64,000 nucleotides of DNA, from NCBI RefSeq assembly GCF_900100155.1, contig NZ_FMTP01000010.1, positions 1 through 64,000 on the forward strand, in the 5' to 3' direction. Under the pieces are notes generated by a model. The model ran no database searches. It was given only the letters and a program-made list of their open reading frames with translations, and was not told the DNA's origin. This DNA comes from Ancylobacter rudongensis. Its GTDB lineage: Bacteria > Pseudomonadota > Alphaproteobacteria > Rhizobiales > Xanthobacteraceae. Position numbers and translations under genes: made by a program. Position 1 is the stretch's first letter. Each line of letters begins with the position of its first letter. This document shows positions 1 through 64,000 of this stretch, piece by piece.

Positions 1-2
1 CA

Positions 3-128
3 CGCGCGGAGGCGGCTCAGCGCATCGTCGAGGAAATGGACTCAGCGATCGCCTGGGCCCGGGAATCTCGCCGCAAGGCCATGCGTGTCCTGCGGCGGGA
101 ACGCGCAAAAGGACACGCCAATGACTGA
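3..128 (+). CDS. 3' end of an unknown gene (partial)
   Basis: An open frame enters from the left edge and stops at TGA 126-128, giving 41 visible residues. They are rich in Arg, Glu and Ala and end in KGHAND; they look helical. The stop overlaps the ATG of the next gene (ATGACTGA), the same translational coupling seen through this operon. No function can be assigned without the upstream part. Confidence 0.6.
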   Translation, partial: RAEAAQRIVEEMDSAIAWARESRRKAMRVLRRERAKGHAND

Positions 129-441
129 ACAGCACGGTCTGCTCCTGCTGACGCTCCTCGCCGCGCATTGGATCTGTGACTACCCACTGCAGGGCGAGTT
201 CCTGGCGCGCGCCAAGGCCGAGGGTCCGCTGCGCGTCTATCACCTGATCGCACACGCTGGCATTCACGCCGGCGCCGTCGCTCTGATCACCGGATCGCTG
301 GCCCTCAGTCTGATGGAGCTGGTTCTTCACACCATGATCGACCAGCTGAAAATCGCCGGCCGCTATTCGTTCGCCCGCGACCAGTTCATGCACATCATCT
401 GCAAGGTCATCTATGTGGCGATTCTGGCGGCCGCGCCATGA
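121..441 (+). CDS. DUF3307-family membrane protein
   Basis: Protein of 106 aa starting at the ATG that overlaps the preceding stop. It has the DUF3307 hallmark near the N-terminus (AHWICDYPLQGEFLARAK, residues about 15-32) followed by hydrophobic segments around the HLIAHAGIHAGAVALI stretch and near the C-terminus. DUF3307 proteins are small multipass membrane proteins found in bacteria and phages; their role is unknown. The next gene starts within its stop (ATGA). The family call is by motif recognition; no function is inferred. Confidence 0.8.
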   Translation: MTEQHGLLLLTLLAAHWICDYPLQGEFLARAKAEGPLRVYHLIAHAGIHAGAVALITGSLALSLMELVLHTMIDQLKIAGRYSFARDQFMHIICKVIYVAILAAAP

Positions 442-656
442 ACGCCTATTACGTCCTGAACGGCCACACCCTCGGCTACATTAACCCCGCCCAGCCGAAC
501 GTCTTTGGCATCCTGCACGCATCCGTGCTGCGCGGCAGCACCTTCGGCCGGCTCGACTGGTTCACCATCACGGCGCCAGGTGTCGACCGTCTGGAGCCCG
601 CAACCCTCGCGGACTTCGACGCCTTCCGCGTCTGCCCGAAAGGGCACCTCTCCTGA
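438..656 (+). CDS. small conserved-type phage protein, unknown
   Basis: Protein of 72 aa, ATG overlapping the preceding TGA. It begins MNAYYVLNGHTLGYI and has a compact mixed alpha/beta look with GVLRGS-like and DFDAFRV segments, reminiscent of small phage proteins of about 70 aa carried in accessory operons. No catalytic motif, signal peptide or membrane segment is visible. Function unknown. Confidence 0.7.
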   Translation: MNAYYVLNGHTLGYINPAQPNVFGILHASVLRGSTFGRLDWFTITAPGVDRLEPATLADFDAFRVCPKGHLS

Positions 657-719
657 GCACACCTGCGTAGCCGTTGCTTTTCCCTGTCGAGCTCCAACTC
701 AGATCGCTATATCGTCTTC

Positions 720-737
720 TGAGTGAGCACATACTTA
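720..737 (+). promoter_or_regulatory. site A operator-like palindrome
   Basis: TGAGTGAGCACATACTTA, 17 of 18 matches to the consensus of the dispersed site A family. It ends 14 nt before the ATG at 752 and lies in the only gap of this part of the operon, so it probably controls the gene group starting at 752. Confidence 0.75.
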
Positions 738-751
738 GCGAGCGCACAGTG

Positions 752-979
752 ATGGATGAGCCTCCCTGCAAGATCGGCGACGAGATCGTGCTCGTCTTCA
801 TGGGCAACGATCCGTGCCCGATTCCGCCCGGCACCCGCGGAAGGGTGCGGAGCGTCAACAAGCTCCTCTTCTGTCAGAGCGACCGCTACCAGATCATGGT
901 CGACTGGCAGATCGAGCGCAGCCTGATGCTGGTGTGGCCGGCCGACCAATTCCGGGTGGTGCCACATGCCGCTTCGTGA
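752..979 (+). CDS. unknown phage protein
   Basis: Protein of 75 aa. The ATG at 752 is preferred over an in-frame TTG at 674 because the site A palindrome (720-737) would otherwise be inside the gene. The sequence has KIGDEIVLVFMGND and GTRGRVRSVNKLLF segments suggesting a small beta-barrel (SH3/KOW-like) fold; that is only an impression. It overlaps the next gene by 14 bp. Confidence 0.6.
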   Translation: MDEPPCKIGDEIVLVFMGNDPCPIPPGTRGRVRSVNKLLFCQSDRYQIMVDWQIERSLMLVWPADQFRVVPHAAS

Positions 980-1202
980 GCGACTGATCCGGTTTCTCAA
1001 CTGGTGGAATGGCTGGCGCCTCGACCTCGACGATTGGTGGGTTCGGGCCCGGCGCGAGAGTGACCCGTCCAATCTGCCGTCGAGCATCGGCTTCCTGGAA
1101 GAGGCTTGCATCGTCGTGCGGACGCCCGAGCAGGCCCGCGAGGTGGACACCGGCGCGATCGCTGAGCGCGAGGAAGTCTATTACGAGCCGCGGGAGTTGT
1201 GA
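966..1202 (+). CDS. unknown phage protein
   Basis: Protein of 78 aa with a Trp- and Arg-rich amphipathic N-terminus (RLIRFLNWWNGWRLDLDDWW) and an acidic C-terminal half. The N-terminal part could lie on a membrane surface. It overlaps the upstream gene and is followed after one nucleotide by the next ATG, so it is translated as part of the operon. No family recognised. Confidence 0.6.
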   Translation: MPLRERLIRFLNWWNGWRLDLDDWWVRARRESDPSNLPSSIGFLEEACIVVRTPEQAREVDTGAIAEREEVYYEPREL

Positions 1203-1203
1203 C

Positions 1204-1470
1204 ATGGCATTCGACAAAGAGCCTCGCACTGGCTTTGACGGCGGCGCTGCGATAGCGGCGGTCTGCCTGCTCGCGATCGGCGCATTCTTCTACAGCGCTG
1301 CTGATTTTGGCGAGCGGGAGGCAAGATACGCCGAGCAGCAGCGCCAGAAGGAAGCCATCTGCGGACGGATCGGCGCTGAATATGTGGAGCAGCGCAAGGG
1401 TATGCCGCTCTGTGTGTTGGCCGACGGTCAAGTGTTCCTCTTTCGATCTGTTAAGGAGCGATTCCAATGA
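1204..1470 (+). CDS. single-pass membrane protein, unknown
   Basis: Protein of 88 aa beginning MAFDKEPRTGFDGG, followed by one clear transmembrane helix (AAIAAVCLLAIGAFFYSAA, about residues 16-34) and a Glu/Arg/Gln-rich soluble tail. ATG 1204 follows the previous stop directly. Likely an inner-membrane-anchored small phage protein. Role unknown. Confidence 0.6.
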   Translation: MAFDKEPRTGFDGGAAIAAVCLLAIGAFFYSAADFGEREARYAEQQRQKEAICGRIGAEYVEQRKGMPLCVLADGQVFLFRSVKERFQ

Positions 1471-1892
1471 TCTCCAAGCACTTCGTCGAGTTCCACTCGC
1501 CGGGCACGTTCCTCAGTGAGGTCTCCACCCGCGAGGTCGAGTCCTGGAACGTCGAGCTTGCCCTCGAGATGGCGAAGACGATCAAGGAGGGGCACGGCGC
1601 CGTGCCCTATGGCTTCTGCTTCACGACCCGCTCGCGTGGCGACAAGGATCTCGACAGCTCGGAGTCGGCGCGCAGCCATTTCCACTACCTCGGCGGCACC
1701 GTGCGGACCTATGAGCAGGTCGTGGCAGACGATCTGCCCGATGAGAAGGACCTTCGCGCCTACATGAAGCGCCGCGAGATCGACCGGATCATCGTGAACA
1801 CCAACTCCTGGAAGACCACCCGGCCGCTGGAGCCTGATGATGTGGTGCTGGAGTGGCCGCCGGCACCCGTCGAGAAACCTTCAGCCGCCTGA
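1467..1892 (+). CDS. conserved phage protein, unknown (about 140 aa family)
   Basis: Protein of 141 aa, start overlapping the previous stop (ATGA). It carries segments I associate with a small family of phage proteins: HFVEFHSPGTFLSE at the N-terminus, YGFCFTTRSRG in the middle, and NTNSWKTTRPL plus DDVVLEWPP at the end. No enzymatic motif is evident. It is the last gene before a site A palindrome and a 61-bp gap. Confidence 0.75.
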   Translation: MISKHFVEFHSPGTFLSEVSTREVESWNVELALEMAKTIKEGHGAVPYGFCFTTRSRGDKDLDSSESARSHFHYLGGTVRTYEQVVADDLPDEKDLRAYMKRREIDRIIVNTNSWKTTRPLEPDDVVLEWPPAPVEKPSAA

Positions 1893-1916
1893 ATCGATCC
1901 ATCGTGCTCGCTGTTA

Positions 1917-1934
1917 TAAGTGAGCAGTCACTTA
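1917..1934 (+). promoter_or_regulatory. site A operator-like palindrome
   Basis: TAAGTGAGCAGTCACTTA: two perfect 7-bp arms around a 4-bp centre, the most symmetric copy of the family. It lies 19 nt before the ATG at 1954, in the gap after 1892, and an identical copy occurs at 7367-7384. Confidence 0.8.
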
Positions 1935-1953
1935 CGAGACGAGAGCGCAGAGC

Positions 1954-2370
1954 ATGTGGATCAACCTGACAGACCAGGAGCGCGGGCTCATTAGCGTGTG
2001 TCTCAACGCACTCACGGTGCCCGAAGCCAAGGCGCTGATCGCGCGCCTCAACGAGCCGGCCGATCCCACGGACGGGACTTTCGTCGAGCGAGCGCGCGAG
2101 GACTACGAGTTCGGCTCGGATGGCGATGTGGACATTGACGATACGCCGGTCGTCTCGCGCAGCGAGAATGGCGCCTACGTCATGATGTGGGGCTGGGTGT
2201 CCAACGAGGACGCCGGCCTTGATGACGAGAGCGAGGACTTCTCGGTCGAGGCGCTGCAGGACGGCCGCTGGAAGTCGATCTTTCCCAAGCGCCTCTCCCA
2301 CCTCAATTCCGAACACGCGACCCATGCGGAAGCCTGGGCGCACATTCAGGAGCACGAAGACAATGAGTGA
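1954..2370 (+). CDS. unknown acidic protein
   Basis: Protein of 138 aa, strongly acidic (DYEFGSDGDVDIDDTPVVS region). It begins MWINLTDQERGLISVCLNAL, with no membrane segment. It is the first gene downstream of a site A palindrome, and its stop overlaps the ATG of the next gene. The middle (GAYVMMWGWVSNEDA) resembles small phage proteins of unknown role. Confidence 0.7.
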   Translation: MWINLTDQERGLISVCLNALTVPEAKALIARLNEPADPTDGTFVERAREDYEFGSDGDVDIDDTPVVSRSENGAYVMMWGWVSNEDAGLDDESEDFSVEALQDGRWKSIFPKRLSHLNSEHATHAEAWAHIQEHEDNE

Positions 2371-3082
2371 CCCGAAGGCGCCCGTGGCGCACCCCACCCT
2401 TCCCGGCTTCATCGAGATGGGCCACGTCGATGTGGACGCTGGCTCCATCTGGATCGGCGACGGCTGCTACGTGCTGAAGGACGCGGACGAAAAGCGCCCC
2501 ACGGACCTCGGCGAGGACTGGCACGGCATATGTGAGCGGTTCTTCGGCCGGAGCGGTTACCGGCATCAACAGATCGAGTGGAGCCGCTGGTCCGGCGCGC
2601 GAGAACGGGATCTTTTTGACAGCCCGGAGTGGAAAGCCTGGGTCGAGAAGTGGGGTTTGAGACATCCCGACACCCACAAGTCCGACACCATCTGCTACGC
2701 CGAGAAGCACGAGGCGATGCAGCGGCACTACGAGCGCTATTCCGCGGAGCATCCGTTCCAGCCGACGTCCGTCGACACCGGCTTCGCCCAGTTCAACCAC
2801 GATCTCGGTCATGCCGGCATGGGTGTGATGGTCTCGACCTTCTACGGCGACGGGACCTACCCCGTCTATGTCGAGTATGGCGAGGGCGGTCGCCCGCGGC
2901 GCGTGCTGATCGACTTCGATCCCGGCGCCGAGAATGAGCTGGTGCGCGGGTCGCCGGCGGACATCTTCCGGGTGCTCAGCAGCCATTATCCCGAGCTTGC
3001 TTCCGGCGATCGCAACATCGCGCCGATGTGCAGGAAGATCTCCGACATCGGCTTCCCCGATCTTTCCGCCGAGGCGGCGTAA
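2363..3082 (+). CDS. unknown phage protein
   Basis: Protein of 239 aa starting at ATG 2363 inside the end of the preceding gene (ATGAGTGA). The early motif VDVDAGSIWIGDGCYVL and the later STFYGDGTYPVYVEYG resemble a family of small beta-rich proteins with G-D-P/G-C-Y motifs found in phages and bacteria. The C-terminus is helical. A few extra residues are possible at the start. Function unknown; the nearest-family remark is an impression. Confidence 0.65.
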   Translation: MSDPKAPVAHPTLPGFIEMGHVDVDAGSIWIGDGCYVLKDADEKRPTDLGEDWHGICERFFGRSGYRHQQIEWSRWSGARERDLFDSPEWKAWVEKWGLRHPDTHKSDTICYAEKHEAMQRHYERYSAEHPFQPTSVDTGFAQFNHDLGHAGMGVMVSTFYGDGTYPVYVEYGEGGRPRRVLIDFDPGAENELVRGSPADIFRVLSSHYPELASGDRNIAPMCRKISDIGFPDLSAEAA

Positions 3083-3349
3083 GTGCAGCGCTTCCTACTC
3101 GCCGTCAGCCCATCCGGCCACTCGATGGTGCTGGGCCTCGAGGCCCGCACCAAAGCTGAGTGCGACCAGGTCATCCGATGGATGCACATCGCCCAGTTCC
3201 AGATGGACTACGTCATCGCGACCTATGACCGCGAGCACGATCACTTCGTCAGCGAAAGCGGACGTTCCTACCGGCCCGGCTCGTCGTTCTACACGGCGCA
3301 GGCTTGGGCCCGCTTCCAGCAATCACTCAGAGGAGAAAAGCATGCCTGA
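3083..3349 (+). CDS. unknown phage protein (GTG start)
   Basis: Protein of 88 aa. GTG 3083 follows the upstream TAA directly and is the only start giving a full-length frame. The sequence is mixed alpha/beta (QRFLLAVSPSGHSMVLGL, then YVIATYDREHDHFVSESG). It overlaps the next gene by 8 bp and contains that gene's Shine-Dalgarno sequence. Function unknown. Confidence 0.6.
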   Translation: MQRFLLAVSPSGHSMVLGLEARTKAECDQVIRWMHIAQFQMDYVIATYDREHDHFVSESGRSYRPGSSFYTAQAWARFQQSLRGEKHA

Positions 3350-3857
3350 CGTGAATTCGGTTGTCGCCGACAGCCTGGCCTCGATCCTGGCGATCAACAC
3401 CAAGATCGAACGCCTCAACGAAGAAGCCAAGACCGAGCGCCAGAAGGCCCTCGCTCCGTTCCTCGAGGCTCTGGCGAAGTCCGGCGAGGTCTCGGCGATC
3501 ATCGTCCGCGGCTACACGCCGGGCTTCAATGACGGCGAGCCCTGCGAGCACTCCGCGGACGTCTTCGTCAATATCGAGGAGATCTACGGAGAAGACCTGC
3601 AGGATACTGATGCCGGCGGCAACCTGCCGGAAGAGCTCTTCGAGGAACTCTCCTATGGCTCCGCCGACGCCAATCGGGAGCTGTGCACCAAGTTCGGCCA
3701 TGTCTACGACAAGCCGTCGGCGGAGATCATGAACGCCATCCGGACCCTGATCTTCGCGACCGCCGAGGAGGAGAACAGCACCAACTACTTCCTCTCTTAC
3801 GTGCTCAAGGACGGCAAGTTCGAGATCGCCTCGGGCGAATACGACTGCGGCTATTGA
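3342..3857 (+). CDS. unknown phage protein
   Basis: Protein of 171 aa; ATG 3342 is preceded by a strong AGAGGAG Shine-Dalgarno. The first third is a predicted coiled helix (INTKIERLNEEAKTERQKAL); the rest is acidic and mixed, with VIFVNIEEIYGE-type strands. No family recognised. Followed by a 21-bp gap. Confidence 0.7.
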   Translation: MPDVNSVVADSLASILAINTKIERLNEEAKTERQKALAPFLEALAKSGEVSAIIVRGYTPGFNDGEPCEHSADVFVNIEEIYGEDLQDTDAGGNLPEELFEELSYGSADANRELCTKFGHVYDKPSAEIMNAIRTLIFATAEEENSTNYFLSYVLKDGKFEIASGEYDCGY

Positions 3858-3878
3858 TCGAGCGCGGGTAGACGCACC

Positions 3879-4478
3879 ATGACCAAGATGATTTTCAACG
3901 CCCACAAGCCAGTCGTCACCCATTTGGGCGCCTTGCCTGCGATCGGTGACGACTGGCCGGTCGATGATTGGAAATATGCGGACGTGGAGTTCGTCTACCC
4001 GCGCACGACCGATCTTGTCCGGACGGTCATCGACCGTGCGCCGATCACGGGCAAGTTCAAGCGGGTCCTGATCGACGTGAAGGTGCAGGATCTCACACCC
4101 GAGTTCTGCTCCTGCATTCCCGGTTGGCATCTCGACGGCGCTTTTCCCAAGCCGGGTGCGCTGCCAGACCATCACCACCTGTTCGTGATGAACGGGCCGC
4201 TGACCGAGTTCATCGACGAGCCAGTGGCCTGCGAGGTGAGCTATCCCGTCGACATGCCGGCGATCCTGCGGCAGATCCCGCGGAATGTCCGGATCGGCAC
4301 CTGCGCGCCGAATGCCATCACGACCTTCACCAGCTACGACTTCCATCGTGGCGTCACGGCGAGCGCGCCAACGCGCCGCCTGCTTGTGCGGCTGACCGAG
4401 ACGAACACGGTCTTCGCAAGGAACACTCCGAAGGCGCCGAGCCAGGGCGCCCGGACACTCATTGGAGAGGCCGCATGA
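3879..4478 (+). CDS. unknown phage protein
   Basis: Protein of 199 aa with a beta-rich composition and a Cys/His cluster in its middle (EFCSCIPGWHLDG then PDHHHLFVMNG) that could coordinate a metal or a 2-oxoacid cofactor; this is speculative. The C-terminal part ends near TRRLLVRLTETNTVFA. Its stop overlaps the next ATG. No family identified. Confidence 0.65.
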   Translation: MTKMIFNAHKPVVTHLGALPAIGDDWPVDDWKYADVEFVYPRTTDLVRTVIDRAPITGKFKRVLIDVKVQDLTPEFCSCIPGWHLDGAFPKPGALPDHHHLFVMNGPLTEFIDEPVACEVSYPVDMPAILRQIPRNVRIGTCAPNAITTFTSYDFHRGVTASAPTRRLLVRLTETNTVFARNTPKAPSQGARTLIGEAA

Positions 4479-4699
4479 TTGGGGAGTCTCGCTCATCCAG
4501 GCGGCGCTTCTTCATTAGGTTCGCCTGGCAGGAAAAGGCCGGCGATCACTACAAGCTCCGCAAGTTCGCCGTCTGGCCCATCCTGTTCGAGACCGCGGCG
4601 GATGCCTGGGCCTTCCTCAGCAGTTTGCCGGACCCGTTCCGGAACCTGCACGGGCGGCGAAAGCTGTCCCTCACCGTGAGATCTGTGAAGCTGCCATGA
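4475..4699 (+). CDS. small basic protein, unknown
   Basis: Protein of 74 aa, basic (MIGESRSSRRRFFIRFAWQ) with aromatic residues throughout. It starts in the stop of the gene before (ATGA), and its own stop overlaps the HD-domain gene (ATGA at 4696). The tight coupling argues that it is translated, and the family is unknown. Confidence 0.55.
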   Translation: MIGESRSSRRRFFIRFAWQEKAGDHYKLRKFAVWPILFETAADAWAFLSSLPDPFRNLHGRRKLSLTVRSVKLP

Positions 4700-5148
4700 C
4701 CAAGATCTGCCAACCCGGCACCCTCGAGCGTGCCATCGTCATCGCGACCGAGGCGCATGCCGGTCAGACTGACAAGGCGGGCCAGCCTTACATCCTGCAT
4801 CCGCTACGGGTCATGACGAGCCTCGGCGTGAATGCTGGGCAGCCTTTGCGCATCGTGGCTGTGCTTCATGACGTGCTTGAGGACTGCGAAGCCTGGACGC
4901 CCAACCTGTTGCGCGCCGAGGGCTTTGACCCGCGGATCGTCGAGGCGGTCGAGGCGATCACCAAGCGCAAGCACGTCGAGACCTATGGCGAGTATATCCA
5001 GCGAGTTCGGGCTAACCCCCTCGCTCGCCTCGTGAAGATCGCCGACATCGAGGACAATCTGCATCCCGATCGCGCGTGGAGACTGAACCCTGATCAATGC
5101 TGGAAGTATGGACTCGCTATTGGCGAACTGCGCCGGCCCAACCTCTGA
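4696..5148 (+). CDS. HD-domain hydrolase, RelA/SpoT (MESH1)-like
   Basis: Protein of 150 aa consisting of one HD domain. Visible metal-site residues match the ppGpp-hydrolase subfamily: H21 (AHAGQ), H35 (LHPLR), H58-D59 (LHDVLED) and D117 (KIADIEDN). Family proteins hydrolyse (p)ppGpp or related nucleotides with Mn2+. There is no synthetase domain, so it may lower alarmone, or another pyrophosphorylated nucleotide, during infection. It sits 8 bp upstream of rtcB in the same operon, which suggests a shared stress-countering role. Family is firm; substrate is inference. Confidence 0.85.
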   Translation: MTKICQPGTLERAIVIATEAHAGQTDKAGQPYILHPLRVMTSLGVNAGQPLRIVAVLHDVLEDCEAWTPNLLRAEGFDPRIVEAVEAITKRKHVETYGEYIQRVRANPLARLVKIADIEDNLHPDRAWRLNPDQCWKYGLAIGELRRPNL

Positions 5149-5155
5149 GGAAAAC

Positions 5156-6595
5156 ATGATCAACGGAAACACCCTCATCGAGTGGGGCTTCGAGCCGGGC
5201 CCGCTCTTTGGCCAGATGCTGCGCGACGCCAAGGCCCTCGCCGAGATCGGGATGACCAACGAAATGATCCGCGAGGAGCTGCGCATGCGCACGCCGGCTC
5301 CCGTGCCCGAGATCGCCTATCGCACCAACTCCATCCCGTTCAACGTCTTCCTCGACGCTGAGAATGACGACGAGCGCGCCAACAAGGCCGCGGTCGAGGC
5401 GCACATGGACGTGCTGATGCGCGTGCCGACGATCAAGCACGGCGCAGTGATGCCCGACGCCTGCCCGTCCGGCAGCGCGCCCGGCACCATTCCCGTCGGT
5501 GGCGTCGTCGCCGCGGAGAACGCGATCCATCCGGGGTTTCACTCGGCCGACATCTGCTGCTCGATGGCGATCTCCGTCTTCAAGCGCGACATGCCCATCA
5601 GCACGGTGATGGACACGGCGATGAAGACCACCCATTTCGGGTTCGGGCTCAACCCGCACCATGACCGCAGCGAGCTGCCGCCGGCGCTCGTCGGTCTGGT
5701 CAACCAGTTCGCCGACAACCCCTTCCTGAAGGATCTCGAGCGCTATGCGGTCGACCTGTTGCTGACCCAGGGCGACGGCAACCACTTCCTCTATGTCGGC
5801 CATCTCAGGTCGACCGGGCAGCTGGCGCTCGTCACGCACCACGGCTCGCGCGGCCTGGGCGCCCAGCTCTACAAGCGCGGCATGGCCGCGGCGCAGAAGC
5901 ACACCGCGAAGGTCGCTCCGCGCGTTCCGCTGCACAATGCCTGGCTCGAGGCATTCTCGGAAAGCGGCCAGCACTATTGGAAGGCCCTGCAGATCGTGCG
6001 GGAGTGGACGCGGCTGAACCACTTCGCGCTGCACCGCCTGATGCAGCAGCGGCTCGGGAATGCCATCGTCCACCAGTTCTGGAACGAGCACAATTTCGTC
6101 TTCCAGAAGTCGGATGGGCTGTTCTATCACGCCAAGGGCGCGACGCCCGCCTACAAGGGCTTCAGCAGCGACGACAGCGGCCAGACGCTCATTCCGCTGA
6201 ACATGGCCGAACCGATCCTGATCGCCAGTCCCTGGCCGGTTATGCGGCCCACAGCGCTGGAATTCGCACCGCATGGTGCCGGCCGCAACCTTTCGCGCTC
6301 CGGCCATATGCGCAAGCTGGCCGAGGAGTTCGGCGCCGACTCCCGCGGGCTCTCGGCGCGCGACAAGCTCGCCGTCGCCATGCGTGAGGTCACGGCGCGC
6401 GGTGTGGACGCCCGCTTCTACTGCGGCCACATCGACCTGTCGGAGCTGCCCAGCGCCTACAAGAACGCCCAGGCGGTGCAGGCGCAGATCGAGAAGTATC
6501 GGCTGGCCCATATCGACGACATGGTGCTGCCGGGCGGCGCGATCATGGCCGGCGATATCCAGCCCACCTGGCGCAAGAAGAAGCCGGCGAAATAG
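5156..6595 (+). CDS. rtcB: RtcB-type RNA-splicing/repair ligase
   Basis: Protein of 479 aa joining RNA ends that carry 2',3'-cyclic phosphate or 3'-phosphate with 5'-OH ends, using GTP and Mn2+. All signature residues are visible: D132/C135 (HSADICC), H210 (GDGNH), H229 (THHGSRGLG), H312 (EHNF), and the guanylated-histidine motif HGAGR with H373. The length exceeds E. coli RtcB (408 aa). The N-terminal ~45 residues (GFEPGPLFGQML) are an added segment resembling RNA-binding tails of nucleotidyltransferases. Start ATG 5156 has GAGGA upstream; an in-frame ATG at 5108 lacks this. In phages RtcB plausibly repairs tRNAs cut by host anticodon nucleases (inference). Confidence 0.95.
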   Translation: MINGNTLIEWGFEPGPLFGQMLRDAKALAEIGMTNEMIREELRMRTPAPVPEIAYRTNSIPFNVFLDAENDDERANKAAVEAHMDVLMRVPTIKHGAVMPDACPSGSAPGTIPVGGVVAAENAIHPGFHSADICCSMAISVFKRDMPISTVMDTAMKTTHFGFGLNPHHDRSELPPALVGLVNQFADNPFLKDLERYAVDLLLTQGDGNHFLYVGHLRSTGQLALVTHHGSRGLGAQLYKRGMAAAQKHTAKVAPRVPLHNAWLEAFSESGQHYWKALQIVREWTRLNHFALHRLMQQRLGNAIVHQFWNEHNFVFQKSDGLFYHAKGATPAYKGFSSDDSGQTLIPLNMAEPILIASPWPVMRPTALEFAPHGAGRNLSRSGHMRKLAEEFGADSRGLSARDKLAVAMREVTARGVDARFYCGHIDLSELPSAYKNAQAVQAQIEKYRLAHIDDMVLPGGAIMAGDIQPTWRKKKPAK

Positions 6596-6681
6596 CCTGC
6601 GCTTTGGCGCATAGCGCCTCCCGAAATCCAATCTGAAATGCAGCATCTTGATAGTCGACGCTATCGAGACAGGAGAGCTCT

Positions 6682-7335
6682 ATGAGCTACACTTACGTCA
6701 TTGGCGATATTCACGGCCGCGCCGATCTCCTCACGCTCGCCCTGCGCAAGATCGCCGACCATGCCCAGGAGCCGGGCACCATCATTACGCTCGGCGACTA
6801 CACCGACCGCGGCCCGGACAGCAAAGGCGTGGTGACGCGCCTGATGGCTGGCGTCAGCGACGGCTGGAAGATGATCAACCTCATGGGCAACCACGAGCAG
6901 ATGGTCTTCTGGACCTACCGCGGGAAGACCAAGCCCGATTGGTGGATCGACAACGGCGGCGACGCGACGATCGCCTCCTATGGCGGATCCCGCGAGAACA
7001 TCCCGGTGGAGCACATCGAGTGGATGGAGCAGCTGCCGCTCTTCCACGAGGATGAGCACCGGGTCTATGTCCACGCCTGGGTGGATCCCCACCTGCCCCT
7101 CAAAGAGCAGTCGGATTCCAGCATGCTCTGGGTGCGCTATCGCACGCCCTGGGAAGGCGGTTGGAACGACAAACACGTCGTTCACGGCCACACGCCGGTG
7201 CGGGGCGGACCTGCCATCTTCGAGCATCGCACCAATCTCGACACCGGCGCATTCGCCAGCGGTCTCCTCGCCGTGGGTGTTTTCGATGACGCCAAGCCGG
7301 GCGGACCTGTTCTCATTTTCAACATGACCGCCTGA
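6682..7335 (+). CDS. PP2A/PrpA-like metallophosphatase
   Basis: Protein of 217 aa of the calcineurin-like serine/threonine phosphatase group, similar in size to lambda phosphatase (221 aa). Motifs in order: GDIHGR (8-13), GDYTDRG (38-44), GNHEQM (69-74) and HGHTPVRGG (about 168-176), i.e. the full two-metal site. ATG 6682 is preceded by AGGAG. Substrates could be phosphoproteins or RNA 2',3'-cyclic/3' phosphates. Its position after rtcB is compatible with RNA end processing, but this is inference. An imperfect palindrome and small gap (6596-6681) precede it. Confidence 0.92.
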   Translation: MSYTYVIGDIHGRADLLTLALRKIADHAQEPGTIITLGDYTDRGPDSKGVVTRLMAGVSDGWKMINLMGNHEQMVFWTYRGKTKPDWWIDNGGDATIASYGGSRENIPVEHIEWMEQLPLFHEDEHRVYVHAWVDPHLPLKEQSDSSMLWVRYRTPWEGGWNDKHVVHGHTPVRGGPAIFEHRTNLDTGAFASGLLAVGVFDDAKPGGPVLIFNMTA

Positions 7336-7366
7336 CGCCTGCGCGATCCCAGCACGCTCATCGTTA

Positions 7367-7384
7367 TAAGTGAGCAGTCACTTA
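7367..7384 (+). promoter_or_regulatory. site A operator-like palindrome
   Basis: TAAGTGAGCAGTCACTTA, identical to the copy at 1917-1934, centred 25 bp before the ATG at 7400. It controls the SPFH pair by position. Flanking ATCGTTATAAG before the site is also shared with 1917 in part. Confidence 0.8.
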
Positions 7385-7399
7385 TTAAATGAGAGCCCG

Positions 7400-7513
7400 A
7401 TGCAGTTCCTCGCCGCCATTGGCGCCCTCGTGGTCGCCACCCTCCTTCTGGCCGGCGCGATCAAGATCGCGTCCGAGCTGACCTTCAAGCCTGACAAGAA
7501 AGGGAAGAAATGA
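7400..7513 (+). CDS. small single-pass membrane protein
   Basis: A 37-aa gene starting at the first ATG after site A: MQFLAAIGALVVATLLLAGA then a basic tail ending KKGKK. It is one transmembrane helix with a positively charged end. Its stop overlaps the ATG of the SPFH gene (AATGA), so the two are coupled; a partner or regulator of the SPFH protein is likely. Confidence 0.65.
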   Translation: MQFLAAIGALVVATLLLAGAIKIASELTFKPDKKGKK

Positions 7514-8364
7514 AGCGCTTTACCCTCGGCCTGTTCGCCTTTGGCGCCCTCGCCGTTCTCGTGACCATCCTCGGCACCTACTACACCATCAATGAACGCG
7601 AGCGCGGCGTCATCCTGCGCAACGGCGCTGTCGTCGGTGACGCCGGCCCGGGCGCTCACCTCAAGGTGCCGTTCATCGACGACGTGGTCACGGTCTCGAT
7701 CGAGACCCAGAAGCAGCTCTACACCACGGCCGCCTACACGTTCGACCAGCAGCCGACGGATATCGCCCTGTCGGTCATCTACAGCGTGCCGGCCAGCCAG
7801 GTGAAGGCGCTCTATGCGCGCTTTGGCAGCATTGAGCGGATGATCGACAGCGTGGTCACGCCCAAGGTCATGGAGCAGACCAAGAACGTCCTCGGCGGCT
7901 ACACCTCGACGACGGCGGTGCAGAACCGCGCCAAGCTCAACAATGACGTCACCACGGCCATCTATCACGCCATCAAGGAGCTCAACGCGCCGATCCTCGT
8001 CGAGGCGGTGCAGATCGAGAACATCGACCAGAGCGACGCCTTCGAGCGGTCGGTCGAGGAACGCATGCTGGCCCAGGTCGAGGTCGAGAAGCTCAAGCAG
8101 AACGCGGAGCGCGAGAAGGTGCAGGCGCAGATTGTCGTCACCAAGGCCCAGGCTCAGGCGGACAGCCAGTTGGCCGTGGCAAAGGCGACCGCCGATGCCA
8201 CTCGTCTGCAGGGTGAAGCGGCCGCTGATGCGATCCGGGCCCGGTCCAAGGCACTCGCCGACAATCCGGCGCTGATCGAGCTCACCAAGGCCGAGAAGTG
8301 GAACGGAGCGATGCCGACCACCATGCTCCCCAACACGGCGATGCCCTTCTTCTCCCCGAAGTAA
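7510..8364 (+). CDS. SPFH/prohibitin-like (HflC/stomatin) membrane protein
   Basis: Protein of 284 aa: an N-terminal membrane anchor (FTLGLFAFGALAVLVTILGTYY), an SPFH domain (INERERGVILRNGAVVGDAGPGAHLKVPF onward), then a long Ala/Glu/Gln coiled coil (about 175-250) typical of prohibitins. SPFH proteins form membrane cages and, as HflKC, restrain FtsH protease. Phage homologues may alter membrane proteolysis or block superinfection; this is inference. The gene ends just before a strong intrinsic terminator, closing the left operon. Confidence 0.9.
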   Translation: MKRFTLGLFAFGALAVLVTILGTYYTINERERGVILRNGAVVGDAGPGAHLKVPFIDDVVTVSIETQKQLYTTAAYTFDQQPTDIALSVIYSVPASQVKALYARFGSIERMIDSVVTPKVMEQTKNVLGGYTSTTAVQNRAKLNNDVTTAIYHAIKELNAPILVEAVQIENIDQSDAFERSVEERMLAQVEVEKLKQNAEREKVQAQIVVTKAQAQADSQLAVAKATADATRLQGEAAADAIRARSKALADNPALIELTKAEKWNGAMPTTMLPNTAMPFFSPK

Positions 8365-8396
8365 GCCAGCATCGCCGGATCCACCACTATCAAGCG

Positions 8397-8424
8397 AGGG
8401 CGCCTCCGGGCGCCCTTTTCTTTT
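8397..8424 (+). terminator. intrinsic terminator
   Basis: Perfect 8-bp GC stem AGGGCGCC/GGCGCCCT with a TCCG tetraloop followed by TTTTCTTTT. It ends the transcription unit carrying the SPFH gene. Confidence 0.92.
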
Positions 8425-8446
8425 AGCTCGCGAACAGGGGTTGGAA

Positions 8447-8656
8447 ATGTCCCGCCATACAGAGTGCGAGGCGCGTGTCCTTGGTCACGCCGATCAGCTG
8501 ATCCATCGGATCAAGGGCGGATCCCTTAACCGATCAGCATTCGAGCATCTGATGGAGAGTTTCGTGGAGGTGCCGGGTATCGACGCGATCTGGCGCGGGC
8601 GCCTGGTCGACGCAGCGCTTGCCCGGCTTGATGCCGCCGTCCCGGAGGGTGCATAA
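8447..8656 (+). CDS. unknown small protein
   Basis: Protein of 69 aa beginning MSRHTECEARVLGHADQLI, with AGGGG 7-8 nt before ATG 8447. It looks helical and mildly acidic, with no motif. It stands alone between the 8.4 kb terminator and the hairpin-rich non-coding segment. Confidence 0.6.
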   Translation: MSRHTECEARVLGHADQLIHRIKGGSLNRSAFEHLMESFVEVPGIDAIWRGRLVDAALARLDAAVPEGA

Positions 8657-8679
8657 CCCTGCCGCGCTCCAAACGTCGA

Positions 8680-8925
8680 TGCGCTATGATTGAGAGATTC
8701 GAGAGCGAAAGCAGCAGCGCCGGTCAAGGGCGGCGCGACCGGGAAGATGGGCTTTCCCGGCTGTGGCGACAGCCTCGCTCTCGAGACTGGAGGTGCGCTG
8801 TGTGGTTCCCACTTAGCATCACCTTAGTGTGGGAAAAGACCCGGACGTCCCTGAAAATGACCGTCCGGGTCCAATTCTTCATCTAAGAAACGAGGGGTCG
8901 GGCGAAAGCTCGGCCTCTCACTCCA
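8680..8925 (+). ncRNA. hairpin-rich non-coding segment, candidate structured RNA
   Basis: No convincing gene between 8657 and 9027. Four strong hairpins follow each other: 8739-8760 (CCGGGAA/TTCCCGG), 8806-8835 (TTCCCAC/GTGGGAA), 8838-8871 (perfect 10-bp GACCCGGACG/CGTCCGGGTC) and 8892-8919 (12-bp stem with G-U pairs and a GAAA tetraloop). A promoter-like GCGCTATGATT precedes at about 8681. Could be a small RNA or tandem processing/termination sites. Confidence 0.4.
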
Positions 8926-9027
8926 GACTGAAATATAGCACTACCGAGCGGGCTTTCAATGCCGCTCGACACCAGCCGCTTTCGTGCATCGCTCATGCGA
9001 CAATGACAAGTCATCAGGAGACTTGCG

Positions 9028-9303
9028 ATGCACTTCTATTCCCCAACACCAGAGCCCCTGGGCCATGCGATCGATACTCACCGCATGGACGGAACAAAGC
9101 AGTGGTTGAAGCACTACAGCAACCTGCTGGTCCTATCGTTCTTTGCTAAGAACGGCACACGCAAAGAGCGTGCCGACGCCGAAGCCGAGATCATTATTTG
9201 CAGACGCAAGCTGACTTACTGGGAGCGGCATCATAATTACGATGCGGCTGCGGCACGCGAGGGAGCGATGGCGCTAAAGAAGACCTGGGAGGCTCCTCGC
9301 TAG
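9028..9303 (+). CDS. unknown small protein
   Basis: Protein of 91 aa starting MHFYSPTPEPLGHAIDTHRM, with AGGAG upstream of ATG 9028 inside a small CAAGTC/GACTTG stem. GC is lower than in neighbours. The C-terminal half is helical and charged. Position and RBS support it; family unknown. It overlaps a possible leftward gene by about 110 bp. Confidence 0.6.
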   Translation: MHFYSPTPEPLGHAIDTHRMDGTKQWLKHYSNLLVLSFFAKNGTRKERADAEAEIIICRRKLTYWERHHNYDAAAAREGAMALKKTWEAPR

Positions 9304-9484
9304 CGAAAACCTCGGCGCCATAGAACAGAGCCTCGGCACACGTCTGGGTTAGATCCGCAGACGTGTGCCGGAGGAACAGCGCGGCGTCGAAGCGGTGCCC
9401 CATTTGGGTGATCTCGTTCTGGATCGTGGCGAGCACGCTGCTGCGCAGCCTGGCGACCATGAGATTTATTTCCTCAACCGTCAT
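9194..9484 (-). CDS. possible leftward gene, unknown
   Basis: A 96-aa leftward frame beginning MTVEEINLMVARLRSS; a GAGGGG sequence lies directly upstream of the ATG. The first 65 residues look protein-like (helical, QNEITQMGHRFDAALFLRH). It would be convergent with and overlap the gene at 9028-9303, and divergent from 9671. The intergenic region 9485-9670 is otherwise unexplained, which gives some support. Confidence 0.35.
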   Translation of the reverse strand: MTVEEINLMVARLRSSVLATIQNEITQMGHRFDAALFLRHTSADLTQTCAEALFYGAEVFASEEPPRSSLAPSLPRVPQPHRNYDAAPSKSACVCK

Positions 9485-9595
9485 TCCCCTCATCATCCTC
9501 AGCCTCATCTAGGAGTTTGTTCCTACTATGTTCTCATAGCCGCCGCAAGCCCCGGCGATTCATTCCTGAACGCACCAGAGTCATCCCAAGTCTAG

Positions 9596-9647
9596 ATCAT
9601 GTATTTATCTAGATATCATAAATGCAGATTTAGCTAATTAGCTAATT
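9596..9647. repeat. AT-rich intergenic region with site B repeats
   Basis: Contains ATCTAGATATCAT and the tandem AGCTA units at 9632-9636 and 9640-9644 (TAGCTAATTAGCTAATT). It is one of about a dozen clusters of AGCTA pentamers in the window and lies directly upstream of the gene at 9671. Confidence 0.6.
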
Positions 9648-9670
9648 CCTTGCGTGTCATGGAGATAATC

Positions 9671-10072
9671 GTGCGTCTTACAGATTTTCGGAACGCGAGT
9701 CACCGCATTCTTTCAAAGGCAATCGCTGAGGCGCTCGAGCCCGTTGCGGCCAAATACGGAGTGACTCTTACCCCCAACGGCGGCTTGATTGGCGCCTCGA
9801 GCGGCATGATTAAGATCAAGGTGGAACTCGAGGCGGCTCCTGGTCAACCGGCGCGCTCGGACACCCTCTTTGGCTATCACGCCCCGCTGCTCGGCCTGCA
9901 GGCGTCCGACAAGGGGCGCTCCTTCTCCTACAAGAGCGTCCTCTACACCATCAAGGATCTCAACCCCCGCGCGCCGAAGTTCCCGGTCATCGCCGAGCGC
10001 GTCCGGGACGGCGCTCCCTTCAGATTCCCCATCGACGTCGTCAAGCGCGGGCTGCCGGCGCGCGCGGCCTGA
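9671..10072 (+). CDS. unknown phage protein
   Basis: Protein of 133 aa from GTG 9671, chosen because GGAG sits 6 nt upstream; an ATG at 9659 would add 4 residues but has no ribosome site. The sequence has ALEPVAAKYGVTLTPNGG and KIKVELEAAPG and ends basic. Similar small proteins with an FRNASH-type start occur in phages, function unknown. It opens the next run of coupled small genes. Confidence 0.65.
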   Translation: MRLTDFRNASHRILSKAIAEALEPVAAKYGVTLTPNGGLIGASSGMIKIKVELEAAPGQPARSDTLFGYHAPLLGLQASDKGRSFSYKSVLYTIKDLNPRAPKFPVIAERVRDGAPFRFPIDVVKRGLPARAA

Positions 10073-10075
10073 CGC

Positions 10076-10306
10076 ATGAACACGGTTCTGGTTCTCGCGA
10101 CCATCATCACGATCTTCCAGGGCGGCAAGCTGGAACCCCGCGTGACCGTGGTGGAAGCGATGACCCCGGCGCAGTGCGAAAGCTGGAAGTCGATGAGCCG
10201 CGGCAAGACGCCGCTTGTCGACTACAGCACCAACCGGGCGGTCTCGGCGCAGCACTATGTCTGCGCCGCGGTCGACGCGAAGGTGCTGCCGGCCGGCGTG
10301 CGCTGA
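10076..10306 (+). CDS. secreted or membrane-anchored small protein
   Basis: Protein of 76 aa with an uncharged hydrophobic start (MNTVLVLATIITIFQGG) and two Cys in the remainder (AQCESW, HYVCAAV). The Cys pair suggests an extracytoplasmic disulfide protein. It resembles in style the leftward gene at 13959-14183 (hydrophobic start, Cys pair). Stop overlaps the next ATG. Confidence 0.6.
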   Translation: MNTVLVLATIITIFQGGKLEPRVTVVEAMTPAQCESWKSMSRGKTPLVDYSTNRAVSAQHYVCAAVDAKVLPAGVR

Positions 10307-10710
10307 TGGAACTTTCTCAGCTCCATCAGCGCCTCGCTATATCTGAACAAGACGCACTCACGCGCATGCAGGACACGTTCATGACCAACCAGCCGGCAAA
10401 TGCTCTCACCGCCCTTCGCCCGGACGCCAAGAAGCCGGACAGGGTGTTTGATGATGGCGATGTTGCCCTGATCCTCAAGGCCGACGGCTCGATCAACATG
10501 CTCACCAGCAACATTGATCCGTCGCGGCTCGCGGCCGATCCCGCGACGTGGACGGAAGCGGACCACAAGGCGGCGCTCGCCGGCTCGAGGATCTTCGCGC
10601 TCAGCTTCGCCGCCGGCCATCCGGTGCTGATGGACATGCTCATGCAGATCGCCAACGACCCGGAGATCGTGGACTTTGACAAGCTCGCCCAGTCCACCCG
10701 GCCCCACTGA
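10306..10710 (+). CDS. unknown phage protein
   Basis: Protein of 134 aa if the ATGA-coupled start at 10306 is used. Alternative starts at 10366 or 10381 are possible, since a promoter-like CTCGCTATATCTGAACAAG lies at 10331-10349 and AGGA precedes 10381. The core (DGDVALILKADGSINMLTSN) is mixed alpha/beta. No family recognised. Confidence 0.6.
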   Translation: MELSQLHQRLAISEQDALTRMQDTFMTNQPANALTALRPDAKKPDRVFDDGDVALILKADGSINMLTSNIDPSRLAADPATWTEADHKAALAGSRIFALSFAAGHPVLMDMLMQIANDPEIVDFDKLAQSTRPH

Positions 10711-11065
10711 CCTCGAGACGGCGGCGCAGGTGATCCGCGCCGCGCTCGACGCCAATCCTCGCCTGGCATCATCCCTGGTGCCGGGCTGGGTTCTGGTCCG
10801 CCCAACCCGGCCCAAGCGCGTGGCCTCGGCCGGCAATCTGAGCGTGGCGCGCGCCGCGCGCACAGCGGCGATCCGGCGCCATGCCACGGAGACGATGAGC
10901 ATCATCCGCGGCATTCGCAGTGACCACCCCGGCATCAGCGTCGCCGGGCTCTACTACGAGCTGAACAAGGCTCGCCACCTGACCTTCAACAAGCAAGCCT
11001 GGACGGTCAGCCGCGTCCAGCGGTTCCTGGAGACCTATGATGACGATCAATCGCCAGCGCCTTGA
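10676..11065 (+). CDS. unknown protein with recombinase-like C-terminal HTH
   Basis: Protein of 129 aa using TTG 10676, overlapping the previous gene by 35 bp; the true start could be further in. The C-terminal segment (GISVAGLYYELNKARHLTF ... SRVQRFLE) has the spacing of the helix-turn-helix joint seen after serine-recombinase domains, but no catalytic domain is present. Probably DNA-binding. Overlaps the next gene. Confidence 0.5.
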   Translation: MTSSPSPPGPTDLETAAQVIRAALDANPRLASSLVPGWVLVRPTRPKRVASAGNLSVARAARTAAIRRHATETMSIIRGIRSDHPGISVAGLYYELNKARHLTFNKQAWTVSRVQRFLETYDDDQSPAP

Positions 11066-11306
11066 GTTCGCCGTCGCCGGGCTGATGGCCGAGATGCGGC
11101 GGCAGTTCATGACGATCCAGCCGGAGAGGGAGTGTCCGATCAAGCCGCTCGCTGCCTACAGCCCGCAGCACCGCTCGGCGCTCATGGCCGGCGTCGCCAA
11201 GGCCATTGAGCTGGCCGGCGCCGAGCACGACAAGACCTTCGAGGCGTGGGTCGCCCGAAGCCGGGAAGAAGCCGCCGCTGCCCAGCAGCAACCCAATTTC
11301 GGCTGA
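11037..11306 (+). CDS. small protein with C-terminal PNFG tail
   Basis: Protein of 89 aa, ATG inside the preceding gene. Helical throughout (RQRLEFAVAGLMAEMRRQF), ending AAAQQQPNFG. This tail resembles the PNFGRF, PNYGRF and GFGRF ends of three other small genes (ends at 17989, 12206 and 13962). Function unknown. The operon segment ends here at a site A palindrome. Confidence 0.6.
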   Translation: MMTINRQRLEFAVAGLMAEMRRQFMTIQPERECPIKPLAAYSPQHRSALMAGVAKAIELAGAEHDKTFEAWVARSREEAAAAQQQPNFG

Positions 11307-11315
11307 GCTACATTA

Positions 11316-11333
11316 TCAGTATGTGCATACTTC
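11316..11333 (+). promoter_or_regulatory. site A operator-like palindrome
   Basis: TCAGTATGTGCATACTTC; core arms GTATG/CATAC around TG. It lies 10 nt after the preceding stop and 10 nt before ATG 11344. Confidence 0.75.
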
Positions 11334-11343
11334 GGAGATGAAG

Positions 11344-11688
11344 ATGCTTGAAGCCCTACTTGGAAAAGCCGTCGCCGAGCGGCGCCTGACGTTCGCCGTC
11401 GTCAACAACGAGGCGACGCTGTTTGTGCGCCTGTGCGGCGTCACGGTGCCGCTCGTGCGAGTGACGCGGGCCGAGCTCGACACGGGCGAGCTGACCATCG
11501 TGCCCTACGCGCCGCCGCGCGGACGCGGCACCATCCGGCATGCCGCGCCGCCCGCGCCGGCGCCGGCAGCCTGGCCGCTGCGCGCCGTGGTCAAGCGCCT
11601 TGTCGAGAAGGGCGACAACGTGCTCGCCTTCTGCCAGCGCCAGCCCGTCAATCCCTACGCGCCGAACGGCGGAGGAGACGCGGCATGA
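11344..11688 (+). CDS. unknown phage protein
   Basis: Protein of 114 aa. ATG 11344 is preferred over ATG 11338 because GGAG at 11334-11337 is correctly spaced. Begins MLEALLGKAVAERRLTFAVV with a beta-rich centre (NEATLFVRLCGVTVPLVRVT) and a Pro/Ala/Arg linker. Directly downstream of site A. Stop overlaps the next ATG. Confidence 0.6.
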   Translation: MLEALLGKAVAERRLTFAVVNNEATLFVRLCGVTVPLVRVTRAELDTGELTIVPYAPPRGRGTIRHAAPPAPAPAAWPLRAVVKRLVEKGDNVLAFCQRQPVNPYAPNGGGDAA

Positions 11689-12206
11689 CAGCATTTCGCG
11701 GCTCGGTGCTGACGGTCGAGACTCTGCGTGAGATAGAGCGCTCAATGGCCGCCTCTTTGGAAAGGGCTTACTACGTCGAACCCATGCGCCTCTGGGGCAA
11801 GAGCGTGGCGCCCTTAACCCAGTCGATCGCCGGAATCGACACTGCCTTCCGCTCGGCTGATAGCGCCCTTCGCGGCATGAGTGCCCAGCTGGTGCTCGAA
11901 GATGAGCTGGCAGGCTATCGACCCAGACGCTCGATCTCCCCTGCAGCCTCCTTTTCCGATCCGCATCTGGCCGGCACCAAGGTCGAGCTCTTCCTCGAGG
12001 AGATGGGCAAGCGCGATCCGCGCCATCCTAACCCAAAGGCGGGCCCGATCCAGATCGTCACCCTGATGGTGAACGGCGAGCGCCGCCCTGCCGGCCAAAT
12101 GTCCATGAAACGAGCCGTCAACCTGGCAAAGGCTACTCACCTGCGACTGGTGAAGGACGCCAAGGCCCGGCTCGCGGCCAACAATCCGAACTATGGGAGG
12201 TTCTGA
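11685..12206 (+). CDS. unknown protein ending in PNYGRF
   Basis: Protein of 173 aa, start coupled to the previous stop. Helical N-terminal half; the C-terminal half contains FLEEMGKRDPRHPNPKAG and VTLMVNGERRPAGQ. It ends NNPNYGRF, one of three exact (F/Y)GRF C-termini in neighbouring, otherwise dissimilar proteins. TGATG overlap with the next gene. Function unknown; the tail suggests a shared docking partner. Confidence 0.65.
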   Translation: MTAFRGSVLTVETLREIERSMAASLERAYYVEPMRLWGKSVAPLTQSIAGIDTAFRSADSALRGMSAQLVLEDELAGYRPRRSISPAASFSDPHLAGTKVELFLEEMGKRDPRHPNPKAGPIQIVTLMVNGERRPAGQMSMKRAVNLAKATHLRLVKDAKARLAANNPNYGRF

Positions 12207-12544
12207 TGAGCAACGACCCCGCGATCGTGGCCAAGATCCGCGAGCTGAACGACCAGCTCCGCACGACGGCAACCGGCGGCAAGATCGTAATCGTTGGCGC
12301 CCTGAGCGGTCAGCCGCTCTCGGAACACGCCGCGGCGTTGTCGCATGTCCGGCGCTTCGACAAGTTCGACGAGGGCAATGATCCCTATGGCGAACACGAC
12401 TTCGGCGCGTTCGAGATCGACGGGCAACGCTATCACTGGAAGATCGACTATTTCGCCCTCGACGAGATGTCGGGCTCGGAACACCCCGAGGATCCCAATG
12501 TCACCGTGCGGGTGCTCTCGATCTATTACGCCGAGGACCAGTGA
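12206..12544 (+). CDS. conserved-type small phage protein (DUF3768-like)
   Basis: Protein of 112 aa starting in the previous stop. Segments such as IRELNDQLRTTATGGKIVIV, DPYGEHDFGAFEIDGQRYHWKIDYF and DVTVRVLSIYYAEDQ match my memory of the DUF3768 family found in alphaproteobacteria and their plasmids and phages. Function unknown. Followed by a site A palindrome. Confidence 0.7.
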   Translation: MSNDPAIVAKIRELNDQLRTTATGGKIVIVGALSGQPLSEHAAALSHVRRFDKFDEGNDPYGEHDFGAFEIDGQRYHWKIDYFALDEMSGSEHPEDPNVTVRVLSIYYAEDQ

Positions 12545-12575
12545 GGGCCGTCCGGCACAGCCCTGCGCCCCATCA

Positions 12576-12593
12576 TCCGTATGTGCATACTGA
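12576..12593 (+). promoter_or_regulatory. site A operator-like palindrome
   Basis: TCCGTATGTGCATACTGA, sharing the GTATGTGCATAC core with the copy at 11316. It ends 10 nt before ATG 12604. Confidence 0.7.
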
Positions 12594-12603
12594 ACTGGCT
12601 CCC

Positions 12604-12837
12604 ATGAACGACACACGGCGAAGACGCGAGATCCTGGACCTGGCCCGGAGCTTCTGCCCGACCGCCGTCGGCGAGATGACGCGCCGCGGGCATTTCCGGA
12701 TCACCTTCCGCGGACCTGCGGGCAAGCGGGTGCTTATCGCCTCAATGACCCCGTCCGACCACCGAGGCGACCTCAATATGAGGACATCCATGCGCCGGGC
12801 CGCCCAAGCGTGTGGTCTAGCCGAGCAGGAGGGATAG
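12604..12837 (+). CDS. small basic protein, unknown
   Basis: Protein of 77 aa, basic (MNDTRRRREILDLARSF). The C-terminal part (HFRITFRGPAGKRVLIASMTPSD) reads like the small HicA-type double-stranded-RNA-binding fold of mRNA interferases, but the catalytic His is not clearly placed, so this is only a suggestion. First gene after site A; next gene begins directly after its TAG. Confidence 0.55.
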   Translation: MNDTRRRREILDLARSFCPTAVGEMTRRGHFRITFRGPAGKRVLIASMTPSDHRGDLNMRTSMRRAAQACGLAEQEG

Positions 12838-13374
12838 ATGAGCACGTCAGAGGATGAGGTTCTCGAGACCCAGACCGATGGGGTCTATACCCTGTCGCTG
12901 ATCTCGAGATCCTCGACCGAATTTGCCGGGGTCGCCACCTATATCGTCCGGATCGAAAAGGACGGCGGCGAGGGTGAGCGCAGCTTCCCGGACCACGAAA
13001 CGGCATGCCGCGCCTATCACGAGACACGGATCCTATGCGGCCTCCCCTACCGCGCGCCGGTCTTCGCCTCACCCCCGGCGCCGCAGGTCGAGCCCACTTT
13101 GCTCAACTGCGCCACGGCGGAAGAGGTGATCGCCCACTTCACGCGCAAGCTCCGGCGCTACCGCCCCGGCAGCGAGGAGGTGTTTGCGATCCGGGAGGAA
13201 ATGATCGCGTGCGAGGCGCTGCGCGCCAATACCGGCGAGATCGCCGCGCTTTGCGTTGGCAGCGACTGGGCCGCTGCCACGATCCGCGTCGTGTGCAAGC
13301 GCCTTGGCCTCACCCAGCAGCAGGCGGCCGTCGACAAGCTCTCCTCGGTGCCGGGCTTTGGCGCCTTCGGCTGA
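12838..13374 (+). CDS. unknown protein ending in PGFGAFG
   Basis: Protein of 178 aa, ATG immediately after the upstream stop. The N-terminal half is acidic and beta-rich; the C-terminal half is helical with Cys (EEVIAHFTRKLRRY, REEMIACEALRANTGEIAALCVG). The end SVPGFGAFG is a relaxed form of the FGRF tail seen on neighbours. Function unknown. Confidence 0.6.
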   Translation: MSTSEDEVLETQTDGVYTLSLISRSSTEFAGVATYIVRIEKDGGEGERSFPDHETACRAYHETRILCGLPYRAPVFASPPAPQVEPTLLNCATAEEVIAHFTRKLRRYRPGSEEVFAIREEMIACEALRANTGEIAALCVGSDWAAATIRVVCKRLGLTQQQAAVDKLSSVPGFGAFG

Positions 13375-13428
13375 GCGCCGCCCATCAACCCATAAATGCG
13401 TAACTAGCTATCCAAGGATTTACAGATC

Positions 13429-13650
13429 GTGGTCGACCTCATTCGTGACTACCTGCCGTGGCTACTCTCGCTGATCACCTTGTGGTCGATCGTTCTCGCC
13501 GGCCACGGCCAGCCCGGCGCCTGGCTCCTCGGCGCCGCCAACCAGGTGCTGTGGATGATCTGGATCGTCGCCAGTGCCAGCTGGGGTCTGATGCCGCTCA
13601 CCGTGGCGCTGGGCGCCGTCTACCTGCGCAACCACTTCAAGCAAGGGTGA
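13429..13650 (+). CDS. two-helix membrane protein
   Basis: Protein of 73 aa from GTG 13429 (AAGGA about 10 nt upstream). Two transmembrane helices: LLSLITLWSIVLAG and a second from WLLGAANQVLWMIWIV to LMPLTVALGAVYLR, ending NHFKQG. Size and layout resemble small phage membrane proteins. An AGCTA unit is at 13406-13410 just upstream. Confidence 0.65.
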   Translation: MVDLIRDYLPWLLSLITLWSIVLAGHGQPGAWLLGAANQVLWMIWIVASASWGLMPLTVALGAVYLRNHFKQG

Positions 13651-13653
13651 GCC

Positions 13654-13962
13654 ATGCGCGCGGGAACGCCTGATCTCCCTGACGGCTGGGAGCGCCGGCG
13701 CGGCATCACCGGCGGCGGTTGGGAGATCTATGCCTGCCTCGCACCGCACGGGCACATCGCCTACCAGCACGCGATCTGGTGGCGCAACGCCACGAGCGAG
13801 GGCTGGCACAAGGGCCGCACTTACCAGACCCTACGCGACGCCTTCGATGCGATCGAGGACGTAAAGAGCCAGGTGCATCACCTGGGCTTTGCTGACCTCG
13901 ACCACGATGCACTGCGTCTGGAGGACGCGCCGCTCGACGTGGCCGGCTTCGGTCGGTTCTAG
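13654..13962 (+). CDS. unknown protein ending in GFGRF
   Basis: Protein of 102 aa with a beta-rich core (GWEIYACLAPHGHIAYQHAIWW) and a helical end. The C-terminus VAGFGRF is the second exact FGRF tail. Four bases separate it from the previous gene. It is convergent with, and overlaps by 4 bp, the leftward gene at 13959. Confidence 0.6.
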   Translation: MRAGTPDLPDGWERRRGITGGGWEIYACLAPHGHIAYQHAIWWRNATSEGWHKGRTYQTLRDAFDAIEDVKSQVHHLGFADLDHDALRLEDAPLDVAGFGRF

Positions 13963-14183
13963 GGCTTCCCAATACCGGCGGCGGCATCAGCAGCAGCGGC
14001 CGCGCTGGTCGCCGGCCAGCAGCTGGCGAAGACCAGCTTGTCTCCGTTCTGCACACCAGGCGTGGCGCGCATGTGCTGACCCACGGCATCGCAAAGCGCG
14101 CGCGTCTCAAACGGGCCCGTCGACATGGACGTCTGCACCTCGTTGCGCGCCCCAATGACGATGAAAACCAGAAACCAGCCCAT
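13959..14183 (-). CDS. lone leftward secreted or anchored small protein
   Basis: A 74-aa leftward gene within a rightward operon. ATG 14183 is preceded by AGGGAGA. N-terminal MGWFLVFIVIGARNEVQ is a short membrane or signal segment; the rest has two Cys (ALCDAVG, ASCWPA) and an Ala-rich end. Resembles the gene at 10076 in layout. Strand reversal suggests a separately controlled morphon-like insertion. Confidence 0.6.
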   Translation of the reverse strand: MGWFLVFIVIGARNEVQTSMSTGPFETRALCDAVGQHMRATPGVQNGDKLVFASCWPATSAAAAADAAAGIGKP

Positions 14184-14305
14184 GACGCTCTCCCTAGGGT
14201 AACAGGCCGCGAATCCCACATCGCGGCGCCGATTACAACCTGCCGCTTTCCATTCTTCGACATGCGACACTTTCAAGTATAGCGAAGCAACGGAGAGACT
14301 TTCGC

Positions 14306-14446
14306 ATGAACAATATTTCCGTTTATATCACCGAGGGCTTTAAGCTCTGCGTTGTGCTTGCCCTTGGCTTCGGGCTCTACATCGCCACGCCCGCGGACGA
14401 CGAAGTCGCCAATGCCGGCGCCAAGCAGGTGATCGTTAAGCGCTGA
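14306..14446 (+). CDS. small single-pass membrane protein
   Basis: A 46-aa gene with GGAGAG 9-10 nt before the ATG. NISVYITEGFKLCVVLALGF forms one transmembrane helix, followed by a short acidic then basic tail (KQVIVKR). Preceded by CGACACTTTCAAGTATAGCG, promoter-like, divergent from the leftward gene at 13959-14183. Confidence 0.55.
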   Translation: MNNISVYITEGFKLCVVLALGFGLYIATPADDEVANAGAKQVIVKR

Positions 14447-14508
14447 CCTCGAACCGGACCAGGAGCCACGCCGCTATAAATGACCCAAGGCATCCGCCGG
14501 CCGGGTTC

Positions 14509-14526
14509 TATGTGAGCGCATCCTTA
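14509..14526 (+). promoter_or_regulatory. site A-like palindrome (degenerate)
   Basis: TATGTGAGCGCATCCTTA, 16 of 18 matches to the TAAGTGAGCGCATACTTA copy at 30808. It is farther (78 nt) from the next start (14605) than other copies. Confidence 0.55.
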
Positions 14527-14604
14527 TGTCCAGCGAAGACCCCTGCCGCGTTCCATCTGTGCAGATGCTAGAAGTAATATAGTAGTCACAGAGAGTTAAC
14601 GGCA

Positions 14605-14919
14605 ATGAACTCAGCGCACTACGTCTCCTTCGAGCGCCGTTTCAACGGCGCAGGACTCGTCCGCCAGCTGCTGCTGGATGCCGAAGCCGTTGGCTTCCGG
14701 TTCAAGGTCCGGCATGGCGATCGGGTCGACTATGTCGGCGCGCGCCGCGCCGAAGCCTTCGAGTCCATCACCGCCCAGATGCAGCCCGAGCTGGAGCTGA
14801 TCGACGGCGATGGCTTCCCGGTCGGCGCCGTCGCGCTCGATGGAACGCGCGAGGGAATGGACGCCGTGCGCCGCTGGTGCGGCGGCTGGATCACCGCCTG
14901 GCTGCGCCGGCGCCGGTGA
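14605..14919 (+). CDS. unknown small protein
   Basis: Protein of 104 aa, ATG 14605 without a strong ribosome site. Composition is mixed, with FERRFNGAGLVRQLLLDAEAV at the start and a Trp/Arg-rich basic end (WCGGWITAWLRRRR) that may bind nucleic acid or membrane. TGATG overlap with the next small gene. Confidence 0.6.
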   Translation: MNSAHYVSFERRFNGAGLVRQLLLDAEAVGFRFKVRHGDRVDYVGARRAEAFESITAQMQPELELIDGDGFPVGAVALDGTREGMDAVRRWCGGWITAWLRRRR

Positions 14920-15029
14920 TGGGTCATCGCCACCACACCCACTGCGCCTGGGACCACAACACGAGCGGGCTTGGCCTGCTCGCCGTGCTGATCCTCGGCG
15001 TCATTCTGCTCTGTTTCCTCAACCTGTGA
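14919..15029 (+). CDS. 36-aa His-rich membrane peptide
   Basis: MGHRHHTHCAWDHN followed by a single hydrophobic helix (LGLLAVLILGVILLCFLNL). Start overlaps the previous TGA. A His/Cys cluster before a membrane helix could bind metal; speculative. Coupled position supports translation. Confidence 0.5.
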   Translation: MGHRHHTHCAWDHNTSGLGLLAVLILGVILLCFLNL

Positions 15030-15037
15030 GGCCCGCT

Positions 15038-15391
15038 ATGGACATCCAAGCCCTGAAGATCCTCGTCGAAGTCGCCGAGACCATGATGCCGGATGAGGAT
15101 CCCGGCGAGGGCCTGCCGACCGTGGAGCAGATCCAGAACGCCGTGGCGCGCGCCAAGGAGCAGATCGCGGAAGCGGCCGGGCCGGCCCAGTTCACCACGG
15201 CGGATCTCGGCTTCGCCATTCGTGACAGCATCGAAAATGCCCTCATCACCCAGATCACGTTCGACTCCAACGACGTTCCGCATGAGGGCGTGCAGGGCGA
15301 CATCAGCTTCGTGGATGTCGGCGATCCGAACAATCCCGAGGTGGAGCTGTCCAGTGGTCAGCGCTTCCGGATCTCGATCGTCGCCATCTGA
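15038..15391 (+). CDS. unknown acidic protein
   Basis: Protein of 117 aa from ATG 15038, 8 bp after the previous stop. Helical first half (ALKILVEVAETMMPDEDPG, VEQIQNAVARAKEQIAEAA) then a beta-rich acidic half ending FRISIVAI. No motif recognised. Confidence 0.6.
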   Translation: MDIQALKILVEVAETMMPDEDPGEGLPTVEQIQNAVARAKEQIAEAAGPAQFTTADLGFAIRDSIENALITQITFDSNDVPHEGVQGDISFVDVGDPNNPEVELSSGQRFRISIVAI

Positions 15392-15453
15392 TCCCTCCCG
15401 ATCTCCAGCGCTGACGATGCGACACTCGATCATCAGCAATGAGGAGCCGAGAC

Positions 15454-15711
15454 ATGACGGATTCGCCTCTCAAAGGCGCTCTCAACGGCAACTGCAATCT
15501 CTCGGCGTGCCAGAGACCCGGCGCCGCCTACTTTAACACCTCGACACGCGCCTACTATTGCCGGAGCTGCGCCGAGAGCATCAACGGCTGGGCGAAGCGC
15601 GACGCGGGTTTCTTCATCTGCTTCCTGACCCAAGGAGCCGAGGCGGATCAGCGTCTCAAATATGGGCCCGAAGCCGAGCGCCAGCTTCTCGCGACGGAGA
15701 GCCAGCCATGA
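15454..15711 (+). CDS. putative zinc-ribbon small protein
   Basis: Protein of 85 aa; ATG 15454 has GAGGAG 8 nt upstream (an in-frame ATG at 15439 does not). It contains a Cys-rich centre, NCNLSACQRPGA ... YYCRSCAESING, with spacing C-x4-C ... C-x2-C that can hold zinc. Probably nucleic-acid or protein binding. Stop overlaps the next gene. Confidence 0.6.
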   Translation: MTDSPLKGALNGNCNLSACQRPGAAYFNTSTRAYYCRSCAESINGWAKRDAGFFICFLTQGAEADQRLKYGPEAERQLLATESQP

Positions 15712-15989
15712 ACGTCGCCAAGGAAATCATCAAGCGCGCCTTCGACCAGGGGCTCATTGTCCTCGTGGATGACGGCGACGGCTCCAAGATCGCCTACGGC
15801 TCGCTCGGGGAAGCCTGGGCCGCCATCGAGGCGGTCGAGGAGGCCGACGTGTTCGTCAGGATGCCCGGCGCCGAGAACGCCGAGGAGTGGATGAAGGTCA
15901 TCCCGCACGGCGTCGCCGAGGATGAGACGGTCTGCAACTGCACCGCGGATGGGTGGATCGATGCCCTTCATCACGATCTGATCTTCTAA
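15708..15989 (+). CDS. unknown small protein
   Basis: Protein of 93 aa (MNVAKEIIKRAFDQGLIVLV), start within the previous stop. Acidic, with NCTADGWIDALHHDLIF at the C-terminus. Followed by a strong hairpin at 15994-16030. No family recognised. Confidence 0.55.
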   Translation: MNVAKEIIKRAFDQGLIVLVDDGDGSKIAYGSLGEAWAAIEAVEEADVFVRMPGAENAEEWMKVIPHGVAEDETVCNCTADGWIDALHHDLIF

Positions 15990-15993
15990 GGCG

Positions 15994-16030
15994 AGCAATG
16001 ACCGATAATGGAAGGTTATCGGACATTGCT
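15994..16030 (+). terminator. strong hairpin, possible terminator
   Basis: AGCAATG-A-CCGATAA / TTATCGG-A-CATTGCT, two 7-bp stems separated by an A.A mismatch, 7-nt loop. It follows the stop of 15708-15989 by 5 bp, but there is no U-run, so it could be a processing site instead. The rest of 16031-16194 holds no gene; a promoter-like GCTGTCATATTC is at 16154. Confidence 0.5.
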
Positions 16031-16194
16031 GCCGCCTGACATGTCGTGCGGTTTCAGGGCCCATAGAGCCCCCTAAGCGCACGGCGCCTGGGCGATTAGG
16101 TCATGGGCGGATCGTGCTCTGCCTATACGCACCAGTCTCATTCCATTGTTCTTGCTGTCATATTCTCAATATCAGCAACAGAGAGACGACGCCG

Positions 16195-16500
16195 ATGCTC
16201 TTCAAGGACGAGAATTTCTGGGACATCGATGTCCATGCGTCGTCGGAATGCTGCGAGCTTTTCCTGCGCGAACTCGGGCTGCACCTCGAAACGAGCTGCT
16301 GCGGAAACGACGAGGGACTGTTCTACCTCACCGAGGTCGCGATCGTTCCCATCTCGTCGGGCATCATTCGCCTGTCCGAGGGCGGTGTCGATCCGCATCG
16401 CACGCCGATCAGCTATCACCGGCACACCTCGCTGCCGGAGGTCCACGCCTTCTACCTCACCCAGATGCAACTGATGAAGGCTCCGGAGGTGGACATATGA
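16195..16500 (+). CDS. unknown Cys/Glu-rich protein
   Basis: Protein of 101 aa from ATG 16195, preceded by CAACAGAGAGACGACGCCG, a leader also seen in related form upstream of 19459. It has two Cys pairs (SSECCELFL, ETSCCGNDEG) and a beta-rich centre (LFYLTEVAIVPISSGIIRL). Possible metal binding. Stop overlaps the next gene. Confidence 0.55.
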   Translation: MLFKDENFWDIDVHASSECCELFLRELGLHLETSCCGNDEGLFYLTEVAIVPISSGIIRLSEGGVDPHRTPISYHRHTSLPEVHAFYLTQMQLMKAPEVDI

Positions 16501-16700
16501 GGACGACCCTCATCACCAGTATCGAGCTGCTCGCGCCTGGTCAGGGCGCGACGGACAGCTTCAAGTTCCGCGGGGTCGCCTCAACCGCCGAGGGCGAGGT
16601 GATCCAGATCGTCGAAGCCGACACCTTGGATGTCGTCGTTGAGACGCTCACCGAGGCTCTCAAGAGCCAGTTCGAGAACGCCATCGAGGAGAGTGCGTGA
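16497..16700 (+). CDS. unknown small acidic protein
   Basis: Protein of 67 aa, ATGA-coupled to the gene before. Beta-strand start (MRTTLITSIELLAPG), then a helical acidic C-terminus (LTEALKSQFENAIEESA). Ends directly before a double terminator. Confidence 0.55.
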   Translation: MRTTLITSIELLAPGQGATDSFKFRGVASTAEGEVIQIVEADTLDVVVETLTEALKSQFENAIEESA

Positions 16701-16713
16701 TCGCACCCCGAGC

Positions 16714-16745
16714 GGGCAGCGGGCGGATCCCGCTGCCCCTTCCGT
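16714..16745 (+). terminator. intrinsic terminator
   Basis: Perfect 10-bp stem GGGCAGCGGG/CCCGCTGCCC with a 5-nt loop, followed by CTTCCGTT. Ends the 16195-16700 unit. Confidence 0.75.
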
Positions 16746-16867
16746 TCAGTTTCGGAGGGTTCGTTCCCCTCCCGTGCGCAGCCGCCGGTCGTGCGACCCA
16801 ACAACAGCGGCAGCCCGAGGCTGTGTGTCTCCGCAGCTGATCGAGCCGAGTGGCGCCGTATAGCGCC

Positions 16868-16911
16868 GGGCACCTGGAGACGACATCGCCTCCAGGTGCC
16901 CTCTTCCCATT
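16868..16911 (+). terminator. second intrinsic terminator
   Basis: Perfect 12-bp stem GGGCACCTGGAG/CTCCAGGTGCCC, 10-nt loop, then TCTTCCCATTTT. The 274-bp gap 16701-16974 holds these two hairpins and no gene. Confidence 0.85.
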
Positions 16912-16974
16912 TTCAACCCGTGCTGGCCTGTGGCATGAAACTGAGAGTTGTCAGTTTCGAGCAGGACAGTGCCG

Positions 16975-17418
16975 ATGAATATCCGCCTCGCCGTCGCCCT
17001 CTGCAGCGTCCTGCTGGTCTCCCCTACCCTCGCCCAGAACGCCACGCGGCCCAAGGGCGACCTGTTCGGGAACATCACGTCCAAGCAGGAGGCACTCTCC
17101 ACGGCGCGGCCGGCGTCACCGCAGATCCGCATGGCGATCGTCGAGGCGGCCAGGAACTTCCTGTTCGACCCCTACTCCATCCGCGACGTGCAGATCTCGC
17201 CGCAGGTCGATCTCAGGGTCGACGGGAGCTACTCCATCGTGTGCGTGCGCTACAACGCCAAGAACCGCATGGGCGCCTATGCCGGCCGCACCACGACCGG
17301 AATCTTCATCGGCGATCGCGGTCAGATTCTGAACTCCACGGACAGGGCGCCCGGGTGCTTCTGGCCGGAGATGCCCTATGGTCCCTTCCCGGAGTCGGAC
17401 ATCCTGAAGAAGCTGTAA
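16975..17418 (+). CDS. secreted or periplasmic protein, unknown
   Basis: Protein of 147 aa with a classic signal peptide (MNIRLAVALCSVLLVSPTLAQ, cleavage after about A20). The mature part includes RNFLFDPYSIRDVQISPQVD and two Cys (SIVCVRYN, PGCFWPE). The DPYSI...V pattern is typical of a small family of signal-peptide proteins seen in alphaproteobacteria and their phages. It is probably a periplasmic or membrane protein made by the phage (lysogenic conversion or exclusion are possible). Confidence 0.7.
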   Translation: MNIRLAVALCSVLLVSPTLAQNATRPKGDLFGNITSKQEALSTARPASPQIRMAIVEAARNFLFDPYSIRDVQISPQVDLRVDGSYSIVCVRYNAKNRMGAYAGRTTTGIFIGDRGQILNSTDRAPGCFWPEMPYGPFPESDILKKL

Positions 17419-17429
17419 GGAGAACGCCA

Positions 17430-17696
17430 GTGACGGCCACCCGAGCCAAATGCGCGACGATCGCTTGGAAGCAAGGCGAAGGCGCCACTATCGAGCTCCA
17501 GCTCGCCGACGGCAGCACGACCTCCTTTCTGATCGACCACCCCGACGCGGATTTCGGGATGAGGATCCAGCCAGGCCACCCAAAGCCCACGGAGCAAATG
17601 GCCGCGATCATCAGCCACGGGCTATCGAGGGATGAAATGCGGGGCGTGCTGGACGCGGTCGCTCCGCTGAATGGTCCGATGGCTGTCGTCGAATGA
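17430..17696 (+). CDS. unknown small protein (GTG start)
   Basis: Protein of 88 aa. GTG 17430 follows AAGGAGAA with good spacing. Beta-rich first half (ATIELQLADGSTTSFLID), helical end (GLSRDEMRGVLDAVAPL). Stop overlaps the next ATG. Confidence 0.6.
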   Translation: MTATRAKCATIAWKQGEGATIELQLADGSTTSFLIDHPDADFGMRIQPGHPKPTEQMAAIISHGLSRDEMRGVLDAVAPLNGPMAVVE

Positions 17697-17989
17697 ACCC
17701 GCACGACATCCAGCCAACCGGCGCCTGGACCAAGCCCTTTCCCGAGAGCGTCTGCATCCTGCTCAGCTATAAGGATTACGAGGCGAGGGTCATCGATCAC
17801 GGCACACTGGGTTTTCTCGCTATGGTCTCGCACGGCCTCGAGTGCCTCTATGAGGCGCGGTTCACCGTCGAGCAGGGCCAGCTACGCGCTCAGAAATGGG
17901 CCGAGAGCGCTCTCCGCGCCCACTTGAAGAAGGACTCGCCGCCGGCTCCGGCCGCTCTCACCGCCCTCCCCAACTTCGGCAGGTTCTGA
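17693..17989 (+). CDS. unknown protein ending in PNFGRF
   Basis: Protein of 98 aa, ATG in the previous stop. Mixed fold; the Lys/Ala/Pro-rich linker (KKDSPPAPAALTAL) leads to the C-terminus PNFGRF, the fullest form of the tail shared by five small genes here. A flexible linker plus short terminal motif is the layout of a docking peptide. Function unknown. Confidence 0.6.
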   Translation: MNPHDIQPTGAWTKPFPESVCILLSYKDYEARVIDHGTLGFLAMVSHGLECLYEARFTVEQGQLRAQKWAESALRAHLKKDSPPAPAALTALPNFGRF

Positions 17990-18027
17990 TACCACCGGGT
18001 TCTCTCCATGGAAGAAGCCGAGGGCAT

Positions 18028-18306
18028 ATGAGCGCCGCCGAGATTGCCCAGCTCCATCAGACCATCCGCCAGCACCGGGCCCGACTGATCGACCTGCTCC
18101 AGAACGATCCCGTCCTGGTTCTTGAGCATGACGGCCTTCGGCTGCCCATTCTGCCCGGCAGAGATCTCCTCCATCCGGCAACCGGTCTGGCCTTCTCCTA
18201 CGAAGAGGCGCGCCGGGAGGAGCTGACGCACGAACTCAACCAGATCACCATGGCTCTCACCCGGCTGAAGGAGCTCGACGCGCCCACTCTCCTCGGGAAG
18301 ATCTAG
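18028..18306 (+). CDS. unknown helical protein
   Basis: Protein of 92 aa from ATG 18028 (GAGGGC upstream). Coiled-coil-like (EIAQLHQTIRQHRARLIDLL and ELTHELNQITMALTRLKELD) flanking a short PILPGRDLLHPATG strand-rich segment. The start resembles that of 10306 (LSQLHQRL). Last gene before the 1.15 kb non-coding region. Confidence 0.6.
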   Translation: MSAAEIAQLHQTIRQHRARLIDLLQNDPVLVLEHDGLRLPILPGRDLLHPATGLAFSYEEARREELTHELNQITMALTRLKELDAPTLLGKI

Positions 18307-18420
18307 CCCACGGGATCCGCCCGCACACCTTCCCGGCGCCAACATAATGTAAAGCTCTGCGTCAAACTCCGCCTCACCAGGCCCGAAAAGACCCCTCCCC
18401 TCTTCCCCGGAAATTCTCCG

Positions 18421-18442
18421 TCTATCTACCCGGATAGATAGA
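18421..18442. repeat. inverted repeat
   Basis: TCTATCTA-CCCGGA-TAGATAGA, perfect 8-bp arms. GATAGATAGACGCG recurs at 18535. It may be a protein-binding site in the non-coding region. Confidence 0.6.
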
Positions 18443-18560
18443 AGTGTTACGCTATGTTGTCGGAGTTTTACCTAAATCGGCCATTTCGGCCCTTTTCAGC
18501 GAAATGACCCAGTTTCGCGTCGTCACTCTAGAGCGATAGATAGACGCGAACCTGATTTAC

Positions 18561-18722
18561 AGATCTAGCTAGATAGCTAGAGACGCATGCACAGCGTCGG
18601 GATGCACTCAGAGCAGCGCAGATAGCTATCGACGCATCCGCAGCGCTCAGCGACGCGCTCTGACGATCTCAGCACGCGAACCACTGAGAAAGCTAGACCT
18701 GCATCTAGCTAGATAGCTATTC
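18561..18722. repeat. site B / iteron-like direct repeats
   Basis: CTAGCTAGATAGCTAG at 18565-18580 followed by GACGCATGCACAGCG; CAGATAGCTATC at 18619-18630 followed by GACGCATCCGCAGCG; and AGCTAGACCTGCATCTAGCT then AGATAGCT at 18691-18718. Together these are partial repeats of one roughly 35-bp unit. Confidence 0.6.
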
Positions 18723-18916
18723 CCTCAGAGAGCACAGACACGAGAGAGCGCGACGCTCAGACGGTGTGCCTCTAGTGAGAGAACGGCCATATGCGTGCAC
18801 TGGACGTGTGACGAGAGCCGGTCGCGAGTGTGTAGCCGCTCGGTGTGAGCAGATATGAGATCGGTGTGAGAGAGTGGTGGGTTCCGCGCCGCGGTTCTCC
18901 TAGGCTTCCCACGGCA

Positions 18917-19287
18917 AACCATGGCACCTCCGAAAACCCAACCGGACCCATGGAACCGGAATGGCTCGCTCCGCACCTAGGCCCAGCCAGACCCGTCGCC
19001 GCAGCGGAACAGGCAGTCCTGAGCCGGAGAGTCTCTACGCCGGAACATCGCCAGGCTTCTACGCCGGAGAGCCTCGGGAAAGAGGAGGTTTTCCTGACTA
19101 ATTACAAACCCTTTAAGAAGCATACATACTATACAGGCGATGGCACGGGACGTTAGGTCCGGATCGGTCCTATTCCGCACGAGCGGTCCATGGCACATCC
19201 ATGGCTCTCCATGGTTCCGGCTCGCGCGACGGCGGCGCTCCATGGATCAGACCCTTTCGGTGCAGTCATTCCATGGTGAACCATGGG
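18917..19287. repeat. cluster of CCATGG motifs
   Basis: Eight CCATGG hexamers lie at about 18919, 18948, 19188, 19199, 19209, 19240, 19271 and 19281, far above the less than one expected by base composition. Contexts such as TCCATGG(T/C)NC suggest a longer degenerate site. Two further copies are at about 20475 and 20495, and one at 21580. Confidence 0.6.
19128..19150 (+). promoter_or_regulatory. element D (ACTATACAGGCG...), third copy
   Basis: ACTATACAGGCGATGGCACGGGA matches 21 of 23 positions of the right arm at 59841-59863. The CTACGCCGGAACATC found at 59779-59793 also recurs here at 19035-19049. The AT-rich stretch before it (TTACAAACCCTTTAAG) is promoter-like. Confidence 0.55.
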
Positions 19288-19458
19288 CCGCACAGTATCG
19301 GTTACAGGTTTCGGCGGCTCCCATGCGTGCGCCCTGCGTATTACGACCCTGCCTGCACCTGTCCAACCCAAATATTCACCCATGATTGTTTCGTCTATTC
19401 TCTAATCATCGAAACGCAAGACGCTTTCGACGCAACAGAGAGAAAACGGAGCAAGACA

Positions 19459-20316
19459 ATGAGCGACAACACCACCACCGAGAACGAAGCCCTACTGAAC
19501 GTCGCCGATCTCCTCGCCATCGAGGACATCGTGTCCGGTCTCGAGAACGAAGCCGAAGCGCTCGCCGAGACCGAACGCCTGCAGCAGGCTGAGAGCCAGG
19601 CCCAGGCCGAGGTTCAGAACCAGGCCAGCACGGACGAGGCCTCGGCCGAGGCGGGCGACACCGAAGAGCCGGTGCCCACCGAGGCCACCCATGTGCCCGG
19701 CGACCTCAAGGAGATGATGGACGCGGTGCCCCAGGAGGACGTCGACATCAAGATCGCCGCCACTGAGACCGAGTTCAGCGTCCGCGCCGCCTTCGAGAAG
19801 GCGAAGAACCCCTCGAACCTGAAGATGCAGCAGAACCTCACCGCCTACGGCAAGCGGCTCGCTTCGCCGATCGCCGCCAAGGTGCTGTGTGCGACCGATG
19901 TCGATCCGGAGTTCCTCAACCGCGAGATCTCGAACGGCTCGCGCTTCAACGTCTACGCGATGGACAAGGTCGCGGACCTGGTGACGGCACTCTCCGGCGG
20001 CGTGATGCAGAACGCGATCAATCGCGCGATCACCCGCTCGATGTTCAAGTTCCGGGCGGCCGGTGTTCCCTTCACCGGGATCGCGGCCCAGGCGGCGTCC
20101 TCGGACAAGGTGAAGGTCGATCGCAAGCTCGCCCAGCTCCTGATCCGGCACACGGTGAGCGCCGCGACCGCGCCCACCCAGACCTCGAGCACCATGTCGG
20201 CGCTCGCCGTCATGGGCATCGTGCGCAACACGGGCTCGCAGAAGTATCCGGTCTACGAGCTGACCGACACGCCCCAGACGCGGCGTCTGGAGGAAGTGCT
20301 CGCCAAGGCGGCGTAA
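19459..20316 (+). CDS. putative DNA-binding protein with C-terminal winged-helix-like end
   Basis: Protein of 285 aa. The first ~90 residues are acidic, Ala/Gln-rich and low in complexity. A helical domain follows, and the end (QTSSTMSALAVMGIVRNTG ... YPVYELTD) reads like recognition helix plus wing. It aligns by eye with the leftward protein at 23056-23616, which has the same QTS...L..(M/L)(G/N)I(V/L) pattern and a related preceding helical region. Located beside the repeat-rich non-coding region, so it may bind it (replication or regulation). Start ATG 19459; followed by a terminator. Confidence 0.6.
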   Translation: MSDNTTTENEALLNVADLLAIEDIVSGLENEAEALAETERLQQAESQAQAEVQNQASTDEASAEAGDTEEPVPTEATHVPGDLKEMMDAVPQEDVDIKIAATETEFSVRAAFEKAKNPSNLKMQQNLTAYGKRLASPIAAKVLCATDVDPEFLNREISNGSRFNVYAMDKVADLVTALSGGVMQNAINRAITRSMFKFRAAGVPFTGIAAQAASSDKVKVDRKLAQLLIRHTVSAATAPTQTSSTMSALAVMGIVRNTGSQKYPVYELTDTPQTRRLEEVLAKAA

Positions 20317-20338
20317 GACCGCACACGAGCACAGCGCG

Positions 20339-20366
20339 AAGGGCGAGGGTTTCTCTCGCCCTTTTT
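20339..20366 (+). terminator. intrinsic terminator
   Basis: AAGGGCGAG/CTCGCCCTT 9-bp stem, 7-nt loop, followed by TTTGCG; ends the 19459-20316 unit. Confidence 0.88.
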
Positions 20367-20431
20367 GCGTTGCGGGCGGACGGGACGGGGAACGGCGCAC
20401 CATATGGGCTCCGCCGAAGGGTGGGGAACGG

Positions 20432-20455
20432 GGAATGGCTCGCTCCGGGCCTAGG
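20432..20455. repeat. 24-bp repeat of the 18958 segment
   Basis: Begins GGAATGGCTCGCTCCGGGCC and ends CCTAGG; it matches 18958-18981 at 22 of 24 positions. CCATGG motifs follow in both places, so a regulatory block seems duplicated. The rest of the gap 20367-20639 holds no gene. Confidence 0.6.
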
Positions 20456-20594
20456 GGCGATCAGGTCCCCATTTCCATGGTTCGCCGTGGAGATCCATGG
20501 GTGCGGCGCCGGATGAGGGCACGGATAAGGGTTCCGGGGGTGTGGCCGGCGCCCTGGCTGCGCCGTTACACACCTGCCGCAATCCGTGACGTGC

Positions 20595-20623
20595 GCTCGC
20601 TATAGTTTCAGCATCGAAACACA
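20595..20623 (+). promoter_or_regulatory. promoter/leader element shared with 21057
   Basis: Starts GCTCGCTATAGTTTCAGC and continues ATCGAAACACAA. The copy at 21057-21085 is nearly identical, and its second half recurs at 19404. Its position 17-45 nt before ATG 20640 suggests promoter plus 5' leader (TATAGT as -10). Confidence 0.6.
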
Positions 20624-20639
20624 AACGAGAGACACGACA

Positions 20640-20939
20640 ATGCAAGAGATCAGCCGTCAGCAGTTCGATGAAGCTCTGTCCGTTTCGCTGACTGAAGTGT
20701 TCGACGGATTCTTCGGCCGTCATCACATCGAAGTTCTCAAAGGCGACGAGAGGCTCGTCATGCTCGTCGCTGACTGCGAGAAAACCGACTATCACAACTC
20801 GTCATATTTCTACGCGCAGGGCGCGCGTGAGCGCAGCGAGAAGCTGATCGTCACCCGCTACTACGCGCTCAATGCCCTGAGCGAAGCGTATGAGCTGATC
20901 GCCCGCATCACGAACGCGCATTACGAACAGGTCCTGTGA
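20640..20939 (+). CDS. unknown protein
   Basis: Protein of 99 aa starting MQEISRQQFDEALSVSLTE. ATG 20640 follows the conserved leader ending ACGAGAGACACGACA. Mixed alpha/beta, with VLKGDERLVMLVADCEKTDYH and a helical end (EAYELIARITNAHYEQVL). GC is lower than in late genes. Function unknown. Confidence 0.65.
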   Translation: MQEISRQQFDEALSVSLTEVFDGFFGRHHIEVLKGDERLVMLVADCEKTDYHNSSYFYAQGARERSEKLIVTRYYALNALSEAYELIARITNAHYEQVL

Positions 20940-21056
20940 CCTGTTCGAGCCGCTGCTGGCCACAGGGCGTCACTGCCCTGTGGCCGATCCCTGTTCCTGG
21001 CGCGCCCTCTCCTCACCTGCCGGCGCCTGGCTGACCCTCCCGCAATCCGCAGATGC

Positions 21057-21087
21057 GCTCGCTATAGTTCAATCATCGAAACGCAAG
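21057..21087 (+). promoter_or_regulatory. promoter/leader element
   Basis: GCTCGCTATAGTTCAATCAT followed by CGAAACGCAAG. Identical over 29 positions but four with 20595-20623. Its AATCATCGAAACGCAAG is identical to 19404-19420. Confidence 0.65.
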
Positions 21088-21107
21088 AGCGAGACGCGAG
21101 AAACGCC

Positions 21108-21404
21108 ATGTCCAAGATCTTCATCACCGATGTCGAGCACGATCACGAAGAAGACCACACCGACGTCATCCTGACCAACGAGCACGACAACGAAGTCGCC
21201 GTGCGCATGAGCTATGACGAGAACCTGCGCGTGACCATCACCGTGCTGCGCTCCGAGAAGTTCGCCGCCTTCCCCACGCCCTACGTCAACGACGCCGTCT
21301 TCGCCGCCGCCGTGATCATGAAGCTCAACGAGCTGACGACGCCCGAGACCGCGATTCCCCTCGTCGTCGACATCACCGAGCCCTTGCTGCTCGTCGAGTT
21401 CTGA
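21108..21404 (+). CDS. unknown acidic protein
   Basis: Protein of 98 aa (MSKIFITDVEHDHEEDHTDV), rich in Asp, Glu and His and beta-strand forming. Its own promoter/leader element lies just upstream. No family recognised. Strong acidity could suit a DNA-mimic or metal-binding role, but nothing proves it. Confidence 0.6.
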   Translation: MSKIFITDVEHDHEEDHTDVILTNEHDNEVAVRMSYDENLRVTITVLRSEKFAAFPTPYVNDAVFAAAVIMKLNELTTPETAIPLVVDITEPLLLVEF

Positions 21405-21503
21405 ACCGGCCACCATCAGGCCAAGGCGAGGCCAGGCCATTGCGGACCAGGCCAGCCACCTCTCCGGTGGAGCAGGCATCGCCTCCCCTGCCCCACTGAG
21501 CGC

Positions 21504-21533
21504 CCTGCCGGGTCATGGACCGCCCGGCAGGGT
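21504..21533 (+). terminator. hairpin terminator candidate
   Basis: Perfect 10-bp stem CCCTGCCGGG/CCCGGCAGGG with a 10-nt loop, then TATTTCG. Gap 21405-21822 holds this, one CCATGG and the AGCTA repeats at 21752-21773, no gene. Confidence 0.65.
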
Positions 21534-21751
21534 ATTTCGCACCTCGGGCAACAGGGCACAGGGCGGATCCCTTGGATTTCCATGGGTGCCCAGAAATGGC
21601 CGCTGACGGGCGCCCGGCATTTGCGGCCCGTTGCTGCTCGCGACCCCTCCTTGCCAGCCAGCGCCCGGCTGTGGCGTCCCCTGCCCCAATATCACGCCCA
21701 CAGCTCGCCCTACCCTGCCGAGCCCGCACAGACCCCTCCGCCACCCAGATT

Positions 21752-21773
21752 TAGCTAGATACAGATTTAGCTA
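21752..21773. repeat. site B repeats
   Basis: TAGCTAGATACAGATTTAGCTA, two AGCTA units 17 bp apart, about 50 bp upstream of ATG 21823. Confidence 0.55.
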
Positions 21774-21822
21774 AACTGTGACTGTCAGCGAATGAGCGCT
21801 GACATCAATCGGAGCAACGACA

Positions 21823-22137
21823 ATGAACCGCACTCTCGACACGCTCGCCGCTCGTGCCGCCAACGACCTCGACATCCTCGAGGCGTGCAAGAACCACACG
21901 GTGCCGCCGGTCGCCGAGAAGCGCCGGGCGCTCGCCGATCTCGTGCGCAAGTCGGGCGACAGCTTCCGGGCAGCGCACGAGCAGTCGGGCGTGACGCTCA
22001 CCGAGTTCCTCGATCTCGCGAGCACGAAGCTGCGTGACATCCGGCGCGGCCGGGCGGCGCTCGCCAAGGAACGCCTCGCGCGCATCGAGCAGGCGAAGCT
22101 CGAGCGGGAAGAGCTGATGGCCGGGCTCGCCGTCTGA
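21823..22137 (+). CDS. unknown helical protein
   Basis: Protein of 104 aa, almost entirely helical and Ala/Arg/Glu-rich (LADLVRKSGDSFRAAHEQSG, TLTEFLDLASTKLRDIRRG). The middle could be a helix-turn-helix (SFRAAHEQSGVTLTEFLDLA); this is tentative. Downstream of site B repeats. Ends before two back-to-back hairpins. Confidence 0.55.
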   Translation: MNRTLDTLAARAANDLDILEACKNHTVPPVAEKRRALADLVRKSGDSFRAAHEQSGVTLTEFLDLASTKLRDIRRGRAALAKERLARIEQAKLEREELMAGLAV

Positions 22138-22291
22138 CGCAGCGATGGGGCGCTCGACATGGGCGCCCCTTCATTGCGCCAGGGCAACAGGGCACGGTTC
22201 AGGGCTCCGCCGATTAGGTATGGCTTGGATCAGTGGGATCCCTGGTCGGGCCGCCCGCGCGCCGTGCAGGTCACGGGCGCCGCAGGGGCCC

Positions 22292-22317
22292 GGGGAAGGT
22301 TCTTGTGAACCTTCCCC
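22292..22317. terminator. strong hairpin between convergent genes
   Basis: Perfect 11-bp stem GGGGAAGGTTC/GAACCTTCCCC, TTGT loop. Lies between the rightward gene ending 22137 and the leftward gene ending 22411. Confidence 0.7.
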
Positions 22318-22346
22318 TTAGGCGAAGGGCACCCTGAAGACGCCCG

Positions 22347-22376
22347 AAAGCCGCGGTCCAGGCGAACCGCGGCTTT
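22347..22376. terminator. bidirectional terminator hairpin
   Basis: AAAGCCGCGGT/ACCGCGGCTTT, perfect 11-bp stem flanked by A-run and T-run, so it can act in both directions between convergent units. Confidence 0.7.
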
Positions 22377-22383
22377 ACAGATT

Positions 22384-22421
22384 CAGCTATTTGCAGGAAT
22401 GCAGGTTCAGCTATTCAGCTG
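22384..22421. repeat. site B repeats
   Basis: CAGCTATTTGCAGGAATGCA followed by GGTTCAGCTATTCAGCTG: three AGCT units at the 3' end of the leftward gene that stops at 22411. Confidence 0.55.
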
Positions 22422-22650
22422 GAATGGCGCATGTGGCGCCCAGCCCGACCAGGCGGTAGACATCGTCCAGCTCCGGGCCGGCGAGACCGTCTTCCAGGCA
22501 GTCATCGCTCGGCAGCCGGCTCGGCGTGGCAAGGCTGGTCTGCCGGCGCCAGCGGTCGAGATGCCGGCGCTCGGACGTGGTGGTGGCGAGGCTGGAGCGC
22601 ATGCCATCGCCATAGGCGGTGCGCTTGCTGGCGTGTGGGGTTCTAGGCAT
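22411..22650 (-). CDS. unknown small basic protein (leftward)
   Basis: A 79-aa leftward gene, MPRTPHASKRTAYGDGMRSS onward, basic then acidic. The ATG follows a site B repeat (ATACAGAA-ATG) with no Shine-Dalgarno, the same arrangement as the ParA start at 26404, hinting at a leaderless mRNA. Family unknown; coding is supported mainly by context. Confidence 0.45.
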   Translation of the reverse strand: MPRTPHASKRTAYGDGMRSSLATTTSERRHLDRWRRQTSLATPSRLPSDDCLEDGLAGPELDDVYRLVGLGATCAIPAE

Positions 22651-22658
22651 TTCTGTAT

Positions 22659-22690
22659 CCAGCTATTTGCAGGAATGGCTATATGCAGGA
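22659..22690. repeat. site B repeats
   Basis: AGCTATTTGCAGGAATGGC followed by TATATGCAGGAATGGC; tandem GCAGGAATGGC units between two leftward genes, overlapping the presumed promoter of 22411-22650. Confidence 0.55.
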
Positions 22691-22711
22691 ATGGCTGAAG
22701 CTGGATGCCGG

Positions 22712-22903
22712 TCAGGCCAGGCCGAGGTCCTGAAGGATGCGCCGGCGCTTGGCCTCCAGGCTCATGCGCTGGCTCATGAGGCGAAACACGCCATAGACGT
22801 CCTGACTGTTGCAGGCTTCCCGGGCCTGGTTGGTGATGGCGTTGGCGATGGTGTCGAATGCCTTGGTGATTTCGTTCTCGGTCTTGGTGCGGTGCATAGC
22901 CAT
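22712..22903 (-). CDS. unknown small helical protein (leftward)
   Basis: A 63-aa leftward gene, MAMHRTKTENEITKAFDTIA onward, with GGAG about 8 nt before the ATG. It is amphipathic-helical and basic at the end (SLEAKRRRILQDLGLA). No family recognised. Same strand as 23056-23616 and probably co-transcribed. Confidence 0.5.
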   Translation of the reverse strand: MAMHRTKTENEITKAFDTIANAITNQAREACNSQDVYGVFRLMSQRMSLEAKRRRILQDLGLA

Positions 22904-23055
22904 GGTGGTGTCTCCGGTTGGTGTGCCCGTGGGACGCCCGGTAGGGCGTAGGGGTGAGGTCTGGCTGGCTTTTGGGGCAGGGCAGGCGAGGGAGGCGGGG
23001 ATGCGCTTTTCGAGAGAGCTAGAGCGCTTTGCAGCGCTCTAGCGTGTCTCGCGCG

Positions 23056-23616
23056 TCACGCGTCGACTTTCTCGCTCTGAATATCGAACGCTTCACAGAG
23101 CGCTTTCGCGAGCTTGTTCACGTTGACGCGATACGTTGCGCGCTTGTCTGCAACGTCAACGAGAATGTTCAGCGTCTTAAGAGCGTCGATCGACGTTTGA
23201 ACTTGCGCAGCGATCGTGCTTTCGTCTTGCGTCACGTTACGCTGATAGACAAGCGCACTCTTGTCATCAGCGATCTTGCGAGACTTTGAAAGCGACGCTT
23301 CGCAATCGCTCTTAGTCAGTTCAAGCGACGATTGAGCGTGCAACATTGCAGTTCTGAAGATCGCATACGTGTTTTCGTTAAGATCGCTCGCGTCGCGCAC
23401 GATAGCTTGATGCGCGAACTTGACGACTTTCTCGCTCGCATACATTGCGCGAGCGAAGCGCTGCGCGTCGACTTTTGCGCTTGTCATGAGCTTCACAAAC
23501 TTGTCATTCGTGAAACGCTTAATCATGTTTTCGAGTTTCTTAATATTCGTCGCGCTTGCATTCTTCTCTTTCGCAACGACGATGCGAGCTTCGAGTGCAG
23601 CGATATAAGCGTTCAT
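23056..23616 (-). CDS. low-GC paralogue of the 19459 protein, putative DNA-binding
   Basis: A 186-aa leftward gene with GC near 50 percent, clearly lower than flanks. Lys/Ala-rich helices (AKEKNASATNIKKLENMIKR) are followed by a winged-helix-like end (TIAAQVQTSIDALKTLNILV then DVADKRATYRVN). The 5' leader CAAACGAGAGACAAGATC-ATG matches the leader of 20640 on the other strand. Alignment by eye with 19459-20316 covers the helical middle and the QTS end. Likely a regulator or replication factor acquired separately from its relative. Confidence 0.6.
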   Translation of the reverse strand: MNAYIAALEARIVVAKEKNASATNIKKLENMIKRFTNDKFVKLMTSAKVDAQRFARAMYASEKVVKFAHQAIVRDASDLNENTYAIFRTAMLHAQSSLELTKSDCEASLSKSRKIADDKSALVYQRNVTQDESTIAAQVQTSIDALKTLNILVDVADKRATYRVNVNKLAKALCEAFDIQSEKVDA

Positions 23617-23865
23617 GATCTTGTCTCTCGTTTGCTTGTCTGCAATGCGTCATTGCTTGCTGACAATTTGATAATAGCGAAGTCTTAGAACGGAACAATG
23701 CAGTTGATGGGGATGCCTATACAACCCCGCGACTTCCCCGGTCCTATCCTCCACTATGCGAGACCGTGTCACCCCGCTGCCCGACGCCCTCTGCCCAGCT
23801 GTCCGCCCTTGCGCACATGAGGCGGCTCCCACCCCAGGAACCGATGCGAGATTTCATGGAACCTC

Positions 23866-23900
23866 CGCTCTAGCTATCTAGCTGGATAGCTGAATCTGCA
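23866..23900. repeat. site B repeats
   Basis: Contains CTAGCTATCTAGCTGGATAG followed by CTGAATCTGCAT, in the 400-bp divergent intergenic region 23617-24014, next to a site A copy. That region contains no gene I can support. Confidence 0.6.
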
Positions 23901-23910
23901 TCGCCGAATG

Positions 23911-23928
23911 TAAGTATGTATTGACTTA
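23911..23928 (+). promoter_or_regulatory. site A-like palindrome
   Basis: TAAGTATGTATTGACTTA; left arm perfect, right arm changed to include TTGACT. It lies 86 nt before ATG 24015. Confidence 0.6.
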
Positions 23929-24014
23929 CTTTCTGACGGGGAATAGCGTCCTCACCCGTTGCAAATGCTCACTCTGCGCAGCCGCTGCTGCCCGCTCCAG
24001 CACAGGACCCGCCC

Positions 24015-24401
24015 ATGTCCATCACCGATCCGTTCGCCGGCAAGCCGCCCTACCGCGATGACGAGACGCCCCTTCCCTTCGTGCCGTCGATCGAGAAGCA
24101 GCTGCTGGCCGAGCGCCGAGCCCAGATCGCCCAGCTGGGTCGTCCCATCAAGCACCCGGGCCTGCCCGTCGCCGGCTACACCGCCCAGGACCCGGCCAAG
24201 ATCGCCGCGGTGAACGTCAACAAGGAGCTCGAGGAGCGCGTCCTGCGCCAGATCGACAAGCTCAAGCTCGACCAGGAGGGCCTCGAGCCCGATCAGTGCC
24301 TCATCGCCATCGCCCACACCCACATGCAGATCGCCTTCATGGTGCTGAACCGGGCGATCTTTAAGCCCGAGCGCATCAAGCTGCCGGAGGACGGCCAGTG
24401 A
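24015..24401 (+). CDS. unknown phage protein (possible Acb2-like cyclic-nucleotide sponge)
   Basis: Protein of 128 aa. The C-terminal ~70 residues (VNVNKELEERVLRQIDKL, DQCLIAIAHTHMQIAFMVLN, RAIFKPERIKLPEDGQ) form helices with a conserved-looking aromatic/charged pattern (AIAHTHMQIAFMVLNRAIF). Size and pattern recall the small Acb2/Tad1-associated family of helical phage proteins that sequester cyclic nucleotides (RW.iA.T..Q.G.M.L.RAV.kp), which lets me propose, at low confidence, an anti-CBASS sponge. First gene of a three-gene coupled set. Confidence 0.5.
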   Translation: MSITDPFAGKPPYRDDETPLPFVPSIEKQLLAERRAQIAQLGRPIKHPGLPVAGYTAQDPAKIAAVNVNKELEERVLRQIDKLKLDQEGLEPDQCLIAIAHTHMQIAFMVLNRAIFKPERIKLPEDGQ

Positions 24402-24598
24402 CCCTCATCGGCTGGTGGCTGCTGCCGCTCGTCATCACCGTGCTCGCCTATGGCTGGGCGCTCACCCACATCCTCTCCCTGCGCCAGCTGCTGGCTGATC
24501 CGCTAGGGCCGTTCCTCGTGATCGTGGTCGGCGTGTTCTGCGTCAGCATCGCGACCATCATCACCTTCGCCGCCTGGGCGCTTTGGGCCGTGGCATGA
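24398..24598 (+). CDS. two-helix membrane protein
   Basis: Protein of 66 aa with two transmembrane helices (LIGWWLLPLVITVLAYGWAL; GPFLVIVVGVFCVSIATII), ATGA-coupled to both neighbours. No motif beyond the membrane segments. Expression with the Ntn hydrolase gene downstream is certain from overlap, functional linkage is not. Confidence 0.6.
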   Translation: MTLIGWWLLPLVITVLAYGWALTHILSLRQLLADPLGPFLVIVVGVFCVSIATIITFAAWALWAVA

Positions 24599-25155
24599 GC
24601 ACCATCGCCTATCGCGCCGGCGTCATGGCCGCCGACACAAGGGCCTATTCGGGCTCCAAGGTGCCGATCGGCAACAAGGTGAAGATCTGGCGCATCGAGG
24701 GCGGTGCGCTCATCGGCGTGGCCACAGCCAAGCCCGGGCAGGGCGAGATGTTCGTTCAGTGGGTGCGCGACGGCGCGGACCCGCACAATGCACCCACGAG
24801 CGCGCCGGACTTCGAGGCGCTGCTGGTGCGGCCCAATGGCGAGGCGCTGTTCTTCTACGACAGCTTCCTGCCGTCCGGGCCGCTCATTGCGCCCTACTTC
24901 GCCATCGGCTCGGGCTCGCAATACGCGCTGGGTGCCCTGGCCGTCGGTGCTGGCGCCGAGGCGGCCGTGGCTGCGGCCGTCGAGCTCGACCAGTTCACCG
25001 GCGGTCTGGTGACGCGCCTGGAGCATTTCGAGCCGCTGCCGGACGAGCCGGAGTGTCGCACTGGTGATGATTGGAGTGATCCGGACAGCGATGCCTCTCA
25101 CGAGATCGGCGCCAATCCCGCTTTCGACCCGGTGCCCGCCGATGCCGGCTCCTGA
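24595..25155 (+). CDS. HslV/proteasome-like Ntn hydrolase
   Basis: Protein of 186 aa. The start MSTIAYRAGVMAADTRAYSG aligns with HslV (TTIVSV...GGDGQ): after Met removal Ser1-Thr2 replace Thr1-Thr2; Asp of MAADT matches D17, Lys30 (GNKVKIWRI) matches K33, and IGSGSQYALGALA matches the HslV IGSGGPYA loop. So the fold and most of the active site are present but the nucleophile would be Ser. No HslU-type ATPase is in the window; it could use the host's or act alone. C-terminal 45 residues are an acidic, Pro/Asp-rich extension. ATGA-coupled to the gene before. Confidence 0.85.
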   Translation: MSTIAYRAGVMAADTRAYSGSKVPIGNKVKIWRIEGGALIGVATAKPGQGEMFVQWVRDGADPHNAPTSAPDFEALLVRPNGEALFFYDSFLPSGPLIAPYFAIGSGSQYALGALAVGAGAEAAVAAAVELDQFTGGLVTRLEHFEPLPDEPECRTGDDWSDPDSDASHEIGANPAFDPVPADAGS

Positions 25156-25351
25156 CGTCGAAGCGGTTCATCTCGCGCGCCGGCTGGTGCTGCTCGACAA
25201 CGGCACGGTGCGGCCGATCGCGACGCTGCTGGATTGTCTGGGAGAGGAGACGGCGGCCGAGCGCGAGGCGGTGTCGGCGATTGTCGAGGCAATGCCAGGT
25301 GTCTGGCTATGTGTGGATCTCCGGACGTTCGAGGCCGCGCCGCTGCACTAG
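25142..25351 (+). CDS. unknown small protein
   Basis: Protein of 69 aa overlapping the end of the Ntn hydrolase gene by 14 bp. Mostly helical with LVLLDNGTVRPIATLLDCLG and a C-terminal strand (GVWLCVDLRTFEAAP). Ends at the site B repeat block. Function unknown. Confidence 0.5.
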   Translation: MPAPDVEAVHLARRLVLLDNGTVRPIATLLDCLGEETAAEREAVSAIVEAMPGVWLCVDLRTFEAAPLH

Positions 25352-25428
25352 CTAGATAGCTATTCCTGCATTCAGTCATTTCTGTATCTAGCTGGAGCTG
25401 GGTTCAGCTATCGAGCTAGATGCGATCG
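25348..25428. repeat. site B repeat block downstream of RHH gene, possible centromere
   Basis: CTAGCTAGATAGCTATTCCT, GCATTCAGTCATTTCTGTAT, CTAGCTGGAGCTGGGTTCAG, CTATCGAGCTAGATGCG: five AGCT-centred units within 80 bp, the densest cluster outside 18.6 kb, located just beyond the convergent end of the ParA/RHH pair. Candidate partition site. Confidence 0.55.
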
Positions 25429-25490
25429 AACGTCCGGAGATCACCGAGTCTGCGAGGGGAGGGTGGGGGCTCCTACCCATGATCGACAGC

Positions 25491-25757
25491 TCAGTCCTTC
25501 AGCTCCTTCTGCCGTGCTTCCCACGCCTCGAAGGACTGAATCAGGAGATCCTTCATGGACAGGTCGTGCATCGAAGCCGTCGCCTTGAACCGGCGGTGCC
25601 AGGTCTTGGGCATGTTGAAGGTCATGGCGGTGTAGGGCTCACCGTTCATGTTGTTCGCCGCTTCCTTCGGCGCCGCGGCGATCGCGGCCGCGCCTAGGAA
25701 AGACGCCTTCTGCGGCCGCACCGGCGCCGCCTTCGTCTTCGGCTTTTCCTCGCTCAT
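25491..25757 (-). CDS. ribbon-helix-helix partition/DNA-binding protein
   Basis: An 88-aa leftward gene. The N-terminal ~40 residues are a disordered Lys/Pro/Ala region; the C-terminal part (MTFNMPKTWHRRFKATASMH then DLSMKDLLIQSFEAW) is a ribbon-helix-helix domain, as in ParG-like partner proteins of type Ib ParA. ParG-like proteins bind arrays of short repeats and stimulate ParA ATPase through their flexible N-terminus. Start overlaps the ParA stop. The AGCTA repeats nearby are natural candidates for its sites (inference). Confidence 0.8.
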   Translation of the reverse strand: MSEEKPKTKAAPVRPQKASFLGAAAIAAAPKEAANNMNGEPYTAMTFNMPKTWHRRFKATASMHDLSMKDLLIQSFEAWEARQKELKD

Positions 25758-26404
25758 AGTCGGTTCTCCGTCAGTCGGTTGACCCGGTCGACGATCTCCG
25801 CAGCAAGGGTGTCCGCCTTGTCGTTCAGGCTGGGGTATTTGCTCTCGGAAGGAGCGCGACCGGTGTTTTGGGCCATCGCGTAGCCCGTTTTGGCGGATAG
25901 ATCCTGCTCGGCCACCAGATAGAGCGACCCCTGCAGGATATATTGCCGCGCTTCGCTCACCGCCAAGTCGCTGTCCGTGGTCTTGTTGAGCACGAACATG
26001 ATCCGCTCCCTGGCGATGCCTTTGGCCACCAGCTCATTGGCAAATAGGAGCTGGGGCTTCAGATCGTCCAGCGTGAGGCCGGTCGGCACGACCACGAGCG
26101 TGGCCGCGCGAGCGATCTCGAGGCTCGACTGATCCGAATCCGGACGTCCGTCCGCCACGACGCAGTCGAAAGGCTCGCGCTTCATGGAGGAGGGGGAGTT
26201 GTAGGGCTCGGCGACGATGATGGGTTCGACGCCTTGAGCCGCGCGCATGGCGCACCAGTCGACAGAGGTCTTCTGCCGCGTGTTGAAGTCGCAGATCTTC
26301 ACCGACCAGCCCGCTGCGGCATAGGTGCGGGCCATGAGCCGGGCGATGGTCGATTTCCCGACCCCGCCTTTCTGCGAGAGACACCCGATGATCAGGTCAG
26401 CCAT
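25754..26404 (-). CDS. parA: ParA-family partition ATPase (small, type Ib)
   Basis: A 216-aa leftward gene with the deviant Walker box KGGVGKST (12-19), an A' region (FDCVVADGRPDSD) and a B region (ARAATLVVVPTGLT). Small size without an N-terminal HTH fits the type Ib ParA class of plasmids. With the RHH partner it forms a complete segregation cassette, which in a phage implies a plasmid-like prophage. The ATG follows a site B repeat (ATACAGAA-ATG) without a Shine-Dalgarno, suggesting autoregulation at that repeat and possible leaderless translation. Confidence 0.88.
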   Translation of the reverse strand: MADLIIGCLSQKGGVGKSTIARLMARTYAAAGWSVKICDFNTRQKTSVDWCAMRAAQGVEPIIVAEPYNSPSSMKREPFDCVVADGRPDSDQSSLEIARAATLVVVPTGLTLDDLKPQLLFANELVAKGIARERIMFVLNKTTDSDLAVSEARQYILQGSLYLVAEQDLSAKTGYAMAQNTGRAPSESKYPSLNDKADTLAAEIVDRVNRLTENRL

Positions 26405-26445
26405 TTCTGTATTTACCTATTCAGCTATAGCTGTATATGGCTACC
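26402..26445. repeat. site B repeats at the parA start
   Basis: CATTTCTGTATTTACCTATT, CAGCTATAGCTGTATATGGC: AGCTATAGCT palindrome overlapping the parA promoter/start. Shares ATACAGAAATG with 22648-22658. Confidence 0.6.
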
Positions 26446-26464
26446 CGATTTGCGTTAACGATGT

Positions 26465-26707
26465 CTATACCGGATCGAAGTCCTTGTAATCGAACAGCTT
26501 TTCATAGGTCGCCGCATCGGTGCCCAGATCGAGGCAGTCCCATTCGAGAATGGTCCGGTCCCGCACCGGATCCTTAATGGTGGTTAATCCCTCGGCCGGG
26601 ATCTTGTTCGCACGGCCGAACTGGACCAGGGCGTTCGGATCAACCGTAAGCCGGTAGTTGTCGATGGCGAGGCGCCGCTTGCGAATGGGCACCTCGTAGC
26701 TGCTCAC
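26465..26707 (-). CDS. unknown small protein (leftward)
   Basis: An 80-aa leftward gene from GTG 26707, overlapping the stop of the preceding 53-aa gene. Charged and mixed (IRKRRLAIDNYRLTVDPNAL; acidic DLGTDAATYEKLFDYKDFD end). Function unknown; coupling in the operon supports it. Confidence 0.6.
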   Translation of the reverse strand: MSSYEVPIRKRRLAIDNYRLTVDPNALVQFGRANKIPAEGLTTIKDPVRDRTILEWDCLDLGTDAATYEKLFDYKDFDPV

Positions 26708-26865
26708 GCTTGCCTCGATCTGGGCCCGGACGGGGTGTCATAGATCTCCCAGATGTCGCCCGGGTCAGGAATATCGGACACCACCCAACGAAAGGCGCGC
26801 CGTGCCATGCTCTCGCGTGGCACGCGCAGCTCGCCGACCAACTGGTCGCGGTAATAGACCTGCAT
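26704..26865 (-). CDS. 53-aa protein, unknown (leftward)
   Basis: Short leftward gene: starts MQVYYRDQLVGELRVPRESM in the stop of the kinase-like gene (TGATG) and ends overlapping the next GTG. Sequence ends SGPRSRQA after an IPDPGDIWEIYDT segment. The double overlap is the main evidence. Function unknown. Confidence 0.6.
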   Translation of the reverse strand: MQVYYRDQLVGELRVPRESMARRAFRWVVSDIPDPGDIWEIYDTPSGPRSRQA

Positions 26866-27413
26866 CACAGGGCCAGCGCGCGCACGAGCTTGGCCCGCAG
26901 ATCGGCCCGAGCCTCCTCGACCGGCAGATGCCGGGCCAGACCGTTATTGATGATCACCGAATGCACGGCGCTGCGGTCGAAGCTGTCGAACTCGAAGGCG
27001 GAAGGGCCGGCGAGGGGATTGACGATCTCGAGGACGCGCGCGCCCTGCTTGCGCCAGAACAGACCCTGCTTCCGGCGCACCGAGCCGAACACGTAGCGCT
27101 TGGCCGGATCCAGCAGCCGGGAGGACATCAGCGGGATGATGTCGCCGCCGAACTTCTCCTCGAAGGCGTTGCCGAGCTCGCCGAGGATCTCGCGCACCTG
27201 GATACGCCGGCCGTTCAGCTCGACGAATTCCAGCTTGCCTTCCTGGGTGTAGACCTGGTCGCGGGTGAGGCCGAGATACTCGATGGCGATCTGGCGCAGC
27301 GGCCGGCCGTCATCGACGAGTTCATAGCCGAACTCGGCGAGAATGCGCGCGGCTTCGGTCTTGCCGGAGGTGGGATTGCCGCACAGGGCGACGAGACGGG
27401 GAGGGAAGGGCAT
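26865..27413 (-). CDS. dNMP-kinase-like P-loop protein
   Basis: A 182-aa leftward gene with Walker A GNPTSGKT (12-19) and a deoxynucleoside monophosphate kinase-like layout: after DDGRPLRQIA comes a lid-like basic region (FGSVRRKQGLFWRKQG) and VIINNG near the end. Such enzymes phosphorylate dNMPs, including modified ones, to feed phage DNA synthesis. Site A lies 14 nt upstream, so it starts a transcript within the leftward operon. Substrate not predictable. Confidence 0.75.
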   Translation of the reverse strand: MPFPPRLVALCGNPTSGKTEAARILAEFGYELVDDGRPLRQIAIEYLGLTRDQVYTQEGKLEFVELNGRRIQVREILGELGNAFEEKFGGDIIPLMSSRLLDPAKRYVFGSVRRKQGLFWRKQGARVLEIVNPLAGPSAFEFDSFDRSAVHSVIINNGLARHLPVEEARADLRAKLVRALAL

Positions 27414-27427
27414 AGCAAGCTCTCAAC

Positions 27428-27445
27428 AAAGTATGTGATTGCTTA
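27428..27445 (-). promoter_or_regulatory. site A palindrome on the leftward strand
   Basis: Read on the minus strand: TAAGCAATCACATACTTT. The CATACTT half faces the gene, the same orientation as rightward copies, 14 nt before ATG 27413. AGCTA repeats are adjacent at 27490-27520. Confidence 0.65.
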
Positions 27446-27487
27446 CTTATATCGGTGCCCCTCAGAGCTTGATTTTCCCGATGCAGA

Positions 27488-27521
27488 ACCAGCTATTCAG
27501 CTAGACCTGCATCTAGCTAAC
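27488..27521. repeat. site B repeats
   Basis: CCAGCTATTCAGCTAGACCT then GCATCTAGCTAACG; three AGCTA units overlapping the end of the 27513-27743 gene. Confidence 0.55.
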
Positions 27522-27743
27522 GCTGTGATTACCGCTTTCTGTATCGTCGGCGTCGTCCTCGGCCTCGCCGGCGCCCAGCAGCTTCAGCCGCCGGACCATG
27601 CGAGCGAGCTTGCCGCGCAGCTCCTCATTCTCGTCGGTGAGCCGATCATTCTCCTCCGAGAGCCAGGCGAGGGTGACGACCGGCTCGCCGAGCTCGTTGA
27701 AGAAGTGGATCGGGTCGATCTTGCGGGAGGGGAGGGCGCTCAT
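27513..27743 (-). CDS. small coiled-coil protein (leftward)
   Basis: A 76-aa leftward gene overlapping the helicase stop by 4 bp. The centre is a heptad-type coiled coil (WLSEENDRLTDENEELRGKL) and the C-terminus is acidic (EAEDDADDTESG). Probably a dimeric accessory factor of the helicase or replication machinery; inference. Confidence 0.65.
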   Translation of the reverse strand: MSALPSRKIDPIHFFNELGEPVVTLAWLSEENDRLTDENEELRGKLARMVRRLKLLGAGEAEDDADDTESGNHSVS

Positions 27744-29335
27744 GCGGCAATTCCTTCAGCGGCGCCGCGGTTGGCAGCAAAGATGGACCAGTCGAAGTCC
27801 TGCCCGGCCGGCAGAATGCCCTCGACGAAGCCGGGCGTGTTGCGAACGATGTTCTCGCGCTGCCGGGCGTGGTCGCGCAGATAGGTGTTCAGGTTGCAGC
27901 TGTAGTCGGCGATGAAGGTGACGTTCGGCCCGCGCTTCTTGCGCCGCAGACCGCGGCCGATCCGCTGGCGCAGCTGCACCTCGGCCTTCATGCCGCCGAT
28001 GAGCTGGACGAGGGCGATCGCCGGCACGTCGACGCCGACGTCAAGAATGGTGGTGCCGATCACGCCATCGAGCTTGCCGGCGGCGAGGCGCTTGAGCTGG
28101 GTGCGCCGGGCGTCCTGGTCATCCTCGCCCTTGAGGAACTCGTAGGTGAGCCCGGCGTCCTTGTAGAGCTTGAGCAGGTTCGTGCCGTGCTTCTTGCGCG
28201 CGATCAGCGTGAGCACCGGCAGCCGGTAGATCGCGGCCATCTTGGCGTCGGTCACGGCCTGGGCGTGCATGTGCGGGTTCTCGACATAGCCGAGCTCATA
28301 GGCGCGCTCGAAGGGCGAGGTCTTGCGCAGCTTCTCGGGCGCGGGCACGTCGGCGAACTTGAAGATCGGCTTGGCGAGAATGCCGCGCTGGATGAGCAGC
28401 TCCTCGGGGATATTGATGAGGATCGGCCCGAAGGCGGCCATCAGGCGCATATTGTCGGCCGCCGAGTCGCGCATGAACGGCGTCGCCGTGAGCGCGACCC
28501 GGATCGTGGCGTTCTTGCAGTGGCGCAGGATCTCGTAATAGCTGTCGCCGCCGGCCTCGTGCGCCTCCTCGCCGATGACGACCTCGATCAGGGACAGGAT
28601 CTGGAGCACCTCGTTGCGCCGGCGCGTCTTGCGATCGAACGCCTCCTGGGCGAGCCGGGTGATCTCCTCATTGCTCATGTCGGCGTTCTTGTTCTTCGAC
28701 AGGTGGATCGATTTCACGATCGCCCGGCGCTCGACGCCGAGATCGGGCACCTGCAGCGCCTGCACCAGCGTCTGAACCATGCCGAGATTGACGCCGCGCA
28801 CGACGCGCATCTCGCCGTCGCCGATCTGCCCGGTGTTGAGGCCGATCGCCTTGAGCTGGTCGTCCATCTGGTAGAGGAGAATGCCGCGCGTGGTCAGGAA
28901 CAGCGTCATGCGTCGGTAGCGCGCCATGATCAGCTTGGCGATCTTCGACTTGCCGCCGCCGGTCGCCACCCGAATGATGCCGGCCCCGTGCTTCTCGACC
29001 TGGCGCAGCGCCTTCATCTGGTAGTCGTAGTCGGGATCGTCATTGCCGAACTCGTCGACGATCGGATTCTCCGGACCGAGCGGGCTCGCATGCGGCCGGC
29101 AGATACGGTTGACCGTGTGCCCGATGCGCGTCAGCTCCGCCTGCATCAGATGCACGAAGCCGGCCGGAAAGGTGTTCGTGATCACGTCGTAGAAGGACGA
29201 CTTGCCGCTCCAGGAGCCGCCCAGCCCCGCATCGACCTGATAGGACAGCAGCGATGTGGCGAATGCGGCGACCTCGCGGGACGGGTCGATCAGCTTCGCA
29301 ACGACCGCATTATGAGCGAGCTGGACGGTGGCCAT
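27740..29335 (-). CDS. SF2 DEAD/DEAH-type helicase (UvsW-like)
   Basis: A 531-aa leftward gene. Motifs: Walker A ATGGGKS (124-130), motif II as EEAH (256-259, variant of DEAH), motif III TATPF (283-287), motif VI QRIGRGLRR in the C-terminal RecA domain. The ~110-residue N-terminal region is extra. Phage helicases of this type unwind branched DNA during replication and recombination. ATG 29335 is chosen because GAAGGA lies upstream; a longer in-frame alternative would cross site A. First gene of the leftward operon, divergent from the ParB-like pair. Confidence 0.88.
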   Translation of the reverse strand: MATVQLAHNAVVAKLIDPSREVAAFATSLLSYQVDAGLGGSWSGKSSFYDVITNTFPAGFVHLMQAELTRIGHTVNRICRPHASPLGPENPIVDEFGNDDPDYDYQMKALRQVEKHGAGIIRVATGGGKSKIAKLIMARYRRMTLFLTTRGILLYQMDDQLKAIGLNTGQIGDGEMRVVRGVNLGMVQTLVQALQVPDLGVERRAIVKSIHLSKNKNADMSNEEITRLAQEAFDRKTRRRNEVLQILSLIEVVIGEEAHEAGGDSYYEILRHCKNATIRVALTATPFMRDSAADNMRLMAAFGPILINIPEELLIQRGILAKPIFKFADVPAPEKLRKTSPFERAYELGYVENPHMHAQAVTDAKMAAIYRLPVLTLIARKKHGTNLLKLYKDAGLTYEFLKGEDDQDARRTQLKRLAAGKLDGVIGTTILDVGVDVPAIALVQLIGGMKAEVQLRQRIGRGLRRKKRGPNVTFIADYSCNLNTYLRDHARQRENIVRNTPGFVEGILPAGQDFDWSIFAANRGAAEGIAA

Positions 29336-29379
29336 GGAGATTCCTTCGGGTTGCCTATTGCCTTGTGGTCCGAATATAG

Positions 29380-29397
29380 TAAGTAAGCACATACATC
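29380..29397 (+). promoter_or_regulatory. site A palindrome between divergent operons
   Basis: TAAGTAAGCACATACATC, 17 nt before ATG 29415 and 44 nt before the leftward helicase start, so it may control both directions. Confidence 0.7.
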
Positions 29398-29414
29398 ATT
29401 TGGACCTATTCCGC

Positions 29415-30143
29415 ATGCTCAAGCCTGAATTTTCCAGCGTTTCCGTCGGGCTCCTGCGGCCGAATCCCTGGAACACCAACCGCGTCGCCGCCGACAATGA
29501 GGCCAAGATCCGCGCCTCGATCGAGCGCAACGGTCTGTTCAAGCCGATCGTCGTCCGCCAGGTGAAGGATGTTGCGGGCTACGAGATCATCGGCGGCGAG
29601 CATCGCTGGGAGCAGGCCAAGGAACTCGGCATGACCGAGGTCCCGATCTGCAATCTCGGCTTCATCAGCGAGAAGCAGGCCAAGGAAATCGGCGTCATCG
29701 ACAATGCGCGCTACGGCGCCGATGACACGCTGTCCTTCGCCGAACTTCTGAAGGAGCTCGGCGATGCGGATGAGCTGCAAGAATTCCTTCCCTACGGCGA
29801 GACCGATCTGAATGCGATCTTCTCTGCATCAGATATAGCGCTGGACTCGTTGGAAATTGACGAGAGCTTCGAGCGCGAGGCCGAGGCCGCCGAGGAGGAA
29901 GGTCCCGTCACCCGCCCGGCCAAGACCCATGCCGTGATGCGCTTCAAGCTCAGCCTGGGCGACGCCGAGCGCGTCACTGCCCTGATCTCCCGGACCCAGA
30001 AGGAGCAGGGCCTCACCACGGCCGACGACCTCACCAATGCCGGCGACGCTCTCGTTCACCTGCTGCAGAGCCTTCTGCCCAAGCCCGTTCACCTCGCGGA
30101 CGAAGACGAGATCGACGCCGCGCTCCAGGAAATCGCGTCATGA
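29415..30143 (+). CDS. ParB-like N-domain protein 1
   Basis: Protein of 242 aa. The ParB/Sulfiredoxin-like N-domain covers about residues 7-100: LLRPNPWNTN, IRASIERNGLFKPIVVRQ, and the nucleotide-site motif GEHR (61-64). The C-terminal half is acidic then helical, with no ParB-type HTH recognised. Proteins of this kind in phages sit near terminase or modification genes and may bind or hydrolyse nucleotides on DNA. Start ATG 29415 follows site A; stop overlaps the second ParB-like gene. Confidence 0.85.
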   Translation: MLKPEFSSVSVGLLRPNPWNTNRVAADNEAKIRASIERNGLFKPIVVRQVKDVAGYEIIGGEHRWEQAKELGMTEVPICNLGFISEKQAKEIGVIDNARYGADDTLSFAELLKELGDADELQEFLPYGETDLNAIFSASDIALDSLEIDESFEREAEAAEEEGPVTRPAKTHAVMRFKLSLGDAERVTALISRTQKEQGLTTADDLTNAGDALVHLLQSLLPKPVHLADEDEIDAALQEIAS

Positions 30144-30814
30144 GCCACACGTCGTCGATCGAGATTTGGGATATCGAGAAGATCATCCCCTATGAGGCGA
30201 ACGCCAAGAAGCACCCCAAGGAGCAGGTGAAGAAGCTTGCCCAGGCAATCACCAAGTTTGGCTGGACTCAGCCGATCGTGGTCGATGTTGATGGCGTGAT
30301 CATCGCCGGCCACGGCAGGCGTCTCGCCGCGCTGGAGCTGAAGCTCACCAAGGTGCCGGTCATTCACCGGGCCGACCTGACCAAGGCCGAGGCGGACGCG
30401 CTGCGCCTCGCCGACAACCGGGTGGCCTCGACCGATTACGACCAGGCGCTGATCCAGGACGAACTGCGCCGGCTCGCGGATGAGCTCGAGGGCTCCCAGA
30501 TCACGCTCCTCGATATCGGCTTCGACGAGAAGGAGCTCGAATTCACCATGAGCGACCTGGGCGAGGTCAATGACGACTTCTTCGTCGAGGACGTCGGCGA
30601 GGCGGTCGAGCAGCAGAAGAAGGAGAACGCCAAGGCGATCGAGGCGACGGACGACGTCGCCGCGCCGATCGGTGACGCCTTCGGCTTCAAGCGTGTCTCC
30701 ATTGCCCAGTCGCGCGCCATCCGCGAAATGATGAGCACCATCGAGACCTCGACCGGCAAGGTGGGGCCCGAGGCGCTGATCCTGTTCCTTTCCGACGCCC
30801 TCAATCGTAAGTGA
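30140..30814 (+). CDS. ParB-like N-domain protein 2
   Basis: Protein of 224 aa, start in the stop of the first ParB-like gene. Domain motifs: IIPYEANAKKHPKEQVKKLA, FGWTQPIVVDVDGVIIAGHG with GHGR at 57-60, and the ADNR motif (LRLADNRVAS). This is the type often fused to or adjacent to phage DNA methyltransferases, but no methyltransferase domain follows here. The C-terminal half is acidic and helical. Together with protein 1 it makes a tandem pair. Confidence 0.87.
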   Translation: MSHTSSIEIWDIEKIIPYEANAKKHPKEQVKKLAQAITKFGWTQPIVVDVDGVIIAGHGRRLAALELKLTKVPVIHRADLTKAEADALRLADNRVASTDYDQALIQDELRRLADELEGSQITLLDIGFDEKELEFTMSDLGEVNDDFFVEDVGEAVEQQKKENAKAIEATDDVAAPIGDAFGFKRVSIAQSRAIREMMSTIETSTGKVGPEALILFLSDALNRK

Positions 30815-30825
30815 GCGCATACTTA
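30808..30825 (+). promoter_or_regulatory. site A palindrome overlapping stop and start codons
   Basis: TAAGTGAGCGCATACTTA spans the stop of the ParB-like gene (TGA 30812-30814) and touches the ATG at 30825. If the start is 30825 a transcript from here would be leaderless; ATG 30834 is an alternative. Confidence 0.75.
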
Positions 30826-31241
30826 TGGACCCGATGCCGGCCAGCAATGTCATCTCGCTGAAGTCCCGCAAGCCGCTCGAGGTCGAGCAGGCCGAGCTCC
30901 TCGCCGCGGCCGAGATCAATGCCGCCGAAGCGGCCCTGCAGCAGGCCGACTGTGAGGAGCACCAGCTCCAGGCGCTCACCGACATCCGCGAGCGCCTGAT
31001 GAAGGGTGATATCACCGGCTTTGTCGTGGTCGCGCTGTCGCCGAGCGGCGTCTTTCTCACCGAGGTCGCCATTCCCGCCTCCGCCAAGCCGGTCGAGGTC
31101 ATGGCCTATTCGGGCGCGCTCAACGCGGTGAACCTCGAGCTCACCGACATGGCCCAGATGCTGCCCCAGATGCTCAATGACGGCAGCATCATCACGCCGG
31201 AGGAGCCGATCTACGAGGAAGCCTACGAGGATGACGTCTGA
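30825..31241 (+). CDS. unknown protein in ParB/ABC block
   Basis: Protein of 138 aa. A basic start (NVISLKSRKPLEVEQAELL), a long helix (AAEINAAEAALQQADCEEHQ), a beta pair (GFVVVALSPSGVFLTEVAIP) and an acidic end (EEPIYEEAYEDDV). Its TGA overlaps the ABC ATPase ATG, so the two are coupled. No family recognised; context suggests an accessory subunit of the ABC/GNAT system. Confidence 0.6.
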   Translation: MDPMPASNVISLKSRKPLEVEQAELLAAAEINAAEAALQQADCEEHQLQALTDIRERLMKGDITGFVVVALSPSGVFLTEVAIPASAKPVEVMAYSGALNAVNLELTDMAQMLPQMLNDGSIITPEEPIYEEAYEDDV

Positions 31242-31900
31242 TGGCCCGCTACGTCATCAATCGCTCCTTCACCTCCTCGGTCATGCGCACGCCGCGCGTG
31301 CTGGAGATCGCCGAAGGTTTCGGGCTCGGTCTCACCGACAAGCAGTTCGTCGTCTATGACAACCTCGAGCTCGAGATCGAGCAGGGCGACGTCGTCTACA
31401 TCAACGGCCAGTCCGGCTCGGGCAAGTCGCTCCTGCTGAAGGATCTTGCGACTCAGATGCGCCGGGACGGACTGCGCGTCACCGACCTCAACGAGGTGGT
31501 GCTGGAGGAAAAGCCGGTCATTGAGCTGGTCGGCCGCACCATCAGCGAGGCGACCGATCTCCTGGCCAAGGCCGGCATCTCCGACGCCTGGATCTACATC
31601 CGCAAGCCCAGCGAGCTCTCGGACGGCCAGCGCTATCGGCTCAAACTCGCCAAGGTCATGGAATCCGACGCCGATGCCTGGATCGCCGATGAGTTCGGCG
31701 CCGTGCTCGACCGCGTCACCGCCCGCGTCGTCGCCTTCAACATGACCAAGGTCGCCCGACGCATGGGCAAGACGCTCATGGTCGCCACCACCCACACCGA
31801 TCTCAAGGACGAGCTGGCGCCCAGCCTGATCGTGACCAAGCGCTTCCGCGAGAAAGTCGAAACCGAGCGCGGTGTCGCTCAGCTTGGAGAAGCAGCATGA
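31241..31900 (+). CDS. soluble ABC-type ATPase
   Basis: Protein of 219 aa with complete ABC motifs: Walker A GQSGSGKS (56-63), signature LSDGQ (126-130), Walker B DAWIADEFG (about 145-153) and H-loop His185 (TTHTD). It is not fused to or flanked by a permease, so it is not a transporter. It resembles the ATPase part of COG2401 proteins, which pair an ABC ATPase with a GNAT acetyltransferase, and a GNAT gene lies 580 bp downstream. Coupled to genes on both sides. Possible ATP-driven DNA scanning or modification factor (inference). Confidence 0.88.
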   Translation: MARYVINRSFTSSVMRTPRVLEIAEGFGLGLTDKQFVVYDNLELEIEQGDVVYINGQSGSGKSLLLKDLATQMRRDGLRVTDLNEVVLEEKPVIELVGRTISEATDLLAKAGISDAWIYIRKPSELSDGQRYRLKLAKVMESDADAWIADEFGAVLDRVTARVVAFNMTKVARRMGKTLMVATTHTDLKDELAPSLIVTKRFREKVETERGVAQLGEAA

Positions 31901-32199
31901 ATTTCGGCGAAGCACTGAAGCAGGTGAAGCTCGGCTATCGGGCAGCGCGCGGGTCCTGGAACGGCAAGGGCATGTTCGTCTATCTCGAGCATGGCTCGGC
32001 GCCGACCAGCTTCCACCAGCTTGCCGAGCGCGGCACCATCAATGGCGTCTCCTCGCTGCTGTTCGAGGTCGGCCATGAGGGCACGACCGTCCGCATGCCG
32101 CATCTCAGCCTGAAGGCCGCCGACGGCTCGCGCGTCACCGGCTGGCTCGCCTCCCAGACCGACCTGCTGGCCGAGGACTGGGTGGTCTATCCCGGCTGA
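31897..32199 (+). CDS. DUF2829 / Tad2-like anti-Thoeris protein
   Basis: Protein of 100 aa covering a whole DUF2829 domain: MNFGEALKQVKLGYRAARGS, WNGKGMFVYL, then MPHLSLKAADGSRVTGWLAS and DLLAEDWVVYPG. Tad2 proteins of this family bind and sequester the cyclic ADP-ribose signals (gcADPR) made by Thoeris ThsB, and some bind other cyclic nucleotides. Cytoplasmic; no partner needed. Start overlaps the ABC ATPase stop (ATGA). Family call is confident, ligand is inferred. Confidence 0.88.
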   Translation: MNFGEALKQVKLGYRAARGSWNGKGMFVYLEHGSAPTSFHQLAERGTINGVSSLLFEVGHEGTTVRMPHLSLKAADGSRVTGWLASQTDLLAEDWVVYPG

Positions 32200-32480
32200 T
32201 GCGCGGCTATCTCCTCACTCTCGGCACGGCGCTGAGTGTCCTCGTCAACGCGCTGCTCGCCGGGCAGCCGACCGAGACGCTCTGCTACCGCGCGGCCAAG
32301 GCACGGCGAGCCGGGCGAGGGTGGGGCTGCGTCTTCTGCCAGCTGGCCGACCTGTTCGACCGCGACCATTGCGGGAACACGCTGCGCTGGTGGGAGACGC
32401 GACGCGAGCGCGACATGCAGAGCAATGATCGCGCGGACGCAGCAGGGATCGACAGGGATGAGCGAGGGCTGGCGCCGTGA
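32199..32480 (+). CDS. small phage membrane-associated protein
   Basis: Protein of 93 aa. The start MRGYLLTLGTALSVLVNALL is hydrophobic, followed by AGQPTETLCYRAAKA and CVFCQLADLFDRDHCGN, a pattern (NALLGG.P.ET...RA ... HC) I associate with a widespread small phage protein of unknown role. The Cys/His residues could bind metal. TGATG-type overlaps with both neighbours. In other phages it often sits near lysis genes, so its place here is unusual. Confidence 0.65.
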   Translation: MRGYLLTLGTALSVLVNALLAGQPTETLCYRAAKARRAGRGWGCVFCQLADLFDRDHCGNTLRWWETRRERDMQSNDRADAAGIDRDERGLAP

Positions 32481-33349
32481 TGCTTTCTGACACCGAGACA
32501 CTGATCGAGCGCATCGACAGCCCTCGCGCGTTCTTCTCGCTCGCGGACGAGATGTTCGTGGAGCGCGGAACCATCGACGACTGGTATCTGCTCCACGATC
32601 TCCACTACAAGGCCGAGAAGCTGCCCATTGGCCCGCGCTTCTGGCGCCTGGTGCTCGCCGGCCAGACCATCGGCGTCCTCGTCACCGGCACGCCCAAGGG
32701 CATGCTGCGCGAGCGGCACATCGTGTTCCCGAACCTGAAGCCACGCTCGGGCGACACGCGGCTGACCAACACCAACCGCTACCACTACATCAACGCCAAT
32801 TTCCGGGTGATCTCGCGCTTCGTGATCGACACGATGTTCCGCGGCATCGGCGCCGGCTACCGGATGATGAACCTGGTCTCGCGCATGGAGGGCAACACCT
32901 TCATGGAGATCCAGTCGTCCATGTCGAAGTTCAACGCCTTCGGCCAGAAGGCCGGCTTCAAGTTCGTCAAGCCGATGAACGCCAACAAGTATGACCAGGT
33001 GCTGCGGTTCTTCCGCTCGCACTTTGCCGCCAGCCCGCAGGATTTCGAGGCCATTCTCGCCGAGATCGCTGCCAAGCCGCCGGCCGAGCAGCAGCGGCTC
33101 GCCGAGATCTGCACCGACTTCTATTTCCGCAACTCAGCGCTCGAGAACACCTCCAATGGCGGCGCGGCGATGGAGCAGCGCCGGGCGTCGATGAGCCTGC
33201 GCGATGCGGTGAAGGGCATTCAGCAGATCGGGCTTGCCTCGCCCATGTATGGGATCTGGAAGTGCCCGGACCCGAAGGGCAGCGTTCCTGAGCGCCTCGC
33301 TCTGACCCAGTTCGACCGGCAGGGGCCAAGCGAGAGGCTGCGCCTGTGA
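32480..33349 (+). CDS. GNAT-fold acyltransferase-like protein (Mom-like candidate)
   Basis: Protein of 289 aa. GNAT features: strands FWRLVLAGQTIGVLVTGTP (54-72), motif A RFVIDTMFRGIGAGYRMM (113-130) with R-G-x-G-A-G for the CoA pyrophosphate, and strand 5 with NAFGQKAGFKFV (152-163). The C-terminal 90 residues are extra, including a helical basic part. The Mu DNA-modification protein Mom is also a GNAT; adjacency to an ABC ATPase and two ParB-like genes supports a role in DNA base modification or protection. Substrate unproven. Start overlaps the preceding TGA. Confidence 0.75.
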   Translation: MLSDTETLIERIDSPRAFFSLADEMFVERGTIDDWYLLHDLHYKAEKLPIGPRFWRLVLAGQTIGVLVTGTPKGMLRERHIVFPNLKPRSGDTRLTNTNRYHYINANFRVISRFVIDTMFRGIGAGYRMMNLVSRMEGNTFMEIQSSMSKFNAFGQKAGFKFVKPMNANKYDQVLRFFRSHFAASPQDFEAILAEIAAKPPAEQQRLAEICTDFYFRNSALENTSNGGAAMEQRRASMSLRDAVKGIQQIGLASPMYGIWKCPDPKGSVPERLALTQFDRQGPSERLRL

Positions 33350-33597
33350 TCAAGACCCGCAAGCAGCGCGAGATCATGAGCCTCATCCTGGCCGGTGTGG
33401 CCAGGTGCAAGCTCTACACCGCCGAGGAGATCAACCAGAAGGTCTCCTTTGCGTGCAGCGAGGGTGCGACCCGTGTCTCGCTTCGCTTCCTCGTCGCGCA
33501 CGGCATCCTGGTGAAGAAGAGAGTGGGCCGGAACGTGATCTACAGTCCAACGCCGCAGGCGTATGTGGATTTCTATGTGCTTCCAGAGCACGCATGA
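33346..33597 (+). CDS. winged-helix DNA-binding protein
   Basis: Protein of 83 aa: one winged helix, with LYTAEEINQKVSFACSEGAT then RVSLRFLVAHGILVKKRVG and wing NVIYSPTPQ. Coupled to the GNAT gene (GTGATCA overlap). It lies directly upstream of the long inverted repeat at 33602-33726, which is a possible binding site. Could be a late-gene regulator or a DNA-recognition subunit for packaging. Confidence 0.75.
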   Translation: MIKTRKQREIMSLILAGVARCKLYTAEEINQKVSFACSEGATRVSLRFLVAHGILVKKRVGRNVIYSPTPQAYVDFYVLPEHA

Positions 33598-33601
33598 GGA
33601 T

Positions 33602-33726
33602 CCAACGCCGGAACCTCATCCCGTTCCTTCGCCTGTCTTATAATAGAATATAAGTTACAACATACTTATATTAGTATATAGACAGGCGAAGGAACGGGAT
33701 TTCCTGGTCCAACTCTCCGGCGTTGG
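33602..33726. repeat. long inverted repeat (element D) before the terminase genes
   Basis: Outer arms CCAACGCCGGA/TCCGGCGTTGG (33602-33612, 33716-33726; perfect 11 bp) and inner arms ATCCCGTTCCTTCGCCTGTC plus T / its exact complement (33618-33638, 33680-33700; perfect 21 bp) surround an AT-rich core containing TATAAT (33639-33644) and a site A-like palindrome. Related copies occur at 59779-59865 and 19035-19150. Candidates: divergent promoter, pac/cos recognition, or replication element. Confidence 0.8.
33651..33668 (+). promoter_or_regulatory. site A-like palindrome in element D core
   Basis: TAAGTTACAACATACTTA, 15 of 18 matches to consensus, at the centre of the long inverted repeat. A more degenerate copy (TACGTATGCGGTAACTTA) is at 33730-33747, 12 nt before the small terminase start. 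Confidence 0.6.
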
Positions 33727-33759
33727 AAATACGTATGCGGTAACTTACATGGTGAAGAG

Positions 33760-34440
33760 ATGACGTCTCCGGCGGAGGAAGAGAACGAGGTTGAAGGAAC
33801 CGGCGCTGAAGACGCATCCGGTCCCGGCCGGCGTTTGACCGATGCCGAGTTTGCCGAGATCCGGGAGCTCTATGAGCTCGGCAAGGCCGGGCTGAGCGAG
33901 CTCGCCACCACCTACAAGATCTCGCGCCAGACGCTCTCCCGGCGTTTCAAGGATGTCGGCGCTAAGAAGGGCTCGCGGGCCCATGAGCTGGCTGCTGCGG
34001 CCAAGAAGGCCGCGGTCGCGGCGACGGGTGTTTCCGCCGGCGCCACCATCGAGCGCTTCGCCGACCGGCGCGCCGAGTGGATCGAAGAGACCCGGATGAA
34101 CGGCTACCAGGCGCTCAAGGAAGCGCGCCTGATCGGCCGCAAGATCATGTCGGAGAACCTGCGCGCGACGCCTCCGCGGCCGATGGCGCATATCGACGAC
34201 GATCTGAAGGCGCTCGCCCGCTACAACAAGCTGCTGATCGACAACATCGCCGCCAGCATCGAGCTGCTGCAGGCCAACGACCATGTCGATGAGACCACGC
34301 TGCCCTCGCTGTCGATCGAGGATCTCACCGACGACGACATCCTCGAGCACCACAAGAACATCGGCGCGCTCCCCGAGGATGCGACGGTCGCCGACATGCT
34401 CGCGGAGAATGATGAGGATGGCGAGGAGGGCTCGCCGTGA
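33760..34440 (+). CDS. terS: terminase small subunit
   Basis: Protein of 226 aa. The HTH segment (AEFAEIRELYELGKAGLSEL then ATTYKISRQTLSRRFKDVG) is typical of small terminases, which recognise the packaging site and recruit the large subunit. Later parts are helical oligomerisation segments with an acidic end. ATG 33760 has GAAGAG upstream. It overlaps the large terminase start by 4 bp, as in most phages. Confidence 0.85.
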   Translation: MTSPAEEENEVEGTGAEDASGPGRRLTDAEFAEIRELYELGKAGLSELATTYKISRQTLSRRFKDVGAKKGSRAHELAAAAKKAAVAATGVSAGATIERFADRRAEWIEETRMNGYQALKEARLIGRKIMSENLRATPPRPMAHIDDDLKALARYNKLLIDNIAASIELLQANDHVDETTLPSLSIEDLTDDDILEHHKNIGALPEDATVADMLAENDEDGEEGSP

Positions 34441-35705
34441 GGAGCGGGCTCTCGCTGAAGCTGCACAAGCTCCAGAAGCTGGTCCTGCGCGATCCCCGGC
34501 GCTTCCGGGTGATCGTCGCCGGCCGGCGCTGGGGCAAGACGCAGCTCTCCAAGATCTCCCTGATCCGCTTCGCCACCGAAAAGCAGAAGCAGCTGGTCTG
34601 GTATGTGGCGCCGACCTATCAGATGGCGCGCGACATTCTCTGGGACGACCTGAAGGCGTCGATCCCGGCCCAGTGGGTCCTGAAGATCCACGAGACCCGT
34701 ATGGTCATCTGGCTGATCAACGGCTCGCGCATCCATCTCAAGGGGGCCGACAAGCCCGACACGCTGCGCGGCGTCGGCCTGAACTTCCTCGTCATGGACG
34801 AGGCCCAGGACGTCAAGCAGGAGACCTGGGAGCTGGTGCTGCGCCCCACGCTCGCCAGCACCGGCGGCCGGGCGCTGTTCATCGCCACCCCGAAGAACTT
34901 CAACTGGCTCCACGCCATCTATGTGCTCGGTCAGCGCGGCGCCATCGTCGAGGATGAGCGCGGGCGCCGGGTGCCCAATGACTGGAAGAGCTGGCAGTTC
35001 CCGACCATCACCTCGCCCTTCATCCCGAAGAGCGAGATCCGTCAGGCCCGGCGCGACATGGATCCGCGCTCCTTCCGCCAGGAGTTCGAGGCGAGCTTCG
35101 AGACCATGTCCGGCCGGGTCTATTACCCGTTCGAGCGCGGCGAGCATGTGGGCGACTATCCCTACAATCCGGCGCTACCGATCTATGTCGGCATGGACTT
35201 CAACATCGACCCGATGTCGATGATCATCATCCAGGAGCAGCACAATGGCGAGATCTGGGTGGTGGATGAGGCGGTGCTGCCGGGCTCCAACACCCAGGAA
35301 GCGGCCGACGAGCTCGGCCGGCGCTACTGGAAGCGGATGAACGCACTCTCGATCTATCCCGATCCGGCCGGCAACAATCGCAACCATGACCGTGGCGAGT
35401 CCTCGCTCGACATTCTGCGCGAGGCCGGCTTCCGCAACATCTACTACAAGCGCAAGCATCCGCTGGTCATGGACCGGGTGAACGCCGTCAATCGCCTGCT
35501 GCGCACGGCCGAGGGTCAGGTCCGCCTGCGCGTCGATCGCAAGTGCCGCAAGTTCATCGATAGCCTCGAGCAGACCATCTACAAGGAAGGCTCGCGCGAG
35601 GTCGACAAGAGCAAGGGCACCGAGCACGCGGCGGACGCTTTCGGCTATTACGCTGACTTCCGGCACCCGGTGATCAAGCCGAAGATCCTCGGCATATCTC
35701 TTTGA
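34437..35705 (+). CDS. terL: terminase large subunit
   Basis: Protein of 422 aa from GTG 34437. ATPase motifs: Walker A-like GRRWGKT (29-35), Walker B LVMDEAQD (about 117-124), coupling motif ATPK. The nuclease domain begins at VGMDFNIDPMS (Asp near 253), with DPAGN (about 308) and HAADAFGYY (about 394-402) supplying further metal ligands. It is the packaging motor and end-cutting nuclease. GTG overlaps the small-subunit stop. Confidence 0.95.
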   Translation: MRSGLSLKLHKLQKLVLRDPRRFRVIVAGRRWGKTQLSKISLIRFATEKQKQLVWYVAPTYQMARDILWDDLKASIPAQWVLKIHETRMVIWLINGSRIHLKGADKPDTLRGVGLNFLVMDEAQDVKQETWELVLRPTLASTGGRALFIATPKNFNWLHAIYVLGQRGAIVEDERGRRVPNDWKSWQFPTITSPFIPKSEIRQARRDMDPRSFRQEFEASFETMSGRVYYPFERGEHVGDYPYNPALPIYVGMDFNIDPMSMIIIQEQHNGEIWVVDEAVLPGSNTQEAADELGRRYWKRMNALSIYPDPAGNNRNHDRGESSLDILREAGFRNIYYKRKHPLVMDRVNAVNRLLRTAEGQVRLRVDRKCRKFIDSLEQTIYKEGSREVDKSKGTEHAADAFGYYADFRHPVIKPKILGISL

Positions 35706-35707
35706 GC

Positions 35708-35736
35708 TTGCTTATAAGTGAGCACATACTTATTAT
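35708..35736 (+). promoter_or_regulatory. late promoter with site A in the spacer
   Basis: TTGCTT (35708-35713), 17-bp spacer, TATTAT (35731-35736). The spacer and first base of the -10 region hold a perfect consensus site A (35715-35732). Drives portal and following genes. Confidence 0.7.
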
Positions 35737-35765
35737 GACGGCTCTTTAGGCAGGGTGATTGAACA

Positions 35766-37403
35766 ATGTCGGGTCCAGATCAGGATGTTCTGCGGGCGTT
35801 TTACGAGCGCCGGCACCCGGCCTATGCCGATCTTGTTCATCACTGGTATTTCCTCGAGGCGGCCTATCGCGGCGGCCGCGCCTGGTTCGAGACCAATATC
35901 TTCCGCTATTACAAGGAAGGCTCGAAGGAATTTAAGGCCCGTCTCGACCGGGCCTATCGCTTCAACCACACCCGCGAAGTCGTCGAGCTCGTCCAGAAAT
36001 ACCTGTTCAAGGCATCCGCCTCGCGCAATTCCGATGCGCCCCAGGTCATTGTGGATTTCTGGAAGAAGGCGACCCTGTCAGGGCTGCCGATCGACCAGCT
36101 GATGCGCTCGGCCTCCGTCGCCAACTCGATTGGCGGCCGCGTGGCCATCGTGGTGGACAACAACTTCGTCAATCAGGTCGAGGTCGCAGGGGAGGGCGGT
36201 CAGGTTCGCCGGCGCGCTCTGTCGATCGCCGAGGCCAAGCAGCAGAAGTTCTCGATCTACGCCTATCTCGTCGCCACCAAGGACATCCTGGACTATGCCT
36301 GGGATGAGGATGGCTCGGGCGGCCTGCTGTGGATCAAGCTGCGCGAGACCGTTCGCGACGACGCCGACCCGATCCATTCGAGCGGTGACCTGATCGACCG
36401 CGTCCGGCTGTGGACGCGCACCGACGTTACGCTGTTCGAGGAGCGTGACACCGGCCAGACCAAGATCGTCAACGGCCGCTCCGTGCCGGTGAAGACCATC
36501 AATGTGCTCGAGCATCGCCAGCACGATCTCGGCATGGTGCCGGTGGTGCTGGCCGATCACACGATCGGTGAGGATCCCTACCGGGTTCCCGGCCTGATCG
36601 ATGACATCGCCTATCTGGACCGCGCCGTCGCCAATTATCTGTCCAACCTCGACGCCATCATCCAGGACCAGACCTTCTCGCAGCTGGCTATTCCCGCCCA
36701 GTCGCTGCTGCCGGGCGAAGACGCCTACAAGAAGATGCTGGAGATGGGCACCAAGCGGGTGTTCGTGTTCGACGCCTCCGCCGGCTCGGCGCGCCCGGAA
36801 TATCTCTCGCCCGATCCCAAGCAGGCCGGCGTGATCCTCACGGTGATCAACAAGATCATCAACGAGATCTACCACACGATCGGACTCGCCGGAGAGCGCA
36901 CGAAGGAAGACAACGCGGTTGGTATCGACAATTCGTCGGGCGTCGCCAAGGCGTATGACTTCGAGCGCGTCAACTCGCTGCTCCTGTCCAAGGCGCAGTC
37001 CTGCGAGTCGGTCGAGAACAAGCTGATCAACATCGTGCTTGCCTGGGCCGGCGAGGCGCCGCCCAAGGACAAGCTCGTCTCCTATCCCACCACGTTCGAC
37101 GTGATGCGCCTGGTTGACGATCTCGTCACCGCCGAGGCGCTCGCCAAGCTCGCCGCGCCCGTGGAGGTCCGGCGCGAGCAGATGCGCGGTCTTGTCGACA
37201 AGCTGTTCCCGCAGCTGAAGGCGGACCTGCGCTCCAAGCTCGCCGCCGACATCGAGACCTGGCTCGACGACGCGGACATCGCTCTCACCCCTCCGACCAA
37301 CTTCGGCAGCTCCAAGCCTGCTGCGTCACCCAATCGCCAGGGCGAGGTGACGGCTGACACCCCCTCGAAGACCAAGGGCGCCGCTTCCCGCAAGGCGTCC
37401 TGA
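35766..37403 (+). CDS. portal protein
   Basis: Protein of 545 aa located between terminase and scaffold. It has portal features: conserved start (QDVLRAFYERRHPAYADLVH), central beta and helical regions and the segment NEIYHTIGLAGERTKEDNAV, then IDNSSGVAKAYDFERVN typical of portals of the 500-550 aa class. Forms the dodecameric DNA channel at the capsid vertex. Pro/Ser/Lys-rich C-terminal tail. Assignment rests on position, size and motif resemblance. Confidence 0.85.
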   Translation: MSGPDQDVLRAFYERRHPAYADLVHHWYFLEAAYRGGRAWFETNIFRYYKEGSKEFKARLDRAYRFNHTREVVELVQKYLFKASASRNSDAPQVIVDFWKKATLSGLPIDQLMRSASVANSIGGRVAIVVDNNFVNQVEVAGEGGQVRRRALSIAEAKQQKFSIYAYLVATKDILDYAWDEDGSGGLLWIKLRETVRDDADPIHSSGDLIDRVRLWTRTDVTLFEERDTGQTKIVNGRSVPVKTINVLEHRQHDLGMVPVVLADHTIGEDPYRVPGLIDDIAYLDRAVANYLSNLDAIIQDQTFSQLAIPAQSLLPGEDAYKKMLEMGTKRVFVFDASAGSARPEYLSPDPKQAGVILTVINKIINEIYHTIGLAGERTKEDNAVGIDNSSGVAKAYDFERVNSLLLSKAQSCESVENKLINIVLAWAGEAPPKDKLVSYPTTFDVMRLVDDLVTAEALAKLAAPVEVRREQMRGLVDKLFPQLKADLRSKLAADIETWLDDADIALTPPTNFGSSKPAASPNRQGEVTADTPSKTKGAASRKAS

Positions 37404-37481
37404 CCGACCAAGGCATACCGGATCGAGACACTGATCCATCACGACCGAAGCGCCCGAGATAATGGGCAAAGGAGAAGACCG

Positions 37482-38408
37482 ATGATGAAGACTCGCATGA
37501 CTGCGCTCGCGTCCACGCGCATGTTCTTTCCCGAGCTGCCCGGCATGCCGCGTGTGGCCTACGACAAGGATGATGGCGCCGGCGCCGGCGGTGATGCCAA
37601 TGAGACGAATGCTGCCGCGGAAGCCGCCGCGGCTGAAGAGACCGCTGCTCGCGAGCTCGCCGAGGCTGAAGCCGCGGCCGAGGCGGCCGCCGAAGCGCTT
37701 GCCGCCGGCTCCGACACGTCGAAGGACGGCAAGGAGAAGGCCGCTCTCCTGCGCGAGGTGATGGACAAGAAGAGCAAGCTGAAGGACGCCGAAAAGCGCG
37801 CCACTGATGCCGCTGCCGCGCTCGCCGCCTATGGCGGCGTCGATCCGCAGAAGGTGCGCGACCTGATCAAGCGCGAAGAGGAGGCCGAGCGTGCGGCGGC
37901 CGAGGCCAAGGGCGACTTCGATCGCGTCAAGGCCATGATGATCGAGGAGCACAACAAGGAGAAGTCGACGCTTCAGTCCGAACTTGAGGCTGAGCGCGCC
38001 GCCCGCGCGGTCGATCAGAAGCGCATCGATGACCTGACCGTCGGCAATGACTTCGGCAACTCCAAGTTCATCCAGGAAAATCTGACCCTGACGCCGGCCA
38101 AGTCGCGCAAGCTCTACGGCGCCCATTTCGAGGTCGTCGACGGGCGCACCGTCGGCTACGACAAGCCGGCCGGCGCGAAGGATCGCACGATGCTCGTCAA
38201 TGCAAAGGGCGATCCTCTGGGTTTCGATGAAGCATTCAAGCGGATCATCGACGCCGATCCGGAGAAGGAGACGCTGCTGAAGGCGAAGATCTCGCCCGGC
38301 GCGGGCTCTCGCTCGGAGAACCTGCTGAAGACTCCGGCCAAGAAGAGCGCCGATAACCTGTTCGGCATGGCCCGTCTTCGCGCTGCGTTGGACAACGACG
38401 TAGACTAG
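37482..38408 (+). CDS. capsid scaffolding protein
   Basis: Protein of 308 aa. Residues about 30-170 are Ala/Glu/Lys/Asp-rich coiled coil (AAAEAAAAEETAARELAEAE), followed by a more ordered C-terminal part (SKFIQENLTLTPAKSRKLYG). Position directly before the major capsid gene is that of the assembly scaffold. Start ATG 37482 (or 37485) follows GGAGAAG. No protease motif is seen. Confidence 0.78.
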   Translation: MMKTRMTALASTRMFFPELPGMPRVAYDKDDGAGAGGDANETNAAAEAAAAEETAARELAEAEAAAEAAAEALAAGSDTSKDGKEKAALLREVMDKKSKLKDAEKRATDAAAALAAYGGVDPQKVRDLIKREEEAERAAAEAKGDFDRVKAMMIEEHNKEKSTLQSELEAERAARAVDQKRIDDLTVGNDFGNSKFIQENLTLTPAKSRKLYGAHFEVVDGRTVGYDKPAGAKDRTMLVNAKGDPLGFDEAFKRIIDADPEKETLLKAKISPGAGSRSENLLKTPAKKSADNLFGMARLRAALDNDVD

Positions 38409-38470
38409 GCGAAGAATTATAGCGGGTTCGGTTCTGGGTTCGGATTTTTTTCCTTGCCATTCTGTCGCTC

Positions 38471-38500
38471 TTGGATAATAAGTGAGCACATACTTATTCT
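38471..38500 (+). promoter_or_regulatory. capsid-gene promoter with site A in the spacer
   Basis: TTGGAT (38471-38476), 18-bp spacer, TATTCT (38495-38500); consensus site A at 38479-38496. Inverted GGGTTCGGTTC/GAACCGAACCC arms (38423-38433, 38516-38526) flank it. Confidence 0.65.
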
Positions 38501-38528
38501 CCACGGGACAAGATAGGAACCGAACCCA

Positions 38529-39431
38529 ATGCCGCTTCTCATGACCGAAGCCGCAAAGCTGGCGGAAGATGACCGGCAGCGCGGTATTATCGAAGAGCTG
38601 ATCGACAAGGACGAGCTGTTCGCCCTTGTCCCGTTCGTCCGCTCCAAGGATGACGTCTACGCCTATGATCGTGAGAAGACCCTGCCGGGCGCGGGCTGGA
38701 TCGATCCGTATGACGACATCGAGGAGAGCACCGCGACCTTCGAGCCCGTCACCGCGCGCATCAAGATTCTGGCTGGCCAGGTCGACATCGCCAACTTCAT
38801 CTCCGAAGTGAAGTCCGACCTTTACGACCAGGTCGCCGTGCAGCTCGCTGCCAAGGCCAAGGGCGTCGGTCGCGACTTCCGTCAGGCTCTGGTGAACGGC
38901 GACAGTGCCGTCAATCCGAAGCAGTTCGACGGCCTGAAGAAGTTCGTGACCGCGGGTCAGACCCTGACCGCCGGCGCCAACGGCAACGCCCTGTCCTACT
39001 CCATGCTCGACGAGCTGAAGGACGCGGTGAAGCTCGGCGCGGACTGTCTGATGATGCGCCAGGGCACCTGGCGTGCGCTGCGCCAGCTCAATCGTCTTCA
39101 GGGCGGCAACACCGCCGACATGATGATGATCGAGAACTTCGGCGTCCCGGTGAAGGCGTATGATGGCACCCCGGTGATCATCAACGACTATATCGGCGCC
39201 GACGAGACGCAGGGCGACAACGACGCCACGACCTCGATCTACGCGCTGCGCCTGAATGAGGCCGATGGCTTCCACGGCCTCTATGCGGGCGACGCCGCCG
39301 GCATCCGGGTCGAGAAGGTCGGTCTGAACTTCGGCAAGGACAGCACCCGCTGGCGTCTGAAGTGGTATTGCGCCGCGGCGCTCAAGGCCACGCATGCGGT
39401 CGCCCGCCTCAAGGGCGTTACCAACATTTGA
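38529..39431 (+). CDS. major capsid protein
   Basis: Protein of 300 aa, HK97-fold type judged by length and layout: helical N-arm (LLMTEAAKLAEDDRQRGIIE), E-loop-like DREKTLPGAGWIDPYDDIEE, and a C-terminal strand-rich region ending KATHAVARLKGVTNI. Lies after scaffold, has its own promoter region and is followed by a hairpin, as expected for the most abundant virion protein. Confidence 0.9.
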   Translation: MPLLMTEAAKLAEDDRQRGIIEELIDKDELFALVPFVRSKDDVYAYDREKTLPGAGWIDPYDDIEESTATFEPVTARIKILAGQVDIANFISEVKSDLYDQVAVQLAAKAKGVGRDFRQALVNGDSAVNPKQFDGLKKFVTAGQTLTAGANGNALSYSMLDELKDAVKLGADCLMMRQGTWRALRQLNRLQGGNTADMMMIENFGVPVKAYDGTPVIINDYIGADETQGDNDATTSIYALRLNEADGFHGLYAGDAAGIRVEKVGLNFGKDSTRWRLKWYCAAALKATHAVARLKGVTNI

Positions 39432-39433
39432 TC

Positions 39434-39462
39434 TTGCACATAAGTATGTGCATACATAGTAT
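39434..39462 (+). promoter_or_regulatory. promoter with site A in the spacer
   Basis: TTGCAC (39434-39439), 17-bp spacer, TAGTAT (39457-39462); TAAGTATGTGCATACATA at 39441-39458. Starts the connector gene set immediately after the capsid gene. Confidence 0.65.
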
Positions 39463-39484
39463 GGGCGGGAGCAATCCCGCCCAT
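39461..39484 (+). terminator. hairpin with GCAA tetraloop after the capsid gene
   Basis: Perfect 10-bp stem ATGGGCGGGA/TCCCGCCCAT with a GNRA-type GCAA loop, followed by TGCTGTTT. Either a weak terminator of the capsid transcript or a leader hairpin of the next one. Confidence 0.6.
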
Positions 39485-39506
39485 TGCTGTTTGCGGACCT
39501 CTTTTC

Positions 39507-40175
39507 ATGGACAACGAACCAATGAAGCATCTCAAGATCGTCGACGGCGCGTGGGCAGGCTATACCGGCATCCTCGGCCGGTTCGAGTTCGTCGAGGGCG
39601 TCTCGGTGCTGAAGCTGCATCGCTGCGACCGCGATCTCCTCGCTTCCGTCGCCAACTTCGTGGAGCTCGAGGACGACGGCGGTGAAACCCCGGCCGGCGT
39701 GACCCATCGTCTGGCCACAGAGGCGCAGCTTCGTGCGCCGGTCGCCGCGCCGCTTGCGCGGCAGACGGAGACTGACAAGAAGGCTGAGGCCATCATGGCC
39801 GCCGCCGCGGCCAACAAGGCCCCGACCGAGTTCCACACCAAGCCTGAGCTCGAGGCTGTGGCCGACAAGTCCGGCATCAAGGGTCTGCGCGCGATCGGTG
39901 ACAAGTGGAACGTCAAGAGCCGCTCCATTCCGATCCTGATCGAGATGATCCTCGACGCCCAGGCCAAGTTCATCCTCAAGCGTGATCAGCGGATGCAGAG
40001 CGAACCGGCGCCGGCCACCGAGCCCGCTCCGGTGGAGACGCCCGCATCTGCGCCCGCTGCTGAAGTGGAGGAGGACTTCACCGAAGCCCAGATCGAGACG
40101 ACCGAGGTGTCGCTCGAGGAGGCCGCGGCGACCGGCAATCTCGCCGCAGCGATCAGCGACGACGGTCAGGAGTGA
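39507..40175 (+). CDS. head accessory protein with SAP-like segment
   Basis: Protein of 222 aa. Beta-rich KOW-like start (LKIVDGAWAGYTGILGRFEF), a linker, then a SAP/LEM-like helical hairpin (TKPELEAVADKSGIKGLRAI ... RSIPILIEMIL), and an acidic Pro/Ala-rich end. Could decorate the capsid or bind DNA at the portal vertex. Start ATG 39507; ATG 39522 is possible. Confidence 0.6.
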   Translation: MDNEPMKHLKIVDGAWAGYTGILGRFEFVEGVSVLKLHRCDRDLLASVANFVELEDDGGETPAGVTHRLATEAQLRAPVAAPLARQTETDKKAEAIMAAAAANKAPTEFHTKPELEAVADKSGIKGLRAIGDKWNVKSRSIPILIEMILDAQAKFILKRDQRMQSEPAPATEPAPVETPASAPAAEVEEDFTEAQIETTEVSLEEAAATGNLAAAISDDGQE

Positions 40176-40178
40176 TCC

Positions 40179-40979
40179 ATGAACGTCTATCCGGAGGATT
40201 ATGAGGTTCGCCTGACCGTCGCCTTCACGGACCTGAACGGCGCGCCGGTGCTACCGAGCGCGATCCGCGCGGCTCTCTATGACGGCGAGGATCGGCTCCT
40301 GGTCGATTTCGGTGACCTGCCCTTCGACACCGAGCTCGGGCACAAGGAGATCGTCATCCCGGCGGCGTTCAATGCGCTGTCGGCCGGCGAGCTCTCCAGC
40401 CCGCGCATCCTCCGGGTTCAGATCGTCACGGCTGCCGGCATCATCCGGCGGCCCTTCTCCTATCTGATCGAAGGCGAGTTCCGGCTCGCGCTGCTCGAGA
40501 ACACCTTCATCACCTATGAGGCGGCCGAACTGCTGGCGCGCGACATGGCCGACACCTCGGCCTGGGACAATGCCGAGCCCGATCGCCGCCAGGCCGCCCT
40601 GATCGAGGCGTTTCGCCGTCTCTCGGCTATCCCGCTGCGCTTTGCCCATGAAGATGAGCACGGCCGGATCATCGACGAGGAGGAGACCATCCTCATCAGC
40701 GGCGCCTGGGACAATATCAGCGAGGAGGAGTATTTCGGGTTCCCCGCGCGCTTCCGGCGTCTGCTGCGCACCGCCCAGCTGGTGGAGGCGATCGAACTGC
40801 TGGCCGGCGACACCACGGCGCGCAAGCATCGGGCCGGCATCGTGTCCGAGACGATCGGCGAAAGCTCCGTGCGGCTCCAGCCGGGCGCCGGCGGCGCCGT
40901 CGACTATGGCGTGTCGGCCCAGACCCTCTCCCACCTCAAGGGCTACGTCTATTACAGCTCGCGGATCTTCCGGGCATGA
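40179..40979 (+). CDS. head-tail connector region protein
   Basis: Protein of 266 aa. The first ~100 residues are an immunoglobulin-like beta domain (YEVRLTVAFTDLNGAPVLPS ... YLIEGEFRLAL); the rest is helical, resembling adaptor proteins that dock on the portal (TYEAAELLARDMADTSAWDN). Position after capsid and overlap with the next gene fit a connector. Confidence 0.6.
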   Translation: MNVYPEDYEVRLTVAFTDLNGAPVLPSAIRAALYDGEDRLLVDFGDLPFDTELGHKEIVIPAAFNALSAGELSSPRILRVQIVTAAGIIRRPFSYLIEGEFRLALLENTFITYEAAELLARDMADTSAWDNAEPDRRQAALIEAFRRLSAIPLRFAHEDEHGRIIDEEETILISGAWDNISEEEYFGFPARFRRLLRTAQLVEAIELLAGDTTARKHRAGIVSETIGESSVRLQPGAGGAVDYGVSAQTLSHLKGYVYYSSRIFRA

Positions 40980-41737
40980 TCGCCAACCGGCTGAGCGAGG
41001 AGGCCGAGCGCGCCGCCGAGCGCTACGCTCTGGTCACGAAGGAGTGGCAGCGCCTCTATGACGAAGCGCTCGGCGCCGACGACTTCGGTTCGGCCGCTCT
41101 TACGGCCCGCATCATGGCCGCGGCCTATCAGGTCAGCCTCCGGCACATCGCCGATGAGGATGCGCACATCGAAGGCGCTCTTAGCGCCATTGCCCAGAGC
41201 GCACGCGAGACGACGCTTTCACAGATCGCGAGCATCGAAGCGTCTGACCTGTCGGACGACGCCCTCGAGCACCTGGCGCAATCCCAGAGCTATCTCATCA
41301 ACGAGATCGCAGCCCAGATGCAGCGCGATCTCGCGACGCTGCGTCAGAAGCTGCAGGCCGCGGCGCTCGCTGTTCGCGCGAGCGTTCGCACGCGGCGCAT
41401 GAATGAGCGCATGGCGATGCTCGACTACCGGATGTCCTCCTTCGGCAAGCTGGAATTCACCTTCTACGACCGGCGCTCCTATCGCTGGATCTCGCGCAAG
41501 TTCGTTCGCACCGTTTGGCGTCACACGCTGCTCGCCGCCTACAACGAGATGGTCCTGATGACGGCTGCCGATCACGGCCATGCCGAGATCGCCGTGGTTA
41601 CCGAGAGCGAGGGCGTTCTCCAGACCCAGGGTCAGGTGTCGCTGCGCGATGACGCGCTGGGCTACGCCGCGGCGTGCGAGCACTTCTTCCATCCGAACAG
41701 CACCTGTTTCCTGTCGATGGAGGCGGGCCATGTTTGA
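40976..41737 (+). CDS. minor head / head-completion protein
   Basis: Protein of 253 aa, helical and Ala/Arg-rich over the first ~150 residues (coiled coil AAQMQRDLATLRQKLQAAAL), then a compact C-terminal domain ending FFHPNSTCFLSMEAG, reminiscent of the HPN(C/S) end of Mu gpF-type minor capsid proteins. Overlaps both neighbours. Confidence 0.55.
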   Translation: MIANRLSEEAERAAERYALVTKEWQRLYDEALGADDFGSAALTARIMAAAYQVSLRHIADEDAHIEGALSAIAQSARETTLSQIASIEASDLSDDALEHLAQSQSYLINEIAAQMQRDLATLRQKLQAAALAVRASVRTRRMNERMAMLDYRMSSFGKLEFTFYDRRSYRWISRKFVRTVWRHTLLAAYNEMVLMTAADHGHAEIAVVTESEGVLQTQGQVSLRDDALGYAAACEHFFHPNSTCFLSMEAGHV

Positions 41738-42074
41738 GCCCAACAATGTCGGCTGGCTCTCGCGCAAGATCGGCCGGAATGTCCATGCCCAGGTGACCTA
41801 CGCGCCGCCGGTGAAGTGCCCCTTCGCGCCGGTGAACCTCAGCGTCGGTGCCCAGAAGACCTCGGTGCGCGCCGACAGCTCCGCCTCGCGCGGCGCCGCC
41901 GATGAAATGGCCGCCATGCGCGCCAAGATCCTCGTCGCCAATTTCGTGAAGATCGAGATCGGCGATCGCTTCGAGTTCGACGGTCAGACCTACCGCATCG
42001 AGACCAAGCACACCCGGCGCTCGGTCGCCGGCGTCATCGACCATTTCGAGTGCGATATGGAGCTGCTGCCGTGA
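41730..42074 (+). CDS. head-tail joining protein
   Basis: Protein of 114 aa, ATG 41730 inside the previous gene. Beta-strand-rich C-terminus (NFVKIEIGDRFEFDGQTYRI, HFECDMELLP) typical of small stopper/joining proteins. Assigned from position (between minor head and gp10-like genes). Confidence 0.6.
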   Translation: MFEPNNVGWLSRKIGRNVHAQVTYAPPVKCPFAPVNLSVGAQKTSVRADSSASRGAADEMAAMRAKILVANFVKIEIGDRFEFDGQTYRIETKHTRRSVAGVIDHFECDMELLP

Positions 42075-42544
42075 TCAAGATGAAGGTCACGGGCCTGGCG
42101 CCGGCGATCCTTCGTCTGCGCAACATCGCCGACACGGTGCCCTCGACCGCACGCAAGCAGATGACGCGCTCGGCCGAGCGCATCGTGAAGGTGGCCAAGA
42201 TCCTGGTGCCTCGCGATACGGGTCTGCTGGAGGAGTCGATCCGGATCGAGAAGAGCTATGGCACGCGCGGCCGCCTGCAGATCGACATCGTCGCCGGCGG
42301 CACGGGCGAGGTGCTTCGCGGTGATGGCTACATCACTCTGGACCAGTATGCCTCCGTGGTTCATGAGCACTATGAGGACTGGGTCATTCGAACGAACGGC
42401 ATGGGTCCGAATACGCTGGCCAAGCAGGCCGCGAACCCCGAGCACGTCATCGGCTCGAAATTCCTTGAGCGCGCGGCCGTGGCGGAAGAGCCGAAGCTCG
42501 AGCGCAACATCATCCAGTCCATTCTGCAGGTGACCGAGCAATGA
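42071..42544 (+). CDS. HK97 gp10-like neck/tail-completion protein
   Basis: Protein of 157 aa from GTG 42071 (TGA overlap; ATG 42080 is the alternative). The HK97-gp10 signature is visible: helical start, VKVAKILVPRDTGLLEESIR, and YASVVHEHYEDWVIRTNG, ending FLERAAVAEEPKLERNII. Family proteins sit at the head-tail neck. Confidence 0.82.
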   Translation: MIKMKVTGLAPAILRLRNIADTVPSTARKQMTRSAERIVKVAKILVPRDTGLLEESIRIEKSYGTRGRLQIDIVAGGTGEVLRGDGYITLDQYASVVHEHYEDWVIRTNGMGPNTLAKQAANPEHVIGSKFLERAAVAEEPKLERNIIQSILQVTEQ

Positions 42545-42954
42545 TCTTCGACATCCTTGAGCACAAGATCGCCGCCGCCGGCCTTGGCGTGCCAGGTGAA
42601 AGCCTGTTTCGCGGCACCATGCCGGCCGAATGCACGGTTGGCGTGCTCTTTCGCATGCCGCTCGAGGGCATCCCCGTCGATCCGCACATTGTCGGCTGGC
42701 ACAAGCCGCGTCTGCAGGTGATCGTGCGCCACACCGACCCGGTCCAGGGCGAGGCGCTCGCCAACAAGGTCATCAAGACGCTGCTGGTCGAGCACCCGGA
42801 AGATCACCCGGCGACCGCGGAGCGGGGCAGGGCGCGCATCACGGTGTTCTACCCGGCCCAGCTGCCGATCCAGTTTCCGATGCTGGAAGGCAATGCCATC
42901 GAGTGGTCGCTGAACTTCCGCACGGCCTTTTCTGTCGAGCCGGCCTGGAAATAG
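42541..42954 (+). CDS. tail terminator / minor tail protein
   Basis: Protein of 137 aa, ATGA-coupled to the gp10-like gene and directly upstream of the tail tube gene, the standard place of the tail terminator. Fold impression: MIFDILEHKIAAAGLGVPGE then RLQVIVRHTDPVQGEALANK, and a beta-rich end. No decisive motif. Confidence 0.6.
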   Translation: MIFDILEHKIAAAGLGVPGESLFRGTMPAECTVGVLFRMPLEGIPVDPHIVGWHKPRLQVIVRHTDPVQGEALANKVIKTLLVEHPEDHPATAERGRARITVFYPAQLPIQFPMLEGNAIEWSLNFRTAFSVEPAWK

Positions 42955-43020
42955 CTACATACAGGTGTAGCTATTTGCGTGGACTTCCCACGGATGTTAA
43001 AGTATGTATGTGCATACTTT
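42953..43020 (+). promoter_or_regulatory. tail-tube promoter region with site B and site A
   Basis: TAGCTACATACAGGTGTAGC at 42953-42972 (an inverted AGCTAC/GTAGCT pair) and site A with arms AAAGTATG/CATACTTT at 42999-43020. A weak -35/-10 pair TTAAAG-17-TCTAAT overlaps. ATG 43052 is 31 nt downstream. Confidence 0.6.
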
Positions 43021-43051
43021 CTAATTCCGCTTCTACAGAGGATCTCCGTCC

Positions 43052-43885
43052 ATGCCTTCGTCCGCCGAAAACGTTAAGCTCGGCGTCTGCAACGTTCTCT
43101 TCGACGGCCGCAACCTGGGCTATACCAAGGGCGGTGTCGAGGTGGAGGTGACGACGTCGACCCATCCCGTGACCGTCGACCAGACCGGCGAGACGCCGAT
43201 CGGCGAGCTCGTCACCGGTCGTCAGGTCAAGGTGACCGCGCCGCTCGCCGAGACCACGCTCGACAATCTCGTGGCTGTGATGCCTGGCTCGACCCTGATC
43301 ACCGACGGCGCTAAGGCGTCGGGCTCCGTGACCTTCAAGACCGCGGCCCCGGTCAATGGCGACAAGATCGTTCTGGCCAGCACCACGATCACCTTCAAGA
43401 CCGTTCCCGCGGGTCCGTTCGATCTGCCGATTCCGGCGACCATCGGCGCTGCGGCCTCGGCGCTTGCTGATGTGATCAACGCCTCCAACCTGCCCTTCGT
43501 CGCCTCGGCAAATGCGGGGGTCACCACGATCACCGCCAAGACGCGCGGTGTGGCCGGCAACGTCGCCCTGGTTGCCACCTTCGTAACCGCGGCCAACGTC
43601 ACGGCCGTGGCCCTGACCGGCGGTGTCGATGTCACCAAGGCACAGGTGAAGGTCTCGACCGGCGTGAACATCAACCTGCTGTCGGTGGCCAAGACTCTGG
43701 TCCTGCGCCCGATCGGCACCACGGGCGCTGACGACTTCACCGTCTACAAGGCCGCCTGCCCGGGCGCGATCAACTTCACCTACCAGCAGGACGCCGAGCG
43801 CATCTATTCGGCGGTCTTCACCGGCTACGCCGCCGACGACGGCGGTCTGTTCGCCGTCGGCGACGTGACCGCCACGGGCGCCTGA
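43052..43885 (+). CDS. major tail tube protein
   Basis: Protein of 277 aa, beta-rich, low in Cys and Trp. N-terminus SSAENVKLGVCNVLFDGRNL, a tube-like GELVTGRQVKVTAPLAETTL, then a Thr/Ala/Val-rich insert (DKIVLASTTITFKTVPAGPF and following, about 105-205) that looks like a surface domain. Own promoter region upstream and terminator downstream, as expected for a tube subunit made in hundreds of copies. Confidence 0.82.
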   Translation: MPSSAENVKLGVCNVLFDGRNLGYTKGGVEVEVTTSTHPVTVDQTGETPIGELVTGRQVKVTAPLAETTLDNLVAVMPGSTLITDGAKASGSVTFKTAAPVNGDKIVLASTTITFKTVPAGPFDLPIPATIGAAASALADVINASNLPFVASANAGVTTITAKTRGVAGNVALVATFVTAANVTAVALTGGVDVTKAQVKVSTGVNINLLSVAKTLVLRPIGTTGADDFTVYKAACPGAINFTYQQDAERIYSAVFTGYAADDGGLFAVGDVTATGA

Positions 43886-43917
43886 CCTTTGGCCCTTCAG
43901 GGCTGATGCCAGTCAAC

Positions 43918-43951
43918 GGCCGGCGCTCACGAACAGGGCGCCGGCCATTTT
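43918..43951 (+). terminator. intrinsic terminator after tail tube
   Basis: GGCCGGCGC/GCGCCGGCC, 9-bp stem, 11-nt loop, then ATTTTG. Confidence 0.75.
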
Positions 43952-43973
43952 GTTCTCCACCAGCGGATCCATC

Positions 43974-44315
43974 ATGACCAAGATCATCAACCTCGATGCC
44001 TTCGTGAAGCCGAGCCCCGTCACCCTCGACATTGACGGGGTCAAGCACCCCATGGCGACGGCCACCCTCGATACCTTTTTCGCCAATGCCAAGGATCTCG
44101 AGGATCTGAAGCTGGATGGCGGCCCGGTGAAGGAGCTCCAGGTCATGATCCGCATGATCAACCGCGCCTTCCCCTCGCTCACCGAAGCGCAGATCCGCTC
44201 CTGGAGCCTCGAGCAGCTGAACGGCATCGCCGAGATCGCCCGCACGGCCAGCGGCGAGGTCGTCGAGGAGGCGCCGGCGGCGGACCAGGTGGGAAAGGCC
44301 CCCAGCGCGAGCTGA
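43974..44315 (+). CDS. tail assembly chaperone (gpG-like)
   Basis: Protein of 113 aa between tail tube and tape measure. Helical, with acidic DLEDLKLDGGPVKELQVMIR; the end VGKAPSAS follows a slippery heptamer GGGAAAG at 44291-44297, positioned G|GGA|AAG in the reading frame. The unshifted product is the G-like chaperone that coats the tape measure during assembly. Confidence 0.85.
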   Translation: MTKIINLDAFVKPSPVTLDIDGVKHPMATATLDTFFANAKDLEDLKLDGGPVKELQVMIRMINRAFPSLTEAQIRSWSLEQLNGIAEIARTASGEVVEEAPAADQVGKAPSAS

Positions 44316-44677
44316 AGTCCGCTGATCTCGGATTTCTGTTCGCCAAGGTCCTGCGGGAGTTCCGGCTCTCCTGGGACGAGATGATGGCGATGCCGGTGCG
44401 TCGCTTCTGGTTCCTCCTGAGCCAGATCGACCGACTCCGGGCGGAGGATGGCCTCGAACAGCTGGCGCTGCTGGCCGCCGTGACCAACGAGGAGGGCTAC
44501 AAATCCCTTCACGGAAGTCTCGGGAAGCAGATCGGGGAGATCTACGTCTACGAGCCGATCCGCACTGGCGAGATCCAGATCGTGGGTGGTGTGGCGCTCA
44601 CTGACGAGGGTCTTGATCCCAGCTTCGACCGCGCCGGGCTCATGGCGCTCAAACGGCGCATTCAGTCCGGCGGGTAA
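43974..44677 (+). CDS. tail assembly chaperone fusion (gpGT-like) by -1 frameshift
   Basis: At GGGAAAG (44291-44297), the same heptamer as in lambda G/T, a -1 slip moves reading into a frame open from 44297 to TAA 44675-44677. It adds about 126 residues (GPQRELKSADLGFLFAKVL onward, containing MMAMPVRRFWFLLSQIDRLR). The T-like part has no ribosome site of its own. The product would be about 234 aa. Confidence 0.85.
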
Positions 44678-44679
44678 TA

Positions 44680-44697
44680 TCAGTATCTACATACTTA
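44680..44697 (+). promoter_or_regulatory. site A palindrome before the tape measure gene
   Basis: TCAGTATCTACATACTTA, 16 nt before ATG 44714 with CAGGGA between. Confidence 0.65.
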
Positions 44698-44713
44698 CTT
44701 TGGTGCAGGGATA

Positions 44714-47700
44714 ATGACGGCAATCCGCGTTGAACTCACGCTCGCAGACGGCTCGTTCGTTACGGGAATGCTGCGCGCTGGCCAGACGATGGCCGACTTC
44801 AACAAGCAGCTTCTCCTCACCAATCCTGCCCTGCAGAACCTGGCGGCCGCGAACGGCAACGTCGTTCGCACCATCAATCGTGCCGAGGTGGCCTCCAAGG
44901 GCTTCCTCGGCACTCTGCGCGACGTCTCGATCGTTGCCGGCCTGGTCTCGCTCGGCCTGTCTAAGGCATCCGGCGCTGCCAATGGCTGGCTCGGCGACAT
45001 CGTGCGCGTCAATGCCGAGATGGAGCGCCTGACGTTCCAGATGCGCGGCATGTCGGACGCCGCCGATCCGATCAAGGACGCGGCCGACAGCGTGGCTTAC
45101 CTGCGCGAGCAGGCCAAGCAGATGCCGTTCTCGCTGAAGACCATCACCAACGGCTTCGTGAAGCTGAAGGCCACGGGAACCGACCCGCTCGACGGCTCGC
45201 TCAAGGCGATCGCCGACGGTGTGGCTGCCTTCGGCGGCAGTGACGACGCCTTCAACCGGATCGTGCTGGGTATCTCCCAGATGTCCGGCAAGGGCGTCAT
45301 CCAGATGGAAGAAATGCGCCAGCAGCTCGCGGAATCGATGCCGCGGGCGATGGAGCTGATGGCGCGCTCCATGGGCGTGTCCATGGGCGATCTGGTGACC
45401 GCTATCGGCTCGGGCACGGTCGCGGCAAAGCCCGCTCTCGAGGCATTCTACGCCGAGATCGAGCGCACCTTCGGCGGTCGCGCCAAGGCGATGATGATGA
45501 CCTTCGACGGTCAGATCTCGCAGATGAAGACCTCGCTGCAGAACCTGGCGACAGGGGAGGGTGGTGGCGCCTTCTTCGCCCAGGTGAAGAACCAGCTGGT
45601 CGACCTGAACGACTTCCTCGCCGGCCCGGTCGCCCGGACGCTGGCGACGGATATGGGCAATGCGCTCGGCCGGATGATCGCCGGCCTGCGCGAGACGATC
45701 GATTTCGTCGTTACCTTCCGCGGCGAGATCGGCCGCACGGCTCAGGTGCTCGCTGCGGGTTTCGGCATCATGGCGGCGACGCGCGCGCTGGGCAGCCTGC
45801 GCCTGGCCCTGCAGGGCAACATCGCCGATCTGCGCATGTTCGCGACCAACTGGCGCTCGGCGGCGGCCGATATCGCCCTGGGCGCTTCCGGGCTGCGCAA
45901 TATGTCGACCGCCTCCACAGGCGTGGGCGTCGCTCTGATGGGTGCGCGCGGGGCCATGGCTGCGCTGCTCACCGGTGCCGGCGCGATCATGCCCTGGATC
46001 ACCGCGCTCGGCCTCGCGGTCTATGGAGCGTCCGAATATTTCGGCCTGATGTCGAACAAGGTCGACGACGCCTACGAGTCGCTGAAGAAGTATGGCGCCG
46101 AGAGCCGCCGTCAGGCCGAGACCGCAGTCTCCGACAAGCGCAAGGAGATCGAGGACAGGATCGGCGGCCTGCAGTCGCGGCTCCGCGATACCAACGACCC
46201 CAATTCCGGCCTTCTCCGGCGCTACTCGCCCGTAACGGTCGCCAAGATGCGGGCGGAGGTGGCGCAGCTGCTGGCCGACGCCCGCCAGGAGCTCTACGAG
46301 CTGGAGCGCTCGGCTCCCGACCTCATCGGTGATGCTGTCGAGCGCCAGGATGCCACGGCGCTGCGCCAGCTTCAGCGGCGCGCTGATGAGCGCCAGGCTG
46401 AAATCTCCCGTGAGTATGACGAGCGCGGCAAGGCACTTCAGGAGGAGATGCTCCGCGAGCGCGAGCTTGCGGTGAAGAACGGAACGGCGATCGTCGAGGT
46501 CGAGCGCGAGAACACCAGCAAGATCCTCGAAAACCGGCTCGACCGGAATAGCAAGATCCGCGAGTTCATCGCGCAGGAGACCGCCTACGCCAAGCGCGAG
46601 ATGGAAACTGGCGACGTCGATCGCCAGCGCCAGATGCAGAAGTGGGTCAATCAGCTCGCGCAGATGGACACGACGGCCATCGCCGAGCGCAACGAGATCC
46701 TCAGCACCAAGCTCGGTATCCAGCACCTCGACAAGCTCCCCAGTGAGGAGAAGTCGATCGATCGCGGCCGCAAGCAGCTCGGTTCCCTCACGCAGGAGGT
46801 CGCCGGGCTCGAGGCCAAGCTGAAGGGCACGTCGTCCACCTTTGCCGAGCTCCAGGCGCGCATCTCGCGCGGCGACTTCGGCACGATCAAGGAAGGCGGC
46901 GAGGCCGTCCGGCAGATGCACGAGGAGATGCTCTCCCTCGCGCGTCAGTCCGACATTCTGAACAAGCTCGCCAAGGGGCAGTCGAAGGCTGACAACGACG
47001 TCCAGTCCGCGCGTATGAAGCTCCTCGAGGAGGAGATGGAGCTGCGTGAGAAGCTCGCCGGTCGGGATCTGACCGAGGGCGAGCGTATCCAGCTGCGGCT
47101 CGACAATGGCTATTACGAGGGCCTTGGCCCGACCGACAAGATCCAGCAGGCGCTGAGCGAGGTCATCACCTCCTTCACCGCGCAGGGCGAGCTTGCCAAC
47201 CGCGTCGGCGAGGTGATCCGGTCGAATACCTTCGGCCAGCAGACGGTGCAGCGGGTCGATACGGTCACGGCAGCCCTGGCCCGCATGACGGCGGAGCTCG
47301 GCAACATCCAGAGTGGCCTGCTCGGCGCGAACTTCTCCCAGCTCGGTCGCGGCCTGTCGACCGACCTCATGACGGCCATGCAGGGCGGCATGACGCCGGC
47401 CATCGACAGCCTGTCGCAGGAAGTCGTCACCCGCATGCAGGTCGCCATGCAGCACCTGCAGGCGAAGGGGTGGTCGCGCACGGTCGCCTCCGGCATCGTC
47501 GGCAATCTGGTTGCCGAAAGCGGCATGAACCCGAATGCGATCGGGGATAATGGCAACGCCTTTGGCCTTGCCCAGTGGAACGACCGCGCCGACGAGATGA
47601 AGGCGTTCCTGACCGCACAGGGCAAGCAATGGAACGACTTCCTCGGCCAGCTGGACTTCGTGGATTACGAGCTGCGCAACAAGGAGCGCAAGGCCGCCGC

Positions 47701-49345
47701 CGTAGCCGGTCTGTCGGCCAATCCCGCCCAGGCTGCCAATGCCATCATGGACCATTACGAGCGCCCGGCCGACTGGGCGAAGATGGAGTCCATGGGACGC
47801 CGGCAGAGCGCCGCGCAGCGTGCCTACGACATGGCCGGCAGTGCCGTGCCGACCTTCAATGCCGCCGAGGTCCCTGGGCTTCGCACCTACAACGAGCTTC
47901 TCGAGAACCGCAAAAAGGCGACCGAGGGCATCCGCAAGGCTGCCGAGGAGCTGACCCAGCAGGAGCGCAACACCAATGAGCCGCTGCGCTATCAGGAAGC
48001 GCGCGTCGAGTTCCTGAAGGAAACCCAGGCCCAGATCGAGAATGTCGGCCAGGACGCCGACGAGCTCGGCCGGAACTTCGCGCGCCTGCAGAAGCAGGTC
48101 AGCGCCGGCAAGTTCGGCAAGAGCACCGATATCAACGCCGACGAATACAAGGACATCGTCGCGGCGGTGAAGGAGCTCGACGCGGTCGAGAAGACCCGCG
48201 CCGAGACCAAGCGCGCCCAGAGCGCCTCCGAGGAGCAGCTGAAGAAGCTCGAGGAGCAGCGCCTCGACATCAACCGGCAGCTCGCCGAGGCCCAGAAGCA
48301 GGCGCAGAACCCCGACTATCAGGGTGACACGGATCAGTATCGCCGGCTGAACCAGGAGCTTGAGAGCTACCTGGACAACGTCAAGCACGTCTACGGGCAG
48401 GACAGCGCCGCCTACCGGCAGGCGATGCAGGTCAAGCAGGGCATGCTCTCCGGCCAGCTTCAGCTGGAGACCACGCAGACGCTGGCCGCCTACAATCTGC
48501 GCACGCGCGAGTTTCAGGACTCGCTGCTGACCCAGACCCAGTTGCGCCAGGTCCAGATGGAGCGTGACTTTGCTCTCATCGACCAGTGGGCCGAGCGCAT
48601 GCGCCGGGCCGGCATGAGCGAAGTCGATATTGTCCGCGAGGTCGAGGCGCAAAAGGGCAGTATTCGGGCCCAGTATGCCGCCCAGGCCAATCCGCTGCAG
48701 CGTCAGATGCGCGAATGGAGCGATATCCAGGGGCAGCTGGCGCAGCAGTCCACCCAGTGGATGGATAACCTCGCCGGTGGTGTCAGCGGCCTGATCATGG
48801 GCACGGGCGACCTGCGCACGGCGATCAACGGCATCATCCAGGATCTGTTGAATGTCAGCCTGAAGGGCATGCTGTCCAGCGTCGTCGGCAAGGGTGGATC
48901 GGGCAAGCTGCTCAACCTGTTCGAGGAGGGTGGCTACACCGGTGACGGCAATCGCTCGGCGCCGGCCGGTGTCGTGCACCGCGGCGAATATGTGATGCCG
49001 AAGAAGGTGGTCGAGCGCATCGGCCTCAAGAACCTCGAGGCGATGCACATGGGCGCACTCCGTGGCTACGCCTCTGGTGGCCTTGTCACCAGCGTTCCTG
49101 CTCCCCGCACGTCAAGCCTGGCAGCCCGGCCGACCGCTATGCCGGCTCTGGTGCCGGGCGCGAGCGGCGGCATGACGATCAACGCACCGATCACGGTCAA
49201 TGGCAGCGCCGGGACGCCGGAGCAGAACAACGACCTCGCCAAGAAGATGGCCAAGCAGATGGAGAACACGATGCGCGGCGTTGTCGTGGACGAAATCCGC
49301 AAGCAGCAGCGGCCCGGCAACCTCTTCAACAACCGCGGTTTGTGA
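44714..49345 (+). CDS. tape measure protein with tail lysozyme domain
   Basis: Protein of 1543 aa; at roughly 0.15 nm per residue it implies a tail near 230 nm. Order: N-terminal tape-measure domain (about 60-300, GISQMSGKGVIQMEEMRQQL), hydrophobic segments (about 415-445), long coiled coils, a phage tail lysozyme domain at about 912-1042 (GWSRTVASGIVGNLVAESGM, NAFGLAQWNDR), more coiled coils, and a Gly-rich C-terminus (FEEGGYTGDGNRSAPAGVVH, RGEYVMPKKVVER). The lysozyme likely opens the cell wall during DNA injection. Confidence 0.95.
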   Translation: MTAIRVELTLADGSFVTGMLRAGQTMADFNKQLLLTNPALQNLAAANGNVVRTINRAEVASKGFLGTLRDVSIVAGLVSLGLSKASGAANGWLGDIVRVNAEMERLTFQMRGMSDAADPIKDAADSVAYLREQAKQMPFSLKTITNGFVKLKATGTDPLDGSLKAIADGVAAFGGSDDAFNRIVLGISQMSGKGVIQMEEMRQQLAESMPRAMELMARSMGVSMGDLVTAIGSGTVAAKPALEAFYAEIERTFGGRAKAMMMTFDGQISQMKTSLQNLATGEGGGAFFAQVKNQLVDLNDFLAGPVARTLATDMGNALGRMIAGLRETIDFVVTFRGEIGRTAQVLAAGFGIMAATRALGSLRLALQGNIADLRMFATNWRSAAADIALGASGLRNMSTASTGVGVALMGARGAMAALLTGAGAIMPWITALGLAVYGASEYFGLMSNKVDDAYESLKKYGAESRRQAETAVSDKRKEIEDRIGGLQSRLRDTNDPNSGLLRRYSPVTVAKMRAEVAQLLADARQELYELERSAPDLIGDAVERQDATALRQLQRRADERQAEISREYDERGKALQEEMLRERELAVKNGTAIVEVERENTSKILENRLDRNSKIREFIAQETAYAKREMETGDVDRQRQMQKWVNQLAQMDTTAIAERNEILSTKLGIQHLDKLPSEEKSIDRGRKQLGSLTQEVAGLEAKLKGTSSTFAELQARISRGDFGTIKEGGEAVRQMHEEMLSLARQSDILNKLAKGQSKADNDVQSARMKLLEEEMELREKLAGRDLTEGERIQLRLDNGYYEGLGPTDKIQQALSEVITSFTAQGELANRVGEVIRSNTFGQQTVQRVDTVTAALARMTAELGNIQSGLLGANFSQLGRGLSTDLMTAMQGGMTPAIDSLSQEVVTRMQVAMQHLQAKGWSRTVASGIVGNLVAESGMNPNAIGDNGNAFGLAQWNDRADEMKAFLTAQGKQWNDFLGQLDFVDYELRNKERKAAAVAGLSANPAQAANAIMDHYERPADWAKMESMGRRQSAAQRAYDMAGSAVPTFNAAEVPGLRTYNELLENRKKATEGIRKAAEELTQQERNTNEPLRYQEARVEFLKETQAQIENVGQDADELGRNFARLQKQVSAGKFGKSTDINADEYKDIVAAVKELDAVEKTRAETKRAQSASEEQLKKLEEQRLDINRQLAEAQKQAQNPDYQGDTDQYRRLNQELESYLDNVKHVYGQDSAAYRQAMQVKQGMLSGQLQLETTQTLAAYNLRTREFQDSLLTQTQLRQVQMERDFALIDQWAERMRRAGMSEVDIVREVEAQKGSIRAQYAAQANPLQRQMREWSDIQGQLAQQSTQWMDNLAGGVSGLIMGTGDLRTAINGIIQDLLNVSLKGMLSSVVGKGGSGKLLNLFEEGGYTGDGNRSAPAGVVHRGEYVMPKKVVERIGLKNLEAMHMGALRGYASGGLVTSVPAPRTSSLAARPTAMPALVPGASGGMTINAPITVNGSAGTPEQNNDLAKKMAKQMENTMRGVVVDEIRKQQRPGNLFNNRGL

Positions 49346-49353
49346 GAGAATAA

Positions 49354-49707
49354 ATGTCCCTTCGCACCTTCAAGCCGCCGGTCGGACCCTCTCCGGGCAC
49401 GGCCCACAAGCCGAAGATCAACCTCTACAAGGCCGAGTTCGGGGAGGGCTACACCCAGCCCACCCCGGCCGGCATCAACCACATCCGCAAGACCGTGGCG
49501 CTGCGCTGGGAGGCGCTGCTCGAAGACCAGATGCACGCCATCATCGACTTCTTCGAGCTGCACCAGGGCACACGCGCTTTCTATTTCGCGCCCTATGGCG
49601 AACGCTCGCCGCGCAAATGGACCTGCGAGGAGTGGGACGCCAAGACAGAGGATGGCATCTGGATGGTGACGGCCAACCTTGTTCAGTCCTTCACGCACGA
49701 GACCTGA
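49354..49707 (+). CDS. minor tail protein M-like
   Basis: Protein of 117 aa after the tape measure, like lambda gpM: MSLRTFKPPVGPSPGTAHKP, then KINLYKAEFGEGYTQPTPAG and FFELHQGTRAFYFAPYGERS. Tail-tip component. Followed by two site A copies and the L-like gene. Confidence 0.85.
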   Translation: MSLRTFKPPVGPSPGTAHKPKINLYKAEFGEGYTQPTPAGINHIRKTVALRWEALLEDQMHAIIDFFELHQGTRAFYFAPYGERSPRKWTCEEWDAKTEDGIWMVTANLVQSFTHET

Positions 49708-49711
49708 CCGT

Positions 49712-49765
49712 GAAGTAAGCAGGTGCTTATTTCGTCCTTGCTATATGTGAGCACATACTTATTAT
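49712..49765 (+). promoter_or_regulatory. tandem site A copies in a late promoter
   Basis: Degenerate site GAAGTAAGCAGGTGCTTA (49712-49729) and strong site TATGTGAGCACATACTTA (49744-49761), 32 bp apart (about three helical turns). The second lies inside TTGCTA (49738-49743)-16-TATTAT (49760-49765). Drives the tip genes. Confidence 0.65.
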
Positions 49766-49787
49766 GAGGACTCCGCAGAGAGCCCTC

Positions 49788-50501
49788 ATGACCAGTCAGA
49801 TCAACGCCGAATCCCAGAGCCTGCAACCGAGCGCCACCATCTCGCTGTTCGTCCTGGACACGAGCTTTCTTGGCGGCCCGCTGCTCTATTTCGTCCAGGG
49901 TAGCGAGCACCGCGGCAATGTGCGCTTTGGCGGCATCGAATATGTCGCGATGGATGTCGAGTTCTCTGGGCTCGAGGTATCGGGCGCTGGCGGTCTTCCC
50001 ACGCCCAAGATCCGGCTCGCCAACACTGACGGCCTGATCCAGGCGATCATCAACACCTGGGGCGATCTCGTCGGCTGCACGCTTCACCGCGTCCGGACCT
50101 TTGAGCGCTTTCTCGACGGACGCCCGGACGCCGATCCTGAAGCCTTCTACGGCCCCGACACCTTCCGTATCGAGCGGAAGGCGCTCGAAACCCAGCCCTT
50201 CATTGAATGGGACCTGTCGGCGGCGATCGACCAGGAGGGCAAGCAGATCCCGGGCCGGCAGGTGATCCGCGATACCTGCCTGTGGCGCTACCGGATCTGG
50301 AACGAGAACACGCACGCCTTCGACTACGCCAAGGCCCAGTGCCCCTACGCGGGCCTTCAGTCCTACGACATTAACGACCAGCCGATCTCTGATCCGTCCA
50401 AGGACGTGCCCTCGCGGCGGCTGAGCTGCTGCCGGGCCCGCTTCGGCGCCGGCAATCCGCTGCCCTTTGGCGGCTTCCCGGGTGTGGCGAGGACCAGCTG
50501 A
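49788..50501 (+). CDS. minor tail protein L-like (Fe-S)
   Basis: Protein of 237 aa similar to lambda gpL. The C-terminal third has the cysteines expected for an Fe-S cluster: DTCLWRYRIW, AKAQCPYAGL and RRLSCCRARFG. ATG 49788 is preferred (GAGAG upstream); an ATG at 49764 would lie inside the -10 hexamer. Ends overlapping the K-like gene. Confidence 0.88.
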   Translation: MTSQINAESQSLQPSATISLFVLDTSFLGGPLLYFVQGSEHRGNVRFGGIEYVAMDVEFSGLEVSGAGGLPTPKIRLANTDGLIQAIINTWGDLVGCTLHRVRTFERFLDGRPDADPEAFYGPDTFRIERKALETQPFIEWDLSAAIDQEGKQIPGRQVIRDTCLWRYRIWNENTHAFDYAKAQCPYAGLQSYDINDQPISDPSKDVPSRRLSCCRARFGAGNPLPFGGFPGVARTS

Positions 50502-51274
50502 TGATTGACCGTTTCCCGGAGGCGTTCGCCGCCGCCGCCGCGCACGCGCGCGCTGAGTATCCCAAGGAGTCCTGCGGCCTCATCGTCGCCGGCGTCTATC
50601 AGCCGGCGGCCAATCTCGCCGACGACCCCATGAACGACTTCGTCCTCGATCCTGCTGTCATCAATCCGCTTCTGTTCGCCGGCGCAATGCGAACCGTTGA
50701 CGCGATCGTTCATTCGCATCCGGGCGGCCCGCACTGGCCCTCGAAGGCCGACATGGAAGGTCAGATCCAGACCGATCTTCCCTGGGCGATCATCCCGCTC
50801 GACGAGGACCGCACCTACAAGCCGCTGGTCTGGGGCGCCAGCACGCCGATCCCGCCGATGATCGGTCGTGAATTCGTTCATGGCGTCACCGATTGCTACT
50901 CGCTGATCCGCGACTGCTTCCGGTTGGGCGCTGACGCACTGGCCGCCCAGGGCGTCACGAATGCCTGGCCGTTCATTCCGATCGAGCTGGAAGAGATCCC
51001 GCGCGAGGATAGTTGGTGGGCCGGCGACGCCGACCTCTACTCCGGCAATTTCGCGCGTATGGGCTTCGTCGTGGTGAAGATGCCCGACGTCCGGCCGGGT
51101 GACGTGTTCCTCACGAAGATCCGCTCGGAGAAGTTCAATCACGGCGGCCTGCTCGTCGGTAACGACCTGATCCTGCATCACCTTCCGGCCCGCCTCTCGC
51201 GCCGGGAGCCGGCCGGACTTTGGGGGCGCCAGGCTGGACTGTGGATCCGCTACGAGGGTCCGACCGATGCGTAA
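50501..51274 (+). CDS. tail assembly protein K-like (JAMM + NlpC/P60)
   Basis: Protein of 257 aa. JAMM/MPN metalloprotease: E23 (ESCGLIV), H71-S-H73 (HSHPGGPHWPSKAD), S81, D84. NlpC/P60 domain: Cys near 132 (TDCYSLIRDCF) and His near 213 (NHGGLLVGN). Same domain pair as lambda gpK, needed for tail-tip maturation and possibly wall cleavage. Confidence 0.9.
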   Translation: MIDRFPEAFAAAAAHARAEYPKESCGLIVAGVYQPAANLADDPMNDFVLDPAVINPLLFAGAMRTVDAIVHSHPGGPHWPSKADMEGQIQTDLPWAIIPLDEDRTYKPLVWGASTPIPPMIGREFVHGVTDCYSLIRDCFRLGADALAAQGVTNAWPFIPIELEEIPREDSWWAGDADLYSGNFARMGFVVVKMPDVRPGDVFLTKIRSEKFNHGGLLVGNDLILHHLPARLSRREPAGLWGRQAGLWIRYEGPTDA

Positions 51275-51911
51275 GGTCCATCTGCACGGCTCGCTCGGCA
51301 AGACCTATGGCCGCACGTTCGAGCTCGAGGTGGCGACGGCCGGCGAGGCTATTCGCGCGCTCTCGGTGAACTTCCCGGGCTTCCTGCAGACCATTCGCGA
51401 CGGCGCCTGGCACATCGTGCGCGGCAAGAGCGTCGATAAGGGCTTCGACCTTGGCGAAGCGGAGATCGGCACGTTTCGGCTGGGTAAGGGCGATCTGCAC
51501 ATTGTGCCCGTTGTCGCCGGCTCCAAGCGCTCGGGCATGCTCAAGATCGTGCTGGGTGTTGCGGTCGCCGGCGCCGCCTTCTTTCTGGCGCCCGCTGCCG
51601 GCGGCCTGTCCGCCGCTATCGGCCCGGGCATGCTGTCCGGCATCACCTACGGCAATATGGCGATGTTTGGCGCCGCCCTCGCGCTTGCCGGCGCCTCGAG
51701 CCTGCTCTCGCCTGAAGAGAAGGACAACGGCGACGATAGCGGCTCCTTCACCTTCACCGGGCCCGGCAATGCCTATGCTCAGGGATCGCCGGTGCCGCTC
51801 GTCTATGGCGAGGTCATCACCGGCGGCGTGATGATCTCCGGCGGCATGGATGTCGAGCGCATCCCGGTCGGGAACGGCGCTTATGTCGGCTCCTATGGAG
51901 GCAAGAAGTGA
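51267..51911 (+). CDS. tail assembly protein I-like
   Basis: Protein of 214 aa. Ubiquitin-like N-terminus (VHLHGSLGKTYGRTFELEVA, EAIRALSVNFPGFL), a hydrophobic Gly/Ala middle (ILGVAVAGAAFFLAPAAGG), and the end PLVYGEVITGGVMISGGMDV. These are hallmarks of lambda gpI. Overlaps K and J genes. Confidence 0.88.
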   Translation: MRKVHLHGSLGKTYGRTFELEVATAGEAIRALSVNFPGFLQTIRDGAWHIVRGKSVDKGFDLGEAEIGTFRLGKGDLHIVPVVAGSKRSGMLKIVLGVAVAGAAFFLAPAAGGLSAAIGPGMLSGITYGNMAMFGAALALAGASSLLSPEEKDNGDDSGSFTFTGPGNAYAQGSPVPLVYGEVITGGVMISGGMDVERIPVGNGAYVGSYGGKK

Positions 51912-54900
51912 ACGCCCATACCCCCATGGGCGCGCGCGCTCTTGCCGATGCTGTTCCTCTCGTGCGGGGCTCTGGCGGCTCCAGCAAGGGCGGTGCCGCT
52001 CCGAACGCCCCCAATACGCTGCGCTCGCGCGCCCGGGCCAAGTTCATTGAGGCCATCTCGGAGGGTCCGATATGGGGCCTTGTTGACGGCGAGCGCTCGA
52101 TCTTCTTCGACCAGACCCCGATCCGAAACGCGGACGGCACCTACAACTTCAAGGATGTCATCTGGGAGGACCGCAAGGGCAACCCCGACGACGCGCACTT
52201 CACCGGCCATTCGGCCGTGGAGACGCCCTTTGACGTCGAGGTGCAGGTCAAGAACGCCAACGGGCCGACCCAGCGCACCATCGTTGATCAGAACGCCGAT
52301 GCCGTCCGGCTGATCCTTCGGATCCCGGCTCTCTTTCGCGCGGATGAAGAGACCGGCGCCATGCTGCCGGCCTCGCTCTCCTACGCCATCGACGTGCGCG
52401 CCTATGGCGGCGAATGGCAGGAGATGGTGGTCAAGCACTGGTTCAACCAGAAGACCACCTCGCCGTTCCAGGTGGCTCACCGCATCGATCTGCCGTTCCA
52501 GGGCTCGCCCTGGGATGTGCGCGTGCGCCGGCTGACCGCCGACTCGCCGACCGACAAGCTGCAGAACGAGCTCTACTGGGAGAGCTACATCACCCTCGTC
52601 GAGGGCAAGTTCACCTATCCCTTCACCGCGGCCGTCGGCATCGAGGTCAATGCGGAGGATCTGGGCTCCTCGATCCCGGCGCGGTCTTACCATGTCAAGG
52701 GCCTGCTGATTAACGTGCCCTCCAACTACGACCCGGAGACCCGCATCTATTCGGGCATCTGGGATGGCACGTTCAAGATCGCCTGGACCAATAACCCGGC
52801 CTGGGTCTTCTACGATCTCATCGTCAATGACCGCTACGGGCTCGGTGAGTTCATCTCGGCGGCTATCGTCGACAAGTGGTCGCTCTATACAATCGCCCAG
52901 TATTGCGATCAGCTGGTGCCGTCCGGCTACAAGAATGGCGACACGCAGGACGATATTTACGAGCCGCGCTTTACTTTCAACGGCGTGATCAACTCGCGCG
53001 ACGATGCCTTCAGTGTGCTTCAGAGCATCACGAAGGTCTGGCGCGGCATGGGCTACTGGTCGCTCGGTCAGCTTTTCGCCACGGCCGACATGCCGGCCGA
53101 TCCGGTCAAGGTGATCTCGCCGGCCAACATAATTGGTGGCGAGATCACCTATTCCGGCACCGCGATGAAGGCCCGGCACTCGGTCGTGGTCGTCTCCTGG
53201 AACGATCCGAACGACTTCTTCCGGCCGTCCAAGGAAGTCGTGATCAATCAGCAGATGCTCAACCGCTTTGGCTGGCGCGAGAAGTCGCTCCAGCTGACCG
53301 GCTGCACCTCGCGCGGTCTCGCCCATCGATACGGTAAGTGGGTCCTCGACACCGAGCAGAACGAGACCGAGACAGCTGAATACCAGGCGAGCTGGGACCA
53401 CGCCGACGTCCGCCCGGGCGACATTATTGCGGATGCGAACCCTCACAGGGCGCGGGTTCGCCTGGGTGGCCGCATTGTTAGTCATCGCGGCCTGCGTGTC
53501 GAGCTCGACCACGATTTCGAGCCGGGCGAGGGCCACACCTACAAGCTCAAGCTCACCATGCCCGATGGGGCACTGGTGACGCGCGACATCGCGTCCTTTC
53601 TCGATGGACGCAATCTGCTGCTGGCGGACCCGTTTCCAGCCGAAGCCCTGCCGAATGCGATGTTCGCCATCACCGGCACGGACATCACGCCGCCTCTCTT
53701 CCGCGTGATTGCGCGCGAGGAGGTTGAGCCGAACATCTTCAAGATCTCGGCGCTTCAGCATGACCCGCAGAAGTTCGACCGCATCGAGCGCGGCATCGTT
53801 TTTGAGCCGCTGCCGGTGTCGCGACCCTCGACCACCGTGCCGGCGCCGACCAATCTGTCCGTGCGCGAGACCGGCTATGTCACCAACGGCCAGAGCTACC
53901 ACTCACTGCTGCTCTCCTGGACGCCGCCGATCGACGTCGTCACCCGCGGCTTTCTCGTCTCGGCCGACACGCCCGAGGGGCAGCACATTGTTCTCGGCAC
54001 GGTGCAGGGCTCCTCGCTGGAGCTGAGCAACACTCTGTCGGGTGAATACAAGTTCTACGTCCAGACCATCAACTTCACCGGCGTCGTCTCCGATCCGGCG
54101 GAGTTCGTGTTCGAGGCCGCGGGTCCACTCGGCTTCGCCCCGCCCGTCGTCACGGATTTGCGGCTGACGGAGCACCCGACGGCGAGCGAGTTCGCCGGCC
54201 GCGACCTGCGCGTGACCTGGCACAACCTGTTCGCCAATTCGACCGATGCCACGAGCGAGGGCGGGGCGCCGGCGCATGTCGTCTCGCCGAACTACTCCCA
54301 CAACGTGGTCAGCGTCTACCACGGCGGCACGGGCGAGCTGCTGCGCCAGGTGACGGTGCGCGCCGAGGAGTTCCTCTACGACTACGGCTCCAACACGCTC
54401 GACAATGACGCCCTGGGTCGCGCCTATCCCTCGCGCTCCATCCGCATCGATGTGCAGGCGTTTGACGTCTTCGGCCGCTCCTCTGCCGTTGTCTCGCGGG
54501 TCTTTTCCAATCCCGTGCCGATGGCGATCGTGCCGAGCTACAATGTCGTCGGCTCGACCATCTTCCTGAGCTACTCGAAGGTCCCCGATCCTGACTTCGA
54601 GGGTATCCTGCTGTGGCGCTCGACCACGCCCGGCACGATCAATGTCCTGACCGACGCACCCTATTACGACGGTGCCAACAACCCGCTCACCATCTCTGGC
54701 GAGCCGGAGACCGGCTACTATTTCCGCATCGCCGCCTATGACGGCTTCGGCCCGGTCGATCTGAACTACTCGACCGAATTCACCATCACCACGCTGAGCG
54801 AGGGTGCTGATCTCGACCCCCCGGCCGTGCCGACGGGTCTTGCTGCGACCTCGGCCCTCCTGTCGAACGGCCGGGCCCGGGTGGGTGTCACCTGGAACGC

Positions 54901-56593
54901 CAACACCGAAGATGACCTCGCTGGCTATGACCTCGAGGTGCGCCAGAGCGGCGGCGCCTATGTCGCCTTTCCGACGACCACCAATCGCTACGAGTTCGAT
55001 GGGCTGCCGGGCATCGTCTATCAGATGCGCCTGCGGGCCCGCGACAAGGCCGGCAATGCGTCGAACTTCACCGCGGTGCTCAACCACACCGCGTTCAAGG
55101 ATGAGGTCGCGCCGGCGGCCGTGACGGCGGTCAGCGTGCAGCCGGGTCTGACCTCGCTCTGGCTGACCTGGACCAATCCGGCCGACGCGGATTTCGCCCA
55201 TGTCGAGGTCTGGGAAGGCGCGAGCGCCCAGCAGTCGTCGGCGACCCTCATCGGCACCACCTCGTCGGGCTCCTTCCCGCGCACGGGCCTTGGGCACAAC
55301 GTCCAGCGCTTCTATTTCCTGCGCGCGGTCGACACGTCCGGCAACAAGAGCGGCTTCGTTACGGCATCGGGCACCACGGCCCAGATGACGGCGCCCACGC
55401 GCTTGTCGATCAACGGCCTGGTGCTGACACCAAACAGCCCGGACGAAAACCGCGTCGCCTGGCCGACCTTCTCCATCACCTATGGCGAGCCCGGTCTTGC
55501 GCCGACCACGCGCGTGGTCGCCGCCGGCAATGCGCTGTGGACGGCGAACTCGCTGCATCTCTTCTATGTCGAGGGCGAGACGGTTCTGCGCGCCAGCACC
55601 AACGTCGCCGACGTCTTCACCAATCGCGGCTACCTGATCGGCATCTACCGCGGCGGCACCGATGTGCAGCTCGCCGAGGGCAAGGCGATGATCGACGGCG
55701 CCAATGTGCTCGCCGGCACGGTCGGCGCCAATCAGCTGGTGGCGAACGACGCCATCATCACCAACACGCTGCAGCTCGCCAATGGCATCATCACCGACGC
55801 CAAGATCGAGAGTCTCGATGCGTCCAAGCTGAAGGCGAACAGCGTTCTCGCCGACACCATCCAGGTGGGCGGCAGCACGCTCGGTGACATCCGGGAGTGG
55901 GCAAGTGACCCCGCGGCGCAGGTGAATGCCGGCGTGACCGCGATCGCGCCGGGCCGCATTCTGATCGGCGGCACGACCACCCTGTCGAACTGGATCTCGG
56001 GCTCCGACGTCACCAAGATCGACGGTGGCTCGATCGCGGCGAATTCGATCGCAGCGAACGCCGTCACCATCGGCATGCGCGGCCTGACGCTCGAGGGTAT
56101 CGAGTTCGAGCACAACAAGCCGGCGGTGAATGACGTCGCCTGGACGGCCGGCACCATTTTCTACACGGACGACACCGGCGCGAACGCATCGGCGGCGATC
56201 GCCGCCGGCTCGGTCAGCTGGACGGCCGGGATCGTCTATATCTACTGGACGCAGGGCGCGGCGGCGCTCTCGACCACGACCTCCTTTGCGACGGCGAACG
56301 CCGCCAACAACGTGATCCTGGCGACCTATCGCGGCGCGGCGTGGCTGTTTGCCTCCTATGGCCGCACCGTCATTGACGGTGGCCAGATCAAGGCCCAGTC
56401 GATCGATGCTGCCCAGCTGAAGGCTGGCTCCATCACGGCGCAGATGCTGAGCGTCACCTCGCTCTCTTCGCTATCGGCGAACCTCGGCACGGTCACGGCC
56501 GGCCGGATCATGAGCGCCGACGGGTCGGTCGACTTCAATCTGGACGAGAAATACCTCGATTTCTGGTCCATGCCGCCGGGGACAGGCGCATGA
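51908..56593 (+). CDS. tail tip protein J-like (host specificity)
   Basis: Protein of 1561 aa from GTG 51908 with GGAGG upstream. N-terminal ~600 residues match the conserved gpJ core (SRARAKFIEAISEGPIWGLV, GIWDGTFKIAWTNNPAWVFY, NDRYGLGEFI). Residues ~640-1170 hold fibronectin-type III-like beta domains. The C-terminal ~390 residues contain repeated INGL(V)L...VAWP and DGAN/DGGQI segments and the DIREWA-type tip. Central hub and receptor-binding base of the tail fibre. Confidence 0.93.
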   Translation: MNAHTPMGARALADAVPLVRGSGGSSKGGAAPNAPNTLRSRARAKFIEAISEGPIWGLVDGERSIFFDQTPIRNADGTYNFKDVIWEDRKGNPDDAHFTGHSAVETPFDVEVQVKNANGPTQRTIVDQNADAVRLILRIPALFRADEETGAMLPASLSYAIDVRAYGGEWQEMVVKHWFNQKTTSPFQVAHRIDLPFQGSPWDVRVRRLTADSPTDKLQNELYWESYITLVEGKFTYPFTAAVGIEVNAEDLGSSIPARSYHVKGLLINVPSNYDPETRIYSGIWDGTFKIAWTNNPAWVFYDLIVNDRYGLGEFISAAIVDKWSLYTIAQYCDQLVPSGYKNGDTQDDIYEPRFTFNGVINSRDDAFSVLQSITKVWRGMGYWSLGQLFATADMPADPVKVISPANIIGGEITYSGTAMKARHSVVVVSWNDPNDFFRPSKEVVINQQMLNRFGWREKSLQLTGCTSRGLAHRYGKWVLDTEQNETETAEYQASWDHADVRPGDIIADANPHRARVRLGGRIVSHRGLRVELDHDFEPGEGHTYKLKLTMPDGALVTRDIASFLDGRNLLLADPFPAEALPNAMFAITGTDITPPLFRVIAREEVEPNIFKISALQHDPQKFDRIERGIVFEPLPVSRPSTTVPAPTNLSVRETGYVTNGQSYHSLLLSWTPPIDVVTRGFLVSADTPEGQHIVLGTVQGSSLELSNTLSGEYKFYVQTINFTGVVSDPAEFVFEAAGPLGFAPPVVTDLRLTEHPTASEFAGRDLRVTWHNLFANSTDATSEGGAPAHVVSPNYSHNVVSVYHGGTGELLRQVTVRAEEFLYDYGSNTLDNDALGRAYPSRSIRIDVQAFDVFGRSSAVVSRVFSNPVPMAIVPSYNVVGSTIFLSYSKVPDPDFEGILLWRSTTPGTINVLTDAPYYDGANNPLTISGEPETGYYFRIAAYDGFGPVDLNYSTEFTITTLSEGADLDPPAVPTGLAATSALLSNGRARVGVTWNANTEDDLAGYDLEVRQSGGAYVAFPTTTNRYEFDGLPGIVYQMRLRARDKAGNASNFTAVLNHTAFKDEVAPAAVTAVSVQPGLTSLWLTWTNPADADFAHVEVWEGASAQQSSATLIGTTSSGSFPRTGLGHNVQRFYFLRAVDTSGNKSGFVTASGTTAQMTAPTRLSINGLVLTPNSPDENRVAWPTFSITYGEPGLAPTTRVVAAGNALWTANSLHLFYVEGETVLRASTNVADVFTNRGYLIGIYRGGTDVQLAEGKAMIDGANVLAGTVGANQLVANDAIITNTLQLANGIITDAKIESLDASKLKANSVLADTIQVGGSTLGDIREWASDPAAQVNAGVTAIAPGRILIGGTTTLSNWISGSDVTKIDGGSIAANSIAANAVTIGMRGLTLEGIEFEHNKPAVNDVAWTAGTIFYTDDTGANASAAIAAGSVSWTAGIVYIYWTQGAAALSTTTSFATANAANNVILATYRGAAWLFASYGRTVIDGGQIKAQSIDAAQLKAGSITAQMLSVTSLSSLSANLGTVTAGRIMSADGSVDFNLDEKYLDFWSMPPGTGA

Positions 56594-57912
56594 GCCTTGG
56601 TCAGTCCCTCGTCGAGATCAATGGCATCCTTCGCTACCGCACGGTGCTTCCTGGTTACAACGCCAAGGATCCGGCCCTCGATCCGCGCTATGTCACCTTC
56701 GACAGCACCTGGCAGAATACGCTGAGGCTGATGGCGAGCGGGACAGTCGCCGGATCCAGTCTTTCGACGAGCATCTACCAGTTCCGGAACAGCGCGATAG
56801 GCGGCACGGTCATTGCCAACCGCATCGTGCGTGTAATCCCGGTGCCTGGTGCAACTGTCAAAACGCCGGCCCTGGTGTGGGCGGTCGCACCAGCTGGTAA
56901 CGTGCAGAAGTTGACGGTTGTCGGCAACCAAGTATTTCAGACCCCGGTGCCCTTTCAGAAGGGGTATCGCATGTGCTCGGTCAACTTGAAGAACGACGCC
57001 ATTCATGTGTCGCCCTCCTACAATAATCGGGACTACACCTACCTCGTCTTCAAGACCGACCCGACAACCACCGAGGAATCGGGTGGGAACGGCGCGCGTA
57101 TTGGCCTGCATCCGCTCTATGGTATGGGCGCGTTCTTCTCAAGACCGGGCTTCAATCATCTCACCTGTTCGCTCGATGACATGATGCTGACGAGCGCCCG
57201 CAACATGGCGCAGGTCTATGAGACTGGCTATGTGACGGTGGATGCAACCTATTCGGGGGAGCCTTTCGGCAATAGCGGTGGTGGCGGGACGATCGTGAAC
57301 CTGCGCGGCTCCTATCCCGACTTTCCGCCTGTCATTGCCTTTCGGACCTCTACGGGCGCTATCAGCCGGCTGATGTCCGTCTTCTGGCTGAGCCCGAGCC
57401 AGATTTTGGTCACGGGTGCTTCGAGCGGCAATCAGGTTCGCTTTGCTGTTCTCTCGGCTACGCCCGACTACATTCCTGATCCCGACACGCGCGCGGTCAG
57501 GCGCGTTCGTATGGTGAATGGCTCACTCGACATCACCAAGCGAAACATCGACTGGTCGGAGGCGACGAGCGACGCGGATTTTCTGTTCCGCTCGAGCCGC
57601 CAGACAGCGCAGTTCAACGGTATGCTGCCCTTTCCGACGGTCCTGAACAGCGGCTTCTACCCGCTGCACACCCCTTCTCCGGCAGGCGCCGGCCCGCCCT
57701 TCGTGTTCATGCTCGCCTTTGAGGCGACCTGTGGCTGGTGGTGTGGCTGTGGTTATGTCGACACTCAGGATATCGTCGGTATTACCCAGCAGTTCAATCC
57801 GCGCTTCCGCGGCGCCGTGATCAGCAACACCCATTATCAGTGGTATCGCGACTCGCAATACAGCAACAACATCAACGGCTGGGTCACCACGATGAACATC
57901 TCGGACTTCTAG
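56590..57912 (+). CDS. unknown tail-tip/fibre-associated protein
   Basis: Protein of 440 aa, ATGA-coupled to the J-like gene, beta-rich, Gly/Ser/Thr/Asn-heavy. Near the end, CGWWCGCGYVDTQDIVG is a striking Cys/Trp cluster, followed by aromatic HYQWYRDSQYSNNINGW. No family recognised. Place and composition suggest a receptor-binding or tip-accessory protein. Confidence 0.6.
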   Translation: MSLGQSLVEINGILRYRTVLPGYNAKDPALDPRYVTFDSTWQNTLRLMASGTVAGSSLSTSIYQFRNSAIGGTVIANRIVRVIPVPGATVKTPALVWAVAPAGNVQKLTVVGNQVFQTPVPFQKGYRMCSVNLKNDAIHVSPSYNNRDYTYLVFKTDPTTTEESGGNGARIGLHPLYGMGAFFSRPGFNHLTCSLDDMMLTSARNMAQVYETGYVTVDATYSGEPFGNSGGGGTIVNLRGSYPDFPPVIAFRTSTGAISRLMSVFWLSPSQILVTGASSGNQVRFAVLSATPDYIPDPDTRAVRRVRMVNGSLDITKRNIDWSEATSDADFLFRSSRQTAQFNGMLPFPTVLNSGFYPLHTPSPAGAGPPFVFMLAFEATCGWWCGCGYVDTQDIVGITQQFNPRFRGAVISNTHYQWYRDSQYSNNINGWVTTMNISDF

Positions 57913-57942
57913 GCGTGGCGCGATACCTCTGGCGATGAAAAG

Positions 57943-57973
57943 GCACGGCCGCGTGAGTGTTCTGCAGCCGTGC
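57943..57973 (+). terminator. weak hairpin after tail-tip unit
   Basis: GCACGGC/GCCGTGC 7-bp stem with a 17-nt loop, then TTATGG. Possible terminator before the lysis cassette. Confidence 0.4.
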
Positions 57974-57999
57974 TTATGGACACTCCTCACCATCTAATG

Positions 58000-58017
58000 T
58001 ATGTGTGTGCATACTTA
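58000..58017 (+). promoter_or_regulatory. site A palindrome before lysis cassette
   Basis: TATGTGTGTGCATACTTA, 21 nt before ATG 58039, with ACTTTGACGGG following as in the copy at 44680 (ACTTTGG). Confidence 0.7.
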
Positions 58018-58038
58018 CTTTGACGGGTGATTAGGGTC

Positions 58039-58341
58039 ATGCCAAGCGAGCCGAGCATCAGCCTGAACCAGAAGACGCTCGGCTTCTTCCTGGCCCTGGT
58101 CGCGGTCGTGACCCTGGGCTGGAACGCCGTCGCCTACTTCAAGGGCATCGAGCACAAGAACGTCGAGCAGGACATTCGCCTCGATCGCACCGACGAAGAC
58201 CGACAGATCCAGAAGGAGCTGATCAAGGAGACCGGCGCCCTCAAGGAAGCAGTTGTGAAGCTCACCGGCGTCATCGAGCAGGCGCCGGGCCGCAAGGCGG
58301 AGATCCGCCCCAGCTCGCCCTCCTTCTTCGGGATGCCGTGA
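58039..58341 (+). CDS. lysis-cassette membrane protein (holin-like or antiholin)
   Basis: Protein of 100 aa with a single transmembrane helix (LGFFLALVAVVTLGWNAVAY) and a charged coiled-coil tail (DRTDEDRQIQKELIKETGAL). First gene of the lysis cassette, followed by a two-helix holin candidate. GTG 58027 is an alternative start. Class III holin or regulator is plausible. Confidence 0.6.
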   Translation: MPSEPSISLNQKTLGFFLALVAVVTLGWNAVAYFKGIEHKNVEQDIRLDRTDEDRQIQKELIKETGALKEAVVKLTGVIEQAPGRKAEIRPSSPSFFGMP

Positions 58342-58342
58342 C

Positions 58343-58561
58343 ATGAAGCTCCTTCCGAACTGGCGCGAGATTCTCTTCAAGGCGTGGAGCGTGCGGCTCC
58401 TGATGCTCGCCATGCTGCTGACGGCCATCGAGGCCGTCCTGCCGCTCATCACCTTCATCCCCATTCCGCCTGGCTATTTCGCCGTCCTCTCCGGCCTCGT
58501 GACCGGCGCCGCCTTTGGCGCCCGGCTGCTCGCCCAGAAGAACCTCAGCGCCGGCGAGTGA
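58343..58561 (+). CDS. holin candidate
   Basis: Protein of 72 aa with two transmembrane segments (LLMLAMLLTAIEAVLPLITF; YFAVLSGLVTGAAFGARLLA) and a short charged tail. The layout NWREILFKAWSVRLLMLA with PIPPGYFA is common to phage holins adjacent to endolysins. Forms the membrane lesions or pinholes for lysis. Confidence 0.75.
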   Translation: MKLLPNWREILFKAWSVRLLMLAMLLTAIEAVLPLITFIPIPPGYFAVLSGLVTGAAFGARLLAQKNLSAGE

Positions 58562-58595
58562 CCGCCCTGTAGCCCTTGCACCAACAGGAACCCTG

Positions 58596-59183
58596 ATGCC
58601 CGTCTCCAAGCTCCGTCCCACCAAGCGCGCCTCCGCTGCGATCGCCGCTGTCATGGCCATGGCGGTGTCGATCGGTGGCGCCCTGTTCGTGACGGCTCCT
58701 AACGGCAAGCAGTATCCCGCAGCCGTCGTGCTGGCCGCCGAGCACATCGTCAAGGACTGGGAGGGCCTGCACCTCACCGCCTATCGCGACATGGTCGGCA
58801 TCTGGACCATCTGCTACGGCGAGACGCTCGGTGTGAAGCCGGGAATGCGCAAGACCCGCGCCGAGTGTGAGGCGATGCTCTATGAGCGCCTCCATCGCGA
58901 CTTCTACCTCGCCATCGTCAAATGCGCGCCCCAGCTCGCCGCAGCGCCGATCTCCGTGCAGGCGTCCATGCTGTCGGGCTCCTTCAATTTCGGCGTCGGC
59001 GCCTGGTGCCGCTCGACCGCCTCGCGGCACATCCGGGTCCGGGCATGGCGTCCGGCCTGTGACGCCCAGACCCTCTTCAACCGCGCCGGCGGCCGCGTCG
59101 TTCAGGGTCTCGTGAACCGCCGTGAGATGGGCGATGCCCAGCGTCTTGGCGAAGGCGAACTCTGCGTGTCGGGAATCAAGTGA
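58596..59183 (+). CDS. endolysin, GH24 lysozyme with SAR-type anchor
   Basis: Protein of 195 aa. N-terminal weakly hydrophobic helix (AAIAAVMAMAVSIGGALFV), likely a signal-arrest-release anchor. Catalytic triad E56, D65, T71 in the exact E-x8-D-x5-T spacing of T4/P21-type lysozymes, followed by YGETLGVKPGM and SFNFGVGAWCRST. Degrades peptidoglycan at lysis. Confidence 0.93.
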   Translation: MPVSKLRPTKRASAAIAAVMAMAVSIGGALFVTAPNGKQYPAAVVLAAEHIVKDWEGLHLTAYRDMVGIWTICYGETLGVKPGMRKTRAECEAMLYERLHRDFYLAIVKCAPQLAAAPISVQASMLSGSFNFGVGAWCRSTASRHIRVRAWRPACDAQTLFNRAGGRVVQGLVNRREMGDAQRLGEGELCVSGIK

Positions 59184-59581
59184 TGCTGTCGTTTCTCGGT
59201 ATTTCCCCGCTCAAGCTTGCCGTCGCCTGCGGCGCGATTCTGGTAGTCCTCGCCAGCATCTTTGGCGCCTTTTCCTATGTGCGCTCGCTCACCCGCGAAC
59301 TCGCCAGCACGCAGTCCCAGCTCGCCGTGGAAACCCAGCTGCGTGAGCGCACCCAGGCCGAGCTCACCCTCGTGCGCGCCGCCCAGCTGAAGCAGATCCA
59401 GGACATCAAGACCCTCGACGCGCTCAATACGGCCTCGGCCGTCGCTTGGGGCGAGGTCGAGCGCGAGGTCGAAACCATCAACACGAAAGGGCCGGCCGAT
59501 GCGCTCGCTGCTGATCTCAACCGTCTCAATCGCGCTGCTAACGGCATGCTCCGGAAAGCCGCCGGAGCCGGTGACCGCTGA
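59183..59581 (+). CDS. inner-membrane spanin (Rz-like)
   Basis: Protein of 132 aa: N-terminal transmembrane helix (LAVACGAILVVLASIFGAFS) followed by a long periplasmic coiled coil (TRELASTQSQLAVETQLRER). ATG 59183 overlaps the endolysin stop. Contains the out-of-frame Rz1-like gene in its 3' part. Confidence 0.85.
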   Translation: MLSFLGISPLKLAVACGAILVVLASIFGAFSYVRSLTRELASTQSQLAVETQLRERTQAELTLVRAAQLKQIQDIKTLDALNTASAVAWGEVEREVETINTKGPADALAADLNRLNRAANGMLRKAAGAGDR

Positions 59582-59777
59582 GCCGATCGCGCGCTATCAC
59601 CCGCCCGTTCCGGCGGCGCCGCGGCTGGACGATGTCGATTACAAGTCCTGTGAGAGCGGAAAGATGATCTGCCTCACGCCGGAAGAGGCGCGAACCGAGA
59701 TCGCCAACAAGGTGCGCGTCGGGGTGTTTATCGACAAAGCGATGAACGTGATCCGCTATTACCGCCTGCAGGACTAG
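59499..59777 (+). CDS. outer-membrane spanin lipoprotein (Rz1-like)
   Basis: Protein of 92 aa overlapping the Rz-like gene by 83 bp in another frame. Signal with lipobox LTAC (MRSLLISTVSIALLTACSG), then Pro-rich PPEPVTAEP and HPPVPAAPR. Pairs with Rz to fuse the membranes at lysis. Longer than typical Rz1; extends into its own region with Cys pair. Confidence 0.87.
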   Translation: MRSLLISTVSIALLTACSGKPPEPVTAEPIARYHPPVPAAPRLDDVDYKSCESGKMICLTPEEARTEIANKVRVGVFIDKAMNVIRYYRLQD

Positions 59778-59778
59778 A

Positions 59779-59865
59779 CTACGCCGGAACATCCCGTTCC
59801 ATCGCGTGTCTATTACTGTAATCTCTTAGATAACTATTATACTATACAGGCGAAGGAACGGGATG
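59779..59865. repeat. inverted repeat (element D), second copy
   Basis: Left arm CATCCCGTTCCATCGCGTGT (59790-59809) pairs with right arm ACAGGCGAAGGAACGGGATG (59846-59865). AT-rich core between includes TATACT (59838-59843). Same layout as 33602-33726; CTACGCCGGAACATC at 59779 also occurs at 19035. The right arm supplies the ribosome site of the next gene. Confidence 0.75.
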
Positions 59866-59866
59866 A

Positions 59867-61783
59867 ATGCCCGGTAACGAGTTCGAGAACCGCTTCGCCC
59901 AGATCTACAACGACATCTCTGCCTACCCGACGCTCCGGGATGTGGCCCGCGGCCTCGGCAAGAGCGTCAAGACCGTGCGCAACTACTCGGCGCTGCTGCG
60001 CCGGCGCACGGAGGCGGGCAGGGCGGTTCCCGGGCTAATCTGGCGTGGCCCGGCGAGTGATGCGCCGGCCTATGCCCTGAAGATCGACGCGGCGCCCGAA
60101 TTGTCCTCGGCCGATCATGCCCACCGGCGTGCCAGCCAGCTCGCCAACGACGTCTCCTCGCTTCTCCTGGCCTCGCGTTATCCGGTCATCAACCCTGAAG
60201 CCATGGTGGTGCGCTCGCACATGGTCCGGCGCTACGACCGCGCGCTCGGCGACTATGTCGAGGTTGAAGGATCTCCGCGGACCTGGCTGACCGACACGCT
60301 GCGTGTCGCCGGCGTAGACAAGCCGGCCGGCCGGACCTTCCTGTTCACCGGCGCCCAGAACGATGCTCCGGTGGATCAGGACTTCTGGCGCAACCTCAAC
60401 GCCTATGCCCAGTGGCTTGGCGCGGAGATCGTCGTAGGACCCTGGACCTACGAGACCAATTGGTGGGATGAGAACAACCCGGCCAGTCGTGACTACGACC
60501 CGGTCCTGATGCCGCATCTGTGCTTCGGCCAGATGGAGATCGGCCCGGATTTCGTCTTCTGCGGCGAGATGAACACGCTGCCGACGGCCGCGCGGCCAAT
60601 CTCGGATCTCACCACCTATTCGCGCGGGCGCTGGGCGGTGTTTCCGCACGCCAAGCTCCAGCTGCTCTCGATCCCCTCGACCGATCCGCACACGCCCGCC
60701 CATCAGATCATGACGACCGGGTCGGTCACTCGGCCAATGGTGATCCCGCGCAAAGCCGGCGTGAAGTCGCTGTTCCATCACGTCATCGGCGCCACCATCG
60801 TAGAGTTCGACGAGGACGGCACCTTCTTCTGCCGCCAGCTCAGCGCGGATGAGAACGGATCCTTCTACGATCTGGACGTGCTGGTGAAGGCGGGAGAGAT
60901 CTCGACCGGGCACCGCGCGCTCGCCATGACCGCGGCCGACATTCATGCCGCCAAGCTCGACCGCGGCAATTGTCTGACCACATTCGGCTTCGACCCGAAG
61001 ACCCAGGCGCGGCGCTCGGACAGCCTGCTGGATACGGTTCGGCCCGAGCACCTGCTGATCCACGATCTCCATGACCAGGAGAGCCGGAACCATCATCACG
61101 AGGACGACGTCAGCCACAATTTCGAGATGGCCGTGCGCGGCCGCGAGAGCGTGATGGGCGAGGTGCAGCGCGCCGTCGACTTCCTTTTGAGCATCAAGGC
61201 GCCCGAGACAGAGATCATCGTCGTGGAGTCGAACCATGACTTGGCGCTGGAGCGCTATGTGAGGGAAGGGCGCTACCGCATGGACGGTGTGAACTTCCGG
61301 GTGGGACTGACCCTGGACGCGGCCTATCACGACTGGCGCGCCGAAGTCGCAAAGGCGCTTGACGGCAATCTGCCGGCGCCGACCTTCTCGCTGCTCGAAT
61401 GGACCATGCGCTTTCTCGCGGGTCCGAAGCTGCACCACGTCAAATGGGTGCATGACGGCCAGTCCCTTGTCATCGATGGCGTTCAGGTCGGCGCACACGG
61501 CTTCCGCGGCGCCAATGGAGCCAAGGGCACGGTCGCCGGCTATGCCCGGCTCGGTCAGAAGATGTCGATCGGCGACAAGCACTCGCCGGCGATCCTGGAC
61601 GGGGTCTACGTCGCCGGCGTGATGCAGCTGAACCACGGTTACAACAAGGGTCCGTCCGGCTGGTCGGTGACCCATATCCTGCAGTATCGCAACGGGAAGC
61701 GGGCGCTCGTCACACTGCGCAACGGGCGCTTTCGGGCGTCGCGCCCGCGCATAAGCCTTGCAAATCCGTGCCCTGCTGTGTAA
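59867..61783 (+). CDS. large protein: N-terminal HTH plus metallophosphoesterase-like domain
   Basis: Protein of 638 aa. Residues ~10-45 (QIYNDISAYPTLRDVARGLG, KSVKTVRNYSALLRRR) are a helix-turn-helix. The second half has calcineurin-type motifs: LIHDLHD (~396-402), SNHD (455-458), GAHG with H544, and GDKHSP (569-574), together a plausible two-metal phosphoesterase/nuclease site. Its own element D and ribosome site precede it. Unusual between lysis and tail-fibre genes. A DNA nuclease acting early after injection or in packaging is possible; not proven. Confidence 0.7.
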   Translation: MPGNEFENRFAQIYNDISAYPTLRDVARGLGKSVKTVRNYSALLRRRTEAGRAVPGLIWRGPASDAPAYALKIDAAPELSSADHAHRRASQLANDVSSLLLASRYPVINPEAMVVRSHMVRRYDRALGDYVEVEGSPRTWLTDTLRVAGVDKPAGRTFLFTGAQNDAPVDQDFWRNLNAYAQWLGAEIVVGPWTYETNWWDENNPASRDYDPVLMPHLCFGQMEIGPDFVFCGEMNTLPTAARPISDLTTYSRGRWAVFPHAKLQLLSIPSTDPHTPAHQIMTTGSVTRPMVIPRKAGVKSLFHHVIGATIVEFDEDGTFFCRQLSADENGSFYDLDVLVKAGEISTGHRALAMTAADIHAAKLDRGNCLTTFGFDPKTQARRSDSLLDTVRPEHLLIHDLHDQESRNHHHEDDVSHNFEMAVRGRESVMGEVQRAVDFLLSIKAPETEIIVVESNHDLALERYVREGRYRMDGVNFRVGLTLDAAYHDWRAEVAKALDGNLPAPTFSLLEWTMRFLAGPKLHHVKWVHDGQSLVIDGVQVGAHGFRGANGAKGTVAGYARLGQKMSIGDKHSPAILDGVYVAGVMQLNHGYNKGPSGWSVTHILQYRNGKRALVTLRNGRFRASRPRISLANPCPAV

Positions 61784-61798
61784 GTATGCCCTCACTTA
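61781..61798 (+). promoter_or_regulatory. site A palindrome overlapping a stop codon
   Basis: TAAGTATGCCCTCACTTA; its TAA is the stop of the preceding gene. ATG 61820 is 21 nt downstream. Confidence 0.7.
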
Positions 61799-61819
61799 TT
61801 TCATGAGTGAGCCAGCCCG

Positions 61820-62170
61820 ATGGATTACACCCAGTATCTGCCCGGCAAGGCCATTCAGACCGGCTGCGAGTGGCGTCTGAAGATCAAGATCACTTCCGCC
61901 GCGCTGGAAGCGTTTCCGGAGACCGCGACCTTTCTGGCTCAGATTCGTGATGACGTTGAAGGCCCAATAAAAGCCGCTCTCTCGACCGCACTCGGCTCTA
62001 TCGTGCGTGCTGATGCCAATACAATCGAACTGCGGCTGAGCGGCGCGGCCACGACCGAGTGGCGCGCAGGAACTGTGGTGATGGACGTCGTTCGGACTGA
62101 TCTTGTGCAGCCTGTTCATCTCGGCTTCGACCTCGAGATCCCGGTCAAGCGCTCCATTACGAGGCTCTAA
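61820..62170 (+). CDS. baseplate/fibre-associated beta-sandwich protein
   Basis: Protein of 116 aa with strand-rich sequence (QTGCEWRLKIKITSAALEAF, DANTIELRLSGAATTEWRAG, TVVMDVVRTD) resembling small BppU-N-like or carbohydrate-type domains placed before phage fibres. ATG overlap with the collagen-like gene downstream. Role inferred from position. Confidence 0.6.
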   Translation: MDYTQYLPGKAIQTGCEWRLKIKITSAALEAFPETATFLAQIRDDVEGPIKAALSTALGSIVRADANTIELRLSGAATTEWRAGTVVMDVVRTDLVQPVHLGFDLEIPVKRSITRL

Positions 62171-62637
62171 TGACCGATACGCTCGCCATCAATTATTCAT
62201 CCGACATTGTGGTGCGCACGCGTCACAATCAGGAAGTCTATGTCGAGCTCTCCAAGGAAGGTGTCGAGGGCCCTCGTGGAATTCAGGGCCCCAAGGGAGA
62301 CCCCGGTTCGCCGGGCGAGCCGCTGGTGCTGGCGGTGAGCGATGCGGCGGACATCGCGCCGGGCGGCTGGTGGGCGACGCGGGATTATCATGGCGTTGCG
62401 ACCTTCACTCGCCTCCGCGCGGAAATGCTGGCCGGCGCCGCCGAAGGCGTGAGTCTCTATATCGAGAAGAACGGCCTGCCCTTCGCCGGCCCATTTGCAC
62501 TCTCCAGCGCGGCGCCGACGATTATCACCGGCCTGACCCTCGTCCTCGCGCCCGGCGACAATGTCTCGGCCTATCGCGTGGGCGGCACGCTGGCCGGGCC
62601 GTGGCTGATGCTCCTGCAGCTGGACGGGAGGTCCTGA
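62170..62637 (+). CDS. collagen-like tail fibre adaptor
   Basis: Protein of 155 aa. Six Gly-X-Y triplets at residues 34-51 (GPRGIQGPKGDPGSPGEP) form a trimeric collagen-like stalk. A beta-rich domain (GVATFTRLRAEMLAGAAEGV ... GDNVSAYRVGGTL) follows. Typical of short tail fibres. Confidence 0.8.
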   Translation: MTDTLAINYSSDIVVRTRHNQEVYVELSKEGVEGPRGIQGPKGDPGSPGEPLVLAVSDAADIAPGGWWATRDYHGVATFTRLRAEMLAGAAEGVSLYIEKNGLPFAGPFALSSAAPTIITGLTLVLAPGDNVSAYRVGGTLAGPWLMLLQLDGRS

Positions 62638-63899
62638 TGCCGTCGATTAATTACAATGGCCTCGGCAAGCCGGCCCTCGAGCTGCCCGTCGCTGAAATGC
62701 TGCGGGGTCAGCCGGGCCTCGCTCTCGATTTCTCCAATCAGCGGCGCGCGCTCTCAACCATCCCCGGCACCGAGTATCTTGGCCCGGTGGCCGGCCTGCC
62801 GGGTCTGAGCTTCGTCCGCGCCTCGGCCGCCTCTTACATTGATGCAGCTGGTCAGATCCAGTTTGCGGCGAGCGGTCAGCCGCGCTTCGATCATGACGCG
62901 ACGACCTTGGCGCCGCTCGGCTTTTTGGCCGAGGCGGCCCGGGCGAATGCACTCGTAAATCCCACCTGGAGCGGGCCGATCATCCCGACGTCGTGGAATT
63001 CCTATGATCCTGCGGGCGTGTCGATCGTCCCGTCTAAATTCGGACCAGCCGTCTCTGCGCGCAGGTTCACGGCCGAGTCCAGTCGCCCGCGACTGCACCA
63101 GGCAGTGACCCTGTCGGCCGGCGTCACCTATACCTTCAGTATCGAGGTGGAGAGTGTAAGCGGCGGTATAGCCACCGGGCACGCGGTCAACACCTTGACA
63201 CCCGGCACGACGGTGACCTTCCCGGTATGCCCCGCGAATCCTGCGGGGGGCACGAGCGGGGCGGTAGGTGCGGGGAAGCTGGTCTACACCGTGGTGTCCG
63301 CTACAACGCAGGCGGTGTCCATTCAGATGGGCGCCGGCATCATGCACAATCTCGTCGGCATGGTTATTGATTTCTCGATGCCGCAGCTAGAAGCTGGCGG
63401 CTGGCCGACGTCTTTTATCCCAGGTGGGGCAAGGGCGGGCGAGCGGCTTTCCACGGCACTTCCCGATGGCCTCGATACCGAAGGTTTCACCTTGGCCATT
63501 CGCGGACGAGGGCCCCGCGATTATTCCCCAAGCGGAAACATGTTGGTGGCTTTCAGCCAAGGCGGCTCATTCACCAATCGGTTTCAGATCTATGGCCTGA
63601 ACGGGTCAGTTGTTCTCCAACCAAACCCGACGGCCTATCCGACGACGGGCCTTAATGTCGGTGCGGTAAGGTCTCAGGATTTCCGCCTAGTCCTCGACTG
63701 GACCCCCGGTCGCCCTTGGCGGGCTTCACTGAATGGCGGAGCTATCCTCGAGCTCGCCGGGACGCCCTTGGCGTCCGGTCTCGATACGTGGGACTTCGGC
63801 GGGCTCAACACTTTGCAATGGGGTGGAAGCATCGCGGCGCAAGCCCTTTGGCGCGGTGCGCCGTTCAGTGAGACCGAGCTCAGGGGGCTGCTGGTATGA
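62637..63899 (+). CDS. tail fibre / receptor-binding protein
   Basis: Protein of 420 aa, start in the stop of the collagen-like gene. N-terminal segment LDFSNQRRALSTIPGTEYLG and FVRASAASYIDAAGQIQFAA, then FDHDATTLAPLGFLAEAARA, a motif common in phage fibre proteins with carbohydrate-binding beta-sandwich domains. The C-terminal half (about 280-420) is a concanavalin-like domain by pattern (TEGFTLAIRGRGPRDYSPSG). Confidence 0.75.
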   Translation: MPSINYNGLGKPALELPVAEMLRGQPGLALDFSNQRRALSTIPGTEYLGPVAGLPGLSFVRASAASYIDAAGQIQFAASGQPRFDHDATTLAPLGFLAEAARANALVNPTWSGPIIPTSWNSYDPAGVSIVPSKFGPAVSARRFTAESSRPRLHQAVTLSAGVTYTFSIEVESVSGGIATGHAVNTLTPGTTVTFPVCPANPAGGTSGAVGAGKLVYTVVSATTQAVSIQMGAGIMHNLVGMVIDFSMPQLEAGGWPTSFIPGGARAGERLSTALPDGLDTEGFTLAIRGRGPRDYSPSGNMLVAFSQGGSFTNRFQIYGLNGSVVLQPNPTAYPTTGLNVGAVRSQDFRLVLDWTPGRPWRASLNGGAILELAGTPLASGLDTWDFGGLNTLQWGGSIAAQALWRGAPFSETELRGLLV

Positions 63900-64000
63900 T
63901 CGACCATCTCCTGCGGTATCCCGACGAGGCGACGGCCATGGCCGCGCTGCCGGCCTATGCGAGCGAGGGCATCGAGCCGGGCGTCCGGATCTGGGACATG
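63896..64000 (+). CDS. 5' end of a tail-region gene (partial)
   Basis: ATG 63896 overlaps the preceding TGA; 35 residues visible (MIDHLLRYPDEATAMAALPA then YASEGIEPGVRIWDM). Continues off the window. Similar starts occur in phage proteins following tail fibres; function unknown. Confidence 0.65.
   Translation, partial: MIDHLLRYPDEATAMAALPAYASEGIEPGVRIWDM

Follow-up and report, generated by a model that had tools for sequence, protein, structure and literature searches.

The idea that phage proteins combining an ABC ATPase with a GNAT domain acyl-modify DNA reportedly goes back to Iyer et al. 2013. Mom of phage Mu (PF25680; 8bv8) has a GNAT fold, and in phage ParB-DNA methyltransferase fusions (PMC12704722; ZRG1) a ParB/Srx domain accompanies a DNA-modifying enzyme, with terminase near in ZRG1. 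TmcA, Kre33 and NAT10 pair a GNAT with an ATPase that, according to excerpts of PMC6770127, is of the helicase type and not ABC, and they act on RNA. Phage ABC-GNAT proteins are predicted, in sections of PMC7824862, to acylate DNA bases. The idea of DNA modification by such proteins is already in print (PMC7824862), and the support added here is genomic context.

The window analysed here, 64,000 nucleotides of Ancylobacter rudongensis contig NZ_FMTP01000010.1 (positions 1 to 64,000), carries at 29415-33349 a cassette that is the core of an SSU5/RHEph10-type phage-plasmid. Its genes lie on one strand (+) in the order ParB1–ParB2–X–ABC ATPase–GNAT, with terminase directly downstream. An earlier note had described two ParB-like domains, a stand-alone ABC ATPase and a GNAT-fold protein just before terminase; profile matches and an AlphaFold2 fold bear this out, and all the genes that it named were recovered at the same positions or within a few bases of them. 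The cassette shares its ParB/Srx component with the methyltransferase fusions, in which a methyltransferase replaces the ABC ATPase and GNAT. With the phage ABC-GNAT system, as found in the Tenacibaculum phage pT24 (matched by the window ABC in tblastn, E 3e-9), it shares homologous ABC and GNAT domains; ParB also precedes the fused gene in most of the IMG/VR loci analysed. In contrast to the fusions, the window belongs to a lineage with separate ABC and GNAT genes and cargo between them, has two ParBs and X, and has a GNAT with a helical C-terminal extension. Because ABC and GNAT are on separate genes, the cassette is a variant of the phage ABC-GNAT system and not a plain member. In the pT24 record used, the ABC-GNAT protein is annotated as two adjacent genes.

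The cassette is probably a split-form phage system for the acyl modification of DNA bases, predicted to combine ParB targeting with an ATP-driven N-acyltransferase before packaging. ParB proteins with bound NTP would load on phage DNA and select sites, and an ABC dimer would grip and distort the duplex at the expense of ATP, exposing a base. Through an invariant His-Tyr, the GNAT would then acylate an exocyclic amine, either adenine N6 or cytosine N4, with a donor of the acyl-CoA type. Once packaged, the modified DNA would resist host restriction or other DNA-recognising defences at the next infection.

ParB1 (29415..30143, +) and ParB2 (30140..30814, +) belong to the ParB/Srx superfamily. Both exceed the PF02195 cut-off of 26.3 bits (52.7 bits for ParB1 and 26.9, just above, for ParB2), and they match phrog_723 (E 4.3e-61) and phrog_930 (E 2.9e-77), respectively. 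ParB1 contains the motifs GG.HR and DN.RYG.DD, both of which reach at least 95% conservation across 43 sequences, and ParB2 carries a GHGR motif. Homologues of ParB1 adjoin Mom in Arthrobacter phages, and beyond the lineage ParB2 has ParB-DNA methylase fusions among its relatives. ParB1 is proposed to be an NTP-dependent DNA-targeting subunit, and ParB2 a second targeting subunit. Annotation as ParB-like partition proteins, and the resemblance of the element to phage-plasmids, would also suit a ParB pair that segregates the phage-plasmid. Such a role is extremely improbable: the window has a distinct ParA-like ATPase elsewhere (25754-26404), accompanied by a weak ribbon-helix-helix partner (25491-25757), and in neither ParB does an HTH or dimerisation domain exceed its Pfam cut-off, ParB_N being the only model to pass. 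TIGR00180 is under its cut-off on both proteins.

The stand-alone ABC ATPase (31241..31900, +; ABC_tran 9.7e-13, phrog_293 8.8e-46) has the full motifs first ascribed to it: across 48 distinct sequences, conservation is 95% or higher for Walker A, signature, Walker B, D-loop and H-loop. Its best NCBIfam matches, below their cut-offs, are transporter ATPases such as LolD and not DNA-clamp ATPases. No permease was recognised among the core genes, and a transporter reading of the cassette was rejected. The protein is proposed to clamp DNA at the cost of ATP and so to open or present the base. It is also weakly similar to PADLOC mad3, and part of PMC12839542 cites ParB/Srx proteins with nuclease activity, both of which would accord with a restriction-like defence in which the cassette recognises and cuts competitor DNA, with ParB as the nuclease. 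This is highly improbable, as no other nuclease is recognised among the core genes and the same type of ParB adjoins modification enzymes.

Between ParB2 and the ABC ATPase lies X, a protein of 138 aa (30825..31241, +) without a Pfam match at E up to 1, for which a long helix, two strands and a further helix are predicted. X evolves fast, yet occupies this place in every IMG/VR contig of the same branch that reaches it. Of the 34 IMG/VR contigs, 29 went into its profile, along with RHEph10 and the window, so that only the other five count as independent finds. A counterpart was sought in nickie, SSU5, ANB28 and Cyrano and not found; for the candidate SSU5 gp128, a probability of 8.6 does not establish a relation. 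Fold searches with X gave no convincing match, the best being MADS-box proteins in Foldseek (E 0.43) and a coiled coil in VIA (Z 5.1). The suggestion that X forms part of the system holds consistently within this branch; an accessory subunit is proposed.

Other genes of the region come and go. In tblastn searches of 35 IMG/VR loci, the Tad2-like (Thoeris anti-defence 2) gene (31897..32199, +; PF11195 6.5e-23, 81.5 bits against a cut-off of 25) was present in 11, a 93-aa ORF (32199..32480, +; phrog_3342 9.5e-10, function unassigned in PHROG) in four, and a small winged-helix-like protein (33346..33597, +; phrog_900, with weak matches, none reaching cut-off) in 13. All three are variable passengers and not consistent parts of the cassette, Tad2 lying in a variable slot between ABC and GNAT. 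The earlier note had counted Tad2 in the block and the winged helix as a possible part of it, and both assignments are withdrawn here. The 93-aa ORF was missing from its gene list.

The GNAT (32477..33349, +, starting at GTG 32477 or ATG 32480) matches phrog_886 (3.5e-109) and has a GNAT fold in its AlphaFold2 model, while its only Pfam match (E 0.12) is under cut-off. It has a canonical acyl-CoA loop, a C-terminal helical extension and the conserved motifs LHYK, RGxGxxYR and EIQSSMSKxN, and is proposed to be the catalytic subunit, a predicted acyltransferase. Profile comparison by hhalign shows it to be homologous to the GNAT half of the fused phage ABC-GNAT proteins (probability 95.6, E 1.2e-8). 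The depositors of Cyrano labelled its GNAT 'MK0520 protein', a name that goes with COG2401.

Mom resembles the window GNAT in having a GNAT fold, in an invariant HY and in its ParB neighbours (Antuna, Martha). It differs in having no significant sequence relation to it, in having no annotated ABC ATPase adjoining in the fetched stretches of Mu, Martha and Antuna, and in that the canonical RGxGxG-type loop kept by the window GNAT cannot be made out in the Mom alignment. PF25680 has no match in the window GNAT at E up to 1, and hhalign probabilities against Mom are 5 for the split and 0.7 for the fused GNATs; the window GNAT is not a member of the Mom family. TmcA, Kre33 and NAT10 resemble the cassette in combining an ATPase with a GNAT, in the HY histidine and in the acyl-CoA loop. 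The split GNAT reaches a probability of 29 (E 5.7e-4) against the TmcA profile, which is not a firm link, and the fused GNATs reach 95, over the common acyl-CoA loop only. PF13718 (TmcA/NAT10) is absent among the matches of the window GNAT at E up to 1 and is found in 2/16 fused members, at best at 0.009. The idea that the GNAT descends directly from Mom or TmcA found no sequence support in the profile comparisons and was dropped.

Structural comparison places NAT10 and TmcA at Foldseek ranks 1, 2, 4 and 6, with high rmsd. In VIA-align searches of the PDB, Mu Mom (8bv8) is at rank 8 (Z 10.1, rmsd 3.5, 141 residues aligned), tied with others; generic GNATs score level there, the ties including RimI and Naa60, and NAT10 and TmcA fall outside the best 50 rows. 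Among viral models, rank 2 goes to a protein named Mom. For the fused GNATs, generic Pfam GNAT models score best, and a PDB sequence search lists RNA cytidine acetyltransferase sixth (E 0.022). Given the high rmsd, the level scores of generic GNATs and the generic Pfam matches of the fused GNATs, the top Foldseek rank of NAT10 is not proof, and with structural matches tied in this way fold and sequence alone do not settle function.

A shared His-Tyr pair ahead of the acyl-CoA loop region is present in 23/23 split GNATs, 16/16 fused GNATs, 7/7 Mom and 7/7 TmcA proteins but in only one of 24 ordinary GNATs (a control set of 27, from which three unparsable entries were dropped). The signature consists of two residues only. 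Its histidine aligns with Kre33 H545, as placed via alignment end points. According to excerpts of PMC6770127, the H545A mutant loses RNA acetylation, and H545 is placed in a 'TS3 motif', distinct from R637, which lies in the acetyltransferase domain. NAT10 H548 was rejected as the HY histidine, the human position being H537 by alignment. Likewise, Mom S124 (the inactive mutant in 8bv8) was rejected as the EIQSS serine, since record numbering puts it in NSESR.

These comparisons bear on other possible substrates. Acetylation of host or phage proteins, such as RNA polymerase, for host takeover would agree with the tie to the protein N-acetyltransferases RimI and Naa60, and phage GNATs targeting RNA polymerase are described (excerpts of PMC7824862). 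It is nevertheless quite unlikely, in view of the constant coupling of the GNAT to an ABC ATPase and ParB, the exchange with Mom described below, and the lack of HY in 23/24 ordinary GNATs. Modification of tRNA or mRNA by a TmcA-like acyltransferase, to which the Foldseek matches and the common HY histidine point, is very unlikely: DNA is indicated both by the partnership with ParB and by what else occurs next to ParB (Mom, Tet/JBP, DNA methylase), and the cassette adjoins terminase.

The neighbourhoods of the fused ABC-GNAT genes supply that context. ParB lies within about 320 bp upstream in 61 of 71 IMG/VR loci and was not found in the other ten, compared with 1/288 other long ORFs (9/80 loci with under 600 bp upstream were left out of the count). 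It lies upstream in 10/11 clusters, formed after removal of fused proteins outside 330-420 aa (3/80). TerL is found ≤2.5 kb downstream in at least 17/48 loci, a lower bound because the TerL model was made from two sequences. In Arthrobacter phages, the slot behind the same ParB holds ABC-GNAT in EastWest and Mom (PF25680, E 4e-61) in Martha. The two phages have matching genes on either side: ahead of the slot, a gene with 65% identity and ParB (55%) and, after it, a DNA-binding gene (80%), a clamp (45%) and gp82/76 (81%); the swap argument concerns this one closely examined pair. Elsewhere, ParB adjoins a Mom-like gene in Antuna, precedes a Tet_JBP oxygenase (E 1.1e-29) in HTVC112P, and forms a fusion with N6_N4_Mtase in ZRG1, ahead of terminase.

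In the window, the cassette is followed by a probable TerS (33760..34440, +; phrog_867 'DNA binding domain'), so assigned from its position, and by its neighbour TerL (34437..35705, +), the terminase large subunit. The cassette precedes TerS/TerL in every SSU5-type contig extending so far, and also in SL25, as would be expected if ParB, ABC and GNAT were packaging accessories that label the packaging site or offer it to terminase without general base modification. This explanation is unlikely: neither the 12.4 kb retrieved around the EastWest module nor 13 kb around the pT24 genes has an annotated terminase, the P12024S module sits between primase and helicase with terL about 4.5 kb further on, and Martha has Mom in place of ABC-GNAT. 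Homology and context give good support to the earlier proposal that a split ABC/GNAT module with ParB partners modifies phage DNA before packaging, the chemistry remaining predicted.

A more specific form of the base-modification reading is put forward tentatively. Nucleobase GNATs (Mom on N6 of adenine, TmcA/NAT10 on N4 of cytidine, and the phage family) may share a His-Tyr that most ordinary GNATs lack, and the cassette may be an ATP-driven DNA counterpart of TmcA making an N-acylated base, for example N4-acyl-deoxycytidine or N6-acyl-deoxyadenosine, a core trait of SSU5-type phage-plasmids in hundreds of Enterobacterales and Acinetobacter plasmid records. Attachment of a small acyl group would probably shield the phage's own DNA from bacterial defences. 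If the base-modification reading holds, a DNA-base modification that has been overlooked would belong to the core genes of a common phage-plasmid group, with a new nucleobase-acylating enzyme, and this would bear on restriction survival and on gene movement by phage-plasmids. In Martha and EastWest, Mom and ABC–GNAT can readily be compared against a similar gene background.

The order ABC then GNAT is the same in 34/34 IMG/VR contigs reaching both genes, some of them near-duplicates (L022/L023), and in 16/16 such bacterial contigs. GNAT, ABC, ParB1 and a TerL of 56% identity or more are all found in one and the same set of annotated phage records (30/30). The constant order and the shared phage records exclude a chance grouping of ABC and GNAT, and the counts for the split cassette are not independent, as all fall within one phage lineage. 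The cassette is not described in the parts of PMC12839542, PMC10853773 and PMC7761591 that were covered, nickie goes unmentioned in the corresponding part of the wheat-phage modification paper, and the main text of two phage-plasmid papers, searched by term, returned no ParB, ABC or acetyltransferase. Among 72,556 plasmid records, GNAT is found in 905 and ABC in 896, the carriers being chiefly Klebsiella, Escherichia, Acinetobacter and Enterobacter. Of the 60 plasmid matches listed, the majority are elements of 100-120 kb; in these matches the GNAT is mostly annotated as 'hypothetical protein' and the ABC as 'ATP-binding cassette domain-containing protein'.

The window belongs to C18, one of the 18 contigs of a 4.5-Mb bacterial genome. 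Every gene that the earlier note named for the block is found there: ParB1 (29415-30143), ParB2 (30140-30814), the 138-aa protein X (30825-31241), the ABC ATPase (31241-31900), Tad2 (31897-32199), the GNAT (32477/32480-33349) and the winged helix (33346-33597); a 93-aa ORF (32199-32480; phrog_3342) comes in addition to that list. The block's nearest annotated relatives lie in Rhizobium phages (e.g. RHEph10), followed by Pseudomonas phage nickie, Stenotrophomonas phages, SSU5, Cyrano and Klebsiella relatives. PMC9928086 describes Cyrano as an SSU5-like phage-plasmid. In contigs with sufficient sequence upstream of ParB1, the cassette is preceded by a DEAD/ResIII helicase encoded on the other strand (window 27740-29392, minus). 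The window also encodes an RtcB-like RNA ligase (5108-6595; PF01139, E 2.8e-23) and an SPFH/Band 7 protein (7510-8364; E 4.2e-26).

Cassette genes were mapped by tblastn on 35 IMG/VR contigs, some of them near-duplicates. The GNAT is present in all 35, the ABC in 34, ParB2 in 33, TerL in 32 and ParB1 in 30, and every miss falls at a contig end. All 16 bacterial contigs from one GTDB-based scan carry ABC and GNAT, 15 both ParBs and 15 TerL, with the misses at contig ends; one copy, in Sphingomonas sp. NFR04, lies on an 856-kb contig, far above phage-plasmid size, and is perhaps integrated. Among annotated phages, the same 30 records carry GNAT, ABC (at least 55% identity), ParB1 and TerL (at least 56% identity), the next TerL falling to 42.5%. 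These records are one lineage, and their counts show conservation, not independent events. By its own profile, X sits between ParB2 and the ABC in all 34 IMG/VR contigs reaching its position and in RHEph10; 29 of the 34 supplied the profile, leaving five independent finds. Identity of X to the window copy is just 13-41% (22 aligned sequences), and the profile finds no match in nickie, SSU5, ANB28 or Cyrano. The passengers Tad2, winged helix and 93-aa ORF are detected by tblastn in 11, 13 and 4 of the 35 contigs. In the loci measured, ABC and GNAT lie between about 40 bp and 2.2 kb apart, with varied small genes in the gap. This variable cargo slot (window 31897-32480, Tad2 included) recurs across the IMG/VR and bacterial contigs, where small genes resembling HAD phosphatases, transglutaminases and kinases were recognised by eye only.

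Across 48 distinct sequences, conservation of the ABC motifs GQSGSGKS, SDGQxYR, ADEF, GAVLDR and TTH is 95% or more. Its top NCBIfam matches are transporter ATPases (e.g. LolD), far under the cut-offs, so that the proposed DNA-clamp role is not one that its family indicates; against a transporter role, no permease gene is recognised among the core genes. PADLOC mad3 is matched both by the ABC (31241-31900; E 1.4e-11) and by the fused ABC–GNAT protein of SL25 (E 4.8e-10), and a relation to that defence system is possible.

Proteins that match the window ABC also occur in phages of Gordonia, Arthrobacter, Nonlabens, Tenacibaculum and Pseudoalteromonas. Besides the 30 records of this lineage, 20 more of the 50 phage records with an ABC match have it at 35% identity or less; six of these were opened, and five hold a fused ABC–GNAT gene. 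A single P12024S protein combines ATPase and GNAT domains according to its depositors, and the P12024S, EastWest and Jace proteins match P-loop ATPase and GNAT models in Pfam. Profiles of the split GNATs (separate genes, as here) and the fused GNATs align with probability 95.6 (E 1.2e-8), over the His-Tyr (HY) motif and the acyl-CoA loop. The sixth record is pT24, for which ABC ATPase–GNAT DNA acyl-modification has been predicted (PMC7824862); in the record used, separate neighbouring genes are annotated for its ABC and its GNAT piece. As a prediction, ABC–GNAT DNA modification is thus already in print. Literature searches, with most subscription journals outside their scope, turned up neither a description of the split ParB–ParB–ABC–GNAT cassette nor one of a shared HY signature.

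Conserved motifs of the GNAT are LHYK, RGxGxxYRxxN and EIQSSMSKxNxF. An AlphaFold2 model (25-sequence alignment, mean pLDDT 80.9, pTM 0.67) has the GNAT strand and helix order plus a C-terminal helical extension, and HY follows helix 32-40. In a Foldseek search of the PDB, NAT10 and TmcA take ranks 1, 2, 4 and 6 (best E 2.1e-4; query-based TM-score 0.32). VIA-align scores Mu Mom (8bv8), in eighth place (Z 10.1, rmsd 3.5, 141 aligned), level with generic GNATs, and in a viral model library rank 2 is a protein named Mom (E 1.6e-4). By these matches the fold is that of a GNAT, and fold alone leaves its nearest functional class undecided. The GNAT (32477-33349) belongs to phrog_886, labelled 'ABC transporter ATP-binding subunit'.

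HY is invariant in split GNATs (23/23), fused GNATs (16/16), Mom (7/7) and TmcA (7/7). As a control, 27 Acetyltransf_1 matches were taken from the window's own genome and 24 parsed, two apparently in one ORF; HY stands 30-100 residues ahead of an acyl-CoA-loop pattern in 1/24. Mom shows no evident canonical loop, and its 7/7 is a count of HY without this distance rule. Counted from the ends of the alignment, the TmcA histidine corresponds to yeast Kre33 H545, whose H545A mutant loses RNA acetylation, although the same source places this residue in a 'TS3 motif', not in the acetyltransferase domain (PMC6770127). TmcA/Kre33 thus has a residue in common with the phage GNATs and a parallel ATPase-plus-GNAT make-up. 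HY is only two residues, and such a pair can arise by convergence.

ParB also accompanies the fused proteins. At least 595 fused loci were confirmed; the best 80 were taken, and 71 of these, having 600 bp or more of upstream sequence, were used. Their contigs were chosen by closeness to SL25, cover part of the diversity and are in many cases interrelated. ParB lies upstream on the same strand in 61/71, in most cases with an overlap and in two at a distance of about 280-295 bp, against 1/288 other ORFs of at least 150 aa on the same contigs, and the adjacency holds in 10/11 clusters (65% identity). None of 68 ParBs beside fused ABC–GNAT, irrespective of upstream length, has CxxC in its C-terminal part, whereas both Mom-side ParBs inspected end in a CPxC stretch, which suggests partner-specific tails.

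The enzyme beside ParB varies between phages. Arthrobacter phages EastWest and Martha align on both sides of one slot: ahead of it, the preceding gene (65% identity) and ParB (55%); beyond it, a DNA-binding gene (80%), a sliding clamp (45%) and pairs at 28% and 81%. The slot holds ABC–GNAT (gp75) with two small genes in EastWest, and a 73-aa gene with Mom (gp71; PF25680, E 4e-61) in Martha. In Antuna, a Mom match (gp49, 26.8% identity) is overlapped by ParB gp48. Pelagibacter phage HTVC112P has a Tet_JBP base oxygenase match, gp18 (PF12851, E 1.1e-29), directly after ParB gp17. ZRG1 encodes a ParB–N6_N4_Mtase fusion ahead of the terminase genes, with one gene between, annotated adenosylmethionine decarboxylase. 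Independently, PMC12704722 reports that phages fuse the ParB fold to N6_N4 methyltransferases and that this fold binds NTP. From these cases, ParB with an interchangeable, predicted DNA-base-modifying enzyme is a recurrent phage theme, with ABC–GNAT in the enzyme position. Some phages depart from this pattern: in RcHotPocket no enzyme is recognised beside the ParB near the terminase, and in DSL-LC06 no ParB is annotated near the terminase. Labels alone are not trusted, because ParB-only genes in nickie and RHEph10 are called 'DNA methyltransferase'; PHROG labels mislead in phrog_886 and phrog_498. HTVC112P gp18 (2100-3008 of the stretch examined) is itself annotated as a DnaJ chaperone/SNF2 protein, likely a misannotation of a base oxygenase.

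Gene content, gene order, conserved motifs and homology to the fused system are directly observed. In the proposed mechanism, the ParBs would provide targeting, ATP would drive base presentation, an acyl group would be transferred onto an exocyclic amine, and the DNA, once packaged, would be protected. The terminase-adjacent position suggests late expression of the cassette; Mu mom is expressed late. That position could also point to a packaging role, but not every such gene adjoins the terminase: the one in P12024S is separated from terL by some 4.5 kb, and the regions retrieved around those of EastWest and pT24 carry no annotated terminase. Against a partition role for the ParBs, ParB1 and ParB2 have no partition domains in Pfam, and the window encodes a separate ParA-like ATPase with a weakly matched ribbon-helix-helix partner (25491-26404, minus). 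The match of this small partner (E 0.0041) is below the cut-off; the two are a probable partition pair apart from both ParBs.

Among 296 genomes searched of the window's bacterial family, the GNAT occurs in one, its own, a rarity expected of a mobile element. In 72,556 plasmid records, GNAT is found in 905 (E 1e-5) and ABC in 896 (E 1e-30), and the two counts, compared by genus, are nearly equal: Klebsiella 341/340, Escherichia 207/202, Acinetobacter 147/147, Enterobacter 90/90 and Salmonella 49/49.
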